64,000 nucleotides of DNA, from positions 576,353 through 640,352 of the forward strand of contig NZ_JABMLE010000002.1 of NCBI RefSeq assembly GCF_013205025.1, written 5' to 3'. Each line of letters starts with the position of its first letter. The first letter of the stretch is position 1. The position numbers and the translations under genes were made by a program. This DNA comes from Rathayibacter sp. VKM Ac-2857. Its GTDB lineage: Bacteria; Actinomycetota; Actinomycetes; Actinomycetales; Microbacteriaceae. Below, piece after piece: positions 1 through 64,000 of the stretch. The notes below the pieces were generated by a model, which was not told where the DNA came from, ran no database searches, and was given only the letters and a program-made list of their open reading frames with translations.

Positions 1-259
1 CCTGCGGACTACACGCGCATCGGGGAACGAGGATCGCTCGAATCGGGAGTCGGCGGGGAGTCGCCTGAATGTCCGTCGGGAGATCGACCGGGCTGATCCG
101 CGTCGTTCCGCGCATCGGCGCACCCGACCCTGCGGGCTCGCCCGTCCGCCGGGGCCCCGCCGGCGTGCGCGCCGGACCCCTGCGGCCCCTCGTCAGGTGG
201 CGCGGAAGAGCGCACCGCTGTCGGCACCGGGCGGTTCCGCCGCCGGTCGCGTCGCCGGG
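1..259. other. Left-edge stretch with no supported gene
   Basis: I see no convincing coding frame here. Open frames on both strands are Arg/Gly/Pro-rich shadows typical of high-GC DNA. A neighbouring gene could end in the first 100 bases (one plus-strand frame stops near 96), but the piece is too short to identify. The segment lies downstream of the PucR-type gene that ends at 260. Confidence 0.4.
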
Positions 260-2035
260 TCAGGCGTCGTCGAGGTCCTCCGCCGCACGGCGCAGCCGCA
301 GCAGCACCTGGAGCTCCAGCGCCCTCTCCCGCCACTCCCCGCCGAGCAGCCGGTCGAGCGCCGCGAGCCGCTGATAGACGGTGTTGACGTGCACGCGCAG
401 CACCGAGGCTGTGGCGGTGGGCCGGCGCCCCTGGTCGAGGAAGACCTCGAGCGTCCGGAGCAGGGGGACGCCCCGCGCGGACTCCTCGGCGAGCACCGGA
501 CCGAGCTCGCGCGCCGTCTGGTCGCGCAGCTCCTGGCGGCCCGTCCGGCTGAGCAGGACCGCGAAGACGCCGAGGTCGGCGGCCCGCGCCAGCACGGCGG
601 AGCGGCCGAGCGTCGTCATGACCCGGGCGGTCCTGCTGGCCTCCGCGTGCGCCGCCCGCAGCCCCGCCGGCTCGAGCACCGGCCCGGCCAGCCCCGCCGC
701 CGGCGCCTCCGCGCCACCCCAGCGCGAGGAGGGGTCGAGCTCGGCCGGGACGACGAGCACCAGCTGACCGCGGTGCACCGCGGAGGCGACCCGCTCGCCG
801 AGACGGAGCCCCTCCACGTACCGCCGGGCCCGCGCGGGATCGCCGCCCGCGACCACGACGAGGTGCGGCCGGCGGGGGTCGAGGCCCGCGCCCCACCAGC
901 GCCGGCTCTCGGCGGCCGGGTCCTCCTCGCTCCGGCTGAGCAGGTCGATGGTGGCGATGTCGCGGCCGAGCTGCACCGCGCGGGCGGTCGCCCGGGCGCC
1001 GGCGAGGGTCAGCGCGATCAGCGGGGCCGCGCGCTCGACGAGCAGCGCCGCATCGACGGCGGGAGCAGCGGAGTCGACGGGCTCCGCGTCGTCGACGACC
1101 AGCGCGCCGAAGAGGGTGCCGGCCGCCAGCACCGGCTGCACGAGCGCGTCGCCCACCCGGATCCGGCCGGAGTCCCCCGACTCACCGGCCCGCGCGAGCG
1201 CCGCGCCGATCCACCCGTCACCGGGGTGCGCGAACCAGCGCACGGGCGCGGCGGTCATCGCCCGCACCCGCTCCACGAGGGAGTCCGGGTCGCCGCCCGC
1301 GAGCACCGCCGCGGTGAGCTCGGCGTCCAGGCGCAGCGTCGCCGCGAGCCCGTCGCGCGCGGTGCGCAGCTCCTGCGCTCGGCCGGCGTTGTCGAGTGCG
1401 ACCGCGGCGTGCGCGGCGAGCGCCGTCAGCAGGCTGATCTCGTGCGGGCCGAAGCGCCGCTCCTCCCGCTTGGCCGCGAGCAGCACGCCGAGGACCTGAC
1501 CGCGCACGCTCAGCGGCACGCCGAGCAGACCGCGGATCGACTCCGCGGCGGCCGCGCGATCGGCGCGCGCCTCGTGCACGAGGGTCGCGTCCGCCGCGTA
1601 GTCCGGCGTCCACCTGGGCGCGCCGGCCTCGAGCACCGCGCCCACGAGCCCGGCCGTGGTCGGCAGGCGCACGCCGACGAGGTGCGCGGAGCGGTCCCCG
1701 CTGGCGACCCGGATCTCGAGGTCGTCCTCCGCGAGCAGCACGACGTAGGTCAGATCGACGCCCAGAAGCCGCCGGGCCTGGTCCACCACCTCGACCAGCA
1801 GCTCGCCGGGGTCGACGACGGAGGCGAGCCGGCCGGCGATGTCGTTCAGCGCCGCCAGCTCGACCGCCCGGTGGCGCCGCTCCTGCAGCAGCACGGCGAT
1901 CTCGACGGCCGCCCGCGCCTCGGCGTCGACGACGGACTCCTCGCCGCCGGCCGCCAGCAGGGCGACGCGGTGCGCCTCGAGCGCGGGCACATCGGCCTGG
2001 TCCGCGAGGAGATCGAGCCACTGCTGCCGAGCCAT
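260..2035 (-). CDS. PucR/CdaR-type transcriptional regulator with GAF domain
   Basis: This is a 591-residue cytoplasmic regulator. A GAF-type sensor domain lies at about residues 50-200 (region around LLGVDLTYVVLLAEDD and LLGVPLSVRGQVLGVLLAAK). A degenerate GGDEF-like middle follows (LVVVAGGDPARARRYVEGL). The C-terminal PucR helix-turn-helix contains LRTLEVFLDQGRRPTATA and LRVHVNTVYQRLAALD. Proteins of this build usually respond to a small metabolite and control a neighbouring transport or catabolic gene. I chose the ATG at 2035 because GGAGG lies 8 bases before it; a GTG at 2050 is in frame but has no ribosome site. The gene is divergent from the MFS permease at 2157 with a 121-bp gap holding a direct repeat, so the permease is the likely target. 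The ligand is unknown. Confidence 0.9.
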   Translation of the reverse strand: MARQQWLDLLADQADVPALEAHRVALLAAGGEESVVDAEARAAVEIAVLLQERRHRAVELAALNDIAGRLASVVDPGELLVEVVDQARRLLGVDLTYVVLLAEDDLEIRVASGDRSAHLVGVRLPTTAGLVGAVLEAGAPRWTPDYAADATLVHEARADRAAAAESIRGLLGVPLSVRGQVLGVLLAAKREERRFGPHEISLLTALAAHAAVALDNAGRAQELRTARDGLAATLRLDAELTAAVLAGGDPDSLVERVRAMTAAPVRWFAHPGDGWIGAALARAGESGDSGRIRVGDALVQPVLAAGTLFGALVVDDAEPVDSAAPAVDAALLVERAAPLIALTLAGARATARAVQLGRDIATIDLLSRSEEDPAAESRRWWGAGLDPRRPHLVVVAGGDPARARRYVEGLRLGERVASAVHRGQLVLVVPAELDPSSRWGGAEAPAAGLAGPVLEPAGLRAAHAEASRTARVMTTLGRSAVLARAADLGVFAVLLSRTGRQELRDQTARELGPVLAEESARGVPLLRTLEVFLDQGRRPTATASVLRVHVNTVYQRLAALDRLLGGEWRERALELQVLLRLRRAAEDLDDA

Positions 2036-2059
2036 GGAGGCATCCTCCACCCTGCGGCT

Positions 2060-2119
2060 CGAGAGTGGAAGGTCCGTCCATTGTCGGCGGGGGCGGCCAG
2101 GACCGAGAGTGGAGCGTCC
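2060..2119. promoter_or_regulatory. Candidate operator: paired 16-bp direct repeats
   Basis: CGAGAGTGGAAGGTCC (2060-2075) and CGAGAGTGGAGCGTCC (2104-2119) match at 14 of 16 positions. They start 44 bp apart, about four helical turns, in the region between the divergent PucR-type gene and the MFS gene. Two same-face direct repeats between a regulator and a transporter are what a regulator site would look like. Assignment to this regulator is inference. Confidence 0.45.
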
Positions 2120-2156
2120 CCGAGCGGCACCGCCGCCCCCAGCTCAGGAGCTCCCC

Positions 2157-3494
2157 ATGAACAACGTCGTTCCCCACCCCGATCACGGCCTCTCCGACGT
2201 CGCCCCGACGCCCGGCAGCGCCGGCCCCGCCGCCGTCGCCGGCACCCCGCCCGTCCTCACCGGACCGCTCCGGCTGCGCCGGCTCTCGGTCGGCCTCGCG
2301 CTCGTCTACGTCGCGATCCTCGCGATCAACTCGGGCGGGCTCGGCATCCTCATCCCGAACCTCGTCGCCGACCTCGACGCGGCGAACAAGATCGGCAACC
2401 TCGCGATCGTCACCACGGTCGCCTTCCTCGCCAACGTCTTCGCCCAGCCCATCGCCGGCGCGCTGTCGGACGCGACCCGCTCGCGCTTCGGCCGACGCTC
2501 CCCCTGGATGATCGGCGGGGCGCTGCTCGCCGCCGGCTTCGTCCTCGGCCTGCCGCTGGCGAGCTCGGTGGTCATGGTCGCCGTGATCTGGCTCGTCGTC
2601 CAGCTCGGCCTCAACGCCCTGCAGGCCGCCGCGACCGCCCTCGTGCCCGACCGCTTCCCCGCGGCCAAGCGCGGCGGCGTCTCCGGCATGATCGGCCTCG
2701 GCATCACCGTCGGCAACGCGGCCGGCGCCGTCATCGCCGGCTCCACGGTCGGCTCGGGCGCCCTGCCCTACGTCGTCCTCGCCGTGGTCCTGCTCGTGAT
2801 CGTCGCGCTCTTCGTCGTGGTCAACCCCGACCGCTCCAGCCGCGACGACGTCGCCGCGCCCCGCCAGACCCTCGGCGAGTTCCTCCGCGGCTTCTGGGTC
2901 GACCCCCGCAAGCACCCCGACTTCGCCTGGGCCTTCGCCGCGCGCTTCCTCATGGTCATCGGCTTCTACGGTGCGCAGACCTTCGGGCTGTACATCCTGC
3001 GCGACTACATCGGGCTGAGCGACGAGGCGTCCAACGGCTTCGCCGCCCAGATCGGCATCGTCCTCCTGCTCGGCGTGCTGATCTCCGCCCTCACCAGCGG
3101 AGTTCTGTCCGACCGGATCGGGCGCCGCAAGCCCTTCATCGTCTGGGCCTCGGTGATCATGGCGATCGGCCTCGCCGTCCCGCTCGTGCTGCCGACCACC
3201 ACCGGCATCCTGATCTACAGCTTCCTGCTCGGCCTCGGCTTCGGCGCCTACATCTCGATCGACCTCGCCCTGATGACCGAGGTGCTGCCCGTCTCGATGA
3301 CCTCGGGCGCCAGCACCGCGGGCCGTGACCTCGCGATCCTGGGCCTCGCCACGACCCTCCCGCAGGCGCTCAGCCCCTCGATCGCGGCCGGACTCGTGTC
3401 GCTCACCGGGGGCTATTCGGTGCTGTTCGTCTCGGGCATCGTGTTCGTGGTGCTCGGTGCGCTCGCGGTGATCCCGATCAAGTCGGTCCGCTGA
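2157..3494 (+). CDS. MFS transporter
   Basis: This 445-residue polytopic membrane protein has about 12 hydrophobic segments after a roughly 40-residue Pro/Ala-rich cytoplasmic N-terminus. The loop after the second segment, SDATRSRFGRRSPWM, is the conserved major-facilitator motif, and SDRIGRRKPF repeats it in the second half. The internal duplication and length fit a proton-coupled solute permease. The start is the ATG at 2157 with AGGAG about 6 bases upstream; an upstream extension would run through the promoter region. It is divergent from a PucR-type regulator and followed by a strong hairpin. The substrate cannot be read from the sequence; a small organic acid, sugar or nucleobase-related solute would suit the regulator type. 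Confidence 0.88.
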   Translation: MNNVVPHPDHGLSDVAPTPGSAGPAAVAGTPPVLTGPLRLRRLSVGLALVYVAILAINSGGLGILIPNLVADLDAANKIGNLAIVTTVAFLANVFAQPIAGALSDATRSRFGRRSPWMIGGALLAAGFVLGLPLASSVVMVAVIWLVVQLGLNALQAAATALVPDRFPAAKRGGVSGMIGLGITVGNAAGAVIAGSTVGSGALPYVVLAVVLLVIVALFVVVNPDRSSRDDVAAPRQTLGEFLRGFWVDPRKHPDFAWAFAARFLMVIGFYGAQTFGLYILRDYIGLSDEASNGFAAQIGIVLLLGVLISALTSGVLSDRIGRRKPFIVWASVIMAIGLAVPLVLPTTTGILIYSFLLGLGFGAYISIDLALMTEVLPVSMTSGASTAGRDLAILGLATTLPQALSPSIAAGLVSLTGGYSVLFVSGIVFVVLGALAVIPIKSVR

Positions 3495-3499
3495 CCGGC

Positions 3500-3535
3500 A
3501 CGGCCCTGGGACCCGCGGCGGGGTCCCGGGGCCGT
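3500..3535 (+). terminator. Hairpin terminator after the MFS gene
   Basis: Two 15-base arms (3500-3514 and 3521-3535) pair fully apart from one T-G wobble around the hexanucleotide GCGGCG. It begins 6 bases after the MFS stop codon. There is no T-run, as is common in high-GC actinobacteria. Confidence 0.75.
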
Positions 3536-3587
3536 CCTGCGCCCGCCGCCGCCCGACCCCTGCCCGCCCCTCGAGAAAGACGGACCG

Positions 3588-4340
3588 ATGCGACTGCACA
3601 CCACGACGACCGGAGACGGCGAGCGCCGGCTGGCCCTCGTCCACGGCCTCGGCGCCGACGGAGCGACCTGGGCGCCGCTCGTCGACCGGCTGGTCGCCAC
3701 CGGCGAGTACACCGTCACCACGGTCGACCTCCGCGGGCACGGCCGCAGCGACCGGGCCTCCGCCTACCGCCTCGACGACTTCGCCGACGACCTCGTCGAG
3801 ACGCTGCCGGCGGGCCTCGACGGCGTCGTCGGGCACTCCCTCGGCGGCGCGGTGCTGGTGCGGGCGGTGCCGCGCCTCCGCCCCGCGCAGGCGGTCTACC
3901 TCGATCCCGGCTTCGCACTCGCGCTGCCGACCAGCGGAGTCGCCGGCCGGCTGTTCTGGGCCGTTCCGCAGCTCACGATGGGCGTCGCCGGTCTGGTGCA
4001 GGCCCGCAAGGGGGCGGCGGTGCGCCGCGGCTACCCGCCCGAGATCCGCGCCTCGCTCGACGACGCGCGCGGCCGCTTCGACGCCTCGATGGCGATCGGC
4101 GTCTTCCGCGACGTCGCCTTCCACCCGGTCGCGGTCGGCGCTCCGGCCGTGCCGTCGGTCCTCGTCCTCTCCGACGACTCGCCCGCCGTGCTGCCCGATG
4201 CCGTCGTCGACCGGCTCGAGGCGGCGGGCTGGGGCGTGCGGCGCGTGCCCGGCGTGCACCACGACCTGCACCTGGAGGCGCCGGAGCGGACCTTCGAGCT
4301 GGTCAGCGGCCTCCTCCGCCCCGGCGCGGAGCGGCGCTGA
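3588..4340 (+). CDS. Alpha/beta-fold hydrolase
   Basis: A 250-residue cytoplasmic hydrolase. The oxyanion segment is LVHGLGADGATW near residue 15, the strand-4 motif is DLRGHGRSD, the nucleophile elbow is GHSLGG (Ser near residue 85), and the late histidine is in VHHDLHLEAPE near the C-terminus. A GAG/AAAG-rich ribosome site precedes the ATG. It follows the MFS permease in the same direction but after a terminator, so it probably has its own promoter. The family covers esterases, lactonases and carbon-carbon hydrolases; the substrate is not evident. Confidence 0.85.
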   Translation: MRLHTTTTGDGERRLALVHGLGADGATWAPLVDRLVATGEYTVTTVDLRGHGRSDRASAYRLDDFADDLVETLPAGLDGVVGHSLGGAVLVRAVPRLRPAQAVYLDPGFALALPTSGVAGRLFWAVPQLTMGVAGLVQARKGAAVRRGYPPEIRASLDDARGRFDASMAIGVFRDVAFHPVAVGAPAVPSVLVLSDDSPAVLPDAVVDRLEAAGWGVRRVPGVHHDLHLEAPERTFELVSGLLRPGAERR

Positions 4341-4487
4341 CCGGCGGCGGCACTCCACGGCACACGGCAGGCCCGGCGACGCTCATCGGCGACTCATAGA
4401 CGGCCGAGACGCCGCGCATAGCGTGCGTTCCTACTGTCGGCACGTCGAGCGGACCCCACCGCCCGGCCTCCCCGACCGAAGGACGCC

Positions 4488-5981
4488 ATGTTCGCCACCT
4501 ATCTCCGGCGAGAGCTGACCAACCGCCGCCGGCAGACGATGATCATCGCTGCCGGGATGGCGCTCGCCATCGCCCTCGTGATCCTCGTCACCTCGTTCTC
4601 CGCCGGCGTCCGCAGCGCCCAGGCCTCCGTCCTCGAGTCCGTCTACGGCGTCGGCACCGACATCACCGTCACCCAGGCAGCCGTCGCACCGACGGAGGGC
4701 GAGGCCCCCGGCCAGCGCTTCGACTTCGGCTCCACCGACGGCACGTCCGACGACGGCACCACCTCCGTCAGCCAGTCCCGCCTCGAGGCCGACCGCGGCA
4801 CGACGACCTTCGACGCGTCGGCCGTCACGACCGCGCAGGGCGTGACCGACGTCTCCGCCGCCATCGGCGTGCTCGCGCTGAACAACACGACCTTCAGCGG
4901 GCAGCTGCCCGACTCCGCCCAGCAGGGCGGCACCGGCGCTACCGCGGGTCAGGGAGCGGCGGGCACCGCTCCGGCCGCCGGCGAGGCGCCCACGGGCGGC
5001 CCGGACGGCGCGGGCGGCTCCTCGTTCGGCGTCGACTCCTTCTCGGTGCTCGGCCTCGACCCGGCCGGCTCGGCGATCGGCCCCCTGGCCGACGTGAGCC
5101 TCACCGACGGCCGCACCTTCACCGCGGACGACGCGGGCCAGAACGTCGTCGTCGTCGACTCCTCCTACGCGACCACGGCCGCGCTGTCCGTCGGCTCGAC
5201 CGTCGACATCGGCGGCACCGACTTCAGCGTGATCGGCATCGTCACGACCGACTCCACCGACGCGAGCACCGCCTCCGACACCTACATCCCTCTCGACGTC
5301 GCCCAGACCCTCTCCGGCCAGGCGGGCCTGATCTCCTCCGTCTACGTCCAGGCCGCCTCCTCCGAGGACATCTCCTCGATCCAGACCGCGCTGCAGACCG
5401 CGCTGCCCGACGCGACCGTCTCGACGCAGGCCGACCTCGCCTCGAGCGTCTCCGGCTCGCTCTCCACCGCGGGCGACCTGGTCGCGAACCTCGGCACCTG
5501 GCTCTCGCTGCTGGTCCTCGCCGCCGCGTTCCTGATCGCGATCCTGTTCACCGTCTCGGGCGTCACCCGGCGCACCCGCGAGTTCGGCACGCTCAAGGCC
5601 ATCGGCTGGAGCAACGGCGCGATCGTCCGCCAGGTGGCCGGCGAGTCCGTCGTCCAGGGGCTGATCGGCGGCGCCGCGGGCATCGTCCTCGGGCTCGTCG
5701 GCGTCCTGATCGTCAACCTGATCGCGCCCACGCTCTCGGGCACCTCCGCCAGCACCTCCGCCATGGGGGCGGGCGGCCCCGGCGGCGGCTTCGGCGGAGG
5801 CGGCCCCGGCGCCGCGCAGATCGCCGCGGCCACCGAGGTGGCGCTCTCGCTCCCCGTCACCGTGCCGGTGATCCTGCTCGCGGTCGGCCTCGCCGTCCTC
5901 GGCGGGCTGCTGGCCGGAGCCCTCGGCGGCTGGCGCGCCTCGCGCCTGCGCCCGGCCGCGGCGCTCCGCTCGGTCGGCTGA
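4488..5981 (+). CDS. ABC transporter permease, FtsX/MacB type
   Basis: A 497-residue membrane protein. One N-terminal membrane segment (about residues 18-40) is followed by an extracellular domain of roughly 290 residues. Three C-terminal membrane segments follow, with the FtsX-like sequence TRRTREFGTLKAIGWSNGAI between the first and second. This four-segment layout is typical of MacB-like systems that move substrates or signals mechanically across the envelope. The extracellular part is rich in Ser, Thr, Gly and Ala, and the loop near residues 415-445 is Gly-rich. AAGGA precedes the ATG. The partner ATPase begins 43 bases after the stop. Cargo is unknown; lipoprotein or antibiotic export and cell-wall signalling are possibilities. 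Confidence 0.9.
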   Translation: MFATYLRRELTNRRRQTMIIAAGMALAIALVILVTSFSAGVRSAQASVLESVYGVGTDITVTQAAVAPTEGEAPGQRFDFGSTDGTSDDGTTSVSQSRLEADRGTTTFDASAVTTAQGVTDVSAAIGVLALNNTTFSGQLPDSAQQGGTGATAGQGAAGTAPAAGEAPTGGPDGAGGSSFGVDSFSVLGLDPAGSAIGPLADVSLTDGRTFTADDAGQNVVVVDSSYATTAALSVGSTVDIGGTDFSVIGIVTTDSTDASTASDTYIPLDVAQTLSGQAGLISSVYVQAASSEDISSIQTALQTALPDATVSTQADLASSVSGSLSTAGDLVANLGTWLSLLVLAAAFLIAILFTVSGVTRRTREFGTLKAIGWSNGAIVRQVAGESVVQGLIGGAAGIVLGLVGVLIVNLIAPTLSGTSASTSAMGAGGPGGGFGGGGPGAAQIAAATEVALSLPVTVPVILLAVGLAVLGGLLAGALGGWRASRLRPAAALRSVG

Positions 5982-6024
5982 CCCCCTCGACTCCTCGTCC
6001 CCTCGTCCCCGGAAGGACACCCGC

Positions 6025-6696
6025 ATGTACACCCTCACGAACGTCACCAAGAGCTACGACGGAGCGAAGACGAAGGTCACCGCGCTGAAGGACGTCACCC
6101 TCACCATCCCGGACGGGCAGATGGTCGCGATCCAGGGACCGACCGGCGGCGGCAAGTCGACGCTGCTGCAGATGCTCGGTGCGCTCGACCGGCCCACCTC
6201 GGGCACCGTCGTCCTCGGTGAGCACGAGATCTCCTCGGCTGGCGACGCGCGCCTCGCCGCGATCCGGGCTCGGGAGGTGGGGATCGTCTTCCAGAGCTTC
6301 AACCTGATCCCGACGCTCACCGCGCTCGAGAACGTCGAGACGGCCCTCGCTCCGCAGCGCATCCCGCGGGCAGAGCGGGCCGAGCGGGCGAAGGCGGCGC
6401 TCGCCTCGGTCGGCCTCGCCGACCGCCTCGACCACCTGCCCGCCGAGCTCTCCGGCGGTCAGCAGCAGCGGGTCGCGATCGCCCGCGCGCTGGTCAAGAA
6501 CCCGACGGTGCTCCTCGCCGACGAGCCGACCGGCGCCCTCGACGAGGACACCCGCGACGACATCATGACCCTGCTCGAGACCCTCTGGAAGGATCTCGGC
6601 ATCACCCTCGTCATCGTCACGCACGACTCCGCCGTCGCCCGCCGCGCCCAGCGCCGCCTCCACCTCAAGAACGGCCACGTCCGCGACGTCGCCTGA
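6025..6696 (+). CDS. ABC transporter ATP-binding protein (MacB/LolD type)
   Basis: A complete 223-residue nucleotide-binding subunit. It carries Walker A GPTGGGKST near residue 38, the Q-loop in FQSFNLIPTLTALENV, the signature LSGGQQQRVAIARAL, Walker B VLLADEPTGALDE and the H-loop in VTHD. The FQSFNLIPTLTALENV region is typical of ATPases paired with FtsX-type permeases. GGAAGGA lies upstream of the ATG. It works at the inner face of the membrane with the permease encoded just upstream, most likely as two ATPases with two permeases. Confidence 0.94.
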   Translation: MYTLTNVTKSYDGAKTKVTALKDVTLTIPDGQMVAIQGPTGGGKSTLLQMLGALDRPTSGTVVLGEHEISSAGDARLAAIRAREVGIVFQSFNLIPTLTALENVETALAPQRIPRAERAERAKAALASVGLADRLDHLPAELSGGQQQRVAIARALVKNPTVLLADEPTGALDEDTRDDIMTLLETLWKDLGITLVIVTHDSAVARRAQRRLHLKNGHVRDVA

Positions 6697-6698
6697 CG

Positions 6699-6882
6699 CA
6701 TGCTGATCGAGGAGCCCGCGCAGAGGGCGTATCGAGATCCATCACCGCCGGCACTCGACCAGCAAGGCAGGCGAAACGCCCCTCCTGCATGCTGATCGAG
6801 TAGCCCGCGCAGCGGGCGTATCGAGATCCACCACCGTTCGAACAGCGGGTCTCGATACGCGCTGCGCGCTACTCGACCAGCA
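6699..6882. repeat. Dispersed large inverted repeat, two adjacent copies
   Basis: A shortened copy (6699-6766) and a fuller one (6788-6882). Each starts CATGCTGATCGAG, carries a small GC hairpin and GCGTATCGAGATC, then returns as the reverse complement ending in CTCGACCAGCA. They fill most of the 237-bp gap between two convergent genes. The same family occurs at 24735, 41412, 56991 and 59367. Confidence 0.8.
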
Positions 6883-6933
6883 AAAAACCGCCTGCTCCGC
6901 AGCCGGCCGCGCGCCTCCCGCTGAGGCCCCGGC

Positions 6934-7659
6934 TCAGCCCGCGTGCTCCCGCAGGAACGCCAGCGCCCGCGGCCACGCATCGGTCGCCGCGTCCGCCCGG
7001 TACATGCCCTCGTTCGCGTCGTTGAAGAACGCGTGCCCCGCCCCCGGATACACGACGATCTCCACGTCCTTGCCCGCGGTCGCCTCGCGGATCCCGGGGA
7101 CCTGCGCCATCAGCGGCGCGTCCTGGTCGCCATAGAACGCGAGCACCGGAACCCGCAGCGAGCCCAGCTCCTCAGCCGACGCGGTGTTGTGCCCGTAGAA
7201 CGGCACCGCGGCGCTCACGCGCGGCTCCGCCAGCGCGAGCGCCCAGCTGAAGGTCCCTCCGTAGCAGAAGCCCGTGACGGAGACGCTCGTCGTCCCCTCC
7301 TCGCGCAGGAGCCGCTCGACCAGCGCCCGGAGGATCGCGATCGTCCGCACCGCGTGCTGCGGCGTGAACACGGGGGCGAAGAACGTCCGCAGCTCCACCT
7401 GGCGCGGCAGCCGGCGCACCGGGTGGTCGTAGTCGGCACGCTGCTCGGTCTCCAGCTGCTCGAGCAGCCCGCTGTCGGCGAGCAGCTCGGGCGCGACGAC
7501 CCGGAAGCCCTCGGCCGCGTAGCGATCGGCGACCGAGCGGATGTGGCCGTCGACCCCCCACACCTCGTGGATCAGGATCAGGACGCGCGCGCCCTCCCCG
7601 CTGCAGTACACCGGTACATCGTGGTCGGCCAGGGTCCAGGTCTCGTCGCTCGTGGGCAT
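6934..7659 (-). CDS. Dienelactone hydrolase family protein
   Basis: A 241-residue cytoplasmic alpha/beta hydrolase of the usual DLH length. The early segment VLILIHEVWGVDGHIR contains the conserved Glu, the nucleophile elbow is GFCYGG with a catalytic Cys in the middle of the chain, the acid is in FYGDQDAP and the histidine in YPGAGHAFFND. The Cys-Asp-His triad with GxCxGG is characteristic of carboxymethylenebutenolidase. The ATG at 7659 starts the conserved fold directly. There is no neighbouring chlorocatechol or beta-ketoadipate pathway, so the physiological substrate is open. It is convergent with the ABC pair at 4488-6696. Confidence 0.9.
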   Translation of the reverse strand: MPTSDETWTLADHDVPVYCSGEGARVLILIHEVWGVDGHIRSVADRYAAEGFRVVAPELLADSGLLEQLETEQRADYDHPVRRLPRQVELRTFFAPVFTPQHAVRTIAILRALVERLLREEGTTSVSVTGFCYGGTFSWALALAEPRVSAAVPFYGHNTASAEELGSLRVPVLAFYGDQDAPLMAQVPGIREATAGKDVEIVVYPGAGHAFFNDANEGMYRADAATDAWPRALAFLREHAG

Positions 7660-7903
7660 CTGCGCACCCTAGCCCCGCGAGCCGGGAGCGCACCCACCGG
7701 CGGACCTCCGGCACGCAGAAACGCCTCAGGCTCGTCGGAACGGCCGATTCCGGCGAGCCGGAGCCGGTTCCGCGAGCCGGAGGTGCTCCGGAGTCGCGAT
7801 TCGCGCGAGCCGGAGCCGTTCCGACGTGCCGGACGTGCCCGCGGACGTGCCGGAGGTGCCCGCGGACGAGCCGGAGCTGCCCGGAGCCGTCCCGGAGTCG
7901 AGG
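7660..7903. other. Repeat-rich GC intergenic segment
   Basis: I see no convincing gene in these 244 bases. Short CGAGCCGGAGC and TTCCG words recur, with many local inverted matches. A clear 21-bp tandem unit occurs twice: units at 7835-7855 and 7856-7876 differ at two positions. It lies between the start of the dienelactone hydrolase gene and the end of the GNAT gene, both on the minus strand, so the hydrolase promoter should be here. Confidence 0.5.
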
Positions 7904-8383
7904 TCAGCCCGCCGCAGCGGCGAGCGGCGGCGCGACGAGGATCTCGTCCCACTCCCCCTCCGGCCGCTCCCAGCGGAAGCCGTGCCGCTCGTAGAGCCGG
8001 CGGGCGCCGCTCCCCCGCAGCACGTCGAGGCGGAACGGCCGGTCGGCGCGCCCGTCCTCGAGCATCACCCGCCGGAGAACAGCCGCCCCGATACCGCGCC
8101 CCTGCGCGGCGGTCGCGAGGTAGAAGTGCTCGATCCAGACCGCGTCGTCCTCGAGGCGCGACGCGATGCAGCCGACGAGCTCGCCGTCCACCTCGATCAC
8201 GCGGGTGTGCTCGGGCCGGTAGCCGTCCAGGAACCGGTGACGCACCCGGTGCTCGTCGTAGCGGTCGAGCCGGGCGAGATCCGGCCGCATCACGACGGCG
8301 CGCAGCTCGGCGATCACCCCGGCGTCCTCGAGCGTCCCCGCCCGAAGACTCCAACGCGGAATCCCGACCGGTTCAGCGCCCAC
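7904..8383 (-). CDS. GNAT family N-acetyltransferase
   Basis: A 159-residue single-domain acetyltransferase. LRAGTLEDAGVIAEL is the N-terminal strand-helix, VIEVDGELVGCIASR the central sheet, and AAQGRGIGAAVLRRV the acetyl-CoA pyrophosphate-binding loop (Q/RxxGxG/A). ARRLYERHGFRWER is the usual C-terminal helix and strand. The GTG start at 8383 overlaps the 3' end of the LysR-like gene by 11 bases, with GGAAG upstream, suggesting co-transcription. The acceptor substrate is unknown. Confidence 0.82.
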   Translation of the reverse strand: MGAEPVGIPRWSLRAGTLEDAGVIAELRAVVMRPDLARLDRYDEHRVRHRFLDGYRPEHTRVIEVDGELVGCIASRLEDDAVWIEHFYLATAAQGRGIGAAVLRRVMLEDGRADRPFRLDVLRGSGARRLYERHGFRWERPEGEWDEILVAPPLAAAAG

Positions 8384-9272
8384 GGGGCTTCCGGGTCCGC
8401 CGCACCGCCGGCCGCGCGGTCCCGCCGGGCCGCGCGGGCTTCTTCTTCCCGCCGCCGGCCTTCTCGGCCTTCTCCCGCGCCTCGCGGGCCTTCGCCTTCG
8501 CCACCTTCGCGCGCGACTCGACCCTCGGAGTCGCCGCCGTGCCGCGCGTGGTGTTCGCGCTGCGGCCGCGGACCACGCCGATGAAGTCCTCGAGGTCGTC
8601 GGTCTTGTCCTCGGTCGCCCAGGCGAGGCGGATGCTGGTGGGCGCGACGCCGGTGACGGGAACGACCCGCACGTCCTTCCGGCTGTGCACGCGGGCGACC
8701 GACTGCGGCACGATCAGCACACCGACCCCGGCCGCGACCTGCTCGACGGCGTCGTCGAGGCCGGCCATCCGCGGCAGCGCCCGGCGGGTCCCGTCCACGA
8801 TCTCCGCGGCGAGCGCCGCCCACTCCGGCACCGCCTCCGGCTCCTGGAGCAGGTGCTCGTCCGCGAGGTCGGCGACGTCCATCTCCTCGGCGTCCGCGAA
8901 GGCGTGGTCGCGGGCCAGGATCGCGACGGGCTGCTCCTCGTAGAGCAGGATCGAGCTGACGGAGTCGCTGCGCACGTCCCCGCGCACGAAGACCAGCTGC
9001 GCACGGCCGTCGCGCAGCACCTCCTCCTGCTCGCTCTCGGCGATCAGGAGCACCCGCAGCCGCAGGTCGGGGCGGCGCTCGGACCAGACGCGGGTCCACT
9101 TGGTCGGCGTGACGCCGGGCACGAGCGCGACCAGCAGTGCCGGGCCCTCGGGCTCGGCGTCGCCCGGCTCCGGCGTCTCGAGGTCCGTCTCAGCGGCATC
9201 GGCCCCGTCGTCCAGGCCGACCGCGTCCTCGCGGTCTGCCGGCTGCTCGCGGGGGTCCGGCTCGTCGCTCAT
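8373..9272 (-). CDS. LysR substrate-binding-domain protein lacking an HTH
   Basis: A 299-residue protein. The acidic N-terminus (residues 1-50, many D/E/P) leads into a periplasmic-binding-like fold matching the effector domain of LysR regulators: LLVALVPGVTPTKWTRVW, RLRVLLIAESEQEEVL, LVFVRGDV, VAILARDHAFADAEEMDVADL and VAAGVGVLIVPQSVARVH. No winged-helix DNA-binding domain precedes it; the reading frame upstream of the ATG at 9272 is not HTH-like. The last 60 residues are rich in Lys, Arg and Ala and could bind nucleic acid non-specifically. It is divergent from the DUF5997 gene 43 bp away, a pairing I recall from other actinobacteria. The role may be regulatory without direct specific DNA contact; this is inference. 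Confidence 0.72.
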   Translation of the reverse strand: MSDEPDPREQPADREDAVGLDDGADAAETDLETPEPGDAEPEGPALLVALVPGVTPTKWTRVWSERRPDLRLRVLLIAESEQEEVLRDGRAQLVFVRGDVRSDSVSSILLYEEQPVAILARDHAFADAEEMDVADLADEHLLQEPEAVPEWAALAAEIVDGTRRALPRMAGLDDAVEQVAAGVGVLIVPQSVARVHSRKDVRVVPVTGVAPTSIRLAWATEDKTDDLEDFIGVVRGRSANTTRGTAATPRVESRAKVAKAKAREAREKAEKAGGGKKKPARPGGTARPAVRRTRKPRGR

Positions 9273-9315
9273 CCGTCCAGGGTAGGTCCTGCGCGCCCAC
9301 CGGTAGGGTTGCCGC

Positions 9316-9702
9316 ATGGCCAAGGCGACACAGACGATGAAGGCTGCGACCGCGGCGAAGAAGCTCCAGATCTTCCTCCCTGCGACTCCGGAGGAGTTCC
9401 AGGAGTCGGCGATCACCCGCGAGCAGTACGACGACCTCGTCGCGAACCCGCCCGAGTGGCTGACGAAGCTCCGCGAGACCGGCCCGCACCCGCGCCCCGT
9501 CATCGCCTCGCGCCTCAACGTCTCGATCTCGGGCCTGGCCCGCGGCGGCATCGACGAGGCGCTGACCACCGAGCAGATCCAGGCCCTCCTCGACGAGGTC
9601 CCCGAGTGGCTCCGCGTCGAGCAGAACTCCTACGCCGAGGTCCGCCGCGAGCAGGCCCGCCTCAAGGCCGAGCGCGCCGCCAAGGACGCCGAGTCCGCCT
9701 GA
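9316..9702 (+). CDS. DUF5997 family protein
   Basis: A 128-residue soluble protein with no membrane segment. It opens with a basic, Ala-rich helix (MAKATQTMKAATAAKKLQIF), and contains LPATPEEFQESAITR and the polar segment NPPEWLTKLRETGPHPRPV. It ends in a charged helix EVRREQARLKAERAAKDAE. It matches my recollection of actinobacterial DUF5997. The ATG follows TAGGGT by about 6 bases with no ribosome site, so translation may be leaderless. The divergent LysR-like gene is the constant neighbour. No biochemical function is known to me. Confidence 0.75.
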   Translation: MAKATQTMKAATAAKKLQIFLPATPEEFQESAITREQYDDLVANPPEWLTKLRETGPHPRPVIASRLNVSISGLARGGIDEALTTEQIQALLDEVPEWLRVEQNSYAEVRREQARLKAERAAKDAESA

Positions 9703-9709
9703 TCCCTCC

Positions 9710-9770
9710 CGCGAGATGCCACTTGTGCACGCGACACGCCGTGAAAAGCGTGCACAAGTGGCATCTCGCG
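9710..9770. repeat. 61-bp palindromic element, copy 1
   Basis: Perfect 23-base arms (9710-9732 and 9748-9770) beginning CGCGAGATGCCACTTGTG surround a 15-base loop GACACGCCGTGAAAA. It sits in the 75-bp gap between convergent genes and could act as a bidirectional terminator. Loop orientation is opposite to copies at 36421, 37433 and 40990. Confidence 0.9.
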
Positions 9771-9777
9771 GAGGCGG

Positions 9778-10860
9778 CTAGGCCGGCACGTCCACCCAGG
9801 CGCCGGCCGCCGACGCGTCGAGCACGGCGTCCGTGATGCGCGCGGCGCGCAGGCCGTCGGCGAAGGTCGGCAGACCCTCGACGTCCGCGCCTGCGACGGC
9901 CGCGTAGGTGTCCCGCGCGAACGCGGTGAACGCGTCCTGGTAGCCCATCGGATGCCCGCTCGGCACGATCGAGAGCCGCGCCGCATCGGGGCGGAGGATC
10001 GACCCGTCGCGCGGGACCAGCACCGCGCTGTCGCGCCGCCCGACCCACAGCGTCTCCGGCAGCTCCTGCTCGAACCGCAGCGACTCCTCGAGCCCCGACA
10101 CCTCGATCACGAGCTCGTTGCGGTGCCCCGCGGTGACCTGCGAGACGAGCAGCGTGCCGACGGCGCCGCCCTCGAGGCGGACGATCACCCCGGCCGCGTC
10201 CTCCGTCTCGACCCGACGGCCGCCGCGCTCGGCGTGCACGGTGCTCGTGAGCGAGGCGAGCGCCGCGATCCGCTCGCCGGTCACGAACTCGAGCAGGTCG
10301 ACCAGGTGCGAGCCGATGTCGGCGAAGGCGCGCGAGCGCCCGCCCGCCGCCGGATCGACGCGCCAGTTGTCGTCGGAGGCGCCGAGCAGCCAGTCCTGCA
10401 GGTAGCTGCCACGAACCGTGACGAGCCGCCCGGTCTCGCCGGCCGCGACCCTCGCCCGCGCCTCGCGCACCATCGGGTGGAACCGGTAGGCGAACGGCAC
10501 CGTGGCGACCACTCCGGCCTCCGCGGCGGCCTCGACGAGCGCGCTCGCCTCCGCCGTCGTCGCCGCGAGCGGCTTCTCGCAGACCACGTGCTTGCCCGCC
10601 GCGATCGCCGCGAGGGCGAGCTCGGCGTGCGTCCCGTTCGGCGTGCAGACGTGCACGACGTCGATCGAGTCGTCCTCGATCAGCGCGCGCGCGTGGTCGT
10701 AGGCGACCTCGAAGCCGAGCTCGCCGGCCGCCCGCTCGCCCTTCGCGGGACTGGAGGAGGCGATGCCCGCGAGCACCGCGCCCGCACTGCGGGCCGCGCG
10801 GCTGTGCACGGCGGCCATGAACCCGCCGCCGAGCACGCCGACCCGCAGGGGTCCGCCCAT
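9778..10860 (-). CDS. Gfo/Idh/MocA family oxidoreductase
   Basis: A 360-residue NAD(P)-dependent dehydrogenase. The N-terminal Rossmann fold starts VGVLGGGFMAAVHSRA, then VHVCTPNGTHAELALAAI and the family motif HVVCEKPLA (Lys near residue 95). The C-terminal half contains FADIGSHLVDLLEF with the conserved Asp and His. Such enzymes oxidise sugars, inositols or their derivatives. The ATG shares one base with the stop of the upstream gene (TGATG), indicating translational coupling. It is the last gene of a three-gene operon with a second oxidoreductase and a sugar-phosphate isomerase. The substrate is not evident. Confidence 0.9.
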   Translation of the reverse strand: MGGPLRVGVLGGGFMAAVHSRAARSAGAVLAGIASSSPAKGERAAGELGFEVAYDHARALIEDDSIDVVHVCTPNGTHAELALAAIAAGKHVVCEKPLAATTAEASALVEAAAEAGVVATVPFAYRFHPMVREARARVAAGETGRLVTVRGSYLQDWLLGASDDNWRVDPAAGGRSRAFADIGSHLVDLLEFVTGERIAALASLTSTVHAERGGRRVETEDAAGVIVRLEGGAVGTLLVSQVTAGHRNELVIEVSGLEESLRFEQELPETLWVGRRDSAVLVPRDGSILRPDAARLSIVPSGHPMGYQDAFTAFARDTYAAVAGADVEGLPTFADGLRAARITDAVLDASAAGAWVDVPA

Positions 10861-11969
10861 CAGACGAGCGTCGCTTCGCTCGGGTCCCAGTCCTCGGGCA
10901 GAGCGGGCCGAGGCACGACGGTGCTCTCGACGAGCACCTTCTCGCCGGTCTCGGCGGCCTCCAGCAGCGACAGCATCACGTCGGTCACGTGGTACGCCAG
11001 GTCGCCCGACGCCGCCTCGGGGCGGTCCGCCCGGATCGCGCGGGCGAGCTCGAGCACGCCGGTGCCGCGCGAGGCGGTCGAGCCGGTGGCCGGGATGACC
11101 TCGGGCTCGGGCTCGCCGCGCCGGTACAGCGTCAGCTCGCCGTCGTGCATGTTCGGGTCGGGCAGCACGAGGGTGCCCTCCGAGCCGTTGATCTCGACGA
11201 AGCCCATCCGCAGCATGCTCGACTCGAAGCTCCAGACGCCCTGCGCCGAGGCGCCCGACTCGAAGCGCAGGAGCCCGCCGATGTGCGTCGGGATCGTCAC
11301 GGGGAACTCGGTGCCCTCGCGCGGGCCGGAGCCGACCGTGCGGGTCGCCCGCGCCTGCGACGAGACCGCGGTGACGCTCTCGACCGGGCCGAGGTTCTGC
11401 ACGAGGGTCGTGATGTAGTACGGCCCCATGTCCAGCAGCGGACCGCCGCCGGTGGTGAAGAAGAACTCGGGATTCGGGTGCCAGCCCTCGGGGCCGGGGC
11501 CCTGGAAGAGGGTGATCGCCGAGAGCGGCGTGCCGATGGCTCCGCTCTCGATGATGCGCTGCGCGGTCTGCAGGCCGGCGCCGAGGAAGGTGTCGGGCGC
11601 CGTGGCGACGCGCAGTCCCTTCTCCTTCGCGAGGGCGAGCAGCTCGACGCCGCTGTCGCGGTCGAGCGAGAACGGCTTCTCTGTCCAGACGTGCTTGCCC
11701 GCCTCGACGGCCTTGCGCGCCACCTCGACGTGCGCGGCCGGGATCGTGAGGTTCACGACGATCTCGATGCCGGGGTGCGCGAGCAGCTCGTCCACAGTGC
11801 CCGAGGCCGGCACGCCGAACGCCTCGGCCTGCGCCTGCGCGCGGTCGAGGTCGATGTCGGCGACGAAGAGGACCTCGAGGTCGGGGAAGACGGTGAGGTT
11901 GGTCAGGTACTGCGTGCTGATGTTGCCGGCGCCGATGACGCCGACGCCGACGCGCCCCGCGCCGCTCAT
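10860..11969 (-). CDS. Gfo/Idh/MocA family oxidoreductase
   Basis: A 369-residue enzyme of the same superfamily as its downstream neighbour but clearly different in sequence. The dinucleotide site is VGVIGAGNISTQYLTNL, followed by VVNLTIPAAHVEVARKAVE and GKHVWTEKPFSLD. GGGPLLDMGPYYITTLVQNL is the substrate-side conserved segment, with Asp plus Tyr where many relatives have Asp/His. It starts at the ATG at 11969, which overlaps the isomerase stop by four bases (ATGA). Two such enzymes with an isomerase in one operon suggest sequential oxidation, epimerisation or scyllo/myo-inositol-type interconversion. The exact sugar is unknown. Confidence 0.9.
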   Translation of the reverse strand: MSGAGRVGVGVIGAGNISTQYLTNLTVFPDLEVLFVADIDLDRAQAQAEAFGVPASGTVDELLAHPGIEIVVNLTIPAAHVEVARKAVEAGKHVWTEKPFSLDRDSGVELLALAKEKGLRVATAPDTFLGAGLQTAQRIIESGAIGTPLSAITLFQGPGPEGWHPNPEFFFTTGGGPLLDMGPYYITTLVQNLGPVESVTAVSSQARATRTVGSGPREGTEFPVTIPTHIGGLLRFESGASAQGVWSFESSMLRMGFVEINGSEGTLVLPDPNMHDGELTLYRRGEPEPEVIPATGSTASRGTGVLELARAIRADRPEAASGDLAYHVTDVMLSLLEAAETGEKVLVESTVVPRPALPEDWDPSEATLV

Positions 11970-12715
11970 GCGCCGAGCTCCGAGACGTAGCGGCGGGCGG
12001 AGGCGAGGCCCTCGAAGACGTCGCCCGCGTAGGCGTCGAACTCGAGGACGGCCAGGGCCTGCGGAGCGGCGGCGAGGATCGCCGGGACGTCCATCGCTCC
12101 CTCGCCCGCGGGCAGCTGCTCGGACGTCTCCTTCGAGATCGGCCCGTCCTTGACGTGCAGGAACCGCACGCGGTCGCCGAGGCGGCCGAGCACCTCGACC
12201 GGGTCGTCACCGCCGACCGCGGCCCAGTAGGTGTCCAGCTCGAGGACGACGCGCGGGTCGAGCAGGCCCGCGAGGTGCTCGAAGGCGCTGCGGCCGTCGA
12301 CGCGGTTCTCGAACTCGAAGGCGTGGTTGTGGTAGCCGAGCACCAGCCCGCGCGAGGCGGCGGAGTCGACGAGCGCGTTGAGCTCGTCGGCGATCGCCGT
12401 CACGCCGTCGGCACTCGTCCAGCGCTCCGGGTCGACCATCGGATCGATCACGGTCTGCACGCCGAGCGAGGCGGCGAGGTCGAGGATCTCCTCGACCGGC
12501 GCTCCCTCCTCGAGGAGGCGGGCGTGCGCACTCGGCGCCGTGAGGCCGGCATTCGGGAGCGCGGAGCGGTAGGCGTCCGCGCGGTTCACGAGGTCGAACA
12601 GCTCGACCTTCGCGAAGCCGAGTCCGGCGAGCCGGTCCAGCGCCGCGGGGAGGTCGGCGGCGAGCGCATCGCGGACCGAGTAGAGCTGGACGGAGAGGTC
12701 TGGGGGTGTGGCCAC
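11966..12715 (-). CDS. Sugar phosphate isomerase/epimerase (AP endonuclease 2-like TIM barrel)
   Basis: A 249-residue TIM-barrel protein. Metal and substrate residues are visible in GLVLGYHNHAFEF, VVLELDTYWAAVGG, RVRFLHVKDG and LAVLEFDAYAGD, the typical E-D-H-E set of IolE/xylose-isomerase-like proteins. I chose the GTG at 12715 because AGGAG lies 9 bases upstream; an ATG at 12784 is in frame but would place the start inside the inverted repeat between the divergent genes. It is the first gene of the operon continuing into two Gfo/Idh/MocA enzymes. The ROK regulator on the other strand probably controls it. Confidence 0.87.
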   Translation of the reverse strand: MATPPDLSVQLYSVRDALAADLPAALDRLAGLGFAKVELFDLVNRADAYRSALPNAGLTAPSAHARLLEEGAPVEEILDLAASLGVQTVIDPMVDPERWTSADGVTAIADELNALVDSAASRGLVLGYHNHAFEFENRVDGRSAFEHLAGLLDPRVVLELDTYWAAVGGDDPVEVLGRLGDRVRFLHVKDGPISKETSEQLPAGEGAMDVPAILAAAPQALAVLEFDAYAGDVFEGLASARRYVSELGA

Positions 12716-12768
12716 CGGGGGGTGCTCCTGATCGACGTCGAACGTTGGTTGTCCGACCCTACGCGGAC

Positions 12769-12790
12769 TTTTGCGTCCAGCCAAGCAAAA
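12769..12790. promoter_or_regulatory. Candidate ROK operator, TTTTGC/GCAAAA inverted repeat
   Basis: TTTTGC (12769-12774) and GCAAAA (12785-12790) form an inverted repeat with a 10-base spacer in the 146-bp gap between the isomerase and ROK genes. The AT-rich arms stand out from the surrounding GC-rich DNA. ROK repressors often bind such sites; assignment is inference. Confidence 0.45.
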
Positions 12791-12861
12791 CCCCGTCGAC
12801 TGGCGCGGGAAAGCGCGCTCCCGGCGCGCAGAAGACGCGCTGCCTGTGGTTGACTCCAGCC

Positions 12862-14034
12862 ATGTCCCCGCGTCGTCGCTCCTCGATCAGCGCGGTGGGC
12901 GAGCTGCTGCTCCTGCTGTCCGACGGAGCGGCGCGCACCCGGGGCGACGTCGTCACCGAGACCGGCCTGCCGCGGGCCGCCGTCTCCGCCCAGCTCGACG
13001 CGCTGATCGCCACCGGACTCGTCGCGCGCCGCGACGACGCCCCCTCCTCCGGCGGTCGCCCGGCCGGCCGCGTCGCCTTCGACGTCCGCGCGCGCAGCCT
13101 CCTCGTCATCGACTTCGGCGCCGCGCACGCCACCGTCGCCCTCACCGACCTCGACGGCCGCGTGCTGGCGGAGCGACGCGAGGCGATCACGATCGCCGAT
13201 GGCCCGCAGATCGTCCTCGGCCACGCGCTCGACGTCGGCGTCGCACTACTCGAGGAGGCCCCGTCCGCCGGTCCGCTGGCGGGCGTCGGCGTGGGCGTCC
13301 CCGGCCCGGTCGAGCACGCCACCGGCCGCCCGGTGAAGCCGCCGATCATGCCCGGCTGGGACCGCTTCGACATCCCCGAGCACGTCGCGCGCCGCCTCCC
13401 CGTGCCCGTCCTCGTCGACAACGACGTCAACCTCCTCGCCCTCGGCGAGCACGCCGCCCACTACGCCGACGTCGACGACCTCCTCTACGTGAAGGTGTCG
13501 ACCGGCATCGGCGCGGGCATCGTCAGCGGCGGTGCCCTGCAGCGCGGGGCCCTCGGCGCGGCCGGCGATCTCGGTCACGTGCAGGTGCCCGGCGACCGCG
13601 GCGAGGCCGACCTCGAGGCGATCGCGAGCGGCTCGGCCATCGCCCGCCGCCTCACCGCCGCGGGCCTGCACACCGCCGCCGGCCTCCCGGTCGCCAGGAC
13701 CTCCGACGTCGTCGCCCTGCTCACCGCGGGCGAGCCGACGACGGTCGAGCTCACCCGCGCGGCCGGCCGCGACCTCGGCGAGGTGCTGGCGACCTGCGTC
13801 AACCTGCTCAACCCCTCCGTCATCGTCATCGGCGGCAGCATCGCGGAGGCGAGCCACGAGGTCCTCGCCGGCGTCCGCGAGGTGGTCTACCGCCGCTCCC
13901 TCCCCCTGGCGACCCGCGCCCTCGACATCGTGCAGGCCTCCGGCGACACCGGCGGCGGCGTCCGCGGCGCCGCCCTGATGGTCCGCCGCCACCTGCTCTC
14001 CCCCGCCCGGGTCGACGCCTTCCTCGGCGCCTGA
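12862..14034 (+). CDS. ROK family transcriptional regulator
   Basis: A 390-residue repressor/kinase-fold protein. Residues 1-70 form a winged helix (SISAVGELLLLLSDGAARTR, VVTETGLPRAAVSAQLDALI). The ROK domain then follows: VIDFGAAHATVALTDLDGRV (phosphate-1), GVGVGVPGPVEHATGRPV, VLVDNDVNLLALGEH and KVSTGIGAGIVSGG. The usual zinc-binding Cys cluster of the ROK signature is not obvious: GDLGHVQVPGDRGEADLEAI has no Cys where CxCGxxGC is expected. It is divergent from the sugar operon at 9778-12715 and likely represses it until a sugar ligand appears. ATG at 12862 begins just before the HTH. Confidence 0.9.
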   Translation: MSPRRRSSISAVGELLLLLSDGAARTRGDVVTETGLPRAAVSAQLDALIATGLVARRDDAPSSGGRPAGRVAFDVRARSLLVIDFGAAHATVALTDLDGRVLAERREAITIADGPQIVLGHALDVGVALLEEAPSAGPLAGVGVGVPGPVEHATGRPVKPPIMPGWDRFDIPEHVARRLPVPVLVDNDVNLLALGEHAAHYADVDDLLYVKVSTGIGAGIVSGGALQRGALGAAGDLGHVQVPGDRGEADLEAIASGSAIARRLTAAGLHTAAGLPVARTSDVVALLTAGEPTTVELTRAAGRDLGEVLATCVNLLNPSVIVIGGSIAEASHEVLAGVREVVYRRSLPLATRALDIVQASGDTGGGVRGAALMVRRHLLSPARVDAFLGA

Positions 14035-14117
14035 TTCCGCCGCGCGCCCGCGCCGACCTCCCCTCGACGACGGCGTGCCGGTTGGGCAGGACGGCCCCGG
14101 AGGCAGAGAATGAATCG

Positions 14118-14765
14118 GTGCCCGATCTGCAGCTCTCGTTCCCCTGGGAGACGCAACCCGTCTTCGTGGACGCGAAGCCGCCGCACCTCCGCCGGATCGT
14201 GGCCGACTCCTCCGACCGCGTCGCCTGGCTGCGCGCCCGCTCGCGGGGTATCACCGCGACCGACGTCGCGCGCCTCTCCTCTCCCGCGGCGATCGACCGC
14301 GCCGCGCTCGACAAGCTCTACGGCTCGAGCTTCAGCGGCAACGCCTTCACCGACCACGGCCGCGCGCGCGAGCCGGAGATCGCCGCCTGGGTGCTCCGTG
14401 AGCACGCGATCGAGCCGAGCAGCACCCTCTTCCACGCGAGCCAGGAGCGCCGCCACCTGGCCACTCCCGACGGCATCGGCCTGCGCGAGGACGGCCGCCT
14501 CGAGCTCTGCGAGATCAAGACGACCTCCAAGCAGTGGCGCAGCATCCCGCGCCACTACCTGCGCCAGGTCTTCTGGCAGCAGTACGTGCTCGGCGCCGAG
14601 CGCACCCTCGTCGTCTGGGAGCAGCACCGCGACTTCGTGCCGATCGACGCCGTCCCCGAGTTCCGCTGGGTCGACCGCGACGAGGACGAGATCCACGTGC
14701 TGGTCCGCCTCGCCGGCATGCTGATGGCCGAGCTGCACGAGAGAACCCGCGCGGGCCGGAGATGA
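14118..14765 (+). CDS. YqaJ-type viral recombinase/exonuclease family protein
   Basis: A 215-residue nuclease-fold protein of the lambda-exonuclease/YqaJ group. RSRGITATDVARLSS is the N-terminal motif, DHGRAREPEIAAWVLREH the conserved Glu helix, and ATPDGIGL plus LELCEIKTT the metal-binding Asp and E-x-K core. VFWQQYVLGAERTLVV is the conserved Gln helix. The GTG at 14118 begins the domain; the frame is open further upstream but encodes low-complexity sequence antisense to nothing sensible. It overlaps the next gene by ATGA. There are no phage genes nearby, so this appears to be a chromosomal paralogue, perhaps for DNA repair. Confidence 0.82.
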   Translation: MPDLQLSFPWETQPVFVDAKPPHLRRIVADSSDRVAWLRARSRGITATDVARLSSPAAIDRAALDKLYGSSFSGNAFTDHGRAREPEIAAWVLREHAIEPSSTLFHASQERRHLATPDGIGLREDGRLELCEIKTTSKQWRSIPRHYLRQVFWQQYVLGAERTLVVWEQHRDFVPIDAVPEFRWVDRDEDEIHVLVRLAGMLMAELHERTRAGRR

Positions 14766-15514
14766 CCGCCCTGCTCCTGCACGGCCTGGGCGGCGACCGC
14801 TCCCAGCCGCTCGGCCTCCTGCGCGCGGCGCTGCCGGCCGGCACCGAGGTCCTCGCGCCGGACGTCCGCGCCCACGGCTCCTCCGAGCTGATCGGCGGCG
14901 CCGCCGACTTCTCCCTCGACGCCCTGGCCGACGAGGTGACCGAGCAGGTGATCCGGGCCGGAGCCGCGCACAAGCCGCTCACCGTCCTCGGCATCTCGAT
15001 GGGCGCCGCGATCGCCCTGCGCCTCGCCAGCCGGAAGGTCCTGCCGATCGACCGCGCGGTGTTCGTCCGCCCCGCCTTCACCGCGGAGCCGCTGCCGGAC
15101 AACCTCTCGGTCTTCCCCGTCATCGCGCAGCTGCTGCACGACCACGGCGCCAAGCGCGGCGAGCGGCTCTTCCGCGCCTCCGGACTCTTCGAGCGCGCGG
15201 CCCAGGTGTCGCCCGCGTCGGCGGAGGCGCTCTGCCTGCAGTTCCGCTCGCCGCAGGCGCAGGAGCGGGCGGTCCGCCTGGCCGAGATCCCGCGCAACGC
15301 CGCCTACCGCGACTCCGCCGAACTCGGCGAGGTCATCGCGCGCACGCTCGTCATCGCCGCCGACCGCGACCCGGTGCACCCGGTCGCGGTCGCCGAGCAG
15401 TGGGCTAGGGCTCTTCCGGACGCAAACCTCGAGCGGGTCCCGTCGCGGGACGCCGGTCTGGCGCAGCAGCAGGAGCGGATCCGCGGCCACGTCCGGGAGT
15501 GGCTCGGCCGCTGA
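14762..15514 (+). CDS. Alpha/beta-fold hydrolase
   Basis: A 250-residue hydrolase. It begins TALLLHGLGGDRSQP with the oxyanion motif, then VLAPDVRAHGSSELIG. The nucleophile elbow is LGISMGAAIAL (Ser near residue 82), and the acid is in VIAADRDPVHPV. The expected late catalytic His is not evident: the end reads VPSRDAGLAQQQERIRGH. It is translationally coupled to the YqaJ gene (ATGA overlap). Its last 110 bases are antisense to the end of the DUF998 gene. Function is unknown; the missing histidine could mean altered chemistry or loss of activity. Confidence 0.8.
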   Translation: MTALLLHGLGGDRSQPLGLLRAALPAGTEVLAPDVRAHGSSELIGGAADFSLDALADEVTEQVIRAGAAHKPLTVLGISMGAAIALRLASRKVLPIDRAVFVRPAFTAEPLPDNLSVFPVIAQLLHDHGAKRGERLFRASGLFERAAQVSPASAEALCLQFRSPQAQERAVRLAEIPRNAAYRDSAELGEVIARTLVIAADRDPVHPVAVAEQWARALPDANLERVPSRDAGLAQQQERIRGHVREWLGR

Positions 15515-16241
15515 TCTCCTCGCCCGCGAGCCCACCCTTGAACTCCTCGCCGGCGAGCCCACCCTTGAACTCCTCGCCAGCGAGGACGAGCCCGACGACG
15601 GCCAGCCACAGGACGGCGATCGCCGTCGCGACGAATTCGAGCGTCCCGCCGACGCCCAGCCAGAGTCGCAGCAGCGAGAAGATCGCACCGGTGCCGGCGA
15701 CCAGGGCGACCGCGATGCCCGCGACCAGCGACAGCCGGGCGACCCCCGGCCGCTCCCGCGCCGTCGCGAGCTGCAGCATCGCCAGGCACGCCGCCGAGAA
15801 GCCGAGGACCGCGGCCGAGGTGTGGATCAGGTCCTGCCAGCTGAACCTCGGTCCGACCGGCAGCGGGCAGCCCGCCGTGCAGGTCACCTGCGACGCGAGC
15901 GCGAAGCAGAGGGCCGCGAGGAGGATCGCCAGCGCCGGCCGGAAGCCGGGCAGCAGCCGCGTCCGCACCGCTCGCGCCCCGACCGCGATGGCGACACCAC
16001 CGGCCGCGACCAGCAGCAGCGCGATGCGGAACGTCCCCGCCGTCGGCAGGTCCGGGGCGCCCATCTCGCTGACGTAGACCCAGCGGCTCGTCCCGATGCT
16101 GAACCGCGCGGCCAGCAGCAGGGCGAGCCCCGCGAGGACCAGGAGCGCACCGACCACGAGAAGGGGGCCGTTCGCTCGTCGTCGCACCTCCTCATCGTGC
16201 CAGACCGCACCTGGAGCGCCACCCGGCAACGACCCGGGCAC
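15405..16241 (-). CDS. DUF998-like membrane protein
   Basis: A 278-residue protein with about six membrane segments (LLVVGALLVLAGLALLL, FRIALLLVAAGGVAIAV, LAILLAALCFALASQV, the HTSAAVLGFSAAC region, LSLVAGIAVALVAGTGAIF, VATAIAVLWLAVVGLVL). The layout and the loop WQDLIHTSAAVLGF resemble DUF998. After the last segment comes LAGEEFKGG repeated, then a degenerate third unit and a Pro/Arg/Ala tail lying antisense to the neighbouring hydrolase. The GTG at 16241 has GGAGG 5 bases upstream; a GTG at 16187 is an alternative. Function is unknown. Confidence 0.68.
   Translation of the reverse strand: MPGSLPGGAPGAVWHDEEVRRRANGPLLVVGALLVLAGLALLLAARFSIGTSRWVYVSEMGAPDLPTAGTFRIALLLVAAGGVAIAVGARAVRTRLLPGFRPALAILLAALCFALASQVTCTAGCPLPVGPRFSWQDLIHTSAAVLGFSAACLAMLQLATARERPGVARLSLVAGIAVALVAGTGAIFSLLRLWLGVGGTLEFVATAIAVLWLAVVGLVLAGEEFKGGLAGEEFKGGLAGEEISGRATPGRGRGSAPAAAPDRRPATGPARGLRPEEP
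15519..15590. repeat. 27-bp tandem repeat at the DUF998 gene tail
   Basis: A 27-bp unit, encoding LAGEEFKGG on the minus strand, occurs twice with a degraded third unit towards lower coordinates. It lies where the last membrane helix meets the cytoplasmic tail. In-frame unit length means copy-number change would lengthen or shorten the tail without a frameshift. Confidence 0.75.
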
Positions 16242-16419
16242 CCTTCCCTCCCGTACGGGGGACAGAGAGGCTTTCTTCTCCGAGGGGTGACACCGCCGAA
16301 ACAGCCCGGACTCATTACCGGGCTTGACTGAACGCGGCGCGCGGAAGCGGGGCCGGTCGGGGCGGACAGCCTCCTGCCGCCTGCTCGAAGGACCACCGGC
16401 GTCGGATCAGGAAAGGGCG

Positions 16420-17451
16420 ATGATGCACAACAGCGCGCTCGGCCACGGCCTCGCGATCGGCGACATCCCGGAGGAGGTGGTGCTCCCCGACACGATGACG
16501 GCGGCGGTCATCGACGCCCCGGGCGACTGCTCGGTCCTCCACCTGGCGACGGTGCCCACGCCGACCGCGATCAACGCCGAGTTCGCCGTGAAGGTGATCG
16601 CGGCGGGAGTGAACCCGCTCGACGCGAAGACGCGCGCGGGCCGCGGGGTCGCCGCGCAGATCCCCTCCTACCCGGCGGTGCTCGGCCACGACTTCTCCGG
16701 CATCGTCGTCTCGAGCCCCTACCCGGCGCACCCGCTGCGCCCCGGCGACGAGGTCTACGGCTTCGTGATGGTGCCGCGCTACTCCGGCTCCTACGCCGAG
16801 TACGTCACCGTCCCGAGCGTCTCGCTGGCCCGGAAGCCGTCGACGCTCTCGCACGTCGAGGCCGCGGGAGTCCCGCTCGCCGCGCTGACCGCCTGGGGCA
16901 TGGTCGTCGAGCTGGCGAAGGCGCACGAGGGCCAGCGGATCCTCATCCACGCCGGCTCCGGAGGCGTCGGGCACTTCGCGGTGCAGTTCGCGGCCTACTT
17001 CGGCGCCTCGGTGATCGCGACCGGCTCGACCCGCAACCTGCAATGGCTGCGCGAGCTCGGGGCGGACCAGGTGATCGACCACACGACCGAGCGCTTCGAC
17101 GAGCTGCTGCACGGCGTCGACGTGGTGATCGACCTCGTCGGCAACGTGCACGACAGCACCGGCTCCCGCTCGCTGACGGTGCTGCGCCCCGGCGGGCTGA
17201 TCGTGAACGCCCCCACCGGCAGCTGGCCGGAGTTCTTCGAGGAGGCGGCGGCCGCGGGAGTCCGCGCCTCCACCTTCCGGGTCGCCCCCGACGGCGCGAC
17301 CCTCGGCGTCGTCTCGCGCCTGCTGGAGTCCGGCGACGTCCGCGTCTTCATCGACGGCGTCTTCCCCCTCGCCGCCGCCGGCGCCGCGCACGCGCAGCTC
17401 GAGACCGGCCACACCCGCGGCAAGGTCGTCCTCACGGTCGCCGAGGGCTGA
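16420..17451 (+). CDS. NADP-dependent quinone-oxidoreductase-like MDR protein
   Basis: A 343-residue zinc-free medium-chain dehydrogenase/reductase. The N-terminal catalytic fold contains VKVIAAGVNPLDAKTRAG, YPAVLGHDFSGIV and RPGDEVYGF. The nucleotide fold contains ILIHAGSGGVGHFAVQFAAYFGA with the AxxGGVG motif and then VIATGSTRNLQWLRELGAD. The sequence lacks the structural-zinc Cys set. I chose the ATG at 16420 because AGGAAAGGG lies just upstream; another ATG follows immediately, and the longer frame from 16324 is not conserved-looking. Likely substrates are quinones or enones. A 61-bp palindrome follows the stop. Confidence 0.9.
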   Translation: MMHNSALGHGLAIGDIPEEVVLPDTMTAAVIDAPGDCSVLHLATVPTPTAINAEFAVKVIAAGVNPLDAKTRAGRGVAAQIPSYPAVLGHDFSGIVVSSPYPAHPLRPGDEVYGFVMVPRYSGSYAEYVTVPSVSLARKPSTLSHVEAAGVPLAALTAWGMVVELAKAHEGQRILIHAGSGGVGHFAVQFAAYFGASVIATGSTRNLQWLRELGADQVIDHTTERFDELLHGVDVVIDLVGNVHDSTGSRSLTVLRPGGLIVNAPTGSWPEFFEEAAAAGVRASTFRVAPDGATLGVVSRLLESGDVRVFIDGVFPLAAAGAAHAQLETGHTRGKVVLTVAEG

Positions 17452-17463
17452 CCCCTCCCCTCC

Positions 17464-17524
17464 CGCGAGATGCCACTTGTGCACGCGACACGCCGTGTCG
17501 GGCGTGCACAAGTGGCGTCTCGCG
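17464..17524. repeat. 61-bp palindromic element, copy 2
   Basis: Arms at 17464-17486 and 17502-17524 pair with a single G-T wobble (GCGTCT in place of GCATCT). The loop GACACGCCGTGTCGG has the orientation of copy 1 with a changed end. It sits between convergent MDR and GNAT genes. Confidence 0.88.
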
Positions 17525-17539
17525 GCGGGGATCAGGGGG

Positions 17540-18100
17540 TCAGGGCAGCGGGCGCTCGAGGACGAAGTCCTCCTCGAAGCCGCCGCCGAGCGGGAAGCGC
17601 TTGGTGCCGACGACCTCGAAGCCGTGCTTGGCGTAGAAGCGCTGCGCGCGCTCGTTCAGCTGGCTGACGCCGAGCCAGACGCTCTGCGCACCTCCCGCAC
17701 GCCCCTCGTCGAGGGCGGCGGCCATCAGGCGGGCCGCGACGCCGGACCCGTGCCGGTCGGGCAGCGTGTAGCACTTGTTGAGCTCGAGGGTCGGCCGGAG
17801 GCGCACGGCCGCGGCCGCATCGGCGTCGGCCGGCTCGCCCCGCACGAGCATCGTGTAGCCGAGCGCGCCGGAGTCGTCCTCCGCCAGGAACAGCACGCGA
17901 CCCGGATCGGCGAGGTAGCCGCGGAACCGCTCGACCGAGAGCACGGTGCGGATGAAGTCCGCCTTCGCCTCCTCGGTGACGTGCGGAGGGCAGGCGAGCG
18001 GGAAGGTCGCGGCGGCGACCGCGGCGACCTCCTCGGCGTCGGCGGCCGAGGCTCGGCGGACGGTCACGGGGTCGGTGCTCGGGGGCAGGGAGTCGGACAC
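17540..18100 (-). CDS. GNAT family N-acetyltransferase
   Basis: A 186-residue acetyltransferase. VTVRRASAADAEEVAAVAAA is the N-terminal strand and helix, VLFLAEDDSGALGYTMLVRG the central sheet, and NKCYTLPDRHGSGVAARLM the acetyl-CoA loop (RHGSGVA). WLGVSQLNERAQRFYAKHGF is the C-terminal helix and strand. The GTG at 18100 starts the domain; a longer frame from 18181 would run into the rplA terminator hairpin. The acceptor is unknown. Confidence 0.85.
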   Translation of the reverse strand: MSDSLPPSTDPVTVRRASAADAEEVAAVAAATFPLACPPHVTEEAKADFIRTVLSVERFRGYLADPGRVLFLAEDDSGALGYTMLVRGEPADADAAAAVRLRPTLELNKCYTLPDRHGSGVAARLMAAALDEGRAGGAQSVWLGVSQLNERAQRFYAKHGFEVVGTKRFPLGGGFEEDFVLERPLP

Positions 18101-18145
18101 GCCGTTCAGTATGCCCGGCGCGCGCGGCTCCCCCGGAACGACGAA

Positions 18146-18175
18146 GGAGGGGACCCGCCGAAGCGGATCCCCTCC
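18146..18175 (-). terminator. Terminator after rplA
   Basis: Arms 18146-18158 and 18163-18175 pair at 12 of 13 positions around the tetraloop CGAA. It lies 37 bases downstream of the rplA stop codon on the minus strand. There is no T-run. Confidence 0.75.
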
Positions 18176-18211
18176 CGTCACTGCGTGCGCAGCTCAGTAC
18201 CGAGCCGAGGC

Positions 18212-18904
18212 TCAGGCCAGGATGTTGACGTCCAGCGGGATGCCGGGGCCGAAGGTCGTCGAGACGGCGGCCTTCTGGATGTAGCGGCCCTTCGAGGAGG
18301 ACGGCTTCAGGCGGACGATCTCGTCGAGAGCCGTCTTGAAGTTCTCCTGGAGCTGCTCCTCCGTGAAGGCGGCCTTGCCGACGACGAGGTGCACGTTCGC
18401 GTGCTTGTCGACGCGGAACTCGATCTTTCCGCCCTTGATCTCGGTCACGGCGCGCGCCACGTCCGGGGTCACGGTGCCGGTCTTCGGGTTGGGCATGAGG
18501 CCGCGGGGGCCGAGCACCTTTCCGAGACGGCCGACCTGGCCCATGAGCTCCGGCGTCGAGACGGCGGAGTCGAACGAGGTGTAGCCGCCGGCGACCTTCT
18601 CGATGAGCTCGGCGCCGCCGACCTCGTCGGCGCCCGCGGCGATCGCGGCCTCAGCGGCCGGACCGGTCGCGAACACGATGACGCGGGCGGTCTTGCCCGT
18701 GCCGTGCGGCAGGATGACCGTGCCGCGGACCATCTGGTCGGCCTTGCGCGGGTCGACCCCGAGCTTGAGCGCGACCTCGACGGTGCTGTTGAACTTCGCG
18801 GAGCCGGTCTCGCGCGCGAGCGCGACGGCCTCGTCGGCGGTGTAGAACTTGCCCTCTTCGAGCTTGGCGGCGGCGGCCCGGTAGGCCTTCGACTTCTGTG
18901 CCAT
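18212..18904 (-). CDS. rplA: 50S ribosomal protein L1
   Basis: A full-length 230-residue L1, which binds 23S rRNA at the mobile L1 stalk and helps release tRNA from the E site. It begins [19 protein letters not shown] and contains the conserved [12 protein letters not shown] and the signature [19 protein letters not shown]. It ends with [18 protein letters not shown] and [15 protein letters not shown] lies upstream of the ATG. It follows rplK by 81 bases, the usual order. L1 commonly represses its own mRNA in bacteria; I did not find a clear rRNA-like mimic here. Confidence 0.98.
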
Positions 18905-18985
18905 GTTGTTTCTCCTTGAAACGAGAATGTGGTTCTAGAGCCTGGCGGGCTCTCCCACGGTGTGAGTTCTGGAAAGGCGGAGGGA

Positions 18986-19417
18986 CTAGCCCTCGACCGT
19001 GATGCCCATCGAGCGGGCCGTTCCGGCGATGATCTTCGAGGCGGCCTCGATGTCGTTCGCGTTCAGGTCGGCCTGCTTCGCCTCGGCGATCTCGCGGACC
19101 TGCGCCATGGTGAGCTTGGCGACCTTCACGGTGTGCGGGGTCGACGAGCCCTTGGCGACGCCGGCGGCCTTCTTGATGAGCTCCGCCGCGGGCGGGGTCT
19201 TCAGGATGAAGGTGAACGAGCGGTCCTCGTAGACGGTGATCTCGACGGGGATGACGTTGCCGCGCTGCGACTCGGTCTGCGCGTTGTACGCCTTGCAGAA
19301 CTCCATGATGTTGACGCCGTGCTGACCGAGCGCCGGACCGATCGGGGGGGCCGGGTTCGCGGCGCCCGCCTTGATCTGGAGCTTGATCAGGCCGGTGACC
19401 TTCTTCTTGGGGGCCAT
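18986..19417 (-). CDS. rplK: 50S ribosomal protein L11
   Basis: A complete 143-residue L11, which builds the GTPase-associated centre of the large subunit. The N-terminal domain has [39 protein letters not shown] and the Pro-rich hinge. The C-terminal RNA-binding domain carries [20 protein letters not shown] and ends [23 protein letters not shown] precedes the ATG. A hairpin lies between nusG and rplK, so rplK-rplA may be partly uncoupled from secE-nusG. Confidence 0.98.
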
Positions 19418-19566
19418 TCAGGATTCCTTTTCTCAGGGTTCGAGTGGTCGGGGGCTCCCGGCCGCTCTCCCGCGCACCCGGCGGAGCCGGATCGCGGTGG
19501 AGGAGGGTCGGTCGGCGCGCACGCGGACGGGCACCGACACGAAAACCCGTACGAGCTTACACGGCG

Positions 19567-19598
19567 GAGGCCCTCCCCGACAGTGCGGGAAGGGCCTC
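19567..19598 (-). terminator. Terminator after nusG
   Basis: Arms 19567-19578 and 19587-19598 pair at 11 of 12 positions with an 8-base loop. The hairpin is 20 bases downstream of the nusG stop and upstream of rplK on the same strand, so it could attenuate read-through. Confidence 0.7.
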
Positions 19599-19617
19599 GG
19601 CCGGACGGGGTCCGTCG

Positions 19618-20595
19618 TCAGAGCTTGGTGACCTGGTCGAACGACAGCTCGACCGGGGTCTCGCGCTCGAAGAGCGACACCAGCACCGTGAGCTTGCCGC
19701 TCTCGGGCTTGATCTCGCTGATCGAGCCGGGAAGACCCGCGAACGAGCCCTCCTTGATCGTGATGGTCTCGCCGATCTCGAAGTCGACCTCGGCGGGCAG
19801 GACGCGCTGCGTCTGCTTCTGGCCCTTGACGCCGGCCGTCTTGGACGGCGCGACCTCCTTGATCTCGACCAGGCTCTTCAGCATCGTGAAGGCCTCCTCG
19901 AAGCGCAGCGGCGTCGGGTTGTGGGCGTTGCCCACGAAGCCGGTGACGCCCGGGGTGTGGCGGACGACCGACCACGAGTCCTCGTTGAGGTCCATGCGCA
20001 CCAGCACATAGCCGGGGATGCGCACGCGGGTGACCATCTTGCGCTGGCCGTTCTTGATCTCGACCACGTCCTCCATCGGGACCTGGACCTCGAAGATGTA
20101 GTCCTCGGCCTCGAGCGAGACCTTGCGGTTCTCGATGTTGGACTTCACGCGCTTCTCGAAGCCGGCGTAGGAGTGGATGACGTACCACTTGCCCATCTTG
20201 CCGCGCAGCTCGGCGCGGAACGCCTCGTACGGGTCGATGTCGGCGAGGTCCTCGCCCTCGGCCTCCGCGTCCTCCGCGGCGACCTCGGCCTCGTCCTCGA
20301 CGGCCTCGAGGGCCGCTTCGGCCTCCTCGACGGTGTCGATGTGCGCGGCCTCGTCGACGGCCGAGTCGGCCTCGGGGTCGTCGACCGAGCCGATCGCGTC
20401 GAGCGCGGCCTCGAGGTCCGACGCGAGGTCGTCCTCGGACTCGTTCTCGTCGATGACGCTCAGCGCGCCCTCCTCGGCGGGCTCGACGGCGTCCTCAGCC
20501 TGGGCCTGGGTGTCGCCCTCCTGAACCTCGTCGACCTCGGACGACTGCTCGGCGGCGGTGGCCCAGTCGACGTCGTCGCGGTTTCTGTCAGACAC
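19618..20595 (-). CDS. nusG: Transcription termination/antitermination factor NusG with acidic extension
   Basis: A 325-residue protein, much longer than the roughly 180 residues of Escherichia coli NusG. Residues 1-140 are a Glu/Asp/Ala-rich, probably disordered extension. The NGN domain starts at KWYVIHSYAGFEKRVKSNIE and includes VPMEDVVEIKNGQRK, VRIPGYVLVRMDLNEDSW and HTPGVTGFVG. The KOW domain contains GETITIKEGSFAGLPGSISE. NusG binds RNA polymerase and links it to Rho and the ribosome. I chose the GTG at 20595 at the start of the acidic segment; upstream sequence in frame is Arg/Gly-rich non-coding. It follows secE. Acidic extensions are known in actinobacterial NusG. Confidence 0.96.
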   Translation of the reverse strand: MSDRNRDDVDWATAAEQSSEVDEVQEGDTQAQAEDAVEPAEEGALSVIDENESEDDLASDLEAALDAIGSVDDPEADSAVDEAAHIDTVEEAEAALEAVEDEAEVAAEDAEAEGEDLADIDPYEAFRAELRGKMGKWYVIHSYAGFEKRVKSNIENRKVSLEAEDYIFEVQVPMEDVVEIKNGQRKMVTRVRIPGYVLVRMDLNEDSWSVVRHTPGVTGFVGNAHNPTPLRFEEAFTMLKSLVEIKEVAPSKTAGVKGQKQTQRVLPAEVDFEIGETITIKEGSFAGLPGSISEIKPESGKLTVLVSLFERETPVELSFDQVTKL

Positions 20596-20705
20596 TCGTA
20601 ACTCTCTCTCGATCGATCGGCCGCGTCCCGACGGGGATCGCGTACCGCTGCCGTCGGCGTCCTCCGCTCGTGCGGACGGGACGCTCCCGGGTCGGGTGGC
20701 GGGGG

Positions 20706-20981
20706 TCAGGCCGCCGGTGTGCCGAACACGTAGGTCACGGCGAGCGCGAACACCCAGTCCAGCAGCGACACCAGCGCCATCATGATCACGACGAAGATCA
20801 GGACCACGACGACGTAGTTGCCGAGTTCCTTCCGCGTCGGAGTGACGACCTTCTTCAGCTCGGCGATGACCTGCCGGATGAAGAGGGCGATGCGCGCGAA
20901 CGGACTGCGCCGCGCCTCGCGCTGCTGATTGGCGATCGCGACGACGTCCTCGCTCGGCTCGTCGACTGCTTTCCCGGCCAC
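20706..20981 (-). CDS. secE: Preprotein translocase subunit SecE
   Basis: A 91-residue single-helix SecE. The amphipathic segment ARIALFIRQVIAELKKVVTP and TRKELGNYVVVVLIFVVIMM (the conserved membrane helix) leave no doubt. It clamps SecY in the inner membrane. Start choice: GTG at 20981 gives a 9-base spacing to GGGAAAGG; GTG at 20987 (two residues longer) is possible but too close. It lies between tRNA-Trp and nusG on the same strand, the standard actinobacterial order. Confidence 0.95.
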   Translation of the reverse strand: MAGKAVDEPSEDVVAIANQQREARRSPFARIALFIRQVIAELKKVVTPTRKELGNYVVVVLIFVVIMMALVSLLDWVFALAVTYVFGTPAA

Positions 20982-21092
20982 CTGCACGCACCTTTCCCGC
21001 ACCGGAACCTCCGGTGTGGCCGACCGCCCGTGGGCGGTCCTGGACCGATGACCGCTGCATCGCGGGGACCGCGTGCGACGGGCATCGATGTG

Positions 21093-21165
21093 CAGGGCGG
21101 ACAGGGCTCGAACCTGCAACCTGCGGTTTTGGAGACCGCTGCTCTACCAATTGAGCCACCGCCCT
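21093..21165 (-). tRNA. tRNA-Trp (CCA)
   Basis: A 73-base cloverleaf: 5' acceptor AGGGCGG pairs with CCGCCCT, then U8-A/G9, a D-arm GCTCAATTGGTAGAGC, an anticodon loop CTCCAAA with anticodon CCA, and the T-loop GGTTCGAGCCC. Discriminator is G and no 3' CCA is encoded. It directly precedes secE, as in many actinobacteria. Confidence 0.96.
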
Positions 21166-21353
21166 ATGGATGCCGTTGCGAGCATCCGAGGAGGAAGCGA
21201 ACCTCTCAGGGCCCGTCGCGACCCTCTCGGGCGCTCTGAATCCTGGCAGCGTTCGACTACCGCAGACGAGTGTACGTGGACCCGCTGGACGTGTCCAGCC
21301 GGGCGCGAGCCGTCGCCCGCCGCCCTCCGCGCCCGCGCGATACGCTGGCCGTC

Positions 21354-22580
21354 GTGTCCTCCACCACGCGCATCTCCGCCCGCATCGCCGCCATCGCCGA
21401 GTCCGCGACCCTCAAGGTCGACGCGAAGGCGAAGGCCCTCCAGGCCCAGGGGCGGCCCGTCATCTCCTACGCCGCCGGCGAGCCCGACTTCACGACGCCG
21501 CAGCACATCGTCGAGGCCGCGTCGGCCGCGGTGCTCGACCCGAGGAACTACCGGTACACCCCGGCGGCCGGCCTCCCCGACCTCCGCCAGGCGATCGCCG
21601 AGAAGACCGCGCGCGACTCCGGCTGGGCCGTCGAGGCGTCGCAGGTCGTCGTCACCAACGGCGGCAAGCAGGCCGTGTACCAGGCGTTCCAGACGCTGCT
21701 CGACGAGGGCGACGAGGTCCTCGTCCCCACCCCCTACTGGACCACGTACCCCGAGGCGATCAAGCTCGCCGGCGGCGTCCAGGTCGACGTCTTCGCCGGC
21801 GCGGACCAGGGCTACCTGGTCACCGTCGAGCAGCTGGAGGCGGCGCGCACCGACCGCACCAAGGTCCTCCTCTTCGTCTCCCCCTCCAACCCCACCGGCG
21901 CGGTCTACTCCGCCGAGCAGACCCGCGAGATCGGCGAGTGGGCCGAGGAGCACGGCCTCTGGATCATCGCCGACGAGATCTACCAGAACCTGGTCTACGC
22001 GGCCGAGGGCCAGGACGACGCGAGCCCGCTCACCCGCGCCACCTCGATCGTCGAGGCCGTCCCCGCGCTGCGCGACCGCACGATCCTGGTGAACGGCGTG
22101 GCCAAGACCTACGCGATGACGGGCTGGCGCGTGGGGTGGATGGTCGGCCCCGCCGACGCGATCAAGGGCGCCTCCAACCTGCAGTCGCACCTCTCCAGCA
22201 ACGTCTCGAACATCTCGCAGCGCGCCGCGATCGCCGCCCTCACCGGCCCGCAGGAGCCGGCCGAGGAGATGCGCCTCGCCTTCGACCGTCGCCGCCGCAC
22301 CATCGTCGACGCGCTGAACGCGATCGACGGCGTCGACTGCCCGACCCCCGGTGGCGCGTTCTACGTGTACCCGGACGTCCGCGGGCTGCTGAACCGCGAG
22401 TGGGACGGGGTCACCCCGACCACCTCGCTGGAGCTCGCCGACCTCATCCTCGACAAAGCCGAGGTCGCGACCGTCCCGGGTGAGGCCTTCGGGCCCAGCG
22501 GATACCTGCGCCTCTCCTACGCGCTCGGCGACGACGCCTTGCTTGAAGGCGCGAAGCGCCTTCAAGCGCTGTTTCGTTGA
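21354..22580 (+). CDS. Pyridoxal phosphate-dependent aminotransferase (aspartate aminotransferase type)
   Basis: A 408-residue fold-type I aminotransferase. [67 protein letters not shown] (Asn of the cofactor site), [13 protein letters not shown] (Asp contacting the pyridine ring), [16 protein letters not shown] (Schiff-base Lys) and [10 protein letters not shown] (substrate-carboxylate Arg) are all present. It probably transfers amino groups between aspartate and 2-oxoglutarate, possibly also prephenate. GTG at 21354 follows TACGCT by 7 bases without a ribosome site, so a leaderless start is likely. A perfect hairpin overlaps its last codons. Confidence 0.92.
22541..22567 (+). terminator. 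Terminator hairpin embedded in the aminotransferase 3' end
   Basis: Perfect 12-bp arms GCTTGAAGGCGC (22541-22552) and GCGCCTTCAAGC (22556-22567) flank a GAA loop, followed by GCTGTTTCG. The structure lies wholly inside the final codons, ending 13 bases before the end of the stop codon. Confidence 0.7.
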
Positions 22581-22861
22581 GCTGATCTCCTCCTACGTCG
22601 TCGATCAGCCGCGGTCGGCTTCTTGAGGTGGATGCGTTCGGTAGAGCGTCTCGCGTCCGCCCACGACGATTCGCTGGCACGCGAATCGCCGGTTGCGCTC
22701 GACCCTGCTGCTGCGCCGTCGGTGCTTCTGAGCTGAGCTCCTCCTTCGTCGTCGATCAGCCGCAGTCGGCTTGCGGAGACGGGCGCGTTCCGTAGAGCGT
22801 CCCGCGTCCGCGTACGACGATTCGCTGGCACGCGAATCGCCGGTGACGCTCGGCCCTGCTG
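22581..22861. repeat. Pair of ~130-bp direct repeats, 151-bp period
   Basis: Copy A (22581-22710) and copy B (22732-22861) align without gaps with about 17 differences by eye. Each starts near GCTGA.CTCCTCCT, contains CGTCGTCGATCAGCCGC and the small hairpin GATTCGCTGGCACGCGAATC, and ends near CCCTGCTG. They occupy the 411-bp gap between the aminotransferase and the ABC ATPase gene. I see no supportable open reading frame in them. Confidence 0.8.
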
Positions 22862-22881
22862 CCGAGCTGAAGGGCGGGCTT

Positions 22882-22942
22882 CGCGAGATGCCATCTGTGA
22901 GGGGTGGCACGCCGGGTGGGGTGGGCGCAAGTGGTGTCTCGA
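22882..22942. repeat. Decayed 61-bp palindromic element, copy 6
   Basis: It starts CGCGAGATGCCATCTGTG and ends with GCAAGTGGTGTCTCGA, exactly 61 bases like the intact copies, and its middle GGCACGCCGGG matches their loop. Multiple substitutions have destroyed most arm pairing. It lies just before the ABC ATPase gene. Confidence 0.7.
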
Positions 22943-22991
22943 GGGGGCGGATGACTGGGCTCGGGGGGGCGGGACAGGGCACGCTGGGGGG

Positions 22992-23876
22992 ATGACGCCT
23001 GACGACGCCGTTCGAGTCCGCGATCTGAGGAAGGACTACGGGGGTGCGCCGGCGCTGAGCGGGGTGTCGTTCGAGATCGCCCGTGGGGAGACGTTCGCGC
23101 TGCTCGGTCCCAACGGGGCGGGCAAGTCGACGACGATCGAGATCCTCGAGGGGTACCGCGACCGCTCCGGTGGCGAGGCCTCGGTGCTGGGCGTGGATCC
23201 GCGGCACGGCGACCTGGCCTGGAAGTCGCGGCTCGGGATCGTGCTGCAGTCCAGCGGGGAGTCGGGCAACGCGACGGTCCGCGAGCAGATCGCGCACTTC
23301 GCGAGCCTCTACCCGAGCCCGCGCGACGTCGACGAGACGATCGAGGCGGTCGGGCTCACGGCCAAGGCGCGCTCGCGGATCGGCAAGCTCTCCGGCGGGC
23401 AGCGCCGGCGCGTCGACGTGGCACTGGGGATCGTCGGCCGCCCGGAGCTGGTGTTCCTCGACGAGCCGACGACGGGCTTCGACCCGGAGGCGCGGCACTC
23501 GTTCTGGGACCTCGTCACCCTCCTCAAGAGCGAGGGCACGACGATCCTCCTCACCACGCACTACCTCGACGAGGCCGCGCACCTCGCGGACCGGGCCGCG
23601 GTCATCGCGGGCGGGCGGCTCCTCGCGATCGGGCGGATGGGAGAGATCGGCGGCGAGGAGGCCCGCGTGCCGATCGTGCAGTGGCAGGAGGACGGCGCGC
23701 GGCGTCGGGTGCGCACGACGGAGCCGGCCCGCGTCGTCGCCGAGCTGAGCGCCCGTCTCGGCGAGCCGACGGCCCTGGAGGTCCTCCGGCCGAGCCTCGA
23801 GGACATCTACCTGGACCTGATCCGCGACGACCGCGCCGGCGACACCGCCCTCGACCCGATCGGAGAGCCGGCATGA
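22992..23876 (+). CDS. ABC transporter ATP-binding protein (DrrA/ABC-2 type)
   Basis: A 294-residue ATPase. It has Walker A GPNGAGKSTTIEIL, the Q-loop in LGIVLQSSGES, signature KLSGGQRRRVDVALGI, Walker B LVFLDEPTTGFDPEAR and H-loop LTTHYLDEAAHLADR. A C-terminal extension of about 80 residues follows, as in DrrA/CcmA-like drug exporters. The start ATG is preceded by a GGGGGG run. Its last four bases overlap the permease start (ATGA). It powers the ABC-2 permease next door. Confidence 0.93.
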   Translation: MTPDDAVRVRDLRKDYGGAPALSGVSFEIARGETFALLGPNGAGKSTTIEILEGYRDRSGGEASVLGVDPRHGDLAWKSRLGIVLQSSGESGNATVREQIAHFASLYPSPRDVDETIEAVGLTAKARSRIGKLSGGQRRRVDVALGIVGRPELVFLDEPTTGFDPEARHSFWDLVTLLKSEGTTILLTTHYLDEAAHLADRAAVIAGGRLLAIGRMGEIGGEEARVPIVQWQEDGARRRVRTTEPARVVAELSARLGEPTALEVLRPSLEDIYLDLIRDDRAGDTALDPIGEPA

Positions 23877-24727
23877 CCGCCGTCACCGCACCCCGGCCCG
23901 CGCTGCGCACCGGCGTCGGCCGCACCCTCCGGCTCGGCGCCTCCCGTGCCCGCTACGAGGTCCGCTCGTACTTCCGCGCGCCGGACCAGGTCTTCTTCAC
24001 CTTCCTCTTCCCCGTGCTGCTGCTCGCCATCTTCTCGGTCGCGTTCGGCGACGGCGCGGTCATGCAGGCCGACCCGCAGGACCCGGGCATCAGCATGGCC
24101 GAGTACTACGTGCCGGGGCTCGCGGCGGCGGGCATCCTGCTCTCCGGGGTGCAGAACCTCGGCGTCGACATCGCGGTCGAGCGCGGCGACGGCACGCTCA
24201 AGCGCCTCGCCGGCGCTCCGCTGCCGGTGCTCAGCTACTTCCTGGGCAAGTTCGGCCAGGTGCTCGTGACGAGCGTCGCGCAGACGGCGCTGCTCCTCGC
24301 GGTCGCGGCGACCGCCTTCTCGGTGCCGCTGCCGACAGACGGCGGCCGCTGGGCGACCTTCGCCTGGGTCTATCTCGCCGGAGTCGCCACCTCGGCGATC
24401 CTCGGCATCGCGGTCTCCGCCCTCCCTCGCACCGGCAAGAGCGCGACCGCGGTGATCGTGCCGCCGCTGCTCGTGCTGCAGTTCGTCTCGGGGTCGTACC
24501 TCTCCTTCACGACGCTGCCGGACTGGCTGCAGACCATCGCGAGCGTCTTCCCGCTCAAGTGGATCGCGCAGGGCATGCGCGCGGTCTTCCTGCCGGCCGA
24601 CTTCGAGCAGGCCGAGGTGAACGGCTCGTGGGACCTGACCGGGGTCGCGATCGCGCTCGGCATCTGGCTGGTGCTGGGCCTGATCGCGAGCCGGCTCACC
24701 TTCCGCTGGATCCGCCGCGACGCTTGA
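23873..24727 (+). CDS. ABC-2 type transporter permease
   Basis: A 284-residue integral membrane protein with about six segments. The first is FTFLFPVLLLAIFSVAFG. LAAAGILLSGVQNLGVDIAVERGDGTLKRLAGAPL is the typical ABC-2 coupling region, which is too long to show in full but centres on ERGDGTLKRLAGAPL. It ends IWLVLGLIASRLTFRWIRRD. It is translationally coupled to the ATPase. Substrate could be a drug, lipid or polymer. Repeats follow directly after the stop. Confidence 0.9.
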   Translation: MTAVTAPRPALRTGVGRTLRLGASRARYEVRSYFRAPDQVFFTFLFPVLLLAIFSVAFGDGAVMQADPQDPGISMAEYYVPGLAAAGILLSGVQNLGVDIAVERGDGTLKRLAGAPLPVLSYFLGKFGQVLVTSVAQTALLLAVAATAFSVPLPTDGGRWATFAWVYLAGVATSAILGIAVSALPRTGKSATAVIVPPLLVLQFVSGSYLSFTTLPDWLQTIASVFPLKWIAQGMRAVFLPADFEQAEVNGSWDLTGVAIALGIWLVLGLIASRLTFRWIRRDA

Positions 24728-24734
24728 CGCCCAC

Positions 24735-25010
24735 CATGCTGGTCGAGGAGCCCCGCAGGGGCGTATCGAGACCCACCGTCGACAGCAGGGCGGGTCTGCA
24801 GACCTGCGTCCTGACGCGGACGGATCTCGATACGCCCGCTCCGCGGGCTACTCGATCACCATGAACTGACCGCATGCCTGGGGGCGCAATCATGCTGGTC
24901 CGAGCGCAATCATGCTGGTCGAGTAGCCCCGCAGGGGCGTATCGAGACCCGGCGACGTCAGCAGGACGGTTCTGCAGAGACGCCCGCTCCGCGGGCTGCT
25001 CGGTCAGCAG
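24735..25010. repeat. Dispersed large inverted repeat, two copies
   Basis: A near-complete copy (24735-24863) runs from CATGCTGGTCGAGGAG to CTACTCGATCACCATG, with complementary arms of about 40 bases around a variable middle. A second copy (24911-25010) has a decayed right arm. Between them, GCGCAATCATGCTGGTC is tandemly duplicated. They fill most of the 318-bp gap between convergent genes; nothing else is visible there. Confidence 0.8.
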
Positions 25011-25045
25011 GGAGGCGCGCGCCGCGCGGTCCGTGGCGCGTCGCG

Positions 25046-26173
25046 TCAGACGGTGGTGCCGACGACCACGGGCTCCGGGTGCAGCAGGACGCCGAACTCG
25101 GCGAGCACGCGGCCCTGCACGTAGCGGGCGAGCTCGGCGATCTGCTCGGCGGTCGCTCCGCCGCGGTTGGTGAGCGCGAGGGTGTGCTTGCTCGAGACCG
25201 CGGCGCGCGAGCCCGGGAGCGCGAAGCCGCGGGCGATCCCCGCGTGCTCGATGAGCCAGGCGGCGCTGAGCTTGACGAGCGCGTCGGGCGCCGTCGGCGC
25301 GGGCAGCCGGATCGGCGCCCCCGCCTCGACCTCGGCGAGGGACGTCACCAGCGGAGCCTCGCTCGCGGGCGTCTCGGGCCAGCGCGGGGCGGTCGGCGGC
25401 AGGCCGCTCGCGGCCGCGACGGTGACGATCGGGTTGGTGAAGAAGGAGCCGGCGCTGGCGGTGTCCGGATCCTCCGGATCGAGCACCATCCCCTTCGCGC
25501 CGCGCAGGCGCAGCACGCTCGCGCGCACCTCGGCGAGCGGCACGCGGTCGCCCAGCTCGACGCCGAGCGCACTGGCGAGCTGGCCGTAGGCGACGGGGGC
25601 GCCGAGGCCCGCGCCGCCGACGTCCTCGAGCGCGAACTCGACGGCGAGGACGGCCCCGCGCCGCCCCTGCTTGACGGCGGACGTCCGGTAGCCCAGCTCG
25701 AGCTCCGCCGCCGTCAGCCGCACGGGCTCGTCCGCGCCCTCGTCGAGGAAGTCGACCGCGACGAGGGTGTCGGAGAGCTCCTGACCGTAGGCGCCGATGT
25801 TCTGGACCGGTGAGGCTCCGACCGTCCCGGGGATGCCGCTGAGCGCCTCGAGCCCCGCCCAGCCGCGCTCGACCGTGGTCGCGACGAGACCGTCCCACGA
25901 CTCGCCCGCCTGCACGCGGAGCTGCACCGCGCCGACCCGGTCGGACTCGAGCCGCTCGATCCCGGTCGTGCGCACGCGCACCACCGTCCCCTCGACGTCG
26001 TCGTCGCCGACGAGGAGGTTGGACCCGCCGCCCAGCAGCAGCCAGGGCTCGTCGCCGGCCCACACCTCGCGCAGCGTCGCGATCAGCTCGGCCTCGGTGG
26101 CCGGCTCGAGCAGGCGCTCGGGGACACCCCCGACGCGCAGCGTGGTGAGGGTGGAGAGGGCGGGAACGGTCAT
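25046..26173 (-). CDS. murB: UDP-N-acetylmuramate dehydrogenase
   Basis: A 375-residue FAD enzyme that reduces UDP-GlcNAc-enolpyruvate to UDP-MurNAc in peptidoglycan synthesis. The FAD fold shows TTLRVGGVPERLLEP, WLLLGGGSNLLVGDDDVEG and GLEALSGIPGTVGASPVQNI with GAYGQEL. The catalytic Ser is in ASAGSFFTNPIV and the final Glu in LLHPEPVVVG. The presence of the GAYGQE insertion region fits a type I MurB. It starts 10 bases after the hadB stop on the same strand, so hadA-hadB-murB is one operon. Confidence 0.96.
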   Translation of the reverse strand: MTVPALSTLTTLRVGGVPERLLEPATEAELIATLREVWAGDEPWLLLGGGSNLLVGDDDVEGTVVRVRTTGIERLESDRVGAVQLRVQAGESWDGLVATTVERGWAGLEALSGIPGTVGASPVQNIGAYGQELSDTLVAVDFLDEGADEPVRLTAAELELGYRTSAVKQGRRGAVLAVEFALEDVGGAGLGAPVAYGQLASALGVELGDRVPLAEVRASVLRLRGAKGMVLDPEDPDTASAGSFFTNPIVTVAAASGLPPTAPRWPETPASEAPLVTSLAEVEAGAPIRLPAPTAPDALVKLSAAWLIEHAGIARGFALPGSRAAVSSKHTLALTNRGGATAEQIAELARYVQGRVLAEFGVLLHPEPVVVGTTV

Positions 26174-26183
26174 CGGTGCGGGA

Positions 26184-26615
26184 TCAGGCCAGCGAGACGC
26201 GAGCCTGGGCCTTGCCGAGCACGGCCTGCCCGCCGAAGGTCACAGCGAGGTCGATGCGCGCGATCCCGCCCTCGACGTCGAGCGCCCCGACCTTCGCGAC
26301 GACGTCGAGCTCGGCGCCGTCCTTCGGATCGACGACGACCGGCCGCGTGAAGCGGACCTGGTAGTCGACCACGCGGCCGGGGTCGCCGACCCAGTCGACG
26401 ACGACCTGGACGGCGGTGCCCATCGTGAGCATGCCGTGCGCGAGCACGCCGGGCAGCCCGACCTCGGCGGCGACGTCGTCGCGGTAGTGGATCGGGTTGA
26501 AGTCGCCCGAGGCGCCGGCGTAGCGCACGAGCGAGCCGCGCTCGAGGTGGAAGCGCCGCTCGCCGACGACGTCGCCGACGGTGAGCTCGGACAGGACGGG
26601 GCGCTCGGCGCTCAT
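26184..26615 (-). CDS. MaoC-like dehydratase, HadB type
   Basis: A 143-residue hot-dog hydratase. The catalytic motif YAGASGDFNPIHYRDDVAAE holds the Asp and His, followed by LPGVLAHGMLTMG. This is the active subunit type of the HadAB (3R)-hydroxyacyl dehydratase. ATG at 26615 overlaps the stop of the hadA-like gene by four bases. Microbacteria lack mycolic acids, so the dehydratase is more likely tied to general fatty acid metabolism than to mycolate elongation; that is inference. Downstream is murB. Confidence 0.9.
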   Translation of the reverse strand: MSAERPVLSELTVGDVVGERRFHLERGSLVRYAGASGDFNPIHYRDDVAAEVGLPGVLAHGMLTMGTAVQVVVDWVGDPGRVVDYQVRFTRPVVVDPKDGAELDVVAKVGALDVEGGIARIDLAVTFGGQAVLGKAQARVSLA

Positions 26616-27058
26616 TCGTCTCCCCTGACGACGAGGGTGGACACGGCGGTGACGACGTGGGCGCCGTCGGCGTCGACCATGGTCGACTGCGTGGTGATCA
26701 TCGAGTGCGCGCCGAGCTGCTTGATGCTCGCGACCGAGAGGGTCGCGGTCAGCTCGTCGCCCGCGACGATGGGGCGCGAGTAGCTGAAGCGCTGGTCGCC
26801 GTGGACGACGCGGCTGAAGTCGATCCCGGCGTCGGGCGCGGCGAGCAGCTGCTGGAGGGTGAACTCCTGCAGCACGACGGCGAAGGTCGGCGGAGCGACG
26901 ACGTCGCGGTAGCCCGCGCGGCGCGCCGCCTCGGGATCGAGGTGGAGGGGGGACTCCGCGAAGACGGCGCGCGCGAACTCGCGCACCTTCTCGCGGCCCA
27001 CCTGATAGGGCTCCGTCGGCGCGAACACGCGCCCGGTGAGGTCGGGGTTCACTGGCAC
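26612..27058 (-). CDS. MaoC N-terminal-domain dehydratase, HadA type
   Basis: A 148-residue hot-dog protein of the FAS1-like dehydratase group. It begins VNPDLTGRVFAPTEPYQVGR and contains KVREFARAVFAES, YRDVVAPPTFAVVLQEF and VHGDQRFSYSRPIVAGDEL. It has the substrate-channel half but not the D..H active motif, as expected of HadA, which pairs with HadB. It is first in the hadA-hadB-murB operon. Confidence 0.9.
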   Translation of the reverse strand: MPVNPDLTGRVFAPTEPYQVGREKVREFARAVFAESPLHLDPEAARRAGYRDVVAPPTFAVVLQEFTLQQLLAAPDAGIDFSRVVHGDQRFSYSRPIVAGDELTATLSVASIKQLGAHSMITTQSTMVDADGAHVVTAVSTLVVRGDE

Positions 27059-27116
27059 CCGGCCATCTTAGGCGCTGGTCTCGCGGGCCCCTGCGGGCCC
27101 GTCCCCCCTCGATGAG

Positions 27117-27162
27117 GGTCATGCACGTATGACCATCGGCAATTACCCACGCGCGTATGGGT
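27117..27162. promoter_or_regulatory. Two palindromes upstream of the XRE gene
   Basis: GGTCATGCACGTATGACC (27117-27134) has 6-bp arms. ACCCACGCGCGTATGGGT (27145-27162) has 5-bp arms. Their centres are 28 bp apart and both contain a CGTATG core. They lie between divergent hadA and XRE genes and may be sites for the XRE protein itself or for an unidentified regulator. Confidence 0.45.
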
Positions 27163-27196
27163 GACCCGGAGCGATTCTTCTCCGAAGCTGGCGAGC

Positions 27197-27487
27197 ATGT
27201 CCACACCTGACCCCGAACGCGACTGGATGACCTACGCCCGCGAGCTCGGCACCAACCTCCACCGAGCCCGCATGGCCAAGGGCGAGAGCCAGGAGCGCAT
27301 CGCCCACGCGGCGGGACTGGCGGGCTACACCTACCAGAAGTTCGAGAAGGGCGAGTCGAAGCCGGGCTCGCCCGCGAACCCGCAGCTGAAGACGCTCTTC
27401 GCGCTCTGCGAGGCCCTCGACATCGAGCTGTCGGACCTCCTGCCGCCGAACCCGCCCCGCTCATCGGGCGGCACCGGGGCCCAGTAG
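27197..27487 (+). CDS. Small XRE-family HTH regulator
   Basis: A 96-residue single-domain regulator. The HTH is LGTNLHRARMAKGESQERIA, then HAAGLAGYTYQKFEKGESKP and LKTLFALCEALDIELSDLLP. ATG at 27197 begins just before the domain; a GTG at 27161 would add 12 residues overlapping a palindrome. Its end overlaps by 27 bases the convergent CPxWC protein gene. It probably binds the adjacent palindromes and regulates itself; targets are not known. Confidence 0.85.
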   Translation: MSTPDPERDWMTYARELGTNLHRARMAKGESQERIAHAAGLAGYTYQKFEKGESKPGSPANPQLKTLFALCEALDIELSDLLPPNPPRSSGGTGAQ

Positions 27488-27793
27488 CCCCAGCGCCTCC
27501 TCGACGCCGCGAGCGAGCCGCGCCGCGGCGCTGAGATCGAGGTCGATCGCGCCGAGGCCGTCGGACTCGAGCCGCAGCCGCTCCTCGCCCCGGCCGCCCG
27601 GCCGGCACAGCGAGACGTGCACCACGGCGGCGACGGGATCCGCCGCCGCCCCCGCCTCGCACCAGAGCACCAGCGGGATCGAGCGCGCCCGCGAGCGGTG
27701 CAGCCGCTCCTCCGCGCGCTCGATCTCGTCGTGCTCGCCCGCGCACCAGCGGGGGCACCCGTCGTCGTCTCGCCTGTCCTGTCGTCCATCCAT
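27461..27793 (-). CDS. CPxWC-motif protein, DUF6907-like
   Basis: A 110-residue soluble protein. Near the N-terminus it carries GCPRWCAGEHDEIERAEERL, a CPxWCxxxH motif like that of small actinobacterial DUF6907 proteins and suggestive of a metal site; a third Cys lies in LVLWCEAG and a fourth in VSLCRPGG. The C-terminal half is a sheet-helix region ending LSAAARLARGVEEALGLLG. ATG at 27793 is chosen; a further upstream ATG at 27820 is possible. It is convergent with, and overlaps by 27 bases, the XRE gene. Function unknown. Confidence 0.62.
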   Translation of the reverse strand: MDGRQDRRDDDGCPRWCAGEHDEIERAEERLHRSRARSIPLVLWCEAGAAADPVAAVVHVSLCRPGGRGEERLRLESDGLGAIDLDLSAAARLARGVEEALGLLGPGAAR

Positions 27794-27958
27794 GTTCCGC
27801 ACCAATCGTTCGAGGCGCACAGCACACCAGGCGGCACCGACATCGAGGCCGGCCCCCCGACCGGATCCCCGGAGGGTGTGGACAGGAACCCGGCACCTCC
27901 CCCCTGTGGAGGAATGCTGTCACTGTGCCATACGGGGATGGCGGTGCCGCGGAGCGCG

Positions 27959-28663
27959 TCAGCGGTGCACGATCAGCCAGGTCGCGACCGCCGTCGTGGA
28001 GCCGCGATTGACCATCCGGTGGCCCCGCTCGCACGGGAACGTGATCGCATCCCCCACCGAGAGGACCACCGTCTCGTCCTCGAACTCGACGGTGAGCTCG
28101 CCCTGCGTGACGGTCCCGATCTCGACGCCGTCGTGCCGGAGGAACCGGCGGTGCGCGGTCGAGGTCGCCCCCGGCGGATAGGTCGACTCGAAGAAGTCGA
28201 CGGCGTCGACGGGCCGGGGCGCCAGCCGGCGGAAGAGCACGCCGCCCTCGAGCTCGACCGGAGCGACCTCCCCCGCGCGCACCACGGCCGTCGCCGGCAC
28301 CGGGGCCTCGCCGTCGGCCGGCGGAACCGCTGCCGGAGCGGATGCGCCGGCCGCGGTCGCGTCGAAGACCGCGGAGAGCGGGACGCCGAGGGCGCCGACC
28401 ATCGCGATGAGGCGACCGACCGACGGCTGCATCGCCCCGCGCTCGATCTGCGAGACCGCGCTGGCCGAGATGCCCAGCTCGCGGGCGAGCGCGCGCAGCG
28501 ACATCCCCGACGCGAGACGCAGCTCGCGCAGGCGCGCGCCGACGCCTTCGCGGTCCGTCTCCAGGAGCGTGCCCGCGACGTCCGGAGCCCCGTCGGAGGC
28601 GGGATCCGAGGCGGTCTCGTCGGTCGGCATGCGGGGCGTCGTCCTCTCCTCGGTGATCGTCAC
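27959..28663 (-). CDS. XRE-cupin transcriptional regulator
   Basis: A 234-residue regulator. The HTH (about residues 40-95) is VGARLRELRLASGMSLRALA then ELGISASAVSQIERGAMQPS. A C-terminal cupin (about residues 150-232) contains FLRHDGVEIGTVTQGELTVE and LSVGDAITFPCERGHRMVNR, which binds a small ligand in relatives such as PuuR. The GTG at 28663 gives the longest product; an ATG at 28630 with GAGGAGAGG 12 bases upstream is an alternative giving 223 residues. It is divergent from the NCS1 permease, with a perfect palindrome between, so it likely represses the permease-racemase genes. Confidence 0.88.
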   Translation of the reverse strand: MTITEERTTPRMPTDETASDPASDGAPDVAGTLLETDREGVGARLRELRLASGMSLRALARELGISASAVSQIERGAMQPSVGRLIAMVGALGVPLSAVFDATAAGASAPAAVPPADGEAPVPATAVVRAGEVAPVELEGGVLFRRLAPRPVDAVDFFESTYPPGATSTAHRRFLRHDGVEIGTVTQGELTVEFEDETVVLSVGDAITFPCERGHRMVNRGSTTAVATWLIVHR

Positions 28664-28716
28664 ACAGCTGTAACGGGCTCGAAACGAACCTCGGCGCGCG
28701 GAGCCCTAGGTTCTCC

Positions 28717-28740
28717 CGTGTGAAGTCATCACTTCACACG
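28717..28740. promoter_or_regulatory. Perfect palindrome, candidate XRE-cupin operator
   Basis: CGTGTGAAGT (28717-28726) and ACTTCACACG (28731-28740) are exact inverted repeats with a 4-base spacer CATC. The site lies 54 bases from the regulator start and 118 from the permease start. It is the most obvious dyad in the 195-bp gap. Confidence 0.65.
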
Positions 28741-28858
28741 ATCCGAACGCCCACCGCTCGCGCGGAGGCGGCCGATCGCCACGGCCGACCGCCTCGACCA
28801 CCCTGACACATCCGCTCCGTGCGCCGACCCGCGCACCCGCCCGAGAGGTGGATCCACC

Positions 28859-30430
28859 ATGACCGACCGCGCCACCGCACCCCGCATCGAACCCTCGCCC
28901 GCACCGGCGACCACCGGCCTCGCCGGCCCCTCGCTCGTCAAGCCGGGCTACGACGACCGCCTCGCCAACGAGGACCTCGCCCCGCTCGTCAAGCAGCGCT
29001 GGTCGAGCTACAACATCTTCGCGTTCTGGATGTCCGACGTGCACAGCGTCGGCGGCTACGTCACCGCCGGCTCGCTCTTCGCGCTCGGTCTGGCCGGCTG
29101 GCAGGTTCTGGTGGCCCTCGTGGTCGGCATCGTGATCGTGCAGGTCTTCTGCAACCTCGTCGCGAAGCCCAGCCAGGTGACCGGCGTGCCCTATCCGGTG
29201 ATCAACCGCGCGATCTTCGGCGTCCGGGGGGCCAACATCCCCGCGATCATCCGCGGCCTGATCGCCATCGCCTGGTACGGCGTGCAGACCTACCTCGCCG
29301 CGCAGTCGCTCAACATCGTGTTCCTCAAGTTCTTCCCGGCGATGGCCTCCTGGAACACCCCCGAGGCCTCCTTCCTCGGCCTCTCCGCCCTCGGCTACCT
29401 CTCCTACTCGATCCTCTGGGTCGCCCAGGCCGCGCTGTTCTGGCGCGGCATGGAGTCGATCCGCCGCTTCATCGACTGGGCCGGCCCGGCCGTCTACGTC
29501 GTGATGCTCGTGCTCGCGATCTACCTCGTCTCGCAGGCCGGCTGGGAGAACATCTCGCTGAACCTCGGCTCGGGCGCGCCCCTCGACCTCGGAGCCTCGA
29601 TCCCGGTGATGATCTCGGCCGTCGCGCTGGTCGTCTCCTACTTCTCCGGCCCGATGCTCAACTTCGGCGACTTCTCCCGCTACGCCCGCAGCTACCGCGC
29701 CGTGAAGAAGGGCAACCTCCTCGGCCTGCCGATCAACTTCCTCTTCTTCTCGCTGCTCACCGTGATCACCGCCTCCGCGACGGTCCCCGTCTTCGGCGAG
29801 CTGATCACCGACCCGATCGAGACCGTCGAGCGGATCGACACCTGGTTCGCCGTGCTGCTCGGCGGGCTCACCTTCGTCATCGCGACGATCGGCATCAACA
29901 TCGTCGCCAACTTCATCTCCCCCGCGTTCGACTTCTCCAACGTCAACCCGAAGAAGATCAGCTGGCGGATGGGCGGCATGATCGCCGCCGTCGGCTCGGT
30001 GCTGCTCACCCCGTGGAACTGGTACTCGAACGACACCGCGATCCACTACACGCTCGGCATCCTCGGCGCCCTGATCGGCCCGCTGTTCGGCGTCCTGATC
30101 GCCGGCTACTACCTGGTCAGCCGTCAGCGCGTCTGGGTCGACGACCTCTACACGATGAGCGAGAAGGGCCGCTACTGGTTCTCCCGCGGCTTCAATCCGA
30201 ACGCCGTCTGGGCCACCGTGATCGGCGGCCTCCCCTCCGTCCTCTCGGTGCTCGTGCCGCGCTGGATCGAGGAGGCGGGCGGCCCGTCCTTCACCTGGCT
30301 CGGCGACTACAGCTGGTTCCTCGGCTGCGGCCTCGGCTTCGTCGCGATGGCCGTCCTGGAACGCCGGTCCCCGCGGATCGGCCGCCTCGAGGAGGACCTC
30401 GCGAACGTCAGCGACGGCAGCACGGTCTGA
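28859..30430 (+). CDS. NCS1 family permease for nucleobase, hydantoin or allantoin
   Basis: A 523-residue membrane protein with about 12 segments. The N-terminal signature is NEDLAPLVKQRWSSYNIFAFWMSDVHSVGG in sequence context (key part RWSSYNIFAFWMSDVHSVGG), followed by IVQVFCNLVAKPSQVTGVPY and GLIAIAWYGVQTYLAAQSL. The first helix Trp-Met-Ser-Asp and the helix-3 region AWYGVQ line the substrate site in Mhp1-like transporters. AGGTGG precedes the ATG. It is followed by an Asp/Glu/hydantoin racemase gene, so a cyclic ureide such as hydantoin or allantoin is the likeliest substrate; uracil or thiamine cannot be excluded. Confidence 0.9.
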   Translation: MTDRATAPRIEPSPAPATTGLAGPSLVKPGYDDRLANEDLAPLVKQRWSSYNIFAFWMSDVHSVGGYVTAGSLFALGLAGWQVLVALVVGIVIVQVFCNLVAKPSQVTGVPYPVINRAIFGVRGANIPAIIRGLIAIAWYGVQTYLAAQSLNIVFLKFFPAMASWNTPEASFLGLSALGYLSYSILWVAQAALFWRGMESIRRFIDWAGPAVYVVMLVLAIYLVSQAGWENISLNLGSGAPLDLGASIPVMISAVALVVSYFSGPMLNFGDFSRYARSYRAVKKGNLLGLPINFLFFSLLTVITASATVPVFGELITDPIETVERIDTWFAVLLGGLTFVIATIGINIVANFISPAFDFSNVNPKKISWRMGGMIAAVGSVLLTPWNWYSNDTAIHYTLGILGALIGPLFGVLIAGYYLVSRQRVWVDDLYTMSEKGRYWFSRGFNPNAVWATVIGGLPSVLSVLVPRWIEEAGGPSFTWLGDYSWFLGCGLGFVAMAVLERRSPRIGRLEEDLANVSDGSTV

Positions 30431-30490
30431 CCCGCGCGCTCGCCCCACCCGCCCCACCCGGGCGGCCGCCTCGCCATCCACTCCACCCTC

Positions 30491-30530
30491 CAAAAGTTGC
30501 GGTAGTCGCGCGTGACTACCGCAACTTTTG
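30491..30530. repeat. 40-bp perfect palindrome between permease and racemase genes
   Basis: Arms of 17 bp, CAAAAGTTGCGGTAGTC (30491-30507) and its exact complement (30514-30530), surround GCGCGT. The A- and T-tracts at the arm ends make it resemble a bidirectional intrinsic terminator. It sits 60 bases after the permease stop and could lower racemase expression. Confidence 0.8.
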
Positions 30531-30596
30531 AGGAGTGACCGGTGGCGTGGCGGCCGCTCTCCCCCCGTCCCACCCCCCAGCATCCCGAGGAGCGCC

Positions 30597-31331
30597 GTGC
30601 GCATCACCGTCGTCAACCCGAACACCAGCGAGCGGATGACGGAGGCGATCGGCCGCGCGGCGCGGTCCGTCGCCTCCGTCGGCACCGAGATCGTCGCGGT
30701 CACCCCGCCGATGGGGCCGGCCTCGATCGAGAGCCACTACGACGAGGCGCTCGCCGTCCCGGGACTGCTGCACGAGATCGTCCGCGGCGACGCGGCGGGC
30801 AGCGACGGCTACGTCGTCGCCTGCTTCGGCGACCCGGGGATCGACGCGGCCCGCGAGATCGCCCGCGGGCCGGTGATCGGGATCGCCGAGGCCGCGATGC
30901 ACATGGCGTCCCTGGTCGGCCGGCGGTTCAGCGTCGTCACCACGCTCTCGCGGACCAGCGGACGGGCCTGGGACATCGCGCACCGCGCCGGGTTCGACCG
31001 GGCCTGCGCGGGGGTGCACGCCTGCGACATCCCGGTGCTCGAGCTCGACGACCCGGACTCCGATGCGCGCCGGGTGATCCTCGAGGAGTGCGCCGCCGCC
31101 CTCGCGACCGACGACTCCGACGTGATCGTGCTGGGCTGCGCGGGGATGGCCGACCTCTGCCGTGACCTCTCGCGCGAGCTCGGGGTCCCGGTGATCGACG
31201 GGGTCGCCGCCGCCGTCCGGCTCGTCGAGGGCCTCGTCGCGATGGGCGTCACGACCTCGCGCCGCGACGAGTTCGCGGCGCCGCGCCCGAAGGAGATGAC
31301 GGGGCTGCTCGCCCCGTTCGAGCTCGCCTGA
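30597..31331 (+). CDS. Asp/Glu/hydantoin racemase family protein
   Basis: A 244-residue cofactor-independent racemase. RITVVNPNTSERMTEAIG is the N-terminal signature. The two catalytic cysteines are in GYVVACFGDPGIDAARE and VIVLGCAGMADLC. This is the family of hydantoin racemase HyuE and allantoin racemase. GTG at 30597 has GAGGAG 4 bases upstream. It follows an NCS1 permease and XRE-cupin regulator, suggesting interconversion of D- and L-hydantoins or allantoin after uptake. No hydantoinase or allantoinase is in the window, so that step must be elsewhere or absent. Confidence 0.9.
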   Translation: MRITVVNPNTSERMTEAIGRAARSVASVGTEIVAVTPPMGPASIESHYDEALAVPGLLHEIVRGDAAGSDGYVVACFGDPGIDAAREIARGPVIGIAEAAMHMASLVGRRFSVVTTLSRTSGRAWDIAHRAGFDRACAGVHACDIPVLELDDPDSDARRVILEECAAALATDDSDVIVLGCAGMADLCRDLSRELGVPVIDGVAAAVRLVEGLVAMGVTTSRRDEFAAPRPKEMTGLLAPFELA

Positions 31332-31355
31332 GACAGGCGCACGACGCCGAACGCA

Positions 31356-31391
31356 CGAAGGGCCCGGGAGCAGACGCTCCCGGGCCCTTCG
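31356..31391. terminator. Bidirectional terminator
   Basis: Perfect 16-bp arms (31356-31371, 31376-31391) around AGAC, starting CGAAGGGCCCGGGAGC. It lies between the convergent racemase and surface-protein genes and serves both. Confidence 0.85.
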
Positions 31392-31401
31392 TCTGCAGCG
31401 G

Positions 31402-32556
31402 CTAGGACTGCTGCGCGCTCCGGCGACGACGCGCCGCGACGAGCGACACGAGGCCGAGGGCCAGCAGCGCGGCTGCACCGGAGGCGGCACCCGCCGTCTC
31501 GACACCGGTGGCGGCGAGGTGCCGGCCGCCGGTCGCGGTCGCGGTCGACGCCGCGGCAGCGGTCACGACGATCGGCTCCCGCTGATCGTCGGCGATGTTC
31601 ACGCTCGGATCGAAGACCTGGAAGAGGGAGCCGTACTCGCCGTCCACCGCGGCCGAGACCAGGACGACGACGAAGTAGCGGCCGGGCGCGAACGAGCCGC
31701 GCACCGTCGCGCCGTCGAAGGTGGCGTCGCTCTGCAGCGGACCGAGCTCGACACCCTCCTGCTCGTCGTCGTTGTTGAACTTCTTGACCAGGACGCGCAG
31801 GGTGACCTCGTCGAAGCAGTCGGGCAGCGCGAACGCGCCGACCGTGACGGCGATGCTGCCCACTCCGCCGACGGCGTCGACCGTGAACGGCTCGTTCGCC
31901 TGGGAGCGGTCGAGGCCGTCCGCGCAGGAGTCGAAGGCGCTCAGCACGCGGAGGGTCTGGCGCAGGATCTCGCTGCGGAAGAGCTCGACGCCGTCGTCCA
32001 CTCCGGAGGTCAGGACCGAGACGGTCCAGTCGGCCGAGTACGGCAGAGCGACGTCGATGGTGCGGGCCGGCAGGCCCTCGGCGGGGACCTGCTCGACGAT
32101 GTCCAGTGCGACACCGATGCCGTTGTCCTGGGTCACGAAGTAGCCGATGTTCGCCTCGTCGTAGCGGCCGGTGCTCGCTCGGGGCGGGACCGACAGCGTG
32201 ATCGTCCCGGGGCCGGAGGCGACCGAGATGCCGCCGTCGAAGGCCACGGCGTCGGGAGCGGTCGTCGGCTCGGGCGCGGGCGTCGGGGACGTCGTCGGCA
32301 CGACAGTGGGCGTCGCGGTCGGCGTGGGCGTCGCGGTCGGCGTCGCGGTCGCGGTGCCCGTCGGCTCGGGGCTCGCGGTCGGAGCCGCCGACGGGGTCGC
32401 GGTCGCGACGGGGGTAGCGGTCGCCGTCGCCGTCGGCGCCGGCGTGCCGGTCGACGCGGCGGCGGCCGGGGCGATCAGACCGGCGGCGAGGCCGACGGCG
32501 AGGGTGAGGCACGCGAGACGCGAGCGCGAGCGGAGAGAGGTCCCCCGGAGAGACAT
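31402..32556 (-). CDS. LAATG-anchored surface protein
   Basis: A 384-residue secreted protein. A signal peptide (residues 1-34; LACLTLAVGLAAGLIAPAAA) is followed by a Thr/Pro/Ala-rich linker to about residue 100. A beta-rich domain of about 240 residues without a family I recognise follows, with two Cys (FDSCADG and LPDCFDE). The C-terminus has LAATG, a hydrophobic stretch and RRRR, a sorting signal of the LAxTG form used by class E sortases. GAAGGA lies upstream of the ATG. No sortase gene is in the window. The role could be adhesion or wall stabilisation. Confidence 0.82.
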   Translation of the reverse strand: MSLRGTSLRSRSRLACLTLAVGLAAGLIAPAAAASTGTPAPTATATATPVATATPSAAPTASPEPTGTATATPTATPTPTATPTVVPTTSPTPAPEPTTAPDAVAFDGGISVASGPGTITLSVPPRASTGRYDEANIGYFVTQDNGIGVALDIVEQVPAEGLPARTIDVALPYSADWTVSVLTSGVDDGVELFRSEILRQTLRVLSAFDSCADGLDRSQANEPFTVDAVGGVGSIAVTVGAFALPDCFDEVTLRVLVKKFNNDDEQEGVELGPLQSDATFDGATVRGSFAPGRYFVVVLVSAAVDGEYGSLFQVFDPSVNIADDQREPIVVTAAAASTATATGGRHLAATGVETAGAASGAAALLALGLVSLVAARRRRSAQQS

Positions 32557-32714
32557 GGATGTGTTCCTTCTCGAGAATGTGGAAGCGGGATCGGCGCCAC
32601 TGCCGCCCCCGTAGCGCCTGGCTGATGTCTATCAGCGGCCTGAGCGTCCGCACATCCACCGTGGCGCGGCGTTCTGCATCGATCGCGTAACGGCGCTTCT
32701 GCGAGGATCGAGCC

Positions 32715-33503
32715 ATGGCGATCCTCCGCGACCTGGCCCTCGGCGCACAGCTCTTCGGCAGGGGGTTCGGCACCTGGGTCCGCTCGCCCCGGGCCATGCT
32801 CCTCGGCGCGATCCCGCCCCTGGTCGTCGGCCTCGTCTTCGTCGGAGTCCTGGTGCTCGTGCTGACCCGGATCGACGGCGTCGTCCTCGCGCTGACGCCG
32901 TTCGCGGACGGCTGGGACGAGGCCTGGGCGGGCACCGTCCGCCTGCTGCTGTCGATCGCCGCGGTCGGTGCGATCGTCGCGCTCGGCGTCGTCCTCTTCG
33001 CCGCCGTGACGCTCCTGGTCGGTGATCCGTTCTACGAGCGGATCTGGCGCGGCGTCGAGAACGAGCTCGGCGGGGTGCCGGACGAGCACGAGTCGGGGTT
33101 CTGGAGCGGACTCGGCCGCTCGCTCCGGGACTCCGCGGCGCTGGTGGCCACTTCGCTGGGGATCGGCGTCGTGCTGGTGCTGCTCGGGATCATCCCGGTC
33201 GTCGGGCAGGTGATCGGGCTGATCGCCGGCGCGCTCGTCGGCGGCCGGGCGCTGGCGCTCGAGCTGACCGGGTTCGCCGGGGACGCGCGGGGCCTCGCCC
33301 TCCGCGACCGCCGCCGCCTCCTCGGCGAGCGCCGGGCGGTCTCCCTCGGCTTCGGCATCGCCGTCTACCTGGCCTTCCTGATCCCCGGCGGTGCGGTCGT
33401 CGCCACCCCGGCGGCGACGGCCGGGGCGACCCTCCTGCTCCGGACCCTCCGCGGCGAGTCGACGGAGCGGATCGACCCCGCAGCCGACGCCGCGACCGTC
33501 TGA
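32715..33503 (+). CDS. EI24 domain membrane protein (CysZ-like)
   Basis: A 262-residue membrane protein. It begins AILRDLALGAQLFGRGFGTW, then PRAMLLGAIPPLVVGLVFVG. Membrane segments continue at AAVGAIVALGVVLFAAVTLL, LGIGVVLVLLGIIPVVGQVI and VSLGFGIAVYLAFLIPGGAV. The segment LLVGDPFYERIWRGVENELG is characteristic of EI24/CysZ proteins. CysZ transports sulfate in enterobacteria, but actinobacterial members are often unassigned. It is followed by the trp leader. Confidence 0.82.
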   Translation: MAILRDLALGAQLFGRGFGTWVRSPRAMLLGAIPPLVVGLVFVGVLVLVLTRIDGVVLALTPFADGWDEAWAGTVRLLLSIAAVGAIVALGVVLFAAVTLLVGDPFYERIWRGVENELGGVPDEHESGFWSGLGRSLRDSAALVATSLGIGVVLVLLGIIPVVGQVIGLIAGALVGGRALALELTGFAGDARGLALRDRRRLLGERRAVSLGFGIAVYLAFLIPGGAVVATPAATAGATLLLRTLRGESTERIDPAADAATV

Positions 33504-33544
33504 TCGGGTGGCCGCCCGAGCGGCCGCTCCCCTAGACTTCCCCC

Positions 33545-33586
33545 GTGCGCACGTCGACCCTCCGCCCCTGGTGGCCCGCCTCCTAG
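33545..33586 (+). CDS. trpL: Trp leader peptide
   Basis: GTG start, 13 residues, VRTSTLRPWWPAS, stop TAG. Two adjacent Trp codons (TGG at 33569 and 33572) sense charged tRNA-Trp. No ribosome site precedes it and the predicted transcript begins at the GTG, so translation is probably leaderless. It lies 102 bases before the anthranilate synthase start. Its role is regulatory. Confidence 0.82.
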   Translation: MRTSTLRPWWPAS

Positions 33587-33616
33587 GCAGGCCGACGCGC
33601 AGACTCCTCTCGCACT

Positions 33617-33639
33617 CGACCGCCTCGTCCGGGCGGTCG
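33617..33639 (+). terminator. trp attenuator hairpin
   Basis: Eight-bp stem CGACCGCC/GGCGGTCG with a 7-base loop, followed by TTCTG. It lies 30 bases after the leader peptide stop and 49 before the anthranilate synthase ATG. Confidence 0.7.
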
Positions 33640-33688
33640 TTCTGCATGTCGGGGCCCGGGTGAGGGACACCCCGACCCAAGGACCACG

Positions 33689-35563
33689 ATGACCTCGCTC
33701 CTCTCCCGCATCCTCGCCTCCGATGGATCGCTGCCGTTCGCGGTCGTCCTCCGACAGGGGCGGACGGACGTCGACGTCTTCACGGGCGACGTCGTCGACG
33801 TCGAGGGCCTCGCCGACATCCCGCTCGACGGCGCCGACGTGCTGACCCTCGTGCCCTACCGGCAGGTGCGCGAGCGCGGCTTCGCGGCGAAGGACGACGG
33901 CGCCCCGCTGCGGAACCTGGTGGTGCGCGAGCGCGAGAGCGTGCCGCTGGCCGAGGTGCTGCGGCTGCTGCCCGAGCGCGAGATCCCGGTCGAGGAGCGC
34001 GGCTTCGACGTGCCCGACGAGGAGTACGCGGAGATCGTCCGCCGGGTGATCGACGACGAGATCGGCCGCGGCGAGGGCGCGAACTTCGTGATCAACCGCG
34101 CGTTCGTCGCGCACACGGACGCGCCCGCGGTCGAGGCGGTGCTGGCCTGGTTCCGCCGGCTGCTGACCGACGAGTCGGGCGCCTACTGGACCTTCGCCAT
34201 TCACACCCCCGGCGCCGACGGCTCGCCGGCCGTCACCGCCGTGGGCGCGACGCCCGAGCGCCACGTCTCGGTCCGCGACGGCGTGGCGATGATGAATCCG
34301 ATCAGCGGCACCTTCCGCCATCCCGCGGCCGGCCCGACCGGCGCCGAGGTGCTGGCCTTCCTCGCCGACGTCAAGGAGAGCGAGGAGCTCTTCATGGTGG
34401 TCGACGAGGAGATGAAGATGATGAGCGCGGTCTGCCCGAACGGCGGCCGGATCCTCGGCCCGTTCCTCAAGCAGATGTCGCGGCTCAGCCACACGGAGTA
34501 CCTGCTCGAGGGGCGCACCGACCTCGACGTCCGCGAGGTGCTGCGGCTGACGATGTTCGCGCCGACCGTCACCGGCTCGCCGATGGAGAACGCCTGCGCC
34601 GTGATCGCCGAGTACGAGAAGGAGCCGCGCGGCTACTACTCCGGTGTCCTCGCGCTGTTCGAGCCGGAGGAGCACGGCTACACGGTCGACGCGCCGATCC
34701 TGATCCGCACCGCGTACCTCCGCGAGGACGGCCGCCTCACCGTCCCGGCCGGAGCGACGCTGGTGCGCCACTCGACACCGGAGGGCGAGGTCGCCGAGAC
34801 CCGCGCGAAGGCCTCCGGGGTGCTCTCCGCCCTGGGGCTGCTCCCCCACCGCGACATCCCGCCGGCGATCGACCTCAACGCGCAGCCCGGAGTGCAGGAG
34901 GCGCTCGAGGCGCGCAACGAGCGGCTCGCCTCGTTCTGGCTGCGGCCGCAGGCGCCGGAGCACATCGAGGGGCTCGCCGGGCACACGGCGCTCATCGTCG
35001 ACAACGAGGACCAGTTCACGACGATGCTCGCGCACCAGCTGCGCCACCTCGGCATGGACGCCCGGGTCGAGCGCTGGTCGAGCGTCGAGGACGTGCTGAG
35101 CGACGACCTCGTGGTGTTCGGGCCCGGCCCCGGCGACCCGCGGGACGACTCCGAGCCGCGGATCGCCCGGCTGCGGGCGCTGATGACCGAGCGGCTCGCC
35201 TCGGAGCGGCCGATGCTGGCCGTCTGCCTCAGCCACCAGATGCTCTCGCTGCTCGCCGGGCTGCCGGTCGAGCCGCTGCCCGCGCCCCGGCAGGGCGTGC
35301 GGCTGGCGGTCGACGTGTTCGGCGAGGACGCGGCGATCGGCTTCTACAACACCTTCTCCTCGGTGGCGGGCGCGGAGGTGTCGAGCACCCCGCTGCTCGA
35401 CCTCGAGATCTCGCGCGACCCCGCCACCGGGATCGTGGACGCGCTGCGCGGGGAGGGAGTCGCCTCCGTGCAGGGGCATCTCGAGTCGGTGCTGTCCTCC
35501 GACGGCCTGCGCACGCTCGAGCGACTGGTCCGCACCGCGACGTCGCAGCCGGCGCGCGCGTGA
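33689..35563 (+). CDS. Fused anthranilate synthase, PhzE type (TrpE-TrpG)
   Basis: A 624-residue fusion. The chorismate-binding half (residues 1-415) shows VGATPERHVSVRDGVAMMNP, ISGTFRH, MVVDEEMKMMSAVCPNGG and TVTGSPMENACAVIAEYE. The glutamine amidotransferase half begins near residue 430 (HTALIVDNEDQFTTMLAHQL), with FGPGPGDPRD, the nucleophile Cys in LAVCLSHQMLSLLAGLPV and the His/Glu in QGHLESVLS. This order and sequence resemble PhzE, but no other phenazine gene is near and a Trp attenuator precedes it, so it probably makes anthranilate for tryptophan. It overlaps the next gene by GTGA. Confidence 0.88.
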   Translation: MTSLLSRILASDGSLPFAVVLRQGRTDVDVFTGDVVDVEGLADIPLDGADVLTLVPYRQVRERGFAAKDDGAPLRNLVVRERESVPLAEVLRLLPEREIPVEERGFDVPDEEYAEIVRRVIDDEIGRGEGANFVINRAFVAHTDAPAVEAVLAWFRRLLTDESGAYWTFAIHTPGADGSPAVTAVGATPERHVSVRDGVAMMNPISGTFRHPAAGPTGAEVLAFLADVKESEELFMVVDEEMKMMSAVCPNGGRILGPFLKQMSRLSHTEYLLEGRTDLDVREVLRLTMFAPTVTGSPMENACAVIAEYEKEPRGYYSGVLALFEPEEHGYTVDAPILIRTAYLREDGRLTVPAGATLVRHSTPEGEVAETRAKASGVLSALGLLPHRDIPPAIDLNAQPGVQEALEARNERLASFWLRPQAPEHIEGLAGHTALIVDNEDQFTTMLAHQLRHLGMDARVERWSSVEDVLSDDLVVFGPGPGDPRDDSEPRIARLRALMTERLASERPMLAVCLSHQMLSLLAGLPVEPLPAPRQGVRLAVDVFGEDAAIGFYNTFSSVAGAEVSSTPLLDLEISRDPATGIVDALRGEGVASVQGHLESVLSSDGLRTLERLVRTATSQPARA

Positions 35564-36414
35564 GCGACGCCCGGCTGATCGCGTCGCCGTCCTACTCGGC
35601 CGAGCTGCGGGAGGCGGTGGCCGCGAGCGTCCGGGCGGCGGCGGAGGCGGCGCGCGGCTGGTACGGCCGGGGCGACAAGCTCGCCGCCGACGCGGCCTCG
35701 GTCGCGGCGATGCGCGCGGTGCTGGCCGAGGCGCCGTTCGCCGGCGTCGTCGTGATCGGCGAGGGCGAGAAGGACGACGCGCCGATGCTCGCGAACGGCG
35801 AGCGGCTCGGCCGGGCGGACTCCCCCTCCTGCGACGTCGCGGTCGACCCGCTCGACGGCACGCGGCTGACGGCGGAGGGGATCCCCGGATCGGTCTGCGT
35901 GATCGCACTCGCCCCGCGCGGCACGATGCTGGACCCGCGCGACGTCTTCTACATGGACAAGCTGGTCTGCTCCGGCGCGGGGGCGGGAGTCGTCGGGCTG
36001 GACCTGCCGCCCGCCGAGAACGCGCGACGGCTGGCGGAGGCCCTGGGCAAGCCGGTCTCCGAGCTCGTGGTCGCCGTGCTCGACAAGCCGCGGCACGCCG
36101 GGCTGATCGCGGCTCTGCGGGAGGCCGGCGTGGCGCTGTCGCTGCGCGGCGAGGGCGACGTGTCGGTCGCGATCGAGGCGGCCGACCCCTCCGGCTCCGT
36201 CGACCTGGTGCTCGGCATCGGCGGCACCCCCGAGGGCGTCGTCGCCGCCTGCGCCGTCCGAGCCCTCGGCGGCGTGATGGAGGGCCGCCTCGCCCCGCAG
36301 ACCGACCTCGAGCGCGCGAACGCCCTGGCCGCCGGCCACGACCTCACCCGCCTGCTGACCCTCGTCGACCTCGTCTCCTCCCCCGACGTCCTCTTCGCCG
36401 GCTGCGCGGTCTGA
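35560..36414 (+). CDS. Class II fructose-1,6-bisphosphatase (GlpX family)
   Basis: A 284-residue lithium-sensitive-phosphatase-fold enzyme. Metal and phosphate motifs are GVVVIGEGEKDDAPML, DVAVDPLDGTRLTAEG, MDKLVCSGAG and LGIGGTPEGVVAACAVRALGG. Family members are usually about 320-340 residues; this one is shorter mainly at the C-terminus, ending soon after the last helix. GTG at 35560 overlaps the anthranilate synthase stop (GTGA), a tight coupling that is unusual for a gluconeogenic enzyme. It might be the second GlpX of the organism, or act on another phosphate. Confidence 0.85.
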   Translation: MSDARLIASPSYSAELREAVAASVRAAAEAARGWYGRGDKLAADAASVAAMRAVLAEAPFAGVVVIGEGEKDDAPMLANGERLGRADSPSCDVAVDPLDGTRLTAEGIPGSVCVIALAPRGTMLDPRDVFYMDKLVCSGAGAGVVGLDLPPAENARRLAEALGKPVSELVVAVLDKPRHAGLIAALREAGVALSLRGEGDVSVAIEAADPSGSVDLVLGIGGTPEGVVAACAVRALGGVMEGRLAPQTDLERANALAAGHDLTRLLTLVDLVSSPDVLFAGCAV

Positions 36415-36420
36415 CTCCGC

Positions 36421-36481
36421 CGCGAGATGCCACTTGTGCACGCCTTTCACGGCGTGTCGCGTGCACAAGTGGCATCTCGCG
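36421..36481. repeat. 61-bp palindromic element, copy 3
   Basis: Perfect 23-base arms (36421-36443, 36459-36481) with loop CTTTCACGGCGTGTC, the reverse-complement orientation of copy 1. It begins 6 bases after the GlpX stop and lies between convergent genes. Confidence 0.9.
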
Positions 36482-36503
36482 GAGGGGATCAGGGGTGCGG
36501 GGA

Positions 36504-37331
36504 TCAGGGGGCGGCGGTGCCGTGGCGCCAGTAGCCGATGAAGGTGATGGCGCGCTTGTCGACGGCGCGGTCGGACACGAGGTGGCGGCGGGCGCCGGTG
36601 GCGAGGGAGGACTCGCCGACGGCGAAGACGGAGGGGCGGCCCGCGGGCAGGGTCGCGTCGCGCAGGACGGCGAGCGCGTGCTCGCCGGGGCGGGCGTGCG
36701 CGTCGGCACGGGGCAGCCAGTGCACGGTGACGGCGTCGGAGGCGACGACGGGCTGGCGGTCCGCCTCGGAGGGCAGCTCGAGGAAGACGTGCGCGGGCCG
36801 GTCCTCGGGGAGCGAGGCGAGGATGCCCGCGACCGCCGGCAGTCCCGTCTCGTCGGCGACGAGCAGGCACCAGTCGGAGCCGTCGGCCCGGCGGTAGCCG
36901 AGCCCCTGGTCGAGGATGCCGACCCGGTCGCCGACCGCGGCGGTGAGGGCGAACGTCACAGCGGGCCCCGCCTCCCCCGGCTCGCCGTGCACGACGAAGT
37001 CGACGTCGATCTCGGGCCCGCCGTCGGCGCCCTCGGCCCGGTAGCGGCGGACGGTGTAGTTGCGGACGACCGGCCGCTGCGCCTTCGGCATCGCGAGGTA
37101 CTGCGCGTACCAGAGCGCGCTCGAGCGGGTCGGCAGCCGCAGCGCCTCCTGCCCGGGTCGCGGCAGGAAGAGGCGGAACCACTGGTCGTGCCCGAGCGGG
37201 TGCAGCAGCGCCACCCCGGGCCCCCCGAAGGTGACCCGCTGCATCCCCGGCGTCACCCGCGCGGTGCGGACCACCTCGACGGTGACGACCTGCGGATCGG
37301 TGGGGCGGGTCGGGGCGTGCGAGCGGGCCAT
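36504..37331 (-). CDS. Siderophore-interacting protein (FAD ferric reductase)
   Basis: A 275-residue ViuB/SIP-type flavoprotein that reduces imported ferric-siderophore in the cytoplasm. VVRTARVTPGMQRVTFGGPG opens the beta barrel, and VRNYTVRRYRAEG is the R-x-Y-T/S FAD motif. DVDFVVHGEPGEAGPA (HGEPG) and WCLLVADETGLPAVAGILAS form the NAD(P)H-binding region, ending ITFIGYWRHG. ATG at 37331 has GGAGG 6 bases upstream. An iron box lies 38 bases upstream, so expression should rise under iron starvation. No siderophore transport genes are adjacent. Confidence 0.93.
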   Translation of the reverse strand: MARSHAPTRPTDPQVVTVEVVRTARVTPGMQRVTFGGPGVALLHPLGHDQWFRLFLPRPGQEALRLPTRSSALWYAQYLAMPKAQRPVVRNYTVRRYRAEGADGGPEIDVDFVVHGEPGEAGPAVTFALTAAVGDRVGILDQGLGYRRADGSDWCLLVADETGLPAVAGILASLPEDRPAHVFLELPSEADRQPVVASDAVTVHWLPRADAHARPGEHALAVLRDATLPAGRPSVFAVGESSLATGARRHLVSDRAVDKRAITFIGYWRHGTAAP

Positions 37332-37368
37332 GCGGAGCCTCCGGGCTGCGGGCGGACGCACCGCCAGG

Positions 37369-37387
37369 TTTGGTGAGGCTTACCTTA
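37369..37387 (-). promoter_or_regulatory. DtxR/IdeR-type iron box
   Basis: TTTGGTGAGGCTTACCTTA matches the 19-bp DtxR consensus TTAGGTTAGGCTAACCTAA at 15 positions. It is located 38 bases upstream of the siderophore-interacting protein start, where bound repressor would block initiation. The family and placement are well known; binding here is inferred. Confidence 0.78.
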
Positions 37388-37432
37388 CCGAGCCGCCTCT
37401 CGACCGTCGAGGAGCGCGCCGACGACGAGCTC

Positions 37433-37493
37433 CGCGAGATGCCACTTGTGCACGCCTTTCACGGCGTGTCGCGTGCACAAGTGGCATCTCGCG
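37433..37493. repeat. 61-bp palindromic element, copy 4
   Basis: Perfect arms (37433-37455, 37471-37493) and loop CTTTCACGGCGTGTC, identical to copy 3. It borders the four-gene ABC/secreted-protein unit on its 3' side. Copy 5 borders the other side in the same orientation. Confidence 0.9.
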
Positions 37494-37507
37494 GAGGGGA
37501 GCAGCCG

Positions 37508-38146
37508 TCAGGACATCGAGATGGTGCGGCCGTCGATCCGGAGGACGCCGTCGCACTCGGCGAGGAAGTCCGCCTCGCCGTGCATCGCGAGGAGAACGGT
37601 GACGCCCTGGGCCACCCGCTCGCGGAGGAGGTCCTTGACGACCGCGACGCTCTCGGTGTCGAGCGCGGTGAACGGCTCGTCGAGGAGGAGCACCTCCGGG
37701 TCCTCCATCAGAGCCTGCGCGAGGGACAGCTTCTGCTTCATCCCCGAGGAGAAGGTGCGGACCGCTGAGCGCCCCGTGCTCTGCAGACGTACCGAGGCGA
37801 GCGTCGCGCGGATCTCCTCGATCCCGATGCGCCTGCGGATCGCGGCCAGTCGCAGGAGGTTCTGCTCGGCGGAGAGGCCTGCGATGTAGGCGGGGCCGTC
37901 GATCGTGATCCCGAAGCCGTCCGGGAACGTCCGCCCTTCCGGCGAGATCGACGGGTCGACGCTGATGCTGCCCGAGTCCGGCCTGAGGAAGCCGCAGAGC
38001 AGCCGCAGCAGGACCGACTTCCCGGAGCCGTTCGGACCGAGGAGAGCGTAGAGCCCGCCTCGACGCAGCTCGAACGTCACGTCGCTGTAGAGCGGATTCC
38101 CGCGGATGCTCTTCGACACACCCTCGACTGTGATGGCGCTCGTCAT
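37508..38146 (-). CDS. ABC transporter ATP-binding protein of the secreted-protein unit
   Basis: A compact 212-residue ATPase. Walker A is LLGPNGSGKSVLLRLLCGFL near residue 36, the signature is FSSGMKQKLSLAQALMEDPE, Walker B is EVLLLDEPFTALD, and the switch His is in LLAMHGEADFL. The Q-loop region is unusual: the sequence GFGITIDGPAYIAGLSAEQN replaces the common xxQ. It is the last gene of the unit, overlapping the permease by ATGA. It should energise both membrane proteins. The nearest functional class is bacteriocin or peptide export and immunity ATPases (BcrA/EcsA-like); this is inference. Confidence 0.88.
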   Translation of the reverse strand: MTSAITVEGVSKSIRGNPLYSDVTFELRRGGLYALLGPNGSGKSVLLRLLCGFLRPDSGSISVDPSISPEGRTFPDGFGITIDGPAYIAGLSAEQNLLRLAAIRRRIGIEEIRATLASVRLQSTGRSAVRTFSSGMKQKLSLAQALMEDPEVLLLDEPFTALDTESVAVVKDLLRERVAQGVTVLLAMHGEADFLAECDGVLRIDGRTISMS

Positions 38147-39612
38147 GAGCGACCTCCTTCTGTTCTGCGATGCCTCTCGACCAGTCGAGACGCGATGACT
38201 GCTGCGACGAGGACGATGCAGGCGCTCCCCAGCGCCAGCGCCGTCCCCTGAAGGACGCTCGGCCAGCCCTCCGCACTCCTCCACAGACCCGCGATGCCGA
38301 GCGGGTTGCCCTCGAGGAGCTCGCTCGGCAGGAAGGCCAGCCCGGCCGAGAAGGCGGCGGGGAGAGCACCCGATCCGGCGAGCGGCGCGAAGGCGGAGGA
38401 GGCGACCGCGACCAGTGTCAACTGCAGCGTTCCGTTGACCAGGAGCTGGTAGCCCACCACCGGGTCGGCGAAAGACGCGAGCTCGCCGGGGGCGCCCCGC
38501 AGGAGCGCCTCGGCACCGGCCAGAGCGCCGACGAGCGCGCTCACTCCGAGTGCACGGGCGAGGAGCCCTGCGCCGAGTCGCCGATTCCGAGCGCCGCTCG
38601 ATCCGAACCGGATCAGCTCGCAGCGGAGGATCGGGCGTCGGGGATCGAGCTCGCTGAGCTGCCAGGTCAGCGCGAAGCCGGTGACGACGAGGACGGAGAA
38701 CAGAGTGGGTGCGAGAGCGCCCACCGGGCCTGCGAAGAGAGGACCGAGGACGCTCCCCTCGACCTCGGGTGTCGGATTCCCCTCCGAGACCGACTGGAGC
38801 CCCGTCGGTCCGAGCGCGACCGTGCCGATGAGGAGGACGTACACCGCCCATCCCACGCCCCACGACCGCGCCGCTCCGGACAGCCGGCGATCCTGCGCCC
38901 GCACGGCGCCGAGAAGGACGGCCCCGATCGAGAGGAGGACGACGAACGCGGCCAGCACGCCGAACGGCCGCTCGAGGTGGAGCGAGGAACTGGAGAGGAA
39001 CGCCGAGCTGACCGCGGAGTCCCTCGGGAGTCCCCCCGCCGCCGAGACGGCGAGCCAGCCGAGCAGCACCGTCGCCACCGCCCCGACGAGGACACCCCCG
39101 CCCGTGAGCACCCAGCAGGCGGAGAGGAGGGACCCGATCGTCGCGAGGAAGAGCAGGAGGAGCGGGAGCTGGAGCAGCACGCCGAGAAGCCGGGGCAGCG
39201 CGACTTCCGCGAGCAGTGCGCTCACCGATCCGGGCACGCGTGCGACGTCGTTCGCCAGCCCGAGCGAGCACACCCAGCACGTCGTGAGCACACCGAACAG
39301 GACGACCGCGGCGCTCGCCGCATCGCTGCGCAGGAGGACGAGGAGCACGCTCCTGAGCGATCCGGCCCGGATGCACACCGCCTCCGGAGGGAGGGACCTC
39401 GACGCCAGGAAGAAGGCGATGCACCACGGCGCTCCCAGTCCGTAGCAGACGAAGAGCGGGTCGTTCACGACTTCGACCGCCACGTCGACGAATCCGAACG
39501 AGGAACCCGACGCAGCCCAGAGCATCCGCTGGTGGATCGAGTACGCGGCGGCAGCAGCGAGAGCCCAGCCGGAGAGCAGCAGGCGGACGCGGCGGGAGAG
39601 CGACGCGATCAT
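38143..39612 (-). CDS. Large polytopic membrane protein, probable ABC permease
   Basis: A 489-residue protein with about 11-12 hydrophobic segments and no family I can name. Segments include LLLSGWALAAAAAYSI, VVLFGVLTTCWVCSLGL, LLQLPLLLLFLATIGSLLSA, VLVGAVATVLLGWLAVSAAG, FGVLAAFVVLLSIGAVLLGA and ALGSACIVLVAAVIASRLVE. Four-base ATGA overlaps on both sides lock it between the shorter permease and the ATPase. Codon use looks slightly less GC-biased than neighbouring operons. It likely forms the transmembrane part of the exporter with the 271-residue protein. Confidence 0.72.
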   Translation of the reverse strand: MIASLSRRVRLLLSGWALAAAAAYSIHQRMLWAASGSSFGFVDVAVEVVNDPLFVCYGLGAPWCIAFFLASRSLPPEAVCIRAGSLRSVLLVLLRSDAASAAVVLFGVLTTCWVCSLGLANDVARVPGSVSALLAEVALPRLLGVLLQLPLLLLFLATIGSLLSACWVLTGGGVLVGAVATVLLGWLAVSAAGGLPRDSAVSSAFLSSSSLHLERPFGVLAAFVVLLSIGAVLLGAVRAQDRRLSGAARSWGVGWAVYVLLIGTVALGPTGLQSVSEGNPTPEVEGSVLGPLFAGPVGALAPTLFSVLVVTGFALTWQLSELDPRRPILRCELIRFGSSGARNRRLGAGLLARALGVSALVGALAGAEALLRGAPGELASFADPVVGYQLLVNGTLQLTLVAVASSAFAPLAGSGALPAAFSAGLAFLPSELLEGNPLGIAGLWRSAEGWPSVLQGTALALGSACIVLVAAVIASRLVERHRRTEGGRS

Positions 39613-40424
39613 GTCAGCGCCGGGAGTCGCTGGGCCCTGCCGAGGATCCGCCGGGCGGCGAGAACCGTCGCCGCTCCAGCGACTGTGAGCGGCAGGACCA
39701 TGATGCCGACCGGCGCCTGATCGAGACCGAACGGGAAGGCTCCGTACAGGAATCCGAGAAGCGGACGGTCGAACAGGGCGACGGCCATCGTCTCGACGAA
39801 GAAGAGCGCTGCGGGCAGCACCATCGCCGGTCCCGTGCTCTTCAGCACGAACAGGGCGAGCACCCCCGCCACCGCCGCGATCGCGCCCCAGGCACCCAGC
39901 ACCGAGGAGTAGCCGAGCAGGTACACCGGCCAGCCGAAGGCGAGCAGCTGCGAGTAGTTCACGCGCTCCAGGGCGTTCCGTGCCACCTCGTCCGGTGCGA
40001 GTCCGTACACGACCGGATCGACGAAGGGCGAACCCAGCTCCGGCCAGATCCCGAAGGCGATCAGGCCGGGAAGGAGTGCGGCGACGAAGCCGAGCACGAA
40101 CCCTCCGAGGGCGACACTGATCACCCTGATCGTCAGGTAGGACCGGAGATCCGTCCGCGCGCGGACGAGGACGACGAACCTGTTCCTGATCTCGGCAGCG
40201 GTGCCGCTGCAGCAAGCCGTCGTGATGAAGACGGGGAAGAGGATGATCATCGGGGAGATCATGAACTGCGAGTAGACGTCGAGCTCATCGCGGTAGGCAC
40301 CGCCGCCCACCTCCGCCAGCCCGAGAGCCGTCGGACCGACGACGAGGATCGCACCGAGGAGCGCCTGCGGCCAGCGCAGCGACGACCGCAGATCGGTGAG
40401 GACCAGCGCGAAGCGCGAGGGCAC
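39609..40424 (-). CDS. Membrane protein, probable ABC permease
   Basis: A 271-residue protein with about six or seven segments: PQALLGAILVVGPTALGLAE, MISPMIILFPVFITTACCSG, ISVALGGFVLGFVAALLPGL, YSSVLGAWGAIAAVAGVLAL and IMVLPLTVAGAATVLAARRI. The loop GTAAEIRNRFVVLVRARTDL after the second segment resembles the coupling loop of ABC-2-like permeases. It starts 27 bases after the secreted-protein gene and is coupled to the next permease by ATGA. Not assignable to a named family by eye. Confidence 0.72.
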   Translation of the reverse strand: MPSRFALVLTDLRSSLRWPQALLGAILVVGPTALGLAEVGGGAYRDELDVYSQFMISPMIILFPVFITTACCSGTAAEIRNRFVVLVRARTDLRSYLTIRVISVALGGFVLGFVAALLPGLIAFGIWPELGSPFVDPVVYGLAPDEVARNALERVNYSQLLAFGWPVYLLGYSSVLGAWGAIAAVAGVLALFVLKSTGPAMVLPAALFFVETMAVALFDRPLLGFLYGAFPFGLDQAPVGIMVLPLTVAGAATVLAARRILGRAQRLPALT

Positions 40425-40451
40425 GGTCGTGTCGATGGTCGGGCTCCGGCT

Positions 40452-40856
40452 CTACCAGGCCTGCCACTGACCCCGCATGTGCACCTGATAGACGGTGAAG
40501 GGGGTCGTTCGAAGCGCGGACGTGAGAGTCTCGGTACCCGCCGCATAGCTGTTCGGGAGCCCGTGGACGGTGTTGTCGTCGGCGATCGAGAAGATCTTCG
40601 TGCCCTTGTCGCAGTTGACGAGCGCCTGGCACATCTGCGCGTCCATCTTGTAGTCGCCACCGATCTCCCGGAGCTGAATGGTGCCGTTGCGGTTCGACTC
40701 GTACTTCGTCTGGTACGTGGTCGACGTCGGCGACTGGAACCCGCCGGCGTTCTTGTCGAAGCTGTCGGCGAAGACGTTCGCCTGCGCCGTCGCCGCCATC
40801 CCGACGCTCAGCAGGACTGCTCCTGTGATGGAGGCGATTCGTGTCGATCTCTTCAT
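40452..40856 (-). CDS. Small secreted protein encoded with an ABC transporter
   Basis: A 134-residue precursor. MKRSTRIASITGAVLLSVGM followed by AATAQA is a Sec signal peptide with likely cleavage after residue 26, leaving about 108 residues. The mature part is polar, contains two Cys in MCQALVNC and ends in VYQVHMRGQWQAW. No family is recognisable. ATG at 40856 has GAGGGA upstream; a longer frame from 40901 would not begin with a signal. It is the first gene of the unit and its AT-rich promoter region (GATCATATAGATG near 40900) contrasts with the GC-rich surroundings. It may be a bacteriocin-like effector, a lipid-binding factor or a signal handled by the ABC complex. Confidence 0.72.
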   Translation of the reverse strand: MKRSTRIASITGAVLLSVGMAATAQANVFADSFDKNAGGFQSPTSTTYQTKYESNRNGTIQLREIGGDYKMDAQMCQALVNCDKGTKIFSIADDNTVHGLPNSYAAGTETLTSALRTTPFTVYQVHMRGQWQAW

Positions 40857-40989
40857 GGCCGTCCCTCGATCCGTCGGTCGAGCCGAGCGCTGCGACCACA
40901 TCTATATGATCACGAAGCGAGGAAGTATCACATACCCCTCTTCGGGGCACGAGGGTGTGACCGCTTCGGTTCCTGCTGCACTCCATCCC

Positions 40990-41050
40990 CGCGAGATGCC
41001 ACTTGTGCACGCCTTTCACGGCGTGTCGGGTGCACAAGTGGCATCTCGCG
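40990..41050. repeat. 61-bp palindromic element, copy 5
   Basis: Arms 40990-41012 and 41028-41050 pair with one mismatch (GGGTGC in place of GCGTGC). The loop CTTTCACGGCGTGTC is identical to copies 3 and 4. It separates the secreted-protein promoter from the tRNA-Met terminator. Confidence 0.9.
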
Positions 41051-41072
41051 GGAGGAGTGCGGCGGGGACGAC

Positions 41073-41107
41073 GAAGGCCCCGGCTCGACGTGCGAACCGG
41101 GGCCTTC
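41073..41107 (-). terminator. Terminator after tRNA-Met
   Basis: Arms GAAGGCCCCGG (41073-41083) and CCGGGGCCTTC (41097-41107) pair perfectly with a 13-base loop. It lies 6 bases past the tRNA-Met 3' end on the minus strand. Confidence 0.8.
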
Positions 41108-41113
41108 TCGATG

Positions 41114-41187
41114 TAGCGGGAGCGGGACTTGAACCCGCGACACCACGATTATGAGCCGTGTGCTCTAACCACCTGAGCTACCCCGCC
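41114..41187 (-). tRNA. tRNA-Met (CAT), elongator type
   Basis: A 74-base cloverleaf: GGCGGGG pairs with TCCCGCT through two G-U pairs, D-arm GCTCAGGTGGTTAGAGC, anticodon loop CTCATAA (anticodon CAT), T-arm GCGGGTTCAAGTCCCGC. The paired first base argues against an initiator tRNA, which has an unpaired C1. Discriminator A; no CCA encoded. Confidence 0.93.
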
Positions 41188-41222
41188 GCACGTTTTCGGA
41201 GGGCTCGGCCTGCCGGAAACGG

Positions 41223-41294
<72 letters not shown>

Positions 41295-41411
41295 GCACCT
41301 GCGGGTCTGACTGCCCCTCTCGGGGCGTGCCCGCGATTTGGCACCGTTAGACGATAGCACCTCCGAGAGGCGGTGTTGACCGCGGTGGTGGAGGGGTGGT
41401 CCGGGCGGGGA

Positions 41412-41669
41412 GGGTCTCGATACGCCCGCGCTGCGGGCTACTCGACCAGCAAGGAACGAGCGGTCCCCTCCGCTTCTGGAGCAGCCGCGCCCGTCATGCT
41501 GGTCGAGTAGCACCGGAGGGGCGTATCGAGACCCGCCGTCGTCAGCAGGGCGGGTCTGCGGACTCCCGTTCTGACGCTGGTCGATCTCGATACGCCCGCT
41601 CCGCGGGCTACTCGATCAGCATGAAGGCGCCGGTCGAGCAGCCGCGCAGCGGCGTATCGAGACCCGCCT
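41412..41669. repeat. Dispersed large inverted repeat cluster, three segments
   Basis: A right half only (41412-41453), a near-complete copy (41495-41623; CATGCTGGTCGAGTAG to CTCGATCAGCATG), and a left half (41631-41669). They occupy most of the 373-bp gap between the tRNAs and the aldo/keto reductase; no gene is visible in the remainder. Confidence 0.8.
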
Positions 41670-42645
41670 ACGAGCGGCTCGCCGTGTCGAGCGCGGACAG
41701 CTCGTCCGCCGTCAGCTCGAGTGTCGCGGAGGCGACGAGGGCGGGCAGCTGCTCCATGACGCGGGCGCTCGCGATCGGCGCGGCGACCCCGTTCTGCGAG
41801 CGGAGCCAGGCGAGGGCGACGGTCGCGACCTCGGCGTCGTGCGCGGCCGCGGCCGCATCGAGGGCGGCCAGCACCTGGCGCCCGCGGGCGTCGAGGTACT
41901 GCGCGGCACCGGAGGCGCGCGGGCTGTCCGGTGTCGAGCCGTCGCGGTACTTGCCCGTCAGGAAGCCGGACGCGAGCGCGTAGTACGGGACGACGGCGAG
42001 CCCGGCCTCGCGGGCGAGCGGCAGGACGTCCGCCTCGATGCCGCGCTCGACGAGGTTGTAGTGCGGCTGGACGGCGACCGGTGCGTGCAGGCCCTCCTGC
42101 TTCGCGAGGCGCAGCCACTCCGCGATGCGGTCGGCGCTGAAGTTCGAGACGCCGATGGCGCGGACGAGGCCCTCGTCGACGAGCTCGGAGAAGACCCGGG
42201 CGATGTCCTCGAGCGGCACGGCGTCGTCGTCGAAGTGCGCGTAGTAGAGGTCGATCCGGTCGGTGCGCAGGCGCTCGAGCGAGGCGCGCGCGGCCTTGCG
42301 GACGTTGTCGGGGGCGAGGCCGAGGAACTCGGGGTGCCGGCTCACCTTGGTCGCGATCACGACGTCGTCGCGGGAGCCCGAGCGGCGCGAGAGCCACTCG
42401 CCGATGATCGTCTCCGACTCGCCGCCGCGGTTGCCGGGCACCCATGCGGAGTAGGAGTCGGCCGTGTCGATGAAGTCGCCGCCCGCCGCGACGTAGCCGT
42501 CGAGCACGTCGAAGGAGGTCTGCTTCCCGGCGGTCCAGCCGAAGACGTTGCCGCCGAGGGAGAGCGGGAAGACCTCGATGCCGGAGTCGCCCAGGGGCGT
42601 GCGGGTGAGGGAGTCGTGGGACGGAGCTGCGCTGTCGATCGTCAT
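41668..42645 (-). CDS. Aldo/keto reductase
   Basis: A 325-residue NADPH-dependent (beta/alpha)8 oxidoreductase of the YdhF/Tas-like group. GDFIDTADSYSAWVPGNRGG includes the catalytic Asp and Tyr, VVIATKVSRHPEFLGLAPDN the Lys, and DLYYAHFDDDAVPLEDI the His position of the tetrad. VRAIGVSNFSADRIAEW and VAVQPHYNLVERGIEADVLP are family signatures. ATG at 42645; the frame upstream to 42708 lacks conserved sequence. The stop is reached through a left arm of the repeat at 41631, so the repeat abuts the coding end. Substrate unknown. Confidence 0.9.
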   Translation of the reverse strand: MTIDSAAPSHDSLTRTPLGDSGIEVFPLSLGGNVFGWTAGKQTSFDVLDGYVAAGGDFIDTADSYSAWVPGNRGGESETIIGEWLSRRSGSRDDVVIATKVSRHPEFLGLAPDNVRKAARASLERLRTDRIDLYYAHFDDDAVPLEDIARVFSELVDEGLVRAIGVSNFSADRIAEWLRLAKQEGLHAPVAVQPHYNLVERGIEADVLPLAREAGLAVVPYYALASGFLTGKYRDGSTPDSPRASGAAQYLDARGRQVLAALDAAAAAHDAEVATVALAWLRSQNGVAAPIASARVMEQLPALVASATLELTADELSALDTASRS

Positions 42646-42733
42646 CCCCCGATTCAACCGGCCGCGGGGCGCACGGCCGATCCTCCGCCGCGCATGCGGA
42701 GCAAGCACTCAGCCACCGCCCGGGCGGCGGGCG

Positions 42734-43648
42734 TCAGCCGCCGAGCGGGTAGTCCGCGTAGGCGAAGTGCGCCCCGTCCGGCGACCAGCCGGCGACATTG
42801 ATCGCGCCCTGGCCGCCGAAGAGCGACTGCACGACCCGGCCCGGCGAGGTGTCCCCGGGCGCGCGCCCCTCGAGCGCGATCAGCCGCAGCTCGACCGGCA
42901 GGTTCTCCGGGTGCCCGGCCGTCCCGGCGGGGTAGGCGAGGTACAGCAGGTGCGCTCCGCCGGGCGACTCGTGCGGGAACCAGTCGACCGTGTCCGAGGC
43001 CACGAACCGCTCGATCCCGGAGCCGTCGAGACGCATCCGGAACAGCTGGGCGACGCCGCCCTCCCGCTCGGAGTTGAAGAAGAGCCGTTCACCGTCGGCG
43101 GAGAAGTCGACGCCGTCGTCGGGATGCGCGTCGTCGGTCAGCGCGGTCAGCGGCCCGCCCTCGGCCGGCATCGTGTAGACGTTGGTGACCCAGCGGCCGG
43201 AGGCGTCCTCGCCGCCGCCGATCAGCGCGAGCAGCCGGCCGTCGGGCGAGACGCCGTGCAGGTAGTGCTTGAAGCGCGGACCGGGGCCCTCGGTCGTGAT
43301 CCGCAGGGCGGGCGCCGAGCCGTCCAGCGCGACCGCGTAGAGGTGGCCGTCGCGGGCCGAGACGTAGGCGGTGCCGCCGCCGGGAGCGAGCACGTGGTCG
43401 TTGTTCAGCTCGTCCGGCACGCCGTCGAGCGGGATCGCCTCGAGCCCGGCGGGCCCGACCGGCGCATCCCCGAGCGGCAGCCGGAACAGCCCGCCGTCCC
43501 CGTTGACCACCAGGAACGACCCGTCCGGCGACCAGTTCGGCGCCTCGACGAGCAGCGAGTCGGAGGAGAACACCGTGGTGACCTCGCCGCTCCCGACGTC
43601 GAGCACGCGGATCCGGCAGGTCTGGGCGGGGAGCAGTGAGCGGGCCAT
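42734..43648 (-). CDS. TolB-like beta-propeller protein
   Basis: A 304-residue cytoplasmic protein with repeated WD40-like PD40 blades: VEAPNWSPDGSFLVVNGDGG, LHGVSPDGRLLALIGGGED, DGVDFSADGERLFFNSEREG, DWFPHESPGGAHLLYLAYPA and VAGWSPDGAHFAYADYPLGG. Five S/PDG blade motifs suggest a six-bladed propeller. No signal peptide, unlike TolB. ATG at 43648 has GAGGGG upstream. It resembles the propeller half of S9 peptidases without the hydrolase; binding partner unknown. Confidence 0.82.
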   Translation of the reverse strand: MARSLLPAQTCRIRVLDVGSGEVTTVFSSDSLLVEAPNWSPDGSFLVVNGDGGLFRLPLGDAPVGPAGLEAIPLDGVPDELNNDHVLAPGGGTAYVSARDGHLYAVALDGSAPALRITTEGPGPRFKHYLHGVSPDGRLLALIGGGEDASGRWVTNVYTMPAEGGPLTALTDDAHPDDGVDFSADGERLFFNSEREGGVAQLFRMRLDGSGIERFVASDTVDWFPHESPGGAHLLYLAYPAGTAGHPENLPVELRLIALEGRAPGDTSPGRVVQSLFGGQGAINVAGWSPDGAHFAYADYPLGG

Positions 43649-43787
43649 GCCCCTCACGCTACGGCCCCGCCCGTCGTGGCACGGGGAGGGCGGTCGTCAA
43701 GCCCGTCGGCACTCAGGTTCCCGCCGCCCACCCTCCCTTATCCTTGTCTGGACAACTGTGCTGAGTGGAACCGGGGAGGACTGTGTG

Positions 43788-46700
43788 ATGCTCCTCACCC
43801 TCGCGATCACGTTCGCCCTCGCGGTGATCACGCCGTGGGTCGTCGACCGCTTCGGACCGAAGGTCTTCTACGCCCTCGCCCTCGTGCCGGCCGCGACCTT
43901 CGTCTCGACCGCCGCGTCGCTGCCGACGGTCCTCGCCGGCGGCGAGCTGCGCGAGGAGATCCCGTGGATCCCCTCCCTCGACATCGCGCTGTCCTTCCGG
44001 CTCGACGCGCTGTCGATCGTCCTCGCGCTCGTCGTGAGCGGCGTCGGCGCCCTGGTGCTCGCCTACTGCGGCAGCTACTTCACGCGCGACGAGCCGTCGC
44101 TCGGCCGGTTCGCCGCCCTGCTCTTCGCCTTCGCCGGCGTCATGTACGGGCTGGTCACCGCCGACGACGTGATCATCCTCTTCGTCTTCTGGGAGGCGAC
44201 GAGCGTCCTCTCCTACCTGCTGATCGGGCACTACAGCGGTCGAAAGGAGAGCCGCGGAGCCGGCCTCCAGGCACTGCTGGTCACCACCCTCGGCGGCCTC
44301 GCGATGCTCGTCGGCGTGATCATCCTGATCGTCGAGTCGGGCACCTCGAGCCTGGCCGGCATCGTCGCCGCGGCTCCCTCCGGGCCGATCGTCTCGGTCG
44401 CCCTCGTGCTCGTGCTGCTCGGCGCCTTCTCCAAGTCGGCGCTCGTCCCCTTCCACTTCTGGCTGCCGGCCGCGATGGCCGCGCCCACCCCGGTCAGCGC
44501 CTACCTGCACGCCGCCGCGATGGTGAAGGCCGGCATCTACCTGGTGGCCCGCCTCGCTCCGGGCTTCGCCGACGACGCCGTCTGGCTGCCCGTGATCGTC
44601 AGCGTCGGCGTCTGGACGATGCTCGTCGGCGGCTGGCGCTCGCTCCGCCAGTACGACCTCAAGCTCGTCCTCGCCTACGGCACCGTCAGCCAGCTGGGCT
44701 TCCTCACCGTCGCCGTCGGCTTCGGCTCGCGCGACGCGGCCCTCGCCGGCCTCACCCTGCTGATCGGCCACGCGCTGTTCAAGGCGCTGCTGTTCCTCAC
44801 CGTCGGCATCGTCGACCACCGGGCCGGCACCCGCGACCTGCGCAAGCTCAGCGGCCTCGGCCGTCAGGCTCCGGTGCTCGCCGGCGCCGCGCTGCTCGGC
44901 GTGCTCTCGATGGCGGGCATCCCGCCGCTGCTCGGCTTCGTCGCGAAGGAGGCGGTGTTCACCAGCCTGCTGTCCGCGATCGAGCAGGGCTCGTTCTGGG
45001 CCTGGGTCGCGCTGATCGGCCTCGTGCTCGGCTCGATCCTCACCGTCGCCTACTCGGCGCGCTTCTTCTGGGGCGCCTTCGCCCGCAAGAAGGGCCTCGA
45101 GGACACCCACCTGCACGCGGAGCCGTGGACCTTCACCGCCCCGACCGTCGTCCTCGCCGTCGCGAGCGTCGTCGGCGGCATCGGCGCCTCCCTGCTCGAC
45201 CCGCTGGTCGCGGTCTACGCCGACACCCTCCCCTACGGCGCGCCCGACGCCGACCCGCAGCTCGCCGCGGCGGCCGAGGAGTCCGACCACGGCGGCTACC
45301 ACCTCGCGCTCTGGCACGGCTTCGAGCCGGCCCTCGCGCTGAGCGCCCTCGTCATCGCGATCGGCCTGATCCTCTTCGCCAAGCGGATCGCCGTCGCGCG
45401 GATCCAGTCCAAGGTCCCGAACACCATCGACTCGGCCGAGGGCTACTGGGCCACCGTGCGCTGGCTCGACCGCGTCGCGAGCACCGTCACCGAGTTCGTC
45501 CAGCGCGGCTCGCTCCCCCGCTACCTCACGGTGATCTTCGCGGTCTTCGTCCTCGGAGTCGGCGGCGCCGCCGCGCTGAACCGCACCTGGCCCGGCGACC
45601 TCGTCTTCTGGGACTCGCCCGGCCAGCTGGCCGTCGCGGCCGTGATGATCCTCGCCGCGATCCTCTGCGCCATCGCCCGCAACCGCGTCGCCGCCGTGCT
45701 GCTCGCCGGCGCGACCGGCTACGGGATGGTCGCCCTGTTCGCCATCCAGGGCGCCCCGGACCTCGCGCTCACCCAGGCGCTGATCGAGACGATCACGCTG
45801 GTCGTCTTCGTCCTCGTGCTGCGCCGCCTCCCGACCCGGATCGCGCAGAAGCACCAGCCGATGCGCAAGCGCCTGCGCGCCGTCATCGGCATCATGGTCG
45901 GCGCCGTGATGGCCCTCGCCGCGACCGTCGCGCTCGGCGCCCGCACCGCGGCTCCGATCTCGGTCGACCTCCCCCGCCTGGCCTACGAGGAGGGCAAGGG
46001 GCGCAACATCGTCAACGTGCTCCTCGTCGACATCCGCGCCTGGGACACCATGGGCGAGATCTCGGTGCTCGTCGTCGTCGCGACCGGCGTCGCGAGCCTG
46101 ATCTTCCTCTCCAGCCGGGCCGGCGGCGCCCCGCGCCTCGAGCACCAGAGCGCCGCCGACCGCGAGGAGCGCGCGACCGACCTCACCGCTCCCTCCGCCG
46201 ACGCCGAGAAGACCGGCGACCGCGGCTCCTGGCTGGTCGCCGGCCGCACGCTCCGCCCCGAGAACCGCTCGATCGTGCTCGAGGTGCTGGTGCGCCTGCT
46301 CTTCCACCCCGCGATGATCGTCTCGGTCTACCTGCTCTTCACCGGCCACAACACCCCGGGCGGAGGCTTCGCGGGCGGCCTGCTCGCCGGTCTCGCCCTC
46401 GTCGCGCGCTACCTGGCCGGCGGCCGGTTCGAGCTCGGCGAGGCCGCGCCGATCGACGCGGGCAAGGTCCTCGGCCTCGGGCTGCTCTTCGCGGTCGGCA
46501 CCGCGGTCTCCTCGCTCGCCTTCGGCCTCGAGGTGCTCGAGTCGAGCTGGCTCGACCTCTACCTCCCCGTCCTCGGCGAGCTGCACCTGGGCACCTCCAC
46601 CCTCTTCGACATCGGCGTGTACCTGATCGTGATCGGCCTGACCCTCGACATCCTCCGCAGCCTCGGCGGCGAGGTCGACCGCCACGGCGAGGAGGCCGAG

Positions 46701-46844
46701 CAGGGCGACCCGTCCGGCGACGGCGTCACCCACTCGACCGACAGCACCCCCGGCCCCGGCGCCGGCACGGTCGACGGCCTCGAGACGAAGCTGCCGACCG
46801 GCTCGACGGTCGTCGGCGGACCGGGCAGGGGTGACGACGCATGA
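43788..46844 (+). CDS. mrpA: Na+/H+ antiporter subunit A (MrpA-MrpB fusion)
   Basis: A 1018-residue membrane subunit of the Mrp antiporter, related to complex I NuoL. LLFAFAGVMYGLVTADDVII, LFVFWEATSVLSYLLIGHYS, FHFWLPAAMAAPTPVSAYLH and HAAAMVKAGIYLVARLAPGF carry the proton-path Glu and Lys. VSQLGFLTVAVGFGS follows. A MrpB-type domain is fused at the C-terminus (from about residue 840: GHNTPGGGFAGGLLAGLALV), so no separate mrpB exists. GGAGG lies 8 bases before the ATG at 43788. It is the first of six tightly packed genes. Confidence 0.95.
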   Translation: MLLTLAITFALAVITPWVVDRFGPKVFYALALVPAATFVSTAASLPTVLAGGELREEIPWIPSLDIALSFRLDALSIVLALVVSGVGALVLAYCGSYFTRDEPSLGRFAALLFAFAGVMYGLVTADDVIILFVFWEATSVLSYLLIGHYSGRKESRGAGLQALLVTTLGGLAMLVGVIILIVESGTSSLAGIVAAAPSGPIVSVALVLVLLGAFSKSALVPFHFWLPAAMAAPTPVSAYLHAAAMVKAGIYLVARLAPGFADDAVWLPVIVSVGVWTMLVGGWRSLRQYDLKLVLAYGTVSQLGFLTVAVGFGSRDAALAGLTLLIGHALFKALLFLTVGIVDHRAGTRDLRKLSGLGRQAPVLAGAALLGVLSMAGIPPLLGFVAKEAVFTSLLSAIEQGSFWAWVALIGLVLGSILTVAYSARFFWGAFARKKGLEDTHLHAEPWTFTAPTVVLAVASVVGGIGASLLDPLVAVYADTLPYGAPDADPQLAAAAEESDHGGYHLALWHGFEPALALSALVIAIGLILFAKRIAVARIQSKVPNTIDSAEGYWATVRWLDRVASTVTEFVQRGSLPRYLTVIFAVFVLGVGGAAALNRTWPGDLVFWDSPGQLAVAAVMILAAILCAIARNRVAAVLLAGATGYGMVALFAIQGAPDLALTQALIETITLVVFVLVLRRLPTRIAQKHQPMRKRLRAVIGIMVGAVMALAATVALGARTAAPISVDLPRLAYEEGKGRNIVNVLLVDIRAWDTMGEISVLVVVATGVASLIFLSSRAGGAPRLEHQSAADREERATDLTAPSADAEKTGDRGSWLVAGRTLRPENRSIVLEVLVRLLFHPAMIVSVYLLFTGHNTPGGGFAGGLLAGLALVARYLAGGRFELGEAAPIDAGKVLGLGLLFAVGTAVSSLAFGLEVLESSWLDLYLPVLGELHLGTSTLFDIGVYLIVIGLTLDILRSLGGEVDRHGEEAEQGDPSGDGVTHSTDSTPGPGAGTVDGLETKLPTGSTVVGGPGRGDDA

Positions 46845-47341
46845 GCATCACCCTCGTCCTCGTCGTCGTGATGGCGGTGCTGTACGCCGCGGGCGTCTAC
46901 CAGATGCTCGAGCGCAGCCTCACCCGGATCCTGATCGGCTTCCTCCTGGTCGGCAACGCGACGAACATCCTGATCCTGCTGATGGCGGGCCGCTCGGGCC
47001 TCGCGCCGTTCGTCACCGACGACGGCCGCTCCTACGAGCAGATCGCCGAGGAGATGGCCGACCCGCTGCCGCAGGCGCTGATCCTGACGGCGATCGTGAT
47101 CACCTTCGGAGTGTCCGCCTTCCTCCTCGCGATGATCTACCGGCGCTGGCGCCTCGCCAACGCCGACCAGGTCGAGGACGACGAGACCGACGCCTCCGTC
47201 CGCGCGGACGCGGCCGGCATCTCGGCGCAGACCACCGCGGACGATCGGGCCCTCGACGTCCTGCTCGAATCCAGCGACGAGGGCACCGCCGACAAGCACG
47301 CCGAGAGCGCCATGACCGACGACAGGAAGGAGGACCGATGA
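46841..47341 (+). CDS. mrpC: Na+/H+ antiporter subunit C
   Basis: A 166-residue NuoK-like subunit. The three helices are ITLVLVVVMAVLYAAGVYQM, LTRILIGFLLVGNATNILIL and QALILTAIVITFGVSAFLLA; the motif LVGNATNILILLM is diagnostic. A 55-residue acidic cytoplasmic tail follows. Start and stop overlap neighbours by ATGA on both sides. Confidence 0.94.
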   Translation: MSITLVLVVVMAVLYAAGVYQMLERSLTRILIGFLLVGNATNILILLMAGRSGLAPFVTDDGRSYEQIAEEMADPLPQALILTAIVITFGVSAFLLAMIYRRWRLANADQVEDDETDASVRADAAGISAQTTADDRALDVLLESSDEGTADKHAESAMTDDRKEDR

Positions 47342-48933
47342 ACGTGCTGATCCCCCTCGTCGTCACCCTCCCCCTGCTGGGAGCCGCCGTCGCGCTGGTC
47401 CTCGGCCGGCACCGCCGCGCGCAGATCACCGTCAACATCGTCACGCTGTCGACGGTCCTGGTGATCTCCTCCGTGCTGCTCGTCCTCGTCCTCACTGGTC
47501 AGGAGGGCGGCAGCGCCGTCTACGTGGGCGGCTGGGAGCCGCCGTGGGGCATCGTGCTGGTCGTCGATCCGCTCGCCGCCCTGATGCTCGTGATCACCTC
47601 GGTGACCCTGCTCGGCGTCCTGCTGTTCTCGGTCGGCCAGGGCCTGGTCGACGGCAACCGCGAGACGCCGGTCACGATCTTCCACCCGACCTACCTGATC
47701 CTCTCGGCCGGCATCCTCAACGCCTTCGTCGCGGGCGACCTCTTCAACCTCTACGTCGGCTTCGAGATCCTGCTCGCGGCGAGCTACGTGCTGATCACCC
47801 TCGGCGGCACCGCGCCCCGCATCCGGGCGGGCACGACCTACGTGGTCGTCAGCCTGGTCTCGAGCGTGTTCTTCCTCTCCGCGATCGGGCTGCTCTACGG
47901 CGCCACCGGCACCGTCAACATGGCGCAGCTGTCGATCCGCATCGCCGAGCTGCCCGCCGACGTCCAGCTCGTGCTGCACGTGGTGCTGCTGCTCGGCTTC
48001 GGCATCAAGGCCGCGGTCTTCCCGCTGTCGTTCTGGCTGCCCGACTCCTACCCCACGGCTCCGGCACCGGTCACCGCCGTCTTCGCCGGCCTGCTCACCA
48101 AGGTCGGCGTCTACGCGCTCATCCGCACCGAGACGCTGCTCTTCCCGGGCGGCAGGCTGACGGAAGTGCTGATGGTGGTCGCGCTGCTGACGCTGATCGT
48201 GGGCATCCTCGGCGCCGTCGCGCAGGCCGACATCAAGCGGATGCTCTCCTTCACGCTGGTCTCGCACATCGGCTACATGGTCTTCGGCATCGCGATCGGC
48301 ACGGAGGCGGGCTACGCCGCGACGATCTTCTACGTGATCCACCACATCACGGTGCAGACCACGCTCTTCCTCGCGACCGGGCTGATCGAGCGCGTCGGCG
48401 GCACCACCTCGATCCTCCGGCTCGGCGGACTGCTGAAGGCCTCGCCGCTGCTCGCGCTGCTCTACTTCATCCCCGCGATGAACCTCGGCGGCATCCCGCC
48501 CTTCACCGGCTTCCTCGGCAAGGTCGGCCTCTTCGTCGCCGGCACCGAGTCGGCCGCCGACCAGCCGTCCTGGCTGATCTGGGCGGTCATCGCCGCGGGC
48601 GCTGTCACCTCGCTGCTCACCCTCTACGCGGTCGCCCGCGTCTGGAACATGGCGTTCTGGCGCCGCCAGGAGGAGGTGCCCGGCTACGAGTCGCCGCTGA
48701 TCGACCAGCTGCAGGAGGACCCGCACGACACGGGCACGGTCCGCACCCGGCACTCGCCGCCGATGATGGTCCTCGCGACCGCCGGCATGGTCGTCTTCGG
48801 CGTCGGCCTGACGATCGCCGCCGGTCCGCTCTACGACGCCAGCGAGCAGGCCGCCGCCGCGATCGCCGACCCGTCCACCTACATCGCCACCGTCTACCGC
48901 GACTCGTCCTTCGGAGAGGAGGGCCCCCGATGA
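47338..48933 (+). CDS. mrpD: Na+/H+ antiporter subunit D
   Basis: A 531-residue NuoM/N-like proton-translocating subunit. It shows GDLFNLYVGFEILLAASYVL (key Glu), GFGIKAAVFPLSFWLPDSYP, TAVFAGLLTKVGVYALIRTE (key Lys) and QADIKRMLSFTLVSHIGYMV. AGGAGG lies upstream of the ATG at 47338. It works with MrpA in cation/proton exchange for pH and salt homeostasis. Confidence 0.95.
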   Translation: MNVLIPLVVTLPLLGAAVALVLGRHRRAQITVNIVTLSTVLVISSVLLVLVLTGQEGGSAVYVGGWEPPWGIVLVVDPLAALMLVITSVTLLGVLLFSVGQGLVDGNRETPVTIFHPTYLILSAGILNAFVAGDLFNLYVGFEILLAASYVLITLGGTAPRIRAGTTYVVVSLVSSVFFLSAIGLLYGATGTVNMAQLSIRIAELPADVQLVLHVVLLLGFGIKAAVFPLSFWLPDSYPTAPAPVTAVFAGLLTKVGVYALIRTETLLFPGGRLTEVLMVVALLTLIVGILGAVAQADIKRMLSFTLVSHIGYMVFGIAIGTEAGYAATIFYVIHHITVQTTLFLATGLIERVGGTTSILRLGGLLKASPLLALLYFIPAMNLGGIPPFTGFLGKVGLFVAGTESAADQPSWLIWAVIAAGAVTSLLTLYAVARVWNMAFWRRQEEVPGYESPLIDQLQEDPHDTGTVRTRHSPPMMVLATAGMVVFGVGLTIAAGPLYDASEQAAAAIADPSTYIATVYRDSSFGEEGPR

Positions 48934-49502
48934 GCCCCCGCCGCCGCGTCGACTTCTGGAACAAGTTCGCGATGTTCGTGACCCTCGTCGGGATCTGGGT
49001 GCTGCTCTGGGACGACGTCTCGGTGCTCTCGATCGTCTCGGGCTTCCTGGTCGCGCTGATCATCACGCGCGTCTTCTACCTGCCGCCGGTCGAGTTCTCC
49101 AACCGGGTGAACCCCTGGTACCTGGTCGTCTTCCTCCTGCGCCTCGCGCTCGACATCGCGATCGCCTCGGTGCGGGTCTCGTACCAGATCCTCACCCTGC
49201 CGGTCCCCGTGCACAACGCGATCGTGGCCGTGCACCTGCGCAGCCGCTCCGAGGGGATGCTGGTCTGGACGACCGAGGCCGTCTCGCTCGTCCCCGGCTC
49301 GCTCGTGATCGACGTCGACCCCCAGCTGAACGTGCTCTACCTGCACGTGCTCGGCGTGACGCACGACGAGGGCCACCGGATCGACGAGGTCCGCCGCACG
49401 GTCCTGCGCACCGAGGCGCGCATCGTCCGGGCCATCGGCTCGCGCGAGGACGTCGCCCGCGTCGGCGAGCCGCTGGGCGAGAACGCGGGGGTGCTCCGAT
49501 GA
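48930..49502 (+). CDS. mrpE: Na+/H+ antiporter subunit E
   Basis: A 190-residue subunit. Two N-terminal helices (KFAMFVTLVGIWVLLWDDVS, LSIVSGFLVALIITRVFYLP) precede a third near VVFLLRLALDIAIASVRVSY and a cytoplasmic domain with LTTEAVSLVPGS-like sequence (WTTEAVSLVPGSLVIDV). It overlaps mrpD and mrpF by ATGA. Confidence 0.93.
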   Translation: MSPRRRVDFWNKFAMFVTLVGIWVLLWDDVSVLSIVSGFLVALIITRVFYLPPVEFSNRVNPWYLVVFLLRLALDIAIASVRVSYQILTLPVPVHNAIVAVHLRSRSEGMLVWTTEAVSLVPGSLVIDVDPQLNVLYLHVLGVTHDEGHRIDEVRRTVLRTEARIVRAIGSREDVARVGEPLGENAGVLR

Positions 49503-49765
49503 TCGAGTGGCTCGTCTGGATCCTGGTGCCGATCTTCGGAGCGGCCGCTCTGCTCTCGCTCGTGCGCATCCTGATCGGCCCGTCGGTCCTGGACCGCGTG
49601 GTCGCGGCCGACGTGCTCGTCGCCACGATCCTCTGTGGTCTGGGTGCCGAGATGGCGATCAACCACCACGCGACGACGCTGCCGGTCGCGCTCGGGCTCG
49701 CGCTGTTCGCGGTCTTCGGCTCGATCAGCGTCGCCAAGTTCATGGCCAACCGCGAGGAGGACTGA
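49499..49765 (+). CDS. mrpF: Na+/H+ antiporter subunit F
   Basis: An 88-residue, three-helix subunit. VWILVPIFGAAALLSLVRIL, IGPSVLDRVVAADVLVATIL (conserved GPxxxDRVxAxD) and PVALGLALFAVFGSISVAKF cover most of it. It is coupled to mrpE and one base from mrpG. Confidence 0.94.
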   Translation: MIEWLVWILVPIFGAAALLSLVRILIGPSVLDRVVAADVLVATILCGLGAEMAINHHATTLPVALGLALFAVFGSISVAKFMANREED

Positions 49766-49766
49766 C

Positions 49767-50219
49767 ATGGACGTGCTCCTCAACGTCGTCACCGCCGTGC
49801 TCGTCATCGTCGGCGCCCTGCTCTCGCTGGTCGCCGCGATCGGCCTGCTCCGCTTCGGCGACCTGCTCTCGCGGATGCACGCGGGGACGAAGCCCCAGGT
49901 GCTCGGGATCATCTGCGTGATGCTGGCCGTCGCGATCCGGAACCCCGGCTTCGCCGCGGCGGGCACCGTCATCCTGGTCATCGGCTTCCAGCTGCTGACC
50001 GTGCCGATCTCGGCGCACATGGTGGGTCGCGCGGCGTATCGCGCCGAGGCGGTGTCGGCCGGCTACCTCGTCTCGGACGAGCTCGCCGAGGCCGTGCAGC
50101 GTGCCGACGACGCCGCGCGGGCGACGGGTCCGGAGACGGCGCACGCCTCCGAGGAGGCCGCGCAGCGCTCGAGCGCCCCGCAGCCCGAGGACGAGGACGG
50201 CCCGGCCGCGACGGCCTAG
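49767..50219 (+). CDS. mrpG: Na+/H+ antiporter subunit G
   Basis: A 150-residue subunit with three helices and a long acidic tail. LSLVAAIGLLRFGDLLSRMH and AGTKPQVLGIICVMLAVAIR are diagnostic (RFPDxxxRxHAxTK in the family). The tail after residue 95 is rich in Ala, Glu and Asp. It ends the operon, overlapping by four bases a convergent small ORF. Confidence 0.93.
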   Translation: MDVLLNVVTAVLVIVGALLSLVAAIGLLRFGDLLSRMHAGTKPQVLGIICVMLAVAIRNPGFAAAGTVILVIGFQLLTVPISAHMVGRAAYRAEAVSAGYLVSDELAEAVQRADDAARATGPETAHASEEAAQRSSAPQPEDEDGPAATA

Positions 50220-50365
50220 CCGCCGGTCATCGTCCGCAGCGCGTAGCCGCCGACGGCGAGGGTCACCGCGAACAGCCCGCCGATCAGCAGCAGCAGCAGC
50301 GGCACCACCCAGAGCAGGGCCTTCCGGCGTCGGGCGCGGGCGGCTTCCGGGGTCTCTTCGCTCAC
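50216..50365 (-). CDS. Small single-helix membrane protein
   Basis: A 49-residue ORF starting GTG. The basic, charged N-terminus (EETPEAARARRRKALLW) leads into one hydrophobic helix VVPLLLLLIGGLFAVTLAVG and a short GYALRTMTGG end. The positive-inside charge pattern and clean stop support a real small membrane protein, but ribosome-site evidence is weak. It fills the gap between mrpG and the glucosidase gene on the opposite strand. Confidence 0.5.
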   Translation of the reverse strand: MSEETPEAARARRRKALLWVVPLLLLLIGGLFAVTLAVGGYALRTMTGG

Positions 50366-50436
50366 CCGTCGACCCTAGGCCAGGCGGCGCCTCGGCCAGG
50401 CCCGCCCGCTCCGGACCGCCCGCTACCCTGGATGCC

Positions 50437-52200
50437 ATGACCCTGGACTCCGCTCTCTCCGGCGCGCCCGAGAACCCCCCTGCGTCCGAGAACTCCCCCG
50501 CGTCCGAGAACTCCCCCGTCTCGTTCCCGGAGGCGGCCGGCCGGCCCGGTGCGGAGTGGTGGCGCACCGCCGTCATCTACCAGATCTACCCGCGCTCCTT
50601 CGCGGACGCCGACGGCGACGGCATCGGCGACCTCCCCGGCATCACCTCGCGACTCGACAGCCTGGCCGAGCTCGGCATCGACGCGATCTGGCTCTCGCCC
50701 TTCATGACCTCGCCGCAGAAGGACGCCGGCTACGACGTCGCCGACTACTGCGACGTCGACCCGCTCTTCGGCACGCTGGCCGACTTCGACGCGATGCTCG
50801 CCCGCGCCCACGCGCTCGGGATCCGTGTGATCGTCGACCTCGTCCCGAACCACTCCTCGAGTGCGCACCGCTGGTTCCAGGCCGCGCTGGCCGCTCCCGC
50901 CGGCAGTGACGAGCGCGCCCGCTACCTCTTCCGCGACGGCCGCGGCGCCGCCGGCGAGTTGCCGCCGAACAACTGGGAGTCGGTCTTCGGCGGCCCCGCC
51001 TGGACCCGCGTCACCGAGCCCGACGGCACGCCCGGCCAGTGGTATCTGCACCTCTTCGACACCTCGCAGCCCGACTTCGACTGGACGAACGAGTGGGTGC
51101 GCGAGCGCTTCCGCGAGGTCCTGCGCTTCTGGCTCGACCGCGGCGTCGACGGCTTCCGGGTCGACGTGGCGCACGGCATGATCAAGGCCGAGGGCCTGCC
51201 CGACTACACCCCGCCCGCCGACAGCGGCTCGATGGGCGGCGTGGCGCCGGGCGACGACGCCGAGCCCGTCACCGCTCCCTACTGGGCGCAGGACGGCGTG
51301 CACGAGATCTACCGCGACTGGCACGCCCTGCTCGCCGAGTACCCGGCCGACAGAGTGCTCTGCGCGGAGGCCTGGGTGCAGCCGCTCTCCAAGCTCGCCC
51401 GCTGGGTGCGCCCCGACGAGATGCACCAGGCCTTCAACTTCGCCTACCTCGAGACGCCGTGGGGCGGGCCCGCGCTGCGCGACATCATCGACTCCTCGCT
51501 GAGCTCGTTCGCCGCGGTCGGCGCCCCCTCCACCTGGGTGCTCTCGAACCACGACGTCGTCCGCCACGCGAGCCGCCTCGCCCTCACCGCCGACAACCCG
51601 CAGGGCTACGGCATCGGCCCGCGCACGCCCGGTCTCCCCGACCCGGTGCTCGGCCTCCGCCGCGCGCGGGCCGCGACCGCGCTGATGCTCGCGCTGCCCG
51701 GCTCCGCCTACGTCTACCAGGGCGAGGAGCTCGGCCTGCCCGAGGCGATCGACCTGCCCGACGCGGCGCGTCAGGACCCGACCTGGTTCCGCACGCACGG
51801 CGAGCGCTACGGCCGTGACGGCTGCCGGGTGCCCCTGCCCTGGGAGGCGGAAGCGCCCGCCTACGGCTTCAACGACTCCGGTGACTCCTGGCTCCCGCAG
51901 CCCGGCGACTGGGCGCCCTTCGCCCGCGACCGCCAGCGCGGCGTCGAGGGGTCGACGCTCGAGCTCTACCGGGCGCTGCTCGCGGTGCGCCGCGCGGAGG
52001 ACCTCGGCTCGGGCGCGATCGAGTGGCTCGAGGGCTACCCGGAGGACGTCGTGGCGTTCCGCAACGGCGGCGTCACCGTGATCGCCAACACCGGCTCGTC
52101 GCTCGTCGAGCTGCCGGTCGGCACGGTCGTGGTCTCCTCGGAGGAGCTGCACGAGCCGGCGCTGCCGGGCGACACGACGGTCTGGCTGCGCGAGGGCTGA
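50437..52200 (+). CDS. GH13 alpha-glucosidase
   Basis: A 587-residue glycoside hydrolase of family 13. [20 protein letters not shown] is region N-terminal, [20 protein letters not shown] follows, [11 protein letters not shown] is region [10 protein letters not shown] the nucleophile Asp (region II), LCAEAWVQ the acid/base Glu (region III) and [11 protein letters not shown] region IV. It probably hydrolyses short maltose- or sucrose-like oligosaccharides in the cytoplasm; no signal peptide. An N-terminal Ser/Pro/Glu repeat ([13 protein letters not shown]) precedes the domain. TACCCT lies just upstream of the ATG, suggesting a leaderless or near-leaderless transcript. Confidence 0.93.
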
Positions 52201-52230
52201 TCCCGGGCCTGGCGACGCCGCGCGCGGGGC

Positions 52231-53184
52231 TCAGCGCCCGGCGTTCGCCTTGAGCCAGAGGTACGAGTCCACCTTGGTCACGCCGTCGAGGCGGATCTCG
52301 AAGTGCAGGTGCGGTCCGGTCGACATGCCGGTCGTGCCGACGAGGCCGAGCAGCTGGCCGACCTTGACCGGGTCGCCCTCGTTGACCGCCGCGCTGCCGT
52401 GCTGCATGTGAGCGTAGACGCTCGAGACGAGCTGGCCGTCGATCTCGTGGTCGACGATGACGTGCACGCCGAGCGAGCCCTCGCCGTCGATCACGGTGCG
52501 GACCACGCCGTCGGCGATCGCCTGGATCGGCGAGCCGTTGCCCGGGTTGAAGTCGGTGCCGCCGTGGTTGACCGAGCAGCCCGCGCAGTTGCGGTAGCCG
52601 AAGCGGTCGCCCACCGGCACGCCGACCGCGAAGGGCCACTGGATCGAGGCGTTCGGGTCGTTGGTGAAGCCGGCGTCGGAGGTGCGGACGATCGCGGACA
52701 CATCGGTCTGCGTCTTGCGCTCCTGCACGCCGAAGCCGTCGCGGGCTACGGTCTCGGCGCTGACCTCGCCGGTGGTGAAGGACTGCGAGCCGCGGTCCAC
52801 GGTGCCGCCGGGCGCGACGACGAGGTTCTGCGCCTGCACCTCCTCGGCCGTGAGGAGCGACGTGGCCGGCAGCGAGGTCGCGGCGACCATCGCGGCGACG
52901 AACGAGAGCGCGACGAGCCCGCCGATCCGGCGGCGGGAGCGGACGGGCCGGAGCGGTGCGACGCGGGGTGCGGCGACGGGCGCCGGCGGCGCGGAGCGGA
53001 CGGTGGCGACGCGGAGCTCGGCGTCGCGGAGCTCGGCCGGGCTGGCGACGACTCCCTCGGCCTGCGCGTCGGCGGCGAGGGCCTGGGCGCGCTCGCGCTC
53101 GCGCAGCTCGCGACGGGTGAGGGGTGGGAGGGACTCGCCGGGGGTCGATGCGGAGGCAGCGGGCAAGGGCGAATCGGGGCTCAC
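52231..53184 (-). CDS. M23 family metallopeptidase, membrane anchored
   Basis: A 317-residue peptidoglycan endopeptidase candidate. A cytoplasmic basic N-terminus of about 85 residues, one membrane helix (IGGLVALSFVAAMVAATSLP) and an outside LytM domain follow. The zinc ligands are in VNHGGTDFNPGNGSPI (HxxxD) and TGPHLHFEIRLDG (HxH). VYAHMQHGSAAVNEGDPVKV is typical. The start is GTG at 53184. It probably cleaves cross-bridges or activates another hydrolase. It is convergent with the GH13 gene. Confidence 0.93.
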   Translation of the reverse strand: MSPDSPLPAASASTPGESLPPLTRRELRERERAQALAADAQAEGVVASPAELRDAELRVATVRSAPPAPVAAPRVAPLRPVRSRRRIGGLVALSFVAAMVAATSLPATSLLTAEEVQAQNLVVAPGGTVDRGSQSFTTGEVSAETVARDGFGVQERKTQTDVSAIVRTSDAGFTNDPNASIQWPFAVGVPVGDRFGYRNCAGCSVNHGGTDFNPGNGSPIQAIADGVVRTVIDGEGSLGVHVIVDHEIDGQLVSSVYAHMQHGSAAVNEGDPVKVGQLLGLVGTTGMSTGPHLHFEIRLDGVTKVDSYLWLKANAGR

Positions 53185-53433
53185 GAAATCCGGATCTTCC
53201 GTCGGGGGCGGGGGACGAGCGGCGCTCCGCCAGGGAGTCGAAGCGCTTCTCGGGGATCCGCGACCGCATCCTGTGCGAATGTCACGAATTCATAAAGGAT
53301 AACCACGGACTCCCGAATCGGCCAGAGCGGGTCCGTGAGAGGCCGGATCCTCGTCGTCCGATCCGCGCTCGGCGCTCGGATCCTGCGTGATCATGCGCGC
53401 GCATGCACCGACTCCGCGCGGACCGGGCCCCGG

Positions 53434-54246
53434 TCAGACCTCATCGGCGCGCAGCCGGCGCAGCAGAGCCTCGAGCTCGCTGAAGATCGGCTGCGGAGCC
53501 GCGATCAGCAGCCCGTTGCCCGCAGGCCGGCCGTCGAAGCCCGCGACGACGGCTCCCGCCTCCTCCGCGACGAGGGCGCCGGCCGCGAGGTCCCACGGGT
53601 TCAGCCCGCGCTCGTAGTAGGCGTTGAGCGACCCGGAGGCGACCGAGCAGAGGTCGAGCGCCGCCGAGCCGATGCGGCGGATGTCGCGCACCGAGCCGAG
53701 CAGCTCCTGCACGACCGCGCCCTGGCGCATCCGGCGCGCGGCGTCATAGCCGAAGCCCGTGCCGACCAGGGCGAGCGAGAGCGAGGCGGGCGGAGCGACG
53801 TGCAGCGCGACCCCGTCCCGCTCGGCCCCGCCGCCACGGCTCGCGGTGTAGACCTCGCCGGTCGCCCCGTTCACGACCGCCCCGGCGAGCGCCGTCCAGG
53901 TCTCCGGGTCCGGCTCGCCCTCGACCACGGCGATGCTGACCGCGTAGGAGGGGATGCCGTAGAGGTAGTTGACCGTGCCGTCGATCGGATCGACGACCCA
54001 GGTGAGCCCGCTCGTCCCGCCACCCGCGCCCGACTCCTCGCCGAGGAAGCCGTCGTCCGGTCGCGCCTCGGCGAGCCGGCGGCGGATCAGCTGCTCGACC
54101 TCGCGATCGGCGGCCGTCACCACGTCCTCCGGCGACGACTTCGAGGCGGCGATCTCGACCCCGTCCTGGCGGCGCTGCCGGGCGAGGTGCGCCGCCTCGA
54201 CGGCGATCGAGCGGGCGATGGCGAGGAGGGAGGCGTGGGCGCTCAT
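53434..54246 (-). CDS. Inositol monophosphatase family protein
   Basis: A 270-residue magnesium-dependent phosphatase. Metal-binding motifs are LGEES, WVVDPIDGTVNYLYGIP and NPWDLAAGALVAEEAGAVV. Motif order and spacing are those of SuhB/HisN-type enzymes, which dephosphorylate inositol phosphate or histidinol phosphate. The ATG at 54246 begins a standard N-terminal helix. Single gene; no inositol or histidine neighbours. Confidence 0.92.
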   Translation of the reverse strand: MSAHASLLAIARSIAVEAAHLARQRRQDGVEIAASKSSPEDVVTAADREVEQLIRRRLAEARPDDGFLGEESGAGGGTSGLTWVVDPIDGTVNYLYGIPSYAVSIAVVEGEPDPETWTALAGAVVNGATGEVYTASRGGGAERDGVALHVAPPASLSLALVGTGFGYDAARRMRQGAVVQELLGSVRDIRRIGSAALDLCSVASGSLNAYYERGLNPWDLAAGALVAEEAGAVVAGFDGRPAGNGLLIAAPQPIFSELEALLRRLRADEV

Positions 54247-54351
54247 GCGTCCAGCCTAGGGACCGGCCGGGCGGAGCGCGGGGCAGGTGGACACCGGGGC
54301 GGGCGGAGCAGGGGACAGGCGCAGACCGGGCGGGCCGAGGATCATGGAGGC

Positions 54352-55200
54352 ATGAGCGCAGCCGTGACCCCCCAGCCCCCGATCGCCGTCACCGGAGCCA
54401 CCGGGGCGGTGGGCGGCCGCGTCGCGCGCCTGCTCGCCGACGCCGGCCTCCCCCTCCGCCTCCTCGCCCGCGATCCGTCGCGCGCACCCGAGCTGCCGGG
54501 AGCGACGGCGGTGCGCTCCTCCTTCACCGATCCGGGCGACGCGCTCGACGGCGTCCGCCTCCTCCTGATGGTGTCGGCGGCCGAGAACGAGGACCGCCTC
54601 GCGGAGCACCTCTCGATGGTCGCGGCCGCCGCGCGCGCGGGCGTCGAGCACGTCGTCTACACGTCCTTCGCCGGCGCCTCCCCCACCGCGACCTTCACGC
54701 TCGCGCGCGACCACGCCGCGACGGAGGAGGCGATTCGCGCCTCCGGGATGGCCTGGACGTTCCTGCGCGACAACCTCTACCTCGACTTCGTCCCCGCGAT
54801 GCTCGGCGACGACGGCGCGATCCGCGGCCCCGCCGGCACGGGACGCGCCGCGATCGTCGCCCGCGAGGACGTCGCTCGCGCGGCCGCCGCGATCCTGCGC
54901 GCCCCGGAGGAGCACCGCGGCGCGACCTACGAGCTCACCGGCCCCGAGGCGCTCACCTTCGACGAGATCGCCGCCGTCCTCACCGCCGCGGGCCGCCCCG
55001 CCGTCTTCGTCGACGAGACCCTCGAGGAGGCGCGCGCCTCCCGCCGCCGCTGGAACGCCCCCGACTGGCAGCTCGACGCCTGGATCAGCACCTACACCGC
55101 CGTCGCCGCCGGCGAGATGCAGCACGTCTCCGGCGACGTCGAGCGCCTGACGGGCCGCGCCCCGCTGTCCCTCGCGCAGTACCTCGCGGCGTCGCGCTAG
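54352..55200 (+). CDS. NmrA-like NAD(P)-binding oxidoreductase
   Basis: A 282-residue atypical short-chain dehydrogenase. IAVTGATGAVGGRVARLLAD is the nucleotide site, RLLARDPSRAPELPGATAVR the specificity strand, and VEHVVYTSFAGASPTATFTL and WTFLRDNLYLDFVPAMLGDD mark the QorB/NmrA group. It lacks the Tyr-x-x-x-Lys of classical members. GGAGG lies just before the ATG. Possible quinone reductase or redox sensor. Confidence 0.88.
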   Translation: MSAAVTPQPPIAVTGATGAVGGRVARLLADAGLPLRLLARDPSRAPELPGATAVRSSFTDPGDALDGVRLLLMVSAAENEDRLAEHLSMVAAAARAGVEHVVYTSFAGASPTATFTLARDHAATEEAIRASGMAWTFLRDNLYLDFVPAMLGDDGAIRGPAGTGRAAIVAREDVARAAAAILRAPEEHRGATYELTGPEALTFDEIAAVLTAAGRPAVFVDETLEEARASRRRWNAPDWQLDAWISTYTAVAAGEMQHVSGDVERLTGRAPLSLAQYLAASR

Positions 55201-55220
55201 ACCGGTGTATCCATTTGCAC

Positions 55221-55264
55221 TAAAATAGTTCCTGAGATGCGGTGAGCATCATCCGAACTATTTT
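55221..55264. promoter_or_regulatory. hipBA promoter/operator
   Basis: AAAATAGTTC (55222-55231) and GAACTATTTT (55255-55264) are exact inverted repeats separated by 23 bases. TAAAAT at 55221-55226 is a plausible -10 that overlaps the first half-site, as expected for autorepression by HipB. The region is strikingly AT-rich for this DNA. Confidence 0.72.
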
Positions 55265-55281
55265 CTCAGGGGGTCGTCATC

Positions 55282-55626
55282 ATGGGGAGGACTGCGATCT
55301 CGTTGAATCCCGTCGCCGGCGACGCGCTGCGCCTGCTCGGCGCACAGGTGAGGATCGCGCGGCACGCACGGCGCTGGAGTTCCGCCGAACTGGCCGCGCG
55401 CGCCGGAGTCTCGGTCCCCACGGTTCTCGCGCTCGAGGCCGGCAAGCCCTCGGTCTCGATCGGGAACGCTCTGAACATCGCCGTCCTCGCGGGCGTCGAC
55501 CTGTTCGGCATCGCCGACCCCGTGGAGCTGGCCCGCGCGCGCAAGCGCGGTGAGGACCGCGTCGCCCTGCTTCCCGCCAAGACCTACATGCCGCGGGAGG
55601 GCGCCGATGGCGACTTCGACTTCTGA
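55282..55626 (+). CDS. HipB-like antitoxin, XRE family
   Basis: A 114-residue DNA-binding protein. The HTH is RLLGAQVRIARHARRWSSAE, then LAARAGVSVPTVLALEAGKP and ALNIAVLAGVDLFGIADP. In HipB/HipA modules this protein binds the operator and the kinase. The C-terminal tail MPREGADGDFDF is acidic. It overlaps the hipA-like gene by 20 bases. A 44-bp inverted-repeat operator precedes it. Confidence 0.9.
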   Translation: MGRTAISLNPVAGDALRLLGAQVRIARHARRWSSAELAARAGVSVPTVLALEAGKPSVSIGNALNIAVLAGVDLFGIADPVELARARKRGEDRVALLPAKTYMPREGADGDFDF

Positions 55627-56839
55627 CATCTACGTCTGGACCTGGTTGCCCGGGTCGTCCGAGCCCGTTCCCGCGGGGCTCCTGCGGCGACGTGGCGACG
55701 ACCTCCGCTTCCGCTACAGCGACAGGTACGCGGCGAGGACCGAGGCGATCAGTCTCTACGGCCCCGCCCTCCCCCTCCAGCCCGGCGTATGGTTCGAGCC
55801 TCAGGCCAACCTGCACATGCCGGGCGCCGTCAGAGACGCGTCGCCGGACAACTGGGGGCGTCGGGTGATCCTCAACCGCACGCTCGGCCAGGAGGCGGAC
55901 GGAGACACCACCCTGCTCGACGAGGGCGAATATCTGCTGCGCTCTGCCTCCAACCGTCTCGGGGCGATCGACTTCCAGAGCCGGCCGGACGAGTACGAAC
56001 CCCGCGGCGAGGCCGCCAGCCTCACCGAGCTGTACGACGCCGCCGAGCTCGTGCAAGCAGGAACGCCGCTCACTCCTGACCTCGATGACGCGCTCCTGGC
56101 CGGAACGGCCATCGGCGGGGCACGACCGAAGGCACTTCTCGCGAGCGAGGAGTCCGAGTACATCGCCAAGTTCTCGACCTCGGACGACCCGATCGACGTG
56201 GTCGGCGCCGAGGCCGCCGCCACCTTCCTGGCCTCCCACGCCGGTATCCCGACCGCGGGTATGACGATCGTCCGCTCGCTGGGTCGGAAGGCACTGCTGC
56301 TCGAGCGGTTCGATCGTCCGGGCGGAGGTCGTCGCCACCACGTCGTCTCCGCGCTGACCCTCCTCGATGCGCCGGAGACGTTTCTGCCGTACGGCTCGTA
56401 CCCGGAGATCCTCGACGCCCTGAGGCCCACCACCGCGCGGCCCGAGGGCGTGGCCGACCAGCTCTTCCGTCGCGTCGCTTTCAACATCGCCGTCAGCAAC
56501 ACGGACGACCATCTGCGCAATCACGCGGCGTTCTGGGACGGCCGGCATCTCGAGCTGACGCCGGCCTACGATCTCAGCCCTGCGAGCAGCCGGAGCGAAC
56601 GCGCGAATCAGGCCCTGGCGTACAGCAGATCCGGACGGAGGGACTCGAATCTCGGGAGCCTGCTCTCCGCAGCAGCCGACTACGGCCTCAGCCGCCGCGC
56701 TGCGTCGGCGATCGTCGAGGAGGTCCGGGACGCCATCCACAGCCACTGGGACGACGCCGCCGAGTTCGCGCAGCTGACGACGGTCGACAAGCAGCTCCTC
56801 TGGCGACGGCAGATCCTCCACCCGTCCATCGACTGGTGA
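55607..56839 (+). CDS. HipA-like Ser/Thr kinase toxin
   Basis: A 410-residue HipA kinase. N-terminal HipA_N-like part to about residue 100, IGGARPKALLASEESEYIAK (P-loop-like glycine/lysine motif), LLERFDRPGGGRRHHVVSAL and the catalytic loop AVSNTDDHLRNHAAF with Asp and Asn. LTPAYDLSPASS is the metal-binding DxS-type end. Relatives phosphorylate an aminoacyl-tRNA synthetase such as GltX to induce persistence. ATG at 55607 has GGGAGGG 5 bases upstream. The key catalytic residues are intact, so the kinase may be active. Confidence 0.9.
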   Translation: MATSTSDIYVWTWLPGSSEPVPAGLLRRRGDDLRFRYSDRYAARTEAISLYGPALPLQPGVWFEPQANLHMPGAVRDASPDNWGRRVILNRTLGQEADGDTTLLDEGEYLLRSASNRLGAIDFQSRPDEYEPRGEAASLTELYDAAELVQAGTPLTPDLDDALLAGTAIGGARPKALLASEESEYIAKFSTSDDPIDVVGAEAAATFLASHAGIPTAGMTIVRSLGRKALLLERFDRPGGGRRHHVVSALTLLDAPETFLPYGSYPEILDALRPTTARPEGVADQLFRRVAFNIAVSNTDDHLRNHAAFWDGRHLELTPAYDLSPASSRSERANQALAYSRSGRRDSNLGSLLSAAADYGLSRRAASAIVEEVRDAIHSHWDDAAEFAQLTTVDKQLLWRRQILHPSIDW

Positions 56840-56858
56840 CCGTCGGTGGGTGCACCCG

Positions 56859-56951
56859 TCAGCGCCAGCCGCGCGCCGTCTCGTACGCCGCGATGCTGTC
56901 GACCATCGTGCCGATGAACGGGTAATCGCCGATCATCTCCCGCAAGAGCCG
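56859..56951 (-). pseudogene. Possible C-terminal remnant of an unknown gene
   Basis: A short minus-strand reading frame gives LLREMIGDYPFIGTMVDSIA followed by AYETARGWR and a stop. It reads like the amphipathic end of a globular protein rather than a high-GC shadow, but a TAA lies immediately upstream in frame (56952-56954) and the repeat family follows. It may be the tail of a gene truncated by deletion, or chance. Confidence 0.3.
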
Positions 56952-56990
56952 TTATGCGATTCATCACACGTCGCAAGTGCTCGAGGTCAG

Positions 56991-57093
56991 TCGATCTCGA
57001 CGAACCCGCTACGCGGGCTACTCGATCAGCATGGAGGGCGCCTGCCTGCTCATGCTGGTCGAATAGCCGCGGCATGCGGCGTGTCGAGACCCC
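56991..57093. repeat. Dispersed large inverted repeat, rearranged copy
   Basis: A right half (56991-57042, GATCTCGACGAACCCGC to CTCGATCAGCATG) is followed by a left half (57051-57093, CATGCTGGTCGAATAG). The order is swapped relative to complete copies, with substitutions. Apart from this, a tRNA terminator and a possible gene remnant, the 349-bp gap before tRNA-Tyr holds nothing I can name. Confidence 0.72.
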
Positions 57094-57118
57094 CACCTCC
57101 GGAGGCGGCGGAACGGAG

Positions 57119-57159
57119 GAAGCCCCGCTCGCCGCCTCGGGAGGCTGGTGCGGGGCTTC
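57119..57159 (-). terminator. Terminator after tRNA-Tyr
   Basis: GAAGCCCCGC (57119-57128) and GCGGGGCTTC (57150-57159) pair perfectly, with an inner CCGCCTCGGGAGG that can extend the structure. It is 29 bases beyond the tRNA 3' end. Confidence 0.75.
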
Positions 57160-57188
57160 GATCGTGCAGTCGTTCGATATCGATGCTG

Positions 57189-57270
57189 TGGCGAGTGAGG
57201 GATTCGAACCCCCGAAGGCTACGCCGTCTGATTTACAGTCAGATCCCTTTGGCCGCTAGGGTAACTCGCC
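57189..57270 (-). tRNA. tRNA-Tyr (GTA)
   Basis: An 82-base class II tRNA: acceptor GGCGAGT/ACTCGCC, D-arm with CCTAGCGGCCAAAGGG, anticodon loop CTGTAAA (anticodon GTA), long variable arm and T-loop GGTTCGAATCC. Discriminator A; CCA not encoded. Confidence 0.95.
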
Positions 57271-57354
57271 GTCGCGCACCCGACCGGGAGTCAAGCTCTC
57301 GACCGAAGGCGCTGGACAAGGATACCCACGCGCTCCCCGGATCGGAAATCGGCC

Positions 57355-58092
57355 TCAGCCCGCCGCCGCGGCGTAGCGCGACGCCGCCTCGGCGACCTTG
57401 CCCGCGTAGCTCGTCGCAGGGTTGTACGCCGCGATCGCGTCCCGCCAGCCCGACTGCGTGGTGAGGTCGCCGCCCGCCTGGCAGAGGTAGCGCGCGGCGG
57501 TCACCGCCTGCTGATCGACGTTCTGCGGGTCCCAGCCGGTCGACGCCCAGCGCATCCAGGTGGCGGGGATGATCTGCAGCGGGCCCATCGCCCGGTCCGT
57601 CTCGGGATCGCCGTCGAGCGCGCCGCCGTCGTTGTCCTCGACGCGGTCGAACTGCGTGCCGTCCAGCGAGGGTCCGTAGATCGGCTCGGTGGGGCGCCCA
57701 TCCTCGCCGAGCTCCCCGCCGAAGATGGTGCCGTGCCGGCTCTCGACGTAGCCGATGCCGGCGAGCGTCGCCCAGTCGAGGCCGCAACCGGGGTCGACCG
57801 AGGAGGTCAGCAGCGCCGCGCCCGCGTAGGCGGTGAGCGCGCGCACGGGGATCCCGCTGCCCTCGGCGGTGCCGGCCAGCCAGTCGCCGCTCGTGAGCTG
57901 GCGGACGGGAGTCGCCGCCGTCTCCTCCGGGTCCTCCAGCAGAGCCGGATCGGCCGCAACAGGCGCGGCGGCCGCCGGCGGCACGGTCACGAGCCCGTCC
58001 TCGTACTCCACCGCGGGCTCCGCGGGGCGGGTGCAGCCGACGAGCGCGAGGCCGACGAGCGGCAGGATCAGCAGGGCGGGAAGGCGGCGCAC
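57355..58092 (-). CDS. Lytic transglycosylase-like lipoprotein
   Basis: A 245-residue lipoprotein. [16 protein letters not shown] is a lipoprotein signal with the lipobox LVGC (Cys near residue 20). A linker to about residue 75 precedes a lysozyme-like fold: [37 protein letters not shown] with the catalytic Glu, [20 protein letters not shown] and [17 protein letters not shown]. Cys pair GCGLDW and YLCQAGG could form a disulfide. It would cut glycan strands at the outer face of the membrane. Confidence 0.9.
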
Positions 58093-58158
58093 CGTCCCTT
58101 CGTACCAGGCGCGCCTCCGGATCGGCCCGGCCGAGGCGCGAAAGCTAAGCTCGGAGGC

Positions 58159-58647
58159 ATGGCAGATTCAACGTTCGACGTCGTCAGCAAGGTCGACAAG
58201 ATGGAGGCGGACAACGCCCTCAACCAGGCCCACAAGGAGGTCGAGCAGCGCTACGACTTCAAGAACGTCGGCGCCTCGATCGCCTGGAGCGGCGAGAAGA
58301 TCCTGATCAAGGCGAACACCGAGGAGCGGGCCAACGCCATCCTCGACGTCTTCCAGACCAAGCTGATCAAGCGCGGCATCAGCCTCAAGAGCCTCGACTC
58401 GGGCGAGCCCTTCGCCTCCGGCAAGGAGTACCGGATCGAGTCCACGCTCAAGGACGGCATCGACCAGGAGCAGGCGAAGAAGATCAACAAGCTGATCCGC
58501 GACGAGGCGCCGAAGTCGGTCAAGTCGCAGATCCAGGGCGACGAGCTCCGCGTCTCGTCGAAGAGCCGCGACGACCTCCAGGCGACGATGGCGCTGCTGC
58601 GCGGGGCCGACCTCGACCTCGACCTCCAGTTCGTCAATTTCCGCTGA
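58159..58647 (+). CDS. YajQ family nucleotide-binding protein
   Basis: A 162-residue protein of normal family length. [56 protein letters not shown] and [20 protein letters not shown] are YajQ signatures across two RNP-like repeats. Some relatives bind cyclic di-GMP. GGAGG precedes the ATG at 58159. The NUDIX gene begins 3 bases after the stop. Confidence 0.95.
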
Positions 58648-58650
58648 GGG

Positions 58651-59328
58651 ATGTCGCACTCCGAGAGCACGCAGGCCCGACCCGGCATCGGGGCCCCCGA
58701 CGCGCGGGGCCGCACCGGCCTCGACCGCGAGGGCTTCGACCTGACCGGCAACCCCGACGTCGTCGTGAAGTCGGTGACCCTCCTCTCCAGCCACTGGTAC
58801 GTCCTGCGCACCACGGAGTTCGAGTACCGGCACCGCGACGGCCGCTGGACCACCGAGCACCGCGAGACCTACGACCGCGGCAACGGCGCGGCCGTGCTGC
58901 TCTACGACCTCGAGGCGCGGTCGGTCGTGCTGGTGCGCCAGTTCCGCTACCCCACCTACGTCAACGGCAACCTCGACGGCATGCTGCTCGAGGTGCCGGC
59001 GGGCCTCCTCGACGAGGAGGGTCCGGAGGAGGGCGCGCGCCGCGAGGCGTCGGAGGAGACCGGGCTGGAGGTCGGCCGGCTCGAGCACGTCTTCGACGCG
59101 TTCATGAGCCCGGGCTCGATCACCGAGATGCTGCACTTCTACGCCGGCCCCTACCGCGCGGGCTCGAGCGACGGCGTCTACGCCGGGCTCGCCGACGAGG
59201 GCGAGGACACCGAGCTCGTCGAGCTCTCCTTCGACGAGGCCCTCGCGCAGATCGGCGTCCAGATCATCGACGCGAAGACGATCATGCTGCTGCAGTGGGC
59301 GGCCCTGAGCGGCCCGTTCTCGCGCTGA
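58651..59328 (+). CDS. NUDIX hydrolase, ADP-ribose pyrophosphatase-like
   Basis: A 225-residue enzyme that probably cleaves ADP-ribose, GDP-sugars or a related nucleotide. EVPAGLLDEEGPEEGARREA followed by SEETGL is the Nudix box; the REASEETGL metal-binding core is intact, though the segment before it is one residue shorter than the textbook spacing. YDLEARSVVLVRQFRYPTY is typical of NudF/NudK. ATG at 58651 follows yajQ closely, so they are co-transcribed. Confidence 0.88.
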   Translation: MSHSESTQARPGIGAPDARGRTGLDREGFDLTGNPDVVVKSVTLLSSHWYVLRTTEFEYRHRDGRWTTEHRETYDRGNGAAVLLYDLEARSVVLVRQFRYPTYVNGNLDGMLLEVPAGLLDEEGPEEGARREASEETGLEVGRLEHVFDAFMSPGSITEMLHFYAGPYRAGSSDGVYAGLADEGEDTELVELSFDEALAQIGVQIIDAKTIMLLQWAALSGPFSR

Positions 59329-59366
59329 CGCCGGCAGCCCTCCCCTCGCGACGGCGGATCGCCATC

Positions 59367-59630
59367 CATGCTGATCGAGTAGCTCGCGGAGCGGGCGTAT
59401 CGAGATCCACCGGCGCCAGAAGACAAGTCTGCAGACCCGCCCTTCTGAGGGCCGTGGGTCTCGATACGCCCCTGCGGGGCTACTCGACCAGCATGAATCT
59501 CCTGCTGACCGAGCAGCCCCGGAGAGAGAGCGACTCATGCTGATCGAGTAGCCCTCGAAGAGGGCGTATCGAGATCCACCGTCGTCCGGAGACCGGGTCT
59601 CGAGACGCCGCTGCGCGGCTGCTCGACCAG
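59367..59630. repeat. Dispersed large inverted repeat, two copies
   Basis: A near-complete copy (59367-59495) with arms CATGCTGATCGAGTAG and CTACTCGACCAGCATG, and a second copy (59536-59630). They fill the 316-bp gap between the NUDIX and UvrA2 genes; no other feature is visible. Confidence 0.8.
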
Positions 59631-59644
59631 GAACGGCCGTCCGC

Positions 59645-61924
59645 TCAGGCCGTATACGCCCGCAGCGCGTCGCCGGTCCGTGTCTGCGCGCCCGCGACGA
59701 GGTCCGCCGGGCTCCCCTCGAACACGATCGCGCCGCCGTCGTGCCCCGCGCCGGGGCCGACGTCGATGATCCAGTCGGCGTGCGCCATCAGCGCCTGGTG
59801 GTGCTCGATCACGATCACCGAGGAGCCGGAGTCGACGAGGCGGTCGAGCAGACCGAGCAGATTGTCGACGTCGGCGAGGTGCAGCCCGGTCGTCGGCTCG
59901 TCGAGGATGTAGACCGACCCCTTCGAGGCCATGTTGATCGCGAGCTTCAACCGCTGCCGCTCGCCGCCGGACAGCGTGTTCAGCGGCTGCCCCAGCGTCA
60001 GGTAGCCGAGCCCCACGTCGACGAGGCGCGCCAGGATCGTGTGCGCCGGCCCGGAGCCGAAGAACTCCGACGCCTCGACGATCGGCATCGAGAGCACCTC
60101 GTGGATGTTCCTCCCGCGCAGCCGGTACTCGAGCACCTCGGCGGTGAACCGCTTGCCCTCGCACTCCTCGCAGACCGACGAGACGGTCGCCGCCGGGCCG
60201 AGCTCGGTGAAGATCAGCCCGGCGCCCTTGCAGACCGGGCAGGCACCCGCGGAGTTGGCGCTGAACAGGGCCGCCTTCACGCCGTTCTCCTTGGCGAAGG
60301 CGGTGCGGATCGCATCGAGCACGCCGGTATAGGTGGCGGGGTTGCTGCGCCGCGAGCCGCGGATCGGCGACTGGTCGGCCACGATCACCCCCGGCCGCTT
60401 CGCCAGCGAGCCGTGGATGAGCGAGGACTTGCCCGACCCTGCCACGCCCGTGACGACGGTCAGCACTCCCAGCGGTACGTCGACGTCGACCCCGCGCAGG
60501 TTGTGCGTCGAGGCCCCGCGGATCTCGGCGACGCCCGTGCGCCGGCGCACCTCGCTCTTCAGCGGCACCCGGTGATCGAGATGGCGGCCGGTCAGCGTGT
60601 CGGACTCCCGCAGCGCCTCGACCGAGCCCTCGAAGCGGATCTCACCGCCGTGCGAGCCGGCCCGCGGGCCGAGGTCGATGACGTGGTCGGCGACCGCGAT
60701 GATCTCCGGCTTGTGCTCGACGACGAGGACCGTGTTGCCCTTGTCGCGGAGCCGCCGCAGCAGCTCGATCACCCGCGAGACGTCGTGGGGATGGAGCCCC
60801 GCCGTCGGCTCGTCGAAGACGTAGGTGATGTCGGTGAGGCTCGAGCCCAGGTGCCGCACCATCTTGACCCGCTGCGCCTCGCCGCCCGAGAGCGTGCCCG
60901 ACTCGCGGTCGAGCGAGAGGTAGCCGAGCCCCACCTGCACGAGCGAGTCGAGCGTCCCCAGCAGCGCCTCGACGATCGGGGCGACGGAGGGGTCGCGCAC
61001 GCCGCGAAGCCACTCCGCGAGATCGGTCGCCTGCATCGACGAGCACTCGGCGATGTTCCGGCCGCCGATCAGCGAGGAGAGCGCCGCGCGAGTGAGCCGC
61101 GCTCCCCCGCACTCCGGGCAGGCGCCGAAGGTGGCCACCCGCTCGGCGAAGGCGCGGATGTGCGCCTGCGCCGCCTCCTTCGCGAGGTAGAGCCGGGTCA
61201 CCTTGACCACCAGGCCCTCGTAGGTCATGTTGATGCCCGCGATCGGCAGCTTGGTGGCCGGCTTGTAGAGGAAGTCGTCGAGCTGCTCCGGGGTGAACTC
61301 GGCGATCGGCACGTCCGCGGGGTAGAGCCCCGACTCGGCCAGGCTCTTCCAGTACCAGCCGCCGACGACGAAGTTCGGCACCGCGTCGAGCGCACCGCCC
61401 TCGAGCGACTTCGAGCGGTCGAACAGCGCGTCGAGGTCGATGTCGGAGACGCGGCCGGTGCCCTCGCAGCGCGGGCACATCCCCTCGGGCAGGTTGAACG
61501 AGAACGCGCCGCTGGTGCCCACGTGCGGGTCGCCGATCCGACTGAAGAGGATGCGGAGCATCGTGTACGCGTCGGTCGCGGTGCCGACGGTGGAGCGGCC
61601 GTTCGCGCCCATCCGTTCCTGGTCGACGACGATCGTCGCCGAGAGCCCGTCGAGCGACTCGACGTCCGGCCGGGCCGGCGAGCCCATGAACTGCTGCAGG
61701 AACGCCGAGTAGGTCTCGTTGATCAGCCGCTGCGACTCCGCCGCGATCGTCCCGAACACCAGCGACGACTTGCCGGAACCCGAGACGCCCGTGAACACCG
61801 TGATCCGGCGCTTCGGGATGTCGACGTCGACGCCGCGGAGATTGTTCTGCCGGGCGCCGCGCACCCGGATCACGTCGTGCGCGCTCCTGTCCGGACTCGT
61901 CGCAGGCACATCGAGCGTCGTCAT
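59645..61924 (-). CDS. UvrA2-like excinuclease ATPase subunit
   Basis: A 759-residue tandem ABC protein, shorter than canonical UvrA (about 950). First Walker A is [20 protein letters not shown] and second [16 protein letters not shown]. Zinc fingers are in [24 protein letters not shown] and [11 protein letters not shown] with CEECEGKRF. Signature motifs [20 protein letters not shown] and [20 protein letters not shown] precede Walker [14 protein letters not shown] and [13 protein letters not shown]. The sequence lacks room for the UvrB-binding insertion, fitting UvrA2 proteins linked to drug resistance or damage tolerance. ATG at 61924 has GGAG upstream. It is not next to uvrB or uvrC. Confidence 0.92.
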
Positions 61925-62033
61925 CGGGTCTCCGTCCGTCAGCGGTGCCCGAAGCCTAGAGGAGGCCACCGACGTCCGGGAGTCGCCGAGGGCGGCCGGA
62001 CCGGAAGGGCCCCTCAGCAGCGCGGAATGCTCC

Positions 62034-64000
62034 TCACTGGTCGTGGCCGGTCCACACGACAGTCCGGGTGCTCTGTGCCCAGGGCTTGTCCGAGGGCCAG
62101 CTGCGGAGGGTGATGGTCTGCGGATTCGGCAGCGGCCGGTCGAAGGCGACGCTGAAGGCGCCGGTCGCGTCGGTCTCGATCGGCGGTAGGGCGGGGTCGT
62201 CCCCGAGCCGGAGTTGGATCTTCTGACCCGCGGGGACGGTGCCCTCGATGCCGGTCGTGGTGAGCCGGGTGATCCGGATGGGCGAGTCCTCGACGCTCTC
62301 CGGGATCGGAGCCGGGACGGTGGGTCCGCCATCGAGGACGATGCGCTCGGCGATCGTGTGGTCCATGAACGTCGCGACGAGACGGGTGCTGCCACCGGGC
62401 GCATCCGGCCGCGCGGTGAGGGTGAAGTGCCCGTCCGCCGCGGTGACCGAGTCGGAGGCGGGGAGGCCGTTCTTCGTCGCGTCGATGCTGTCCTGCGGCA
62501 TCGTCTGCAGCTGGACGACCGCGCCCGGGGTGACGGTGCCGATGACGGTCCGCCCCTCGACGCGCAGGTCGGATCCCCACTCCACGGCGGGCTTCGGCGT
62601 CGGCTTCCCCGTCGTGGTGACGGTGACGGTCTTGCCGGCGCTGGCGAAGCCGCCGGTGTCGACGGTCGAGGTGTGCAGCTCGTAGGTCGCGGTCGCGCCG
62701 GGCCCCTGGAAGCCCTTCTCGTTGCGGCAGACCCAGAGGCCGACCGTGTTCACCTTCGTCGCCCCGCAGGCGAGGTCCTTCGTGGTCGAGTTCCAGACCT
62801 GGACGAACGAGCCGGGCGTGCCCGTGCCGGTGAACGAGGTCACCGAGTCGATGGGCGCTGGTGACGCGGGCGCGGTGAACGCCCAGTCGCGCTGCACCTT
62901 CGTCACCGACGCGAGGACCATCTCCTCCGTGACCATCGGCGTCGCGAACGCGTTCCTCGACGGCGCCCAGAGCGGCAGGTCGTCGAGCGCGTGCCGGAAC
63001 CTGCTCTGCATCGTCGTCCGGATCGAGCCCAGCGGAGTCGTGAACTCGTCCACCCGGACCGGCGTCGGATTCACGGTCGGCAGGGCGTCGAGGTCGACGT
63101 GGTGCTTGAAGCCGTTGATCGACACGCCGCCGTTGTCGTTCATCGTGTCCGCCCACTTCTTGCGGAACTCCGTGAACACCGCACCGCTGTTGTACTCCTG
63201 AAGAAGAGCATCCAGGCCCTGGTCCAAGCTGATCGCTCCGGCGGACGCGATCCTCGCCAGCTCCTGGTCGGTCGCCTCCCGGATCAGCCGCTTCTGCTCC
63301 TGACTTCCGCCGGGGCCGCCCCCGGTCGTCAGGTCATCACCGGCGTTGAGCTGCTCCAGATCGACCTTCGTCTGGAGGTAGTCGGCCCGGTAGCGGGCTT
63401 CGTCCATCCGGTCCGAGACGGCGTCGCGCATCGAGTCGGCCATCGCGTTCGCCTGCTTCTCCAGCGCCGGATCTGCCCAGTCCTTGAACGCCACGGCCAT
63501 CTGCTGCCCGGCGTCCATCGCGCCCTCCACCGGCGACGGGTGCGACCAGATGGAGGTGGCCGTGTAGAGGACCATCAGCGGCGCCAGCACCGGCATCGCA
63601 GCCGTCAAGGTCCCCGCCATCGAGAAGATGAAGTCCGTCTCGCTGCCGCCCTGATCGAACGCGATGATCGACGTCACGAACCCGACCACCGACCCCGCAG
63701 CGCCCAGGGTCGTCGCGATCCTCGACCCCAGGATCGGCGCGATCGAGGTGACGATGTCCGTCGTCGTGTTGGTGATCGACAGCGCACTCACATCGCCCTG
63801 CATCAGGCCGAGGACATCCAGCCCGACGCCGACACCACTCAGCGAATCCGACCCCGCGAGGAACCGGAACGACGCCTTCTCGAACCCCGCAACGACCTTC
63901 GGATACCGCGCCCACACCCCCGACGCCAGACCCGGGCCGTGCACCTGCCGGATCGCGTCCCCCACCGGATCGGCCAGCACCCTTCGCTGCACCGCCCGCG
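62034..64000 (-). CDS. Large protein with C-terminal Ig-like repeats, 5' end outside the window
   Basis: At least 655 residues are visible and the frame continues past the right edge. An N-terminal visible part has hydrophobic helices (SVVGFVTSIIAFDQGGSETD, LTAAMPVLAPLMVLYTATSI) resembling pore-like or export-linker helices. A charged helical region follows (EKQANAMADSMRDAVSDRMD). From about residue 390 come three immunoglobulin-like beta modules with Pro/Thr linkers, each with a G-x-V-P/T-P-G-type turn (GTGTPGSFVQVW, GTVTPGAVVQLQ, GTVPAGQKIQLR). It ends TRTVVWTGHDQ without a sorting signal. Possible exported toxin-like or adhesin protein; family not recognised. Confidence 0.7.
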   Translation of the reverse strand, partial: RAVQRRVLADPVGDAIRQVHGPGLASGVWARYPKVVAGFEKASFRFLAGSDSLSGVGVGLDVLGLMQGDVSALSITNTTTDIVTSIAPILGSRIATTLGAAGSVVGFVTSIIAFDQGGSETDFIFSMAGTLTAAMPVLAPLMVLYTATSIWSHPSPVEGAMDAGQQMAVAFKDWADPALEKQANAMADSMRDAVSDRMDEARYRADYLQTKVDLEQLNAGDDLTTGGGPGGSQEQKRLIREATDQELARIASAGAISLDQGLDALLQEYNSGAVFTEFRKKWADTMNDNGGVSINGFKHHVDLDALPTVNPTPVRVDEFTTPLGSIRTTMQSRFRHALDDLPLWAPSRNAFATPMVTEEMVLASVTKVQRDWAFTAPASPAPIDSVTSFTGTGTPGSFVQVWNSTTKDLACGATKVNTVGLWVCRNEKGFQGPGATATYELHTSTVDTGGFASAGKTVTVTTTGKPTPKPAVEWGSDLRVEGRTVIGTVTPGAVVQLQTMPQDSIDATKNGLPASDSVTAADGHFTLTARPDAPGGSTRLVATFMDHTIAERIVLDGGPTVPAPIPESVEDSPIRITRLTTTGIEGTVPAGQKIQLRLGDDPALPPIETDATGAFSVAFDRPLPNPQTITLRSWPSDKPWAQSTRTVVWTGHDQ

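Follow-up and report, generated by a model that had tools for sequence, protein, structure and literature searches.

A secreted-protein gene and adjoining ABC transporter genes in a patchily distributed cassette of Rathayibacter: a candidate bacteriocin-type system

The locus considered here raises two questions: what a small secreted protein, encoded directly ahead of two membrane proteins and an ABC ATPase, does for the bacterium that carries it, and whether the palindromes at both ends of these four genes mark them as an island. The window is a stretch of 64,000 nucleotides from Rathayibacter sp. VKM Ac-2857 (assembly GCF_013205025.1, contig NZ_JABMLE010000002.1, positions 576,353-640,352 of the forward strand); its own positions are used throughout, and G000 denotes the genome from which it comes. 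The reading that we favour, with a probability of roughly 0.6, is that the cassette encodes a bacteriocin-type system, in which a Sec-exported protein would inhibit related Gram-positive bacteria and an ABC transporter would protect the producer. The features on which the discussion draws are collected in Table 1.

Table 1. Position of the cassette genes and of the 61-bp palindromes in the window
Feature	Position	Strand	Remark
Secreted-protein gene, 134 aa	40452..40856	-	ORF and translation
Sec-type signal peptide, residues 1-26 (MKRS...AQA)	40779..40856	-	Read from translation
PER1 membrane protein, 271 aa, GTG start	39609..40424	-	Hydropathy: ~6 TM segments
PER2 membrane protein, 489 aa	38143..39612	-	Two weakly similar halves
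ABC ATPase, 212 aa, Walker A GPNGSGKSV	37508..38146	-	PF00005 match
Palindrome copy 3	36421..36481		Between glpX and siderophore-interacting-protein gene; marks on the left where the sequence lacking from the empty sites of G116 and G680 begins
Palindrome copy 4	37433..37493		Directly past the ATPase gene
Palindrome copy 5	40990..41050		Between tRNA-Met gene and operon
Further palindrome copies	~9710, ~17464		

A preliminary description, made from the letters of the window, had proposed four genes here, and four minus-strand genes of the sizes that it gave do occupy 37508-40856, in the order secreted gene, PER1, PER2 and ATPase. Its statement that all are coupled by ATGA overlaps holds for two junctions only, the 4-bp overlaps of PER1 with PER2 (39609-39612) and of PER2 with the ATPase gene (38143-38146); the secreted gene is separated from PER1 by a gap of 27 bp. 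The AT-rich promoter that it noted is borne out by a G+C content of 61.9% in the stretch upstream of the secreted gene, against 72.35% for the window, and the secreted gene itself has 62.7%. The cassette is flanked by glpX on one side and by tRNA-Met and tRNA-Thr genes on the other. Another dispersed repeat family, of ~130-260 bp, lies between these tRNAs and the next gene (~41409-41668) and matches many places in the same genome and in related genomes at ~75-92% identity.

The palindromes had been taken to bound an island. The 61-bp element is near-perfect and dispersed, found by hand count at no fewer than 44 separate places in its own genome and present in 15/15 genomes of the genus (own included), with 7 to 80 matches per genome among the matches listed, both strands counted. 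Ten of the 27 copies examined lie between convergent genes, and the loop occurs in both orientations; in the window, copies 3, 4 and 5 are alike in this respect and copies 1 and 2 are opposite. Copies 4 and 5, at the ends of the cassette, do share their orientation as was claimed, but as whole elements they differ by one base. The case for a bounded island is weak for a repeat dispersed across the whole genus, and palindromes at the cassette ends are, alone, no evidence of one.

Comparison of the glpX-tRNA locus between our genome and 14 congeners shows that the interval from glpX to tRNA-Met (36414-41113) is variable, being empty with or without a palindrome, or occupied by the siderophore gene only, by an inverted cassette or by other genes. 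The cassette and the siderophore-interacting-protein gene are both missing from G116 and G680, where a single palindrome has copy 3's left flank on one side and copy 5's right flank on the other. G678 and G679 also have glpX adjoining the tRNAs, here without a palindrome, so that an empty site does not depend on one. The cassette of G682 is inverted relative to its flanks and has a single palindrome, on the side of the tRNAs. As any pair of copies can recombine either way, the palindrome is a plausible substrate for deletion and inversion, and recombination between copies would explain the two empty sites and the one inverted cassette. At this locus G045 and G263 possess the siderophore gene and lack the cassette. 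In other species the site is occupied by different genes, which in G221 resemble, by eye, an unrelated ABC transporter beside a response-regulator gene.

Turning to the secreted protein, its Sec-type leader, read from the sequence, ends in AQA at residue 26 and leaves about 108 residues, as the preliminary description had it, and similar leaders are present in the aligned relatives. The CxxxxxxC pair that it also recorded does not stand: C76 and C82 are separated by five residues rather than six, and the pair is missing from 12 of the 17 aligned family members. That the protein belongs to no recognisable family agrees with our searches, in which neither Pfam nor NCBIfam gave it a match at E<=1 and a profile of nine members had no match among PDB sequences; so far as such searches reach, the secreted family is absent from the reference libraries searched. 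No paper on the family was found among the literature matches listed, and one may nevertheless exist in print. Strand prediction is of low confidence for the window protein itself and gives an all-beta result for the relative L037, whose structural model (pLDDT 64.9) finds only common beta-sandwich matches in structure comparison, and the family is accordingly predicted to be all-beta.

An observation that bears on function is the constancy with which the secreted gene is accompanied. Relatives of the secreted protein define 22 loci (the window, L014-L017, L032-L045, L079, L085 and L088), at which the membrane proteins were sought with profiles built without the locus under test, near-identical relatives being kept in, and the ATPase with the window's own protein. 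PER1 and ATPase genes adjoin the secreted gene in all 22, the ATPase of L040 running into the contig end; PER2 is recognised by profile in 21, and L039 has an ORF of 504 aa with nine TM segments in the PER2 position. The secreted gene is co-directional with the ABC genes in 19 loci, convergent in L037 and divergent in L044 and L045. It contains a stop in L034, and L015 has a short ATPase ORF. Across 18 cassettes, distances between secreted proteins correlate with those between PER1 proteins (Mantel r 0.54) and between ATPases (0.56), and those of PER1 with those of the ATPase (0.87), each test reaching the floor of 5,000 permutations; shared descent alone could be sufficient to produce the correlation between effector and ABC parts. 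Two results had been named beforehand as refuting the preliminary reading, and neither was seen: the secreted protein matched no known family, and no secreted gene was found without ABC genes.

The converse does not hold. Among 299 genomes of the taxonomic family, PER1 occurs at 17 places in 15 genomes. At seven of these a secreted gene is present, at nine PER2 and ATPase genes are present and a secreted gene is not detectable, and at one (G232; L080 4310-5655) PER2 and ATPase are missing from the 10 kb fetched. The question raised earlier, whether the homologues always occur together, is answered positively for the secreted gene, not seen apart from the ABC genes in 22 loci, and negatively for the ABC genes, which stand without a detectable secreted gene at nine of the 17 PER1 places. 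A simple script found no convincing leader-bearing ORF beside the nine effector-less sets, a search that a very divergent effector could escape. The PER1 gene of G232 has upstream of it an overlapping, leader-like ORF of 181 residues that belongs to no Pfam family. Another genome, G089, has two PER1-PER2-ATPase sets that are near-duplicates of one another (L023 and L024); neither has a secreted gene that could be detected, and a PadR-family regulator gene lies directly upstream of both.

The distribution of the cassette is patchy, in Micrococcales and Bacillota, and partly plasmid-borne. Counting our own genome, the window protein as query finds relatives in 4/299 family genomes, a figure that rises to at least 6/299 with two carriers (G066 and G117) added by using PER1 as query. 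A profile of five secreted proteins detects the family in 6/396 genomes of the order, a profile of 17 in 1/394 genomes of the class, and within the genus 2/15 genomes match the secreted-family profile. Scanning of genome contigs yielded six named loci, in Halalkalibacterium, a Janibacter bin, an uncultured member of the Clostridiales, two Brachybacterium bins and Cryobacterium shii. Relatives also occur in four plasmid records of Priestia, three of which were examined; one of these plasmids, mobilizable and of only 9,971 bp, has a MobQ relaxase and 11 annotated features, and its PER2 gene, encoding 505 residues, spans the origin of the record. The Priestia aryabhattai plasmid pHJT3_2 has a cassette of secreted gene, two permease genes and ATPase gene. 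Phage records and two viral-contig scans contained no relative. Our own genome has a paralogous second cassette of identical gene order (G000:C1:879-882.5 kb).

The components other than the secreted protein point to an ABC transporter. The ATPase has a Walker A motif and a PF00005 match (9.6e-27, residues 21-159), by which it is an ABC ATPase, and its best NCBIfam match is TIGR03740 (lantibiotic protection), at 127.3 bits against a cut-off of 309.75. Of the two membrane proteins, left unnamed in the preliminary description, neither has a Pfam match at E<=1, and each has a single NCBIfam row below cut-off. The similarity between the halves of PER2 is accompanied by an R-x-G-S motif in each (residues 82 and 335), so that the protein appears duplicated and double-length, and in the relative L079 it is split into two ORFs.

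Our essential contention is that these genes probably encode a toxin and the immunity to it. This rests on the effector being found with the pump at each locus examined, on the pump being often found without a detectable effector, and on a natural variant in G682, in which the effector alone is cut: there an in-frame reduction has left 23 codons of the secreted gene, and the three ABC genes (PER1, PER2 and ATPase) are full-length. The dN/dS values of the three ABC genes against those of the window (0.36, 0.32 and 0.30 respectively; glpX, 0.10) fit purifying selection, in a comparison that also spans the time before the secreted gene was cut. In the mechanism that we propose, the first gene product would leave the cell by the Sec pathway and fold outside it as a small beta-sandwich, where it would inhibit related Gram-positive bacteria at the envelope; PER1, PER2 and the ATPase would form a dedicated ABC transporter protecting the producer, either by expelling the secreted protein or by clearing it from its target, as do LanFEG or the presumed lactococcin 972 transporter. 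The Sec-type leader, together with the asymmetry between effector and pump, leads us to regard the ABC set as immunity rather than exporter. The first suggestion of the preliminary description, a bacteriocin-type effector accompanied by machinery for its export or for immunity, is the best-supported reading, with the 22/22 association, the effector-less ABC sets, G682 and the mobilizable plasmid behind it; secretion, killing activity, target and immunity are what we infer from them.

The nine effector-less sets also lend themselves to a different, though unlikely, interpretation, in which the secreted protein is no toxin. The ABC set would then serve as a pump for resistance to foreign antimicrobials or for their detoxification, and the secreted protein, as a surface sensor, decoy or chaperone, would improve it where present. 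The PadR-family regulator upstream of both copies in G089 is what might be expected of an inducible pump, and the ATPase is most like lantibiotic-protection ATPases, albeit below cut-off. Such a pump would not so readily account for a secreted gene that accompanies the ABC genes across two phyla, and even on a 10-kb plasmid. The pattern of substitution in the second cassette, which G682 retains, bears on the same choice. Between G000 and G682 its secreted gene differs synonymously at 13 codons and nonsynonymously at another 13, and all 13 nonsynonymous changes fall in codons 85-132, whereas six of the 13 synonymous ones lie before codon 85. Since overall dN/dS is 0.25, this would reflect local relaxation or diversification and not positive selection across the gene; clustered amino-acid changes of this kind are somewhat more in keeping with an antagonist than with a chaperone.

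It is improbable that the ABC complex senses or processes the secreted protein as a signal or an adhesin; a secreted signal sensed through such a complex was the second suggestion of the preliminary description. A secreted protein beside a membrane complex, with no homology to toxins, is in keeping with it, but neither an FtsX nor a sensor domain was matched by the permeases, save for one row of PF03707 (signalling-protein repeat) at 0.034 in 1/16 PER1 proteins, which is at chance level, and loss of a signal gene with its receptor genes full-length, as in G682, would be unexpected. Least probable of all is that the ABC set has some other, unseen product to export and that the secreted gene is an envelope gene in loose linkage with it, as its varying orientation (in L037, L044 and L045) might suggest, given the association in 22/22 loci over two phyla, the distance correlation and the joint presence on a small plasmid.

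If the bacteriocin-type reading is right, actinobacteria and bacilli would contain a class of bacteriocins that searches with known families miss. We consider the chances about evenly balanced that the cassette represents a bacteriocin class not yet described. Its members would be Sec-secreted, unmodified beta-sandwich proteins of ~105 residues that have no sequence relationship to lactococcin 972; they would have a dedicated ABC immunity transporter composed of one single-length and one double-length permease, and the cassette would be mobile between Actinomycetota and Bacillota, including on a 10-kb plasmid. The G682 locus would offer a natural setting in which to test for immunity, and the Priestia plasmid would be a compact system for work in bacilli. 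How bacteriocin-linked ABC pumps are assembled is a question on which PER2, double-length in the window and split in one relative, may be informative.

The structure of the cassette has partial similarities with several known systems. LanFEG transporters (NisFEG, MutFEG) also combine one ATPase with two permease genes, and the best match of our ATPase is to their protection model; however, that match falls far below the cut-off, PER2 has about double the length usual for a permease, and neither the window PER1 nor any of 17 PER2 proteins matches an NCBIfam model of LanE/LanG type. BceAB pumps likewise act on envelope-active peptides, but an FtsX-domain permease, which would place the cassette with them, was not found when 16 PER1 and 17 PER2 proteins were compared with Pfam at E<=1. 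Nor was the bacteriocin-associated integral membrane family, the partner in lactococcin 972 systems, among the Pfam and NCBIfam matches of the 17 PER2 proteins at E<=1.

By analogy, lactococcin 972 (Lcn972) is the closest working analogue of the cassette. Lcn972 is a protein of ~66 mature residues, exported by Sec with a Sec-type leader, a feature that, as read from the sequences, the window protein and its relatives share. Lcn972 is antibacterial, acting on the cell wall and binding lipid II, and its fold is solved; the L037 model, when structures were compared, matched just beta-sandwiches of a common kind. The cassette differs in the size of its protein (~103-108 mature residues) and in having two permease genes, one double-length, where Lcn972 has one integral membrane protein. 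What it has in common with Lcn972 and streptococcin B (PF09683) is a putative bacteriocin gene beside putative ABC immunity genes, accessory status and plasmid size: one report places the Lcn972 structural gene with a putative ABC immunity pair on a plasmid of ~11 kb (PMC4055356), and another attributes export to the ABC transporter instead of Sec (PMC11161930). A study of pneumococci describes some strains with scbBC that lack a functional streptococcin B peptide, adding that the roles of scbBC are not verified and that strains lacking the peptide do not themselves switch the locus on (PMC11796350). Membership of PF09683 was examined and rejected: the window protein (at E<=1), nine members (at E<=10) and seven further members (at E<=1) all lacked a match, and comparison of profiles gave a profile-profile probability of 0.3% (E 0.19) against 17 PF09683 relatives, where a split-family control gave 99.9%. 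Separately from the cassette, our genome has a genuine PF09683 gene (G000:C2:1135763-1135948, L104), a family that was found in 16/150 genomes of the taxonomic family.
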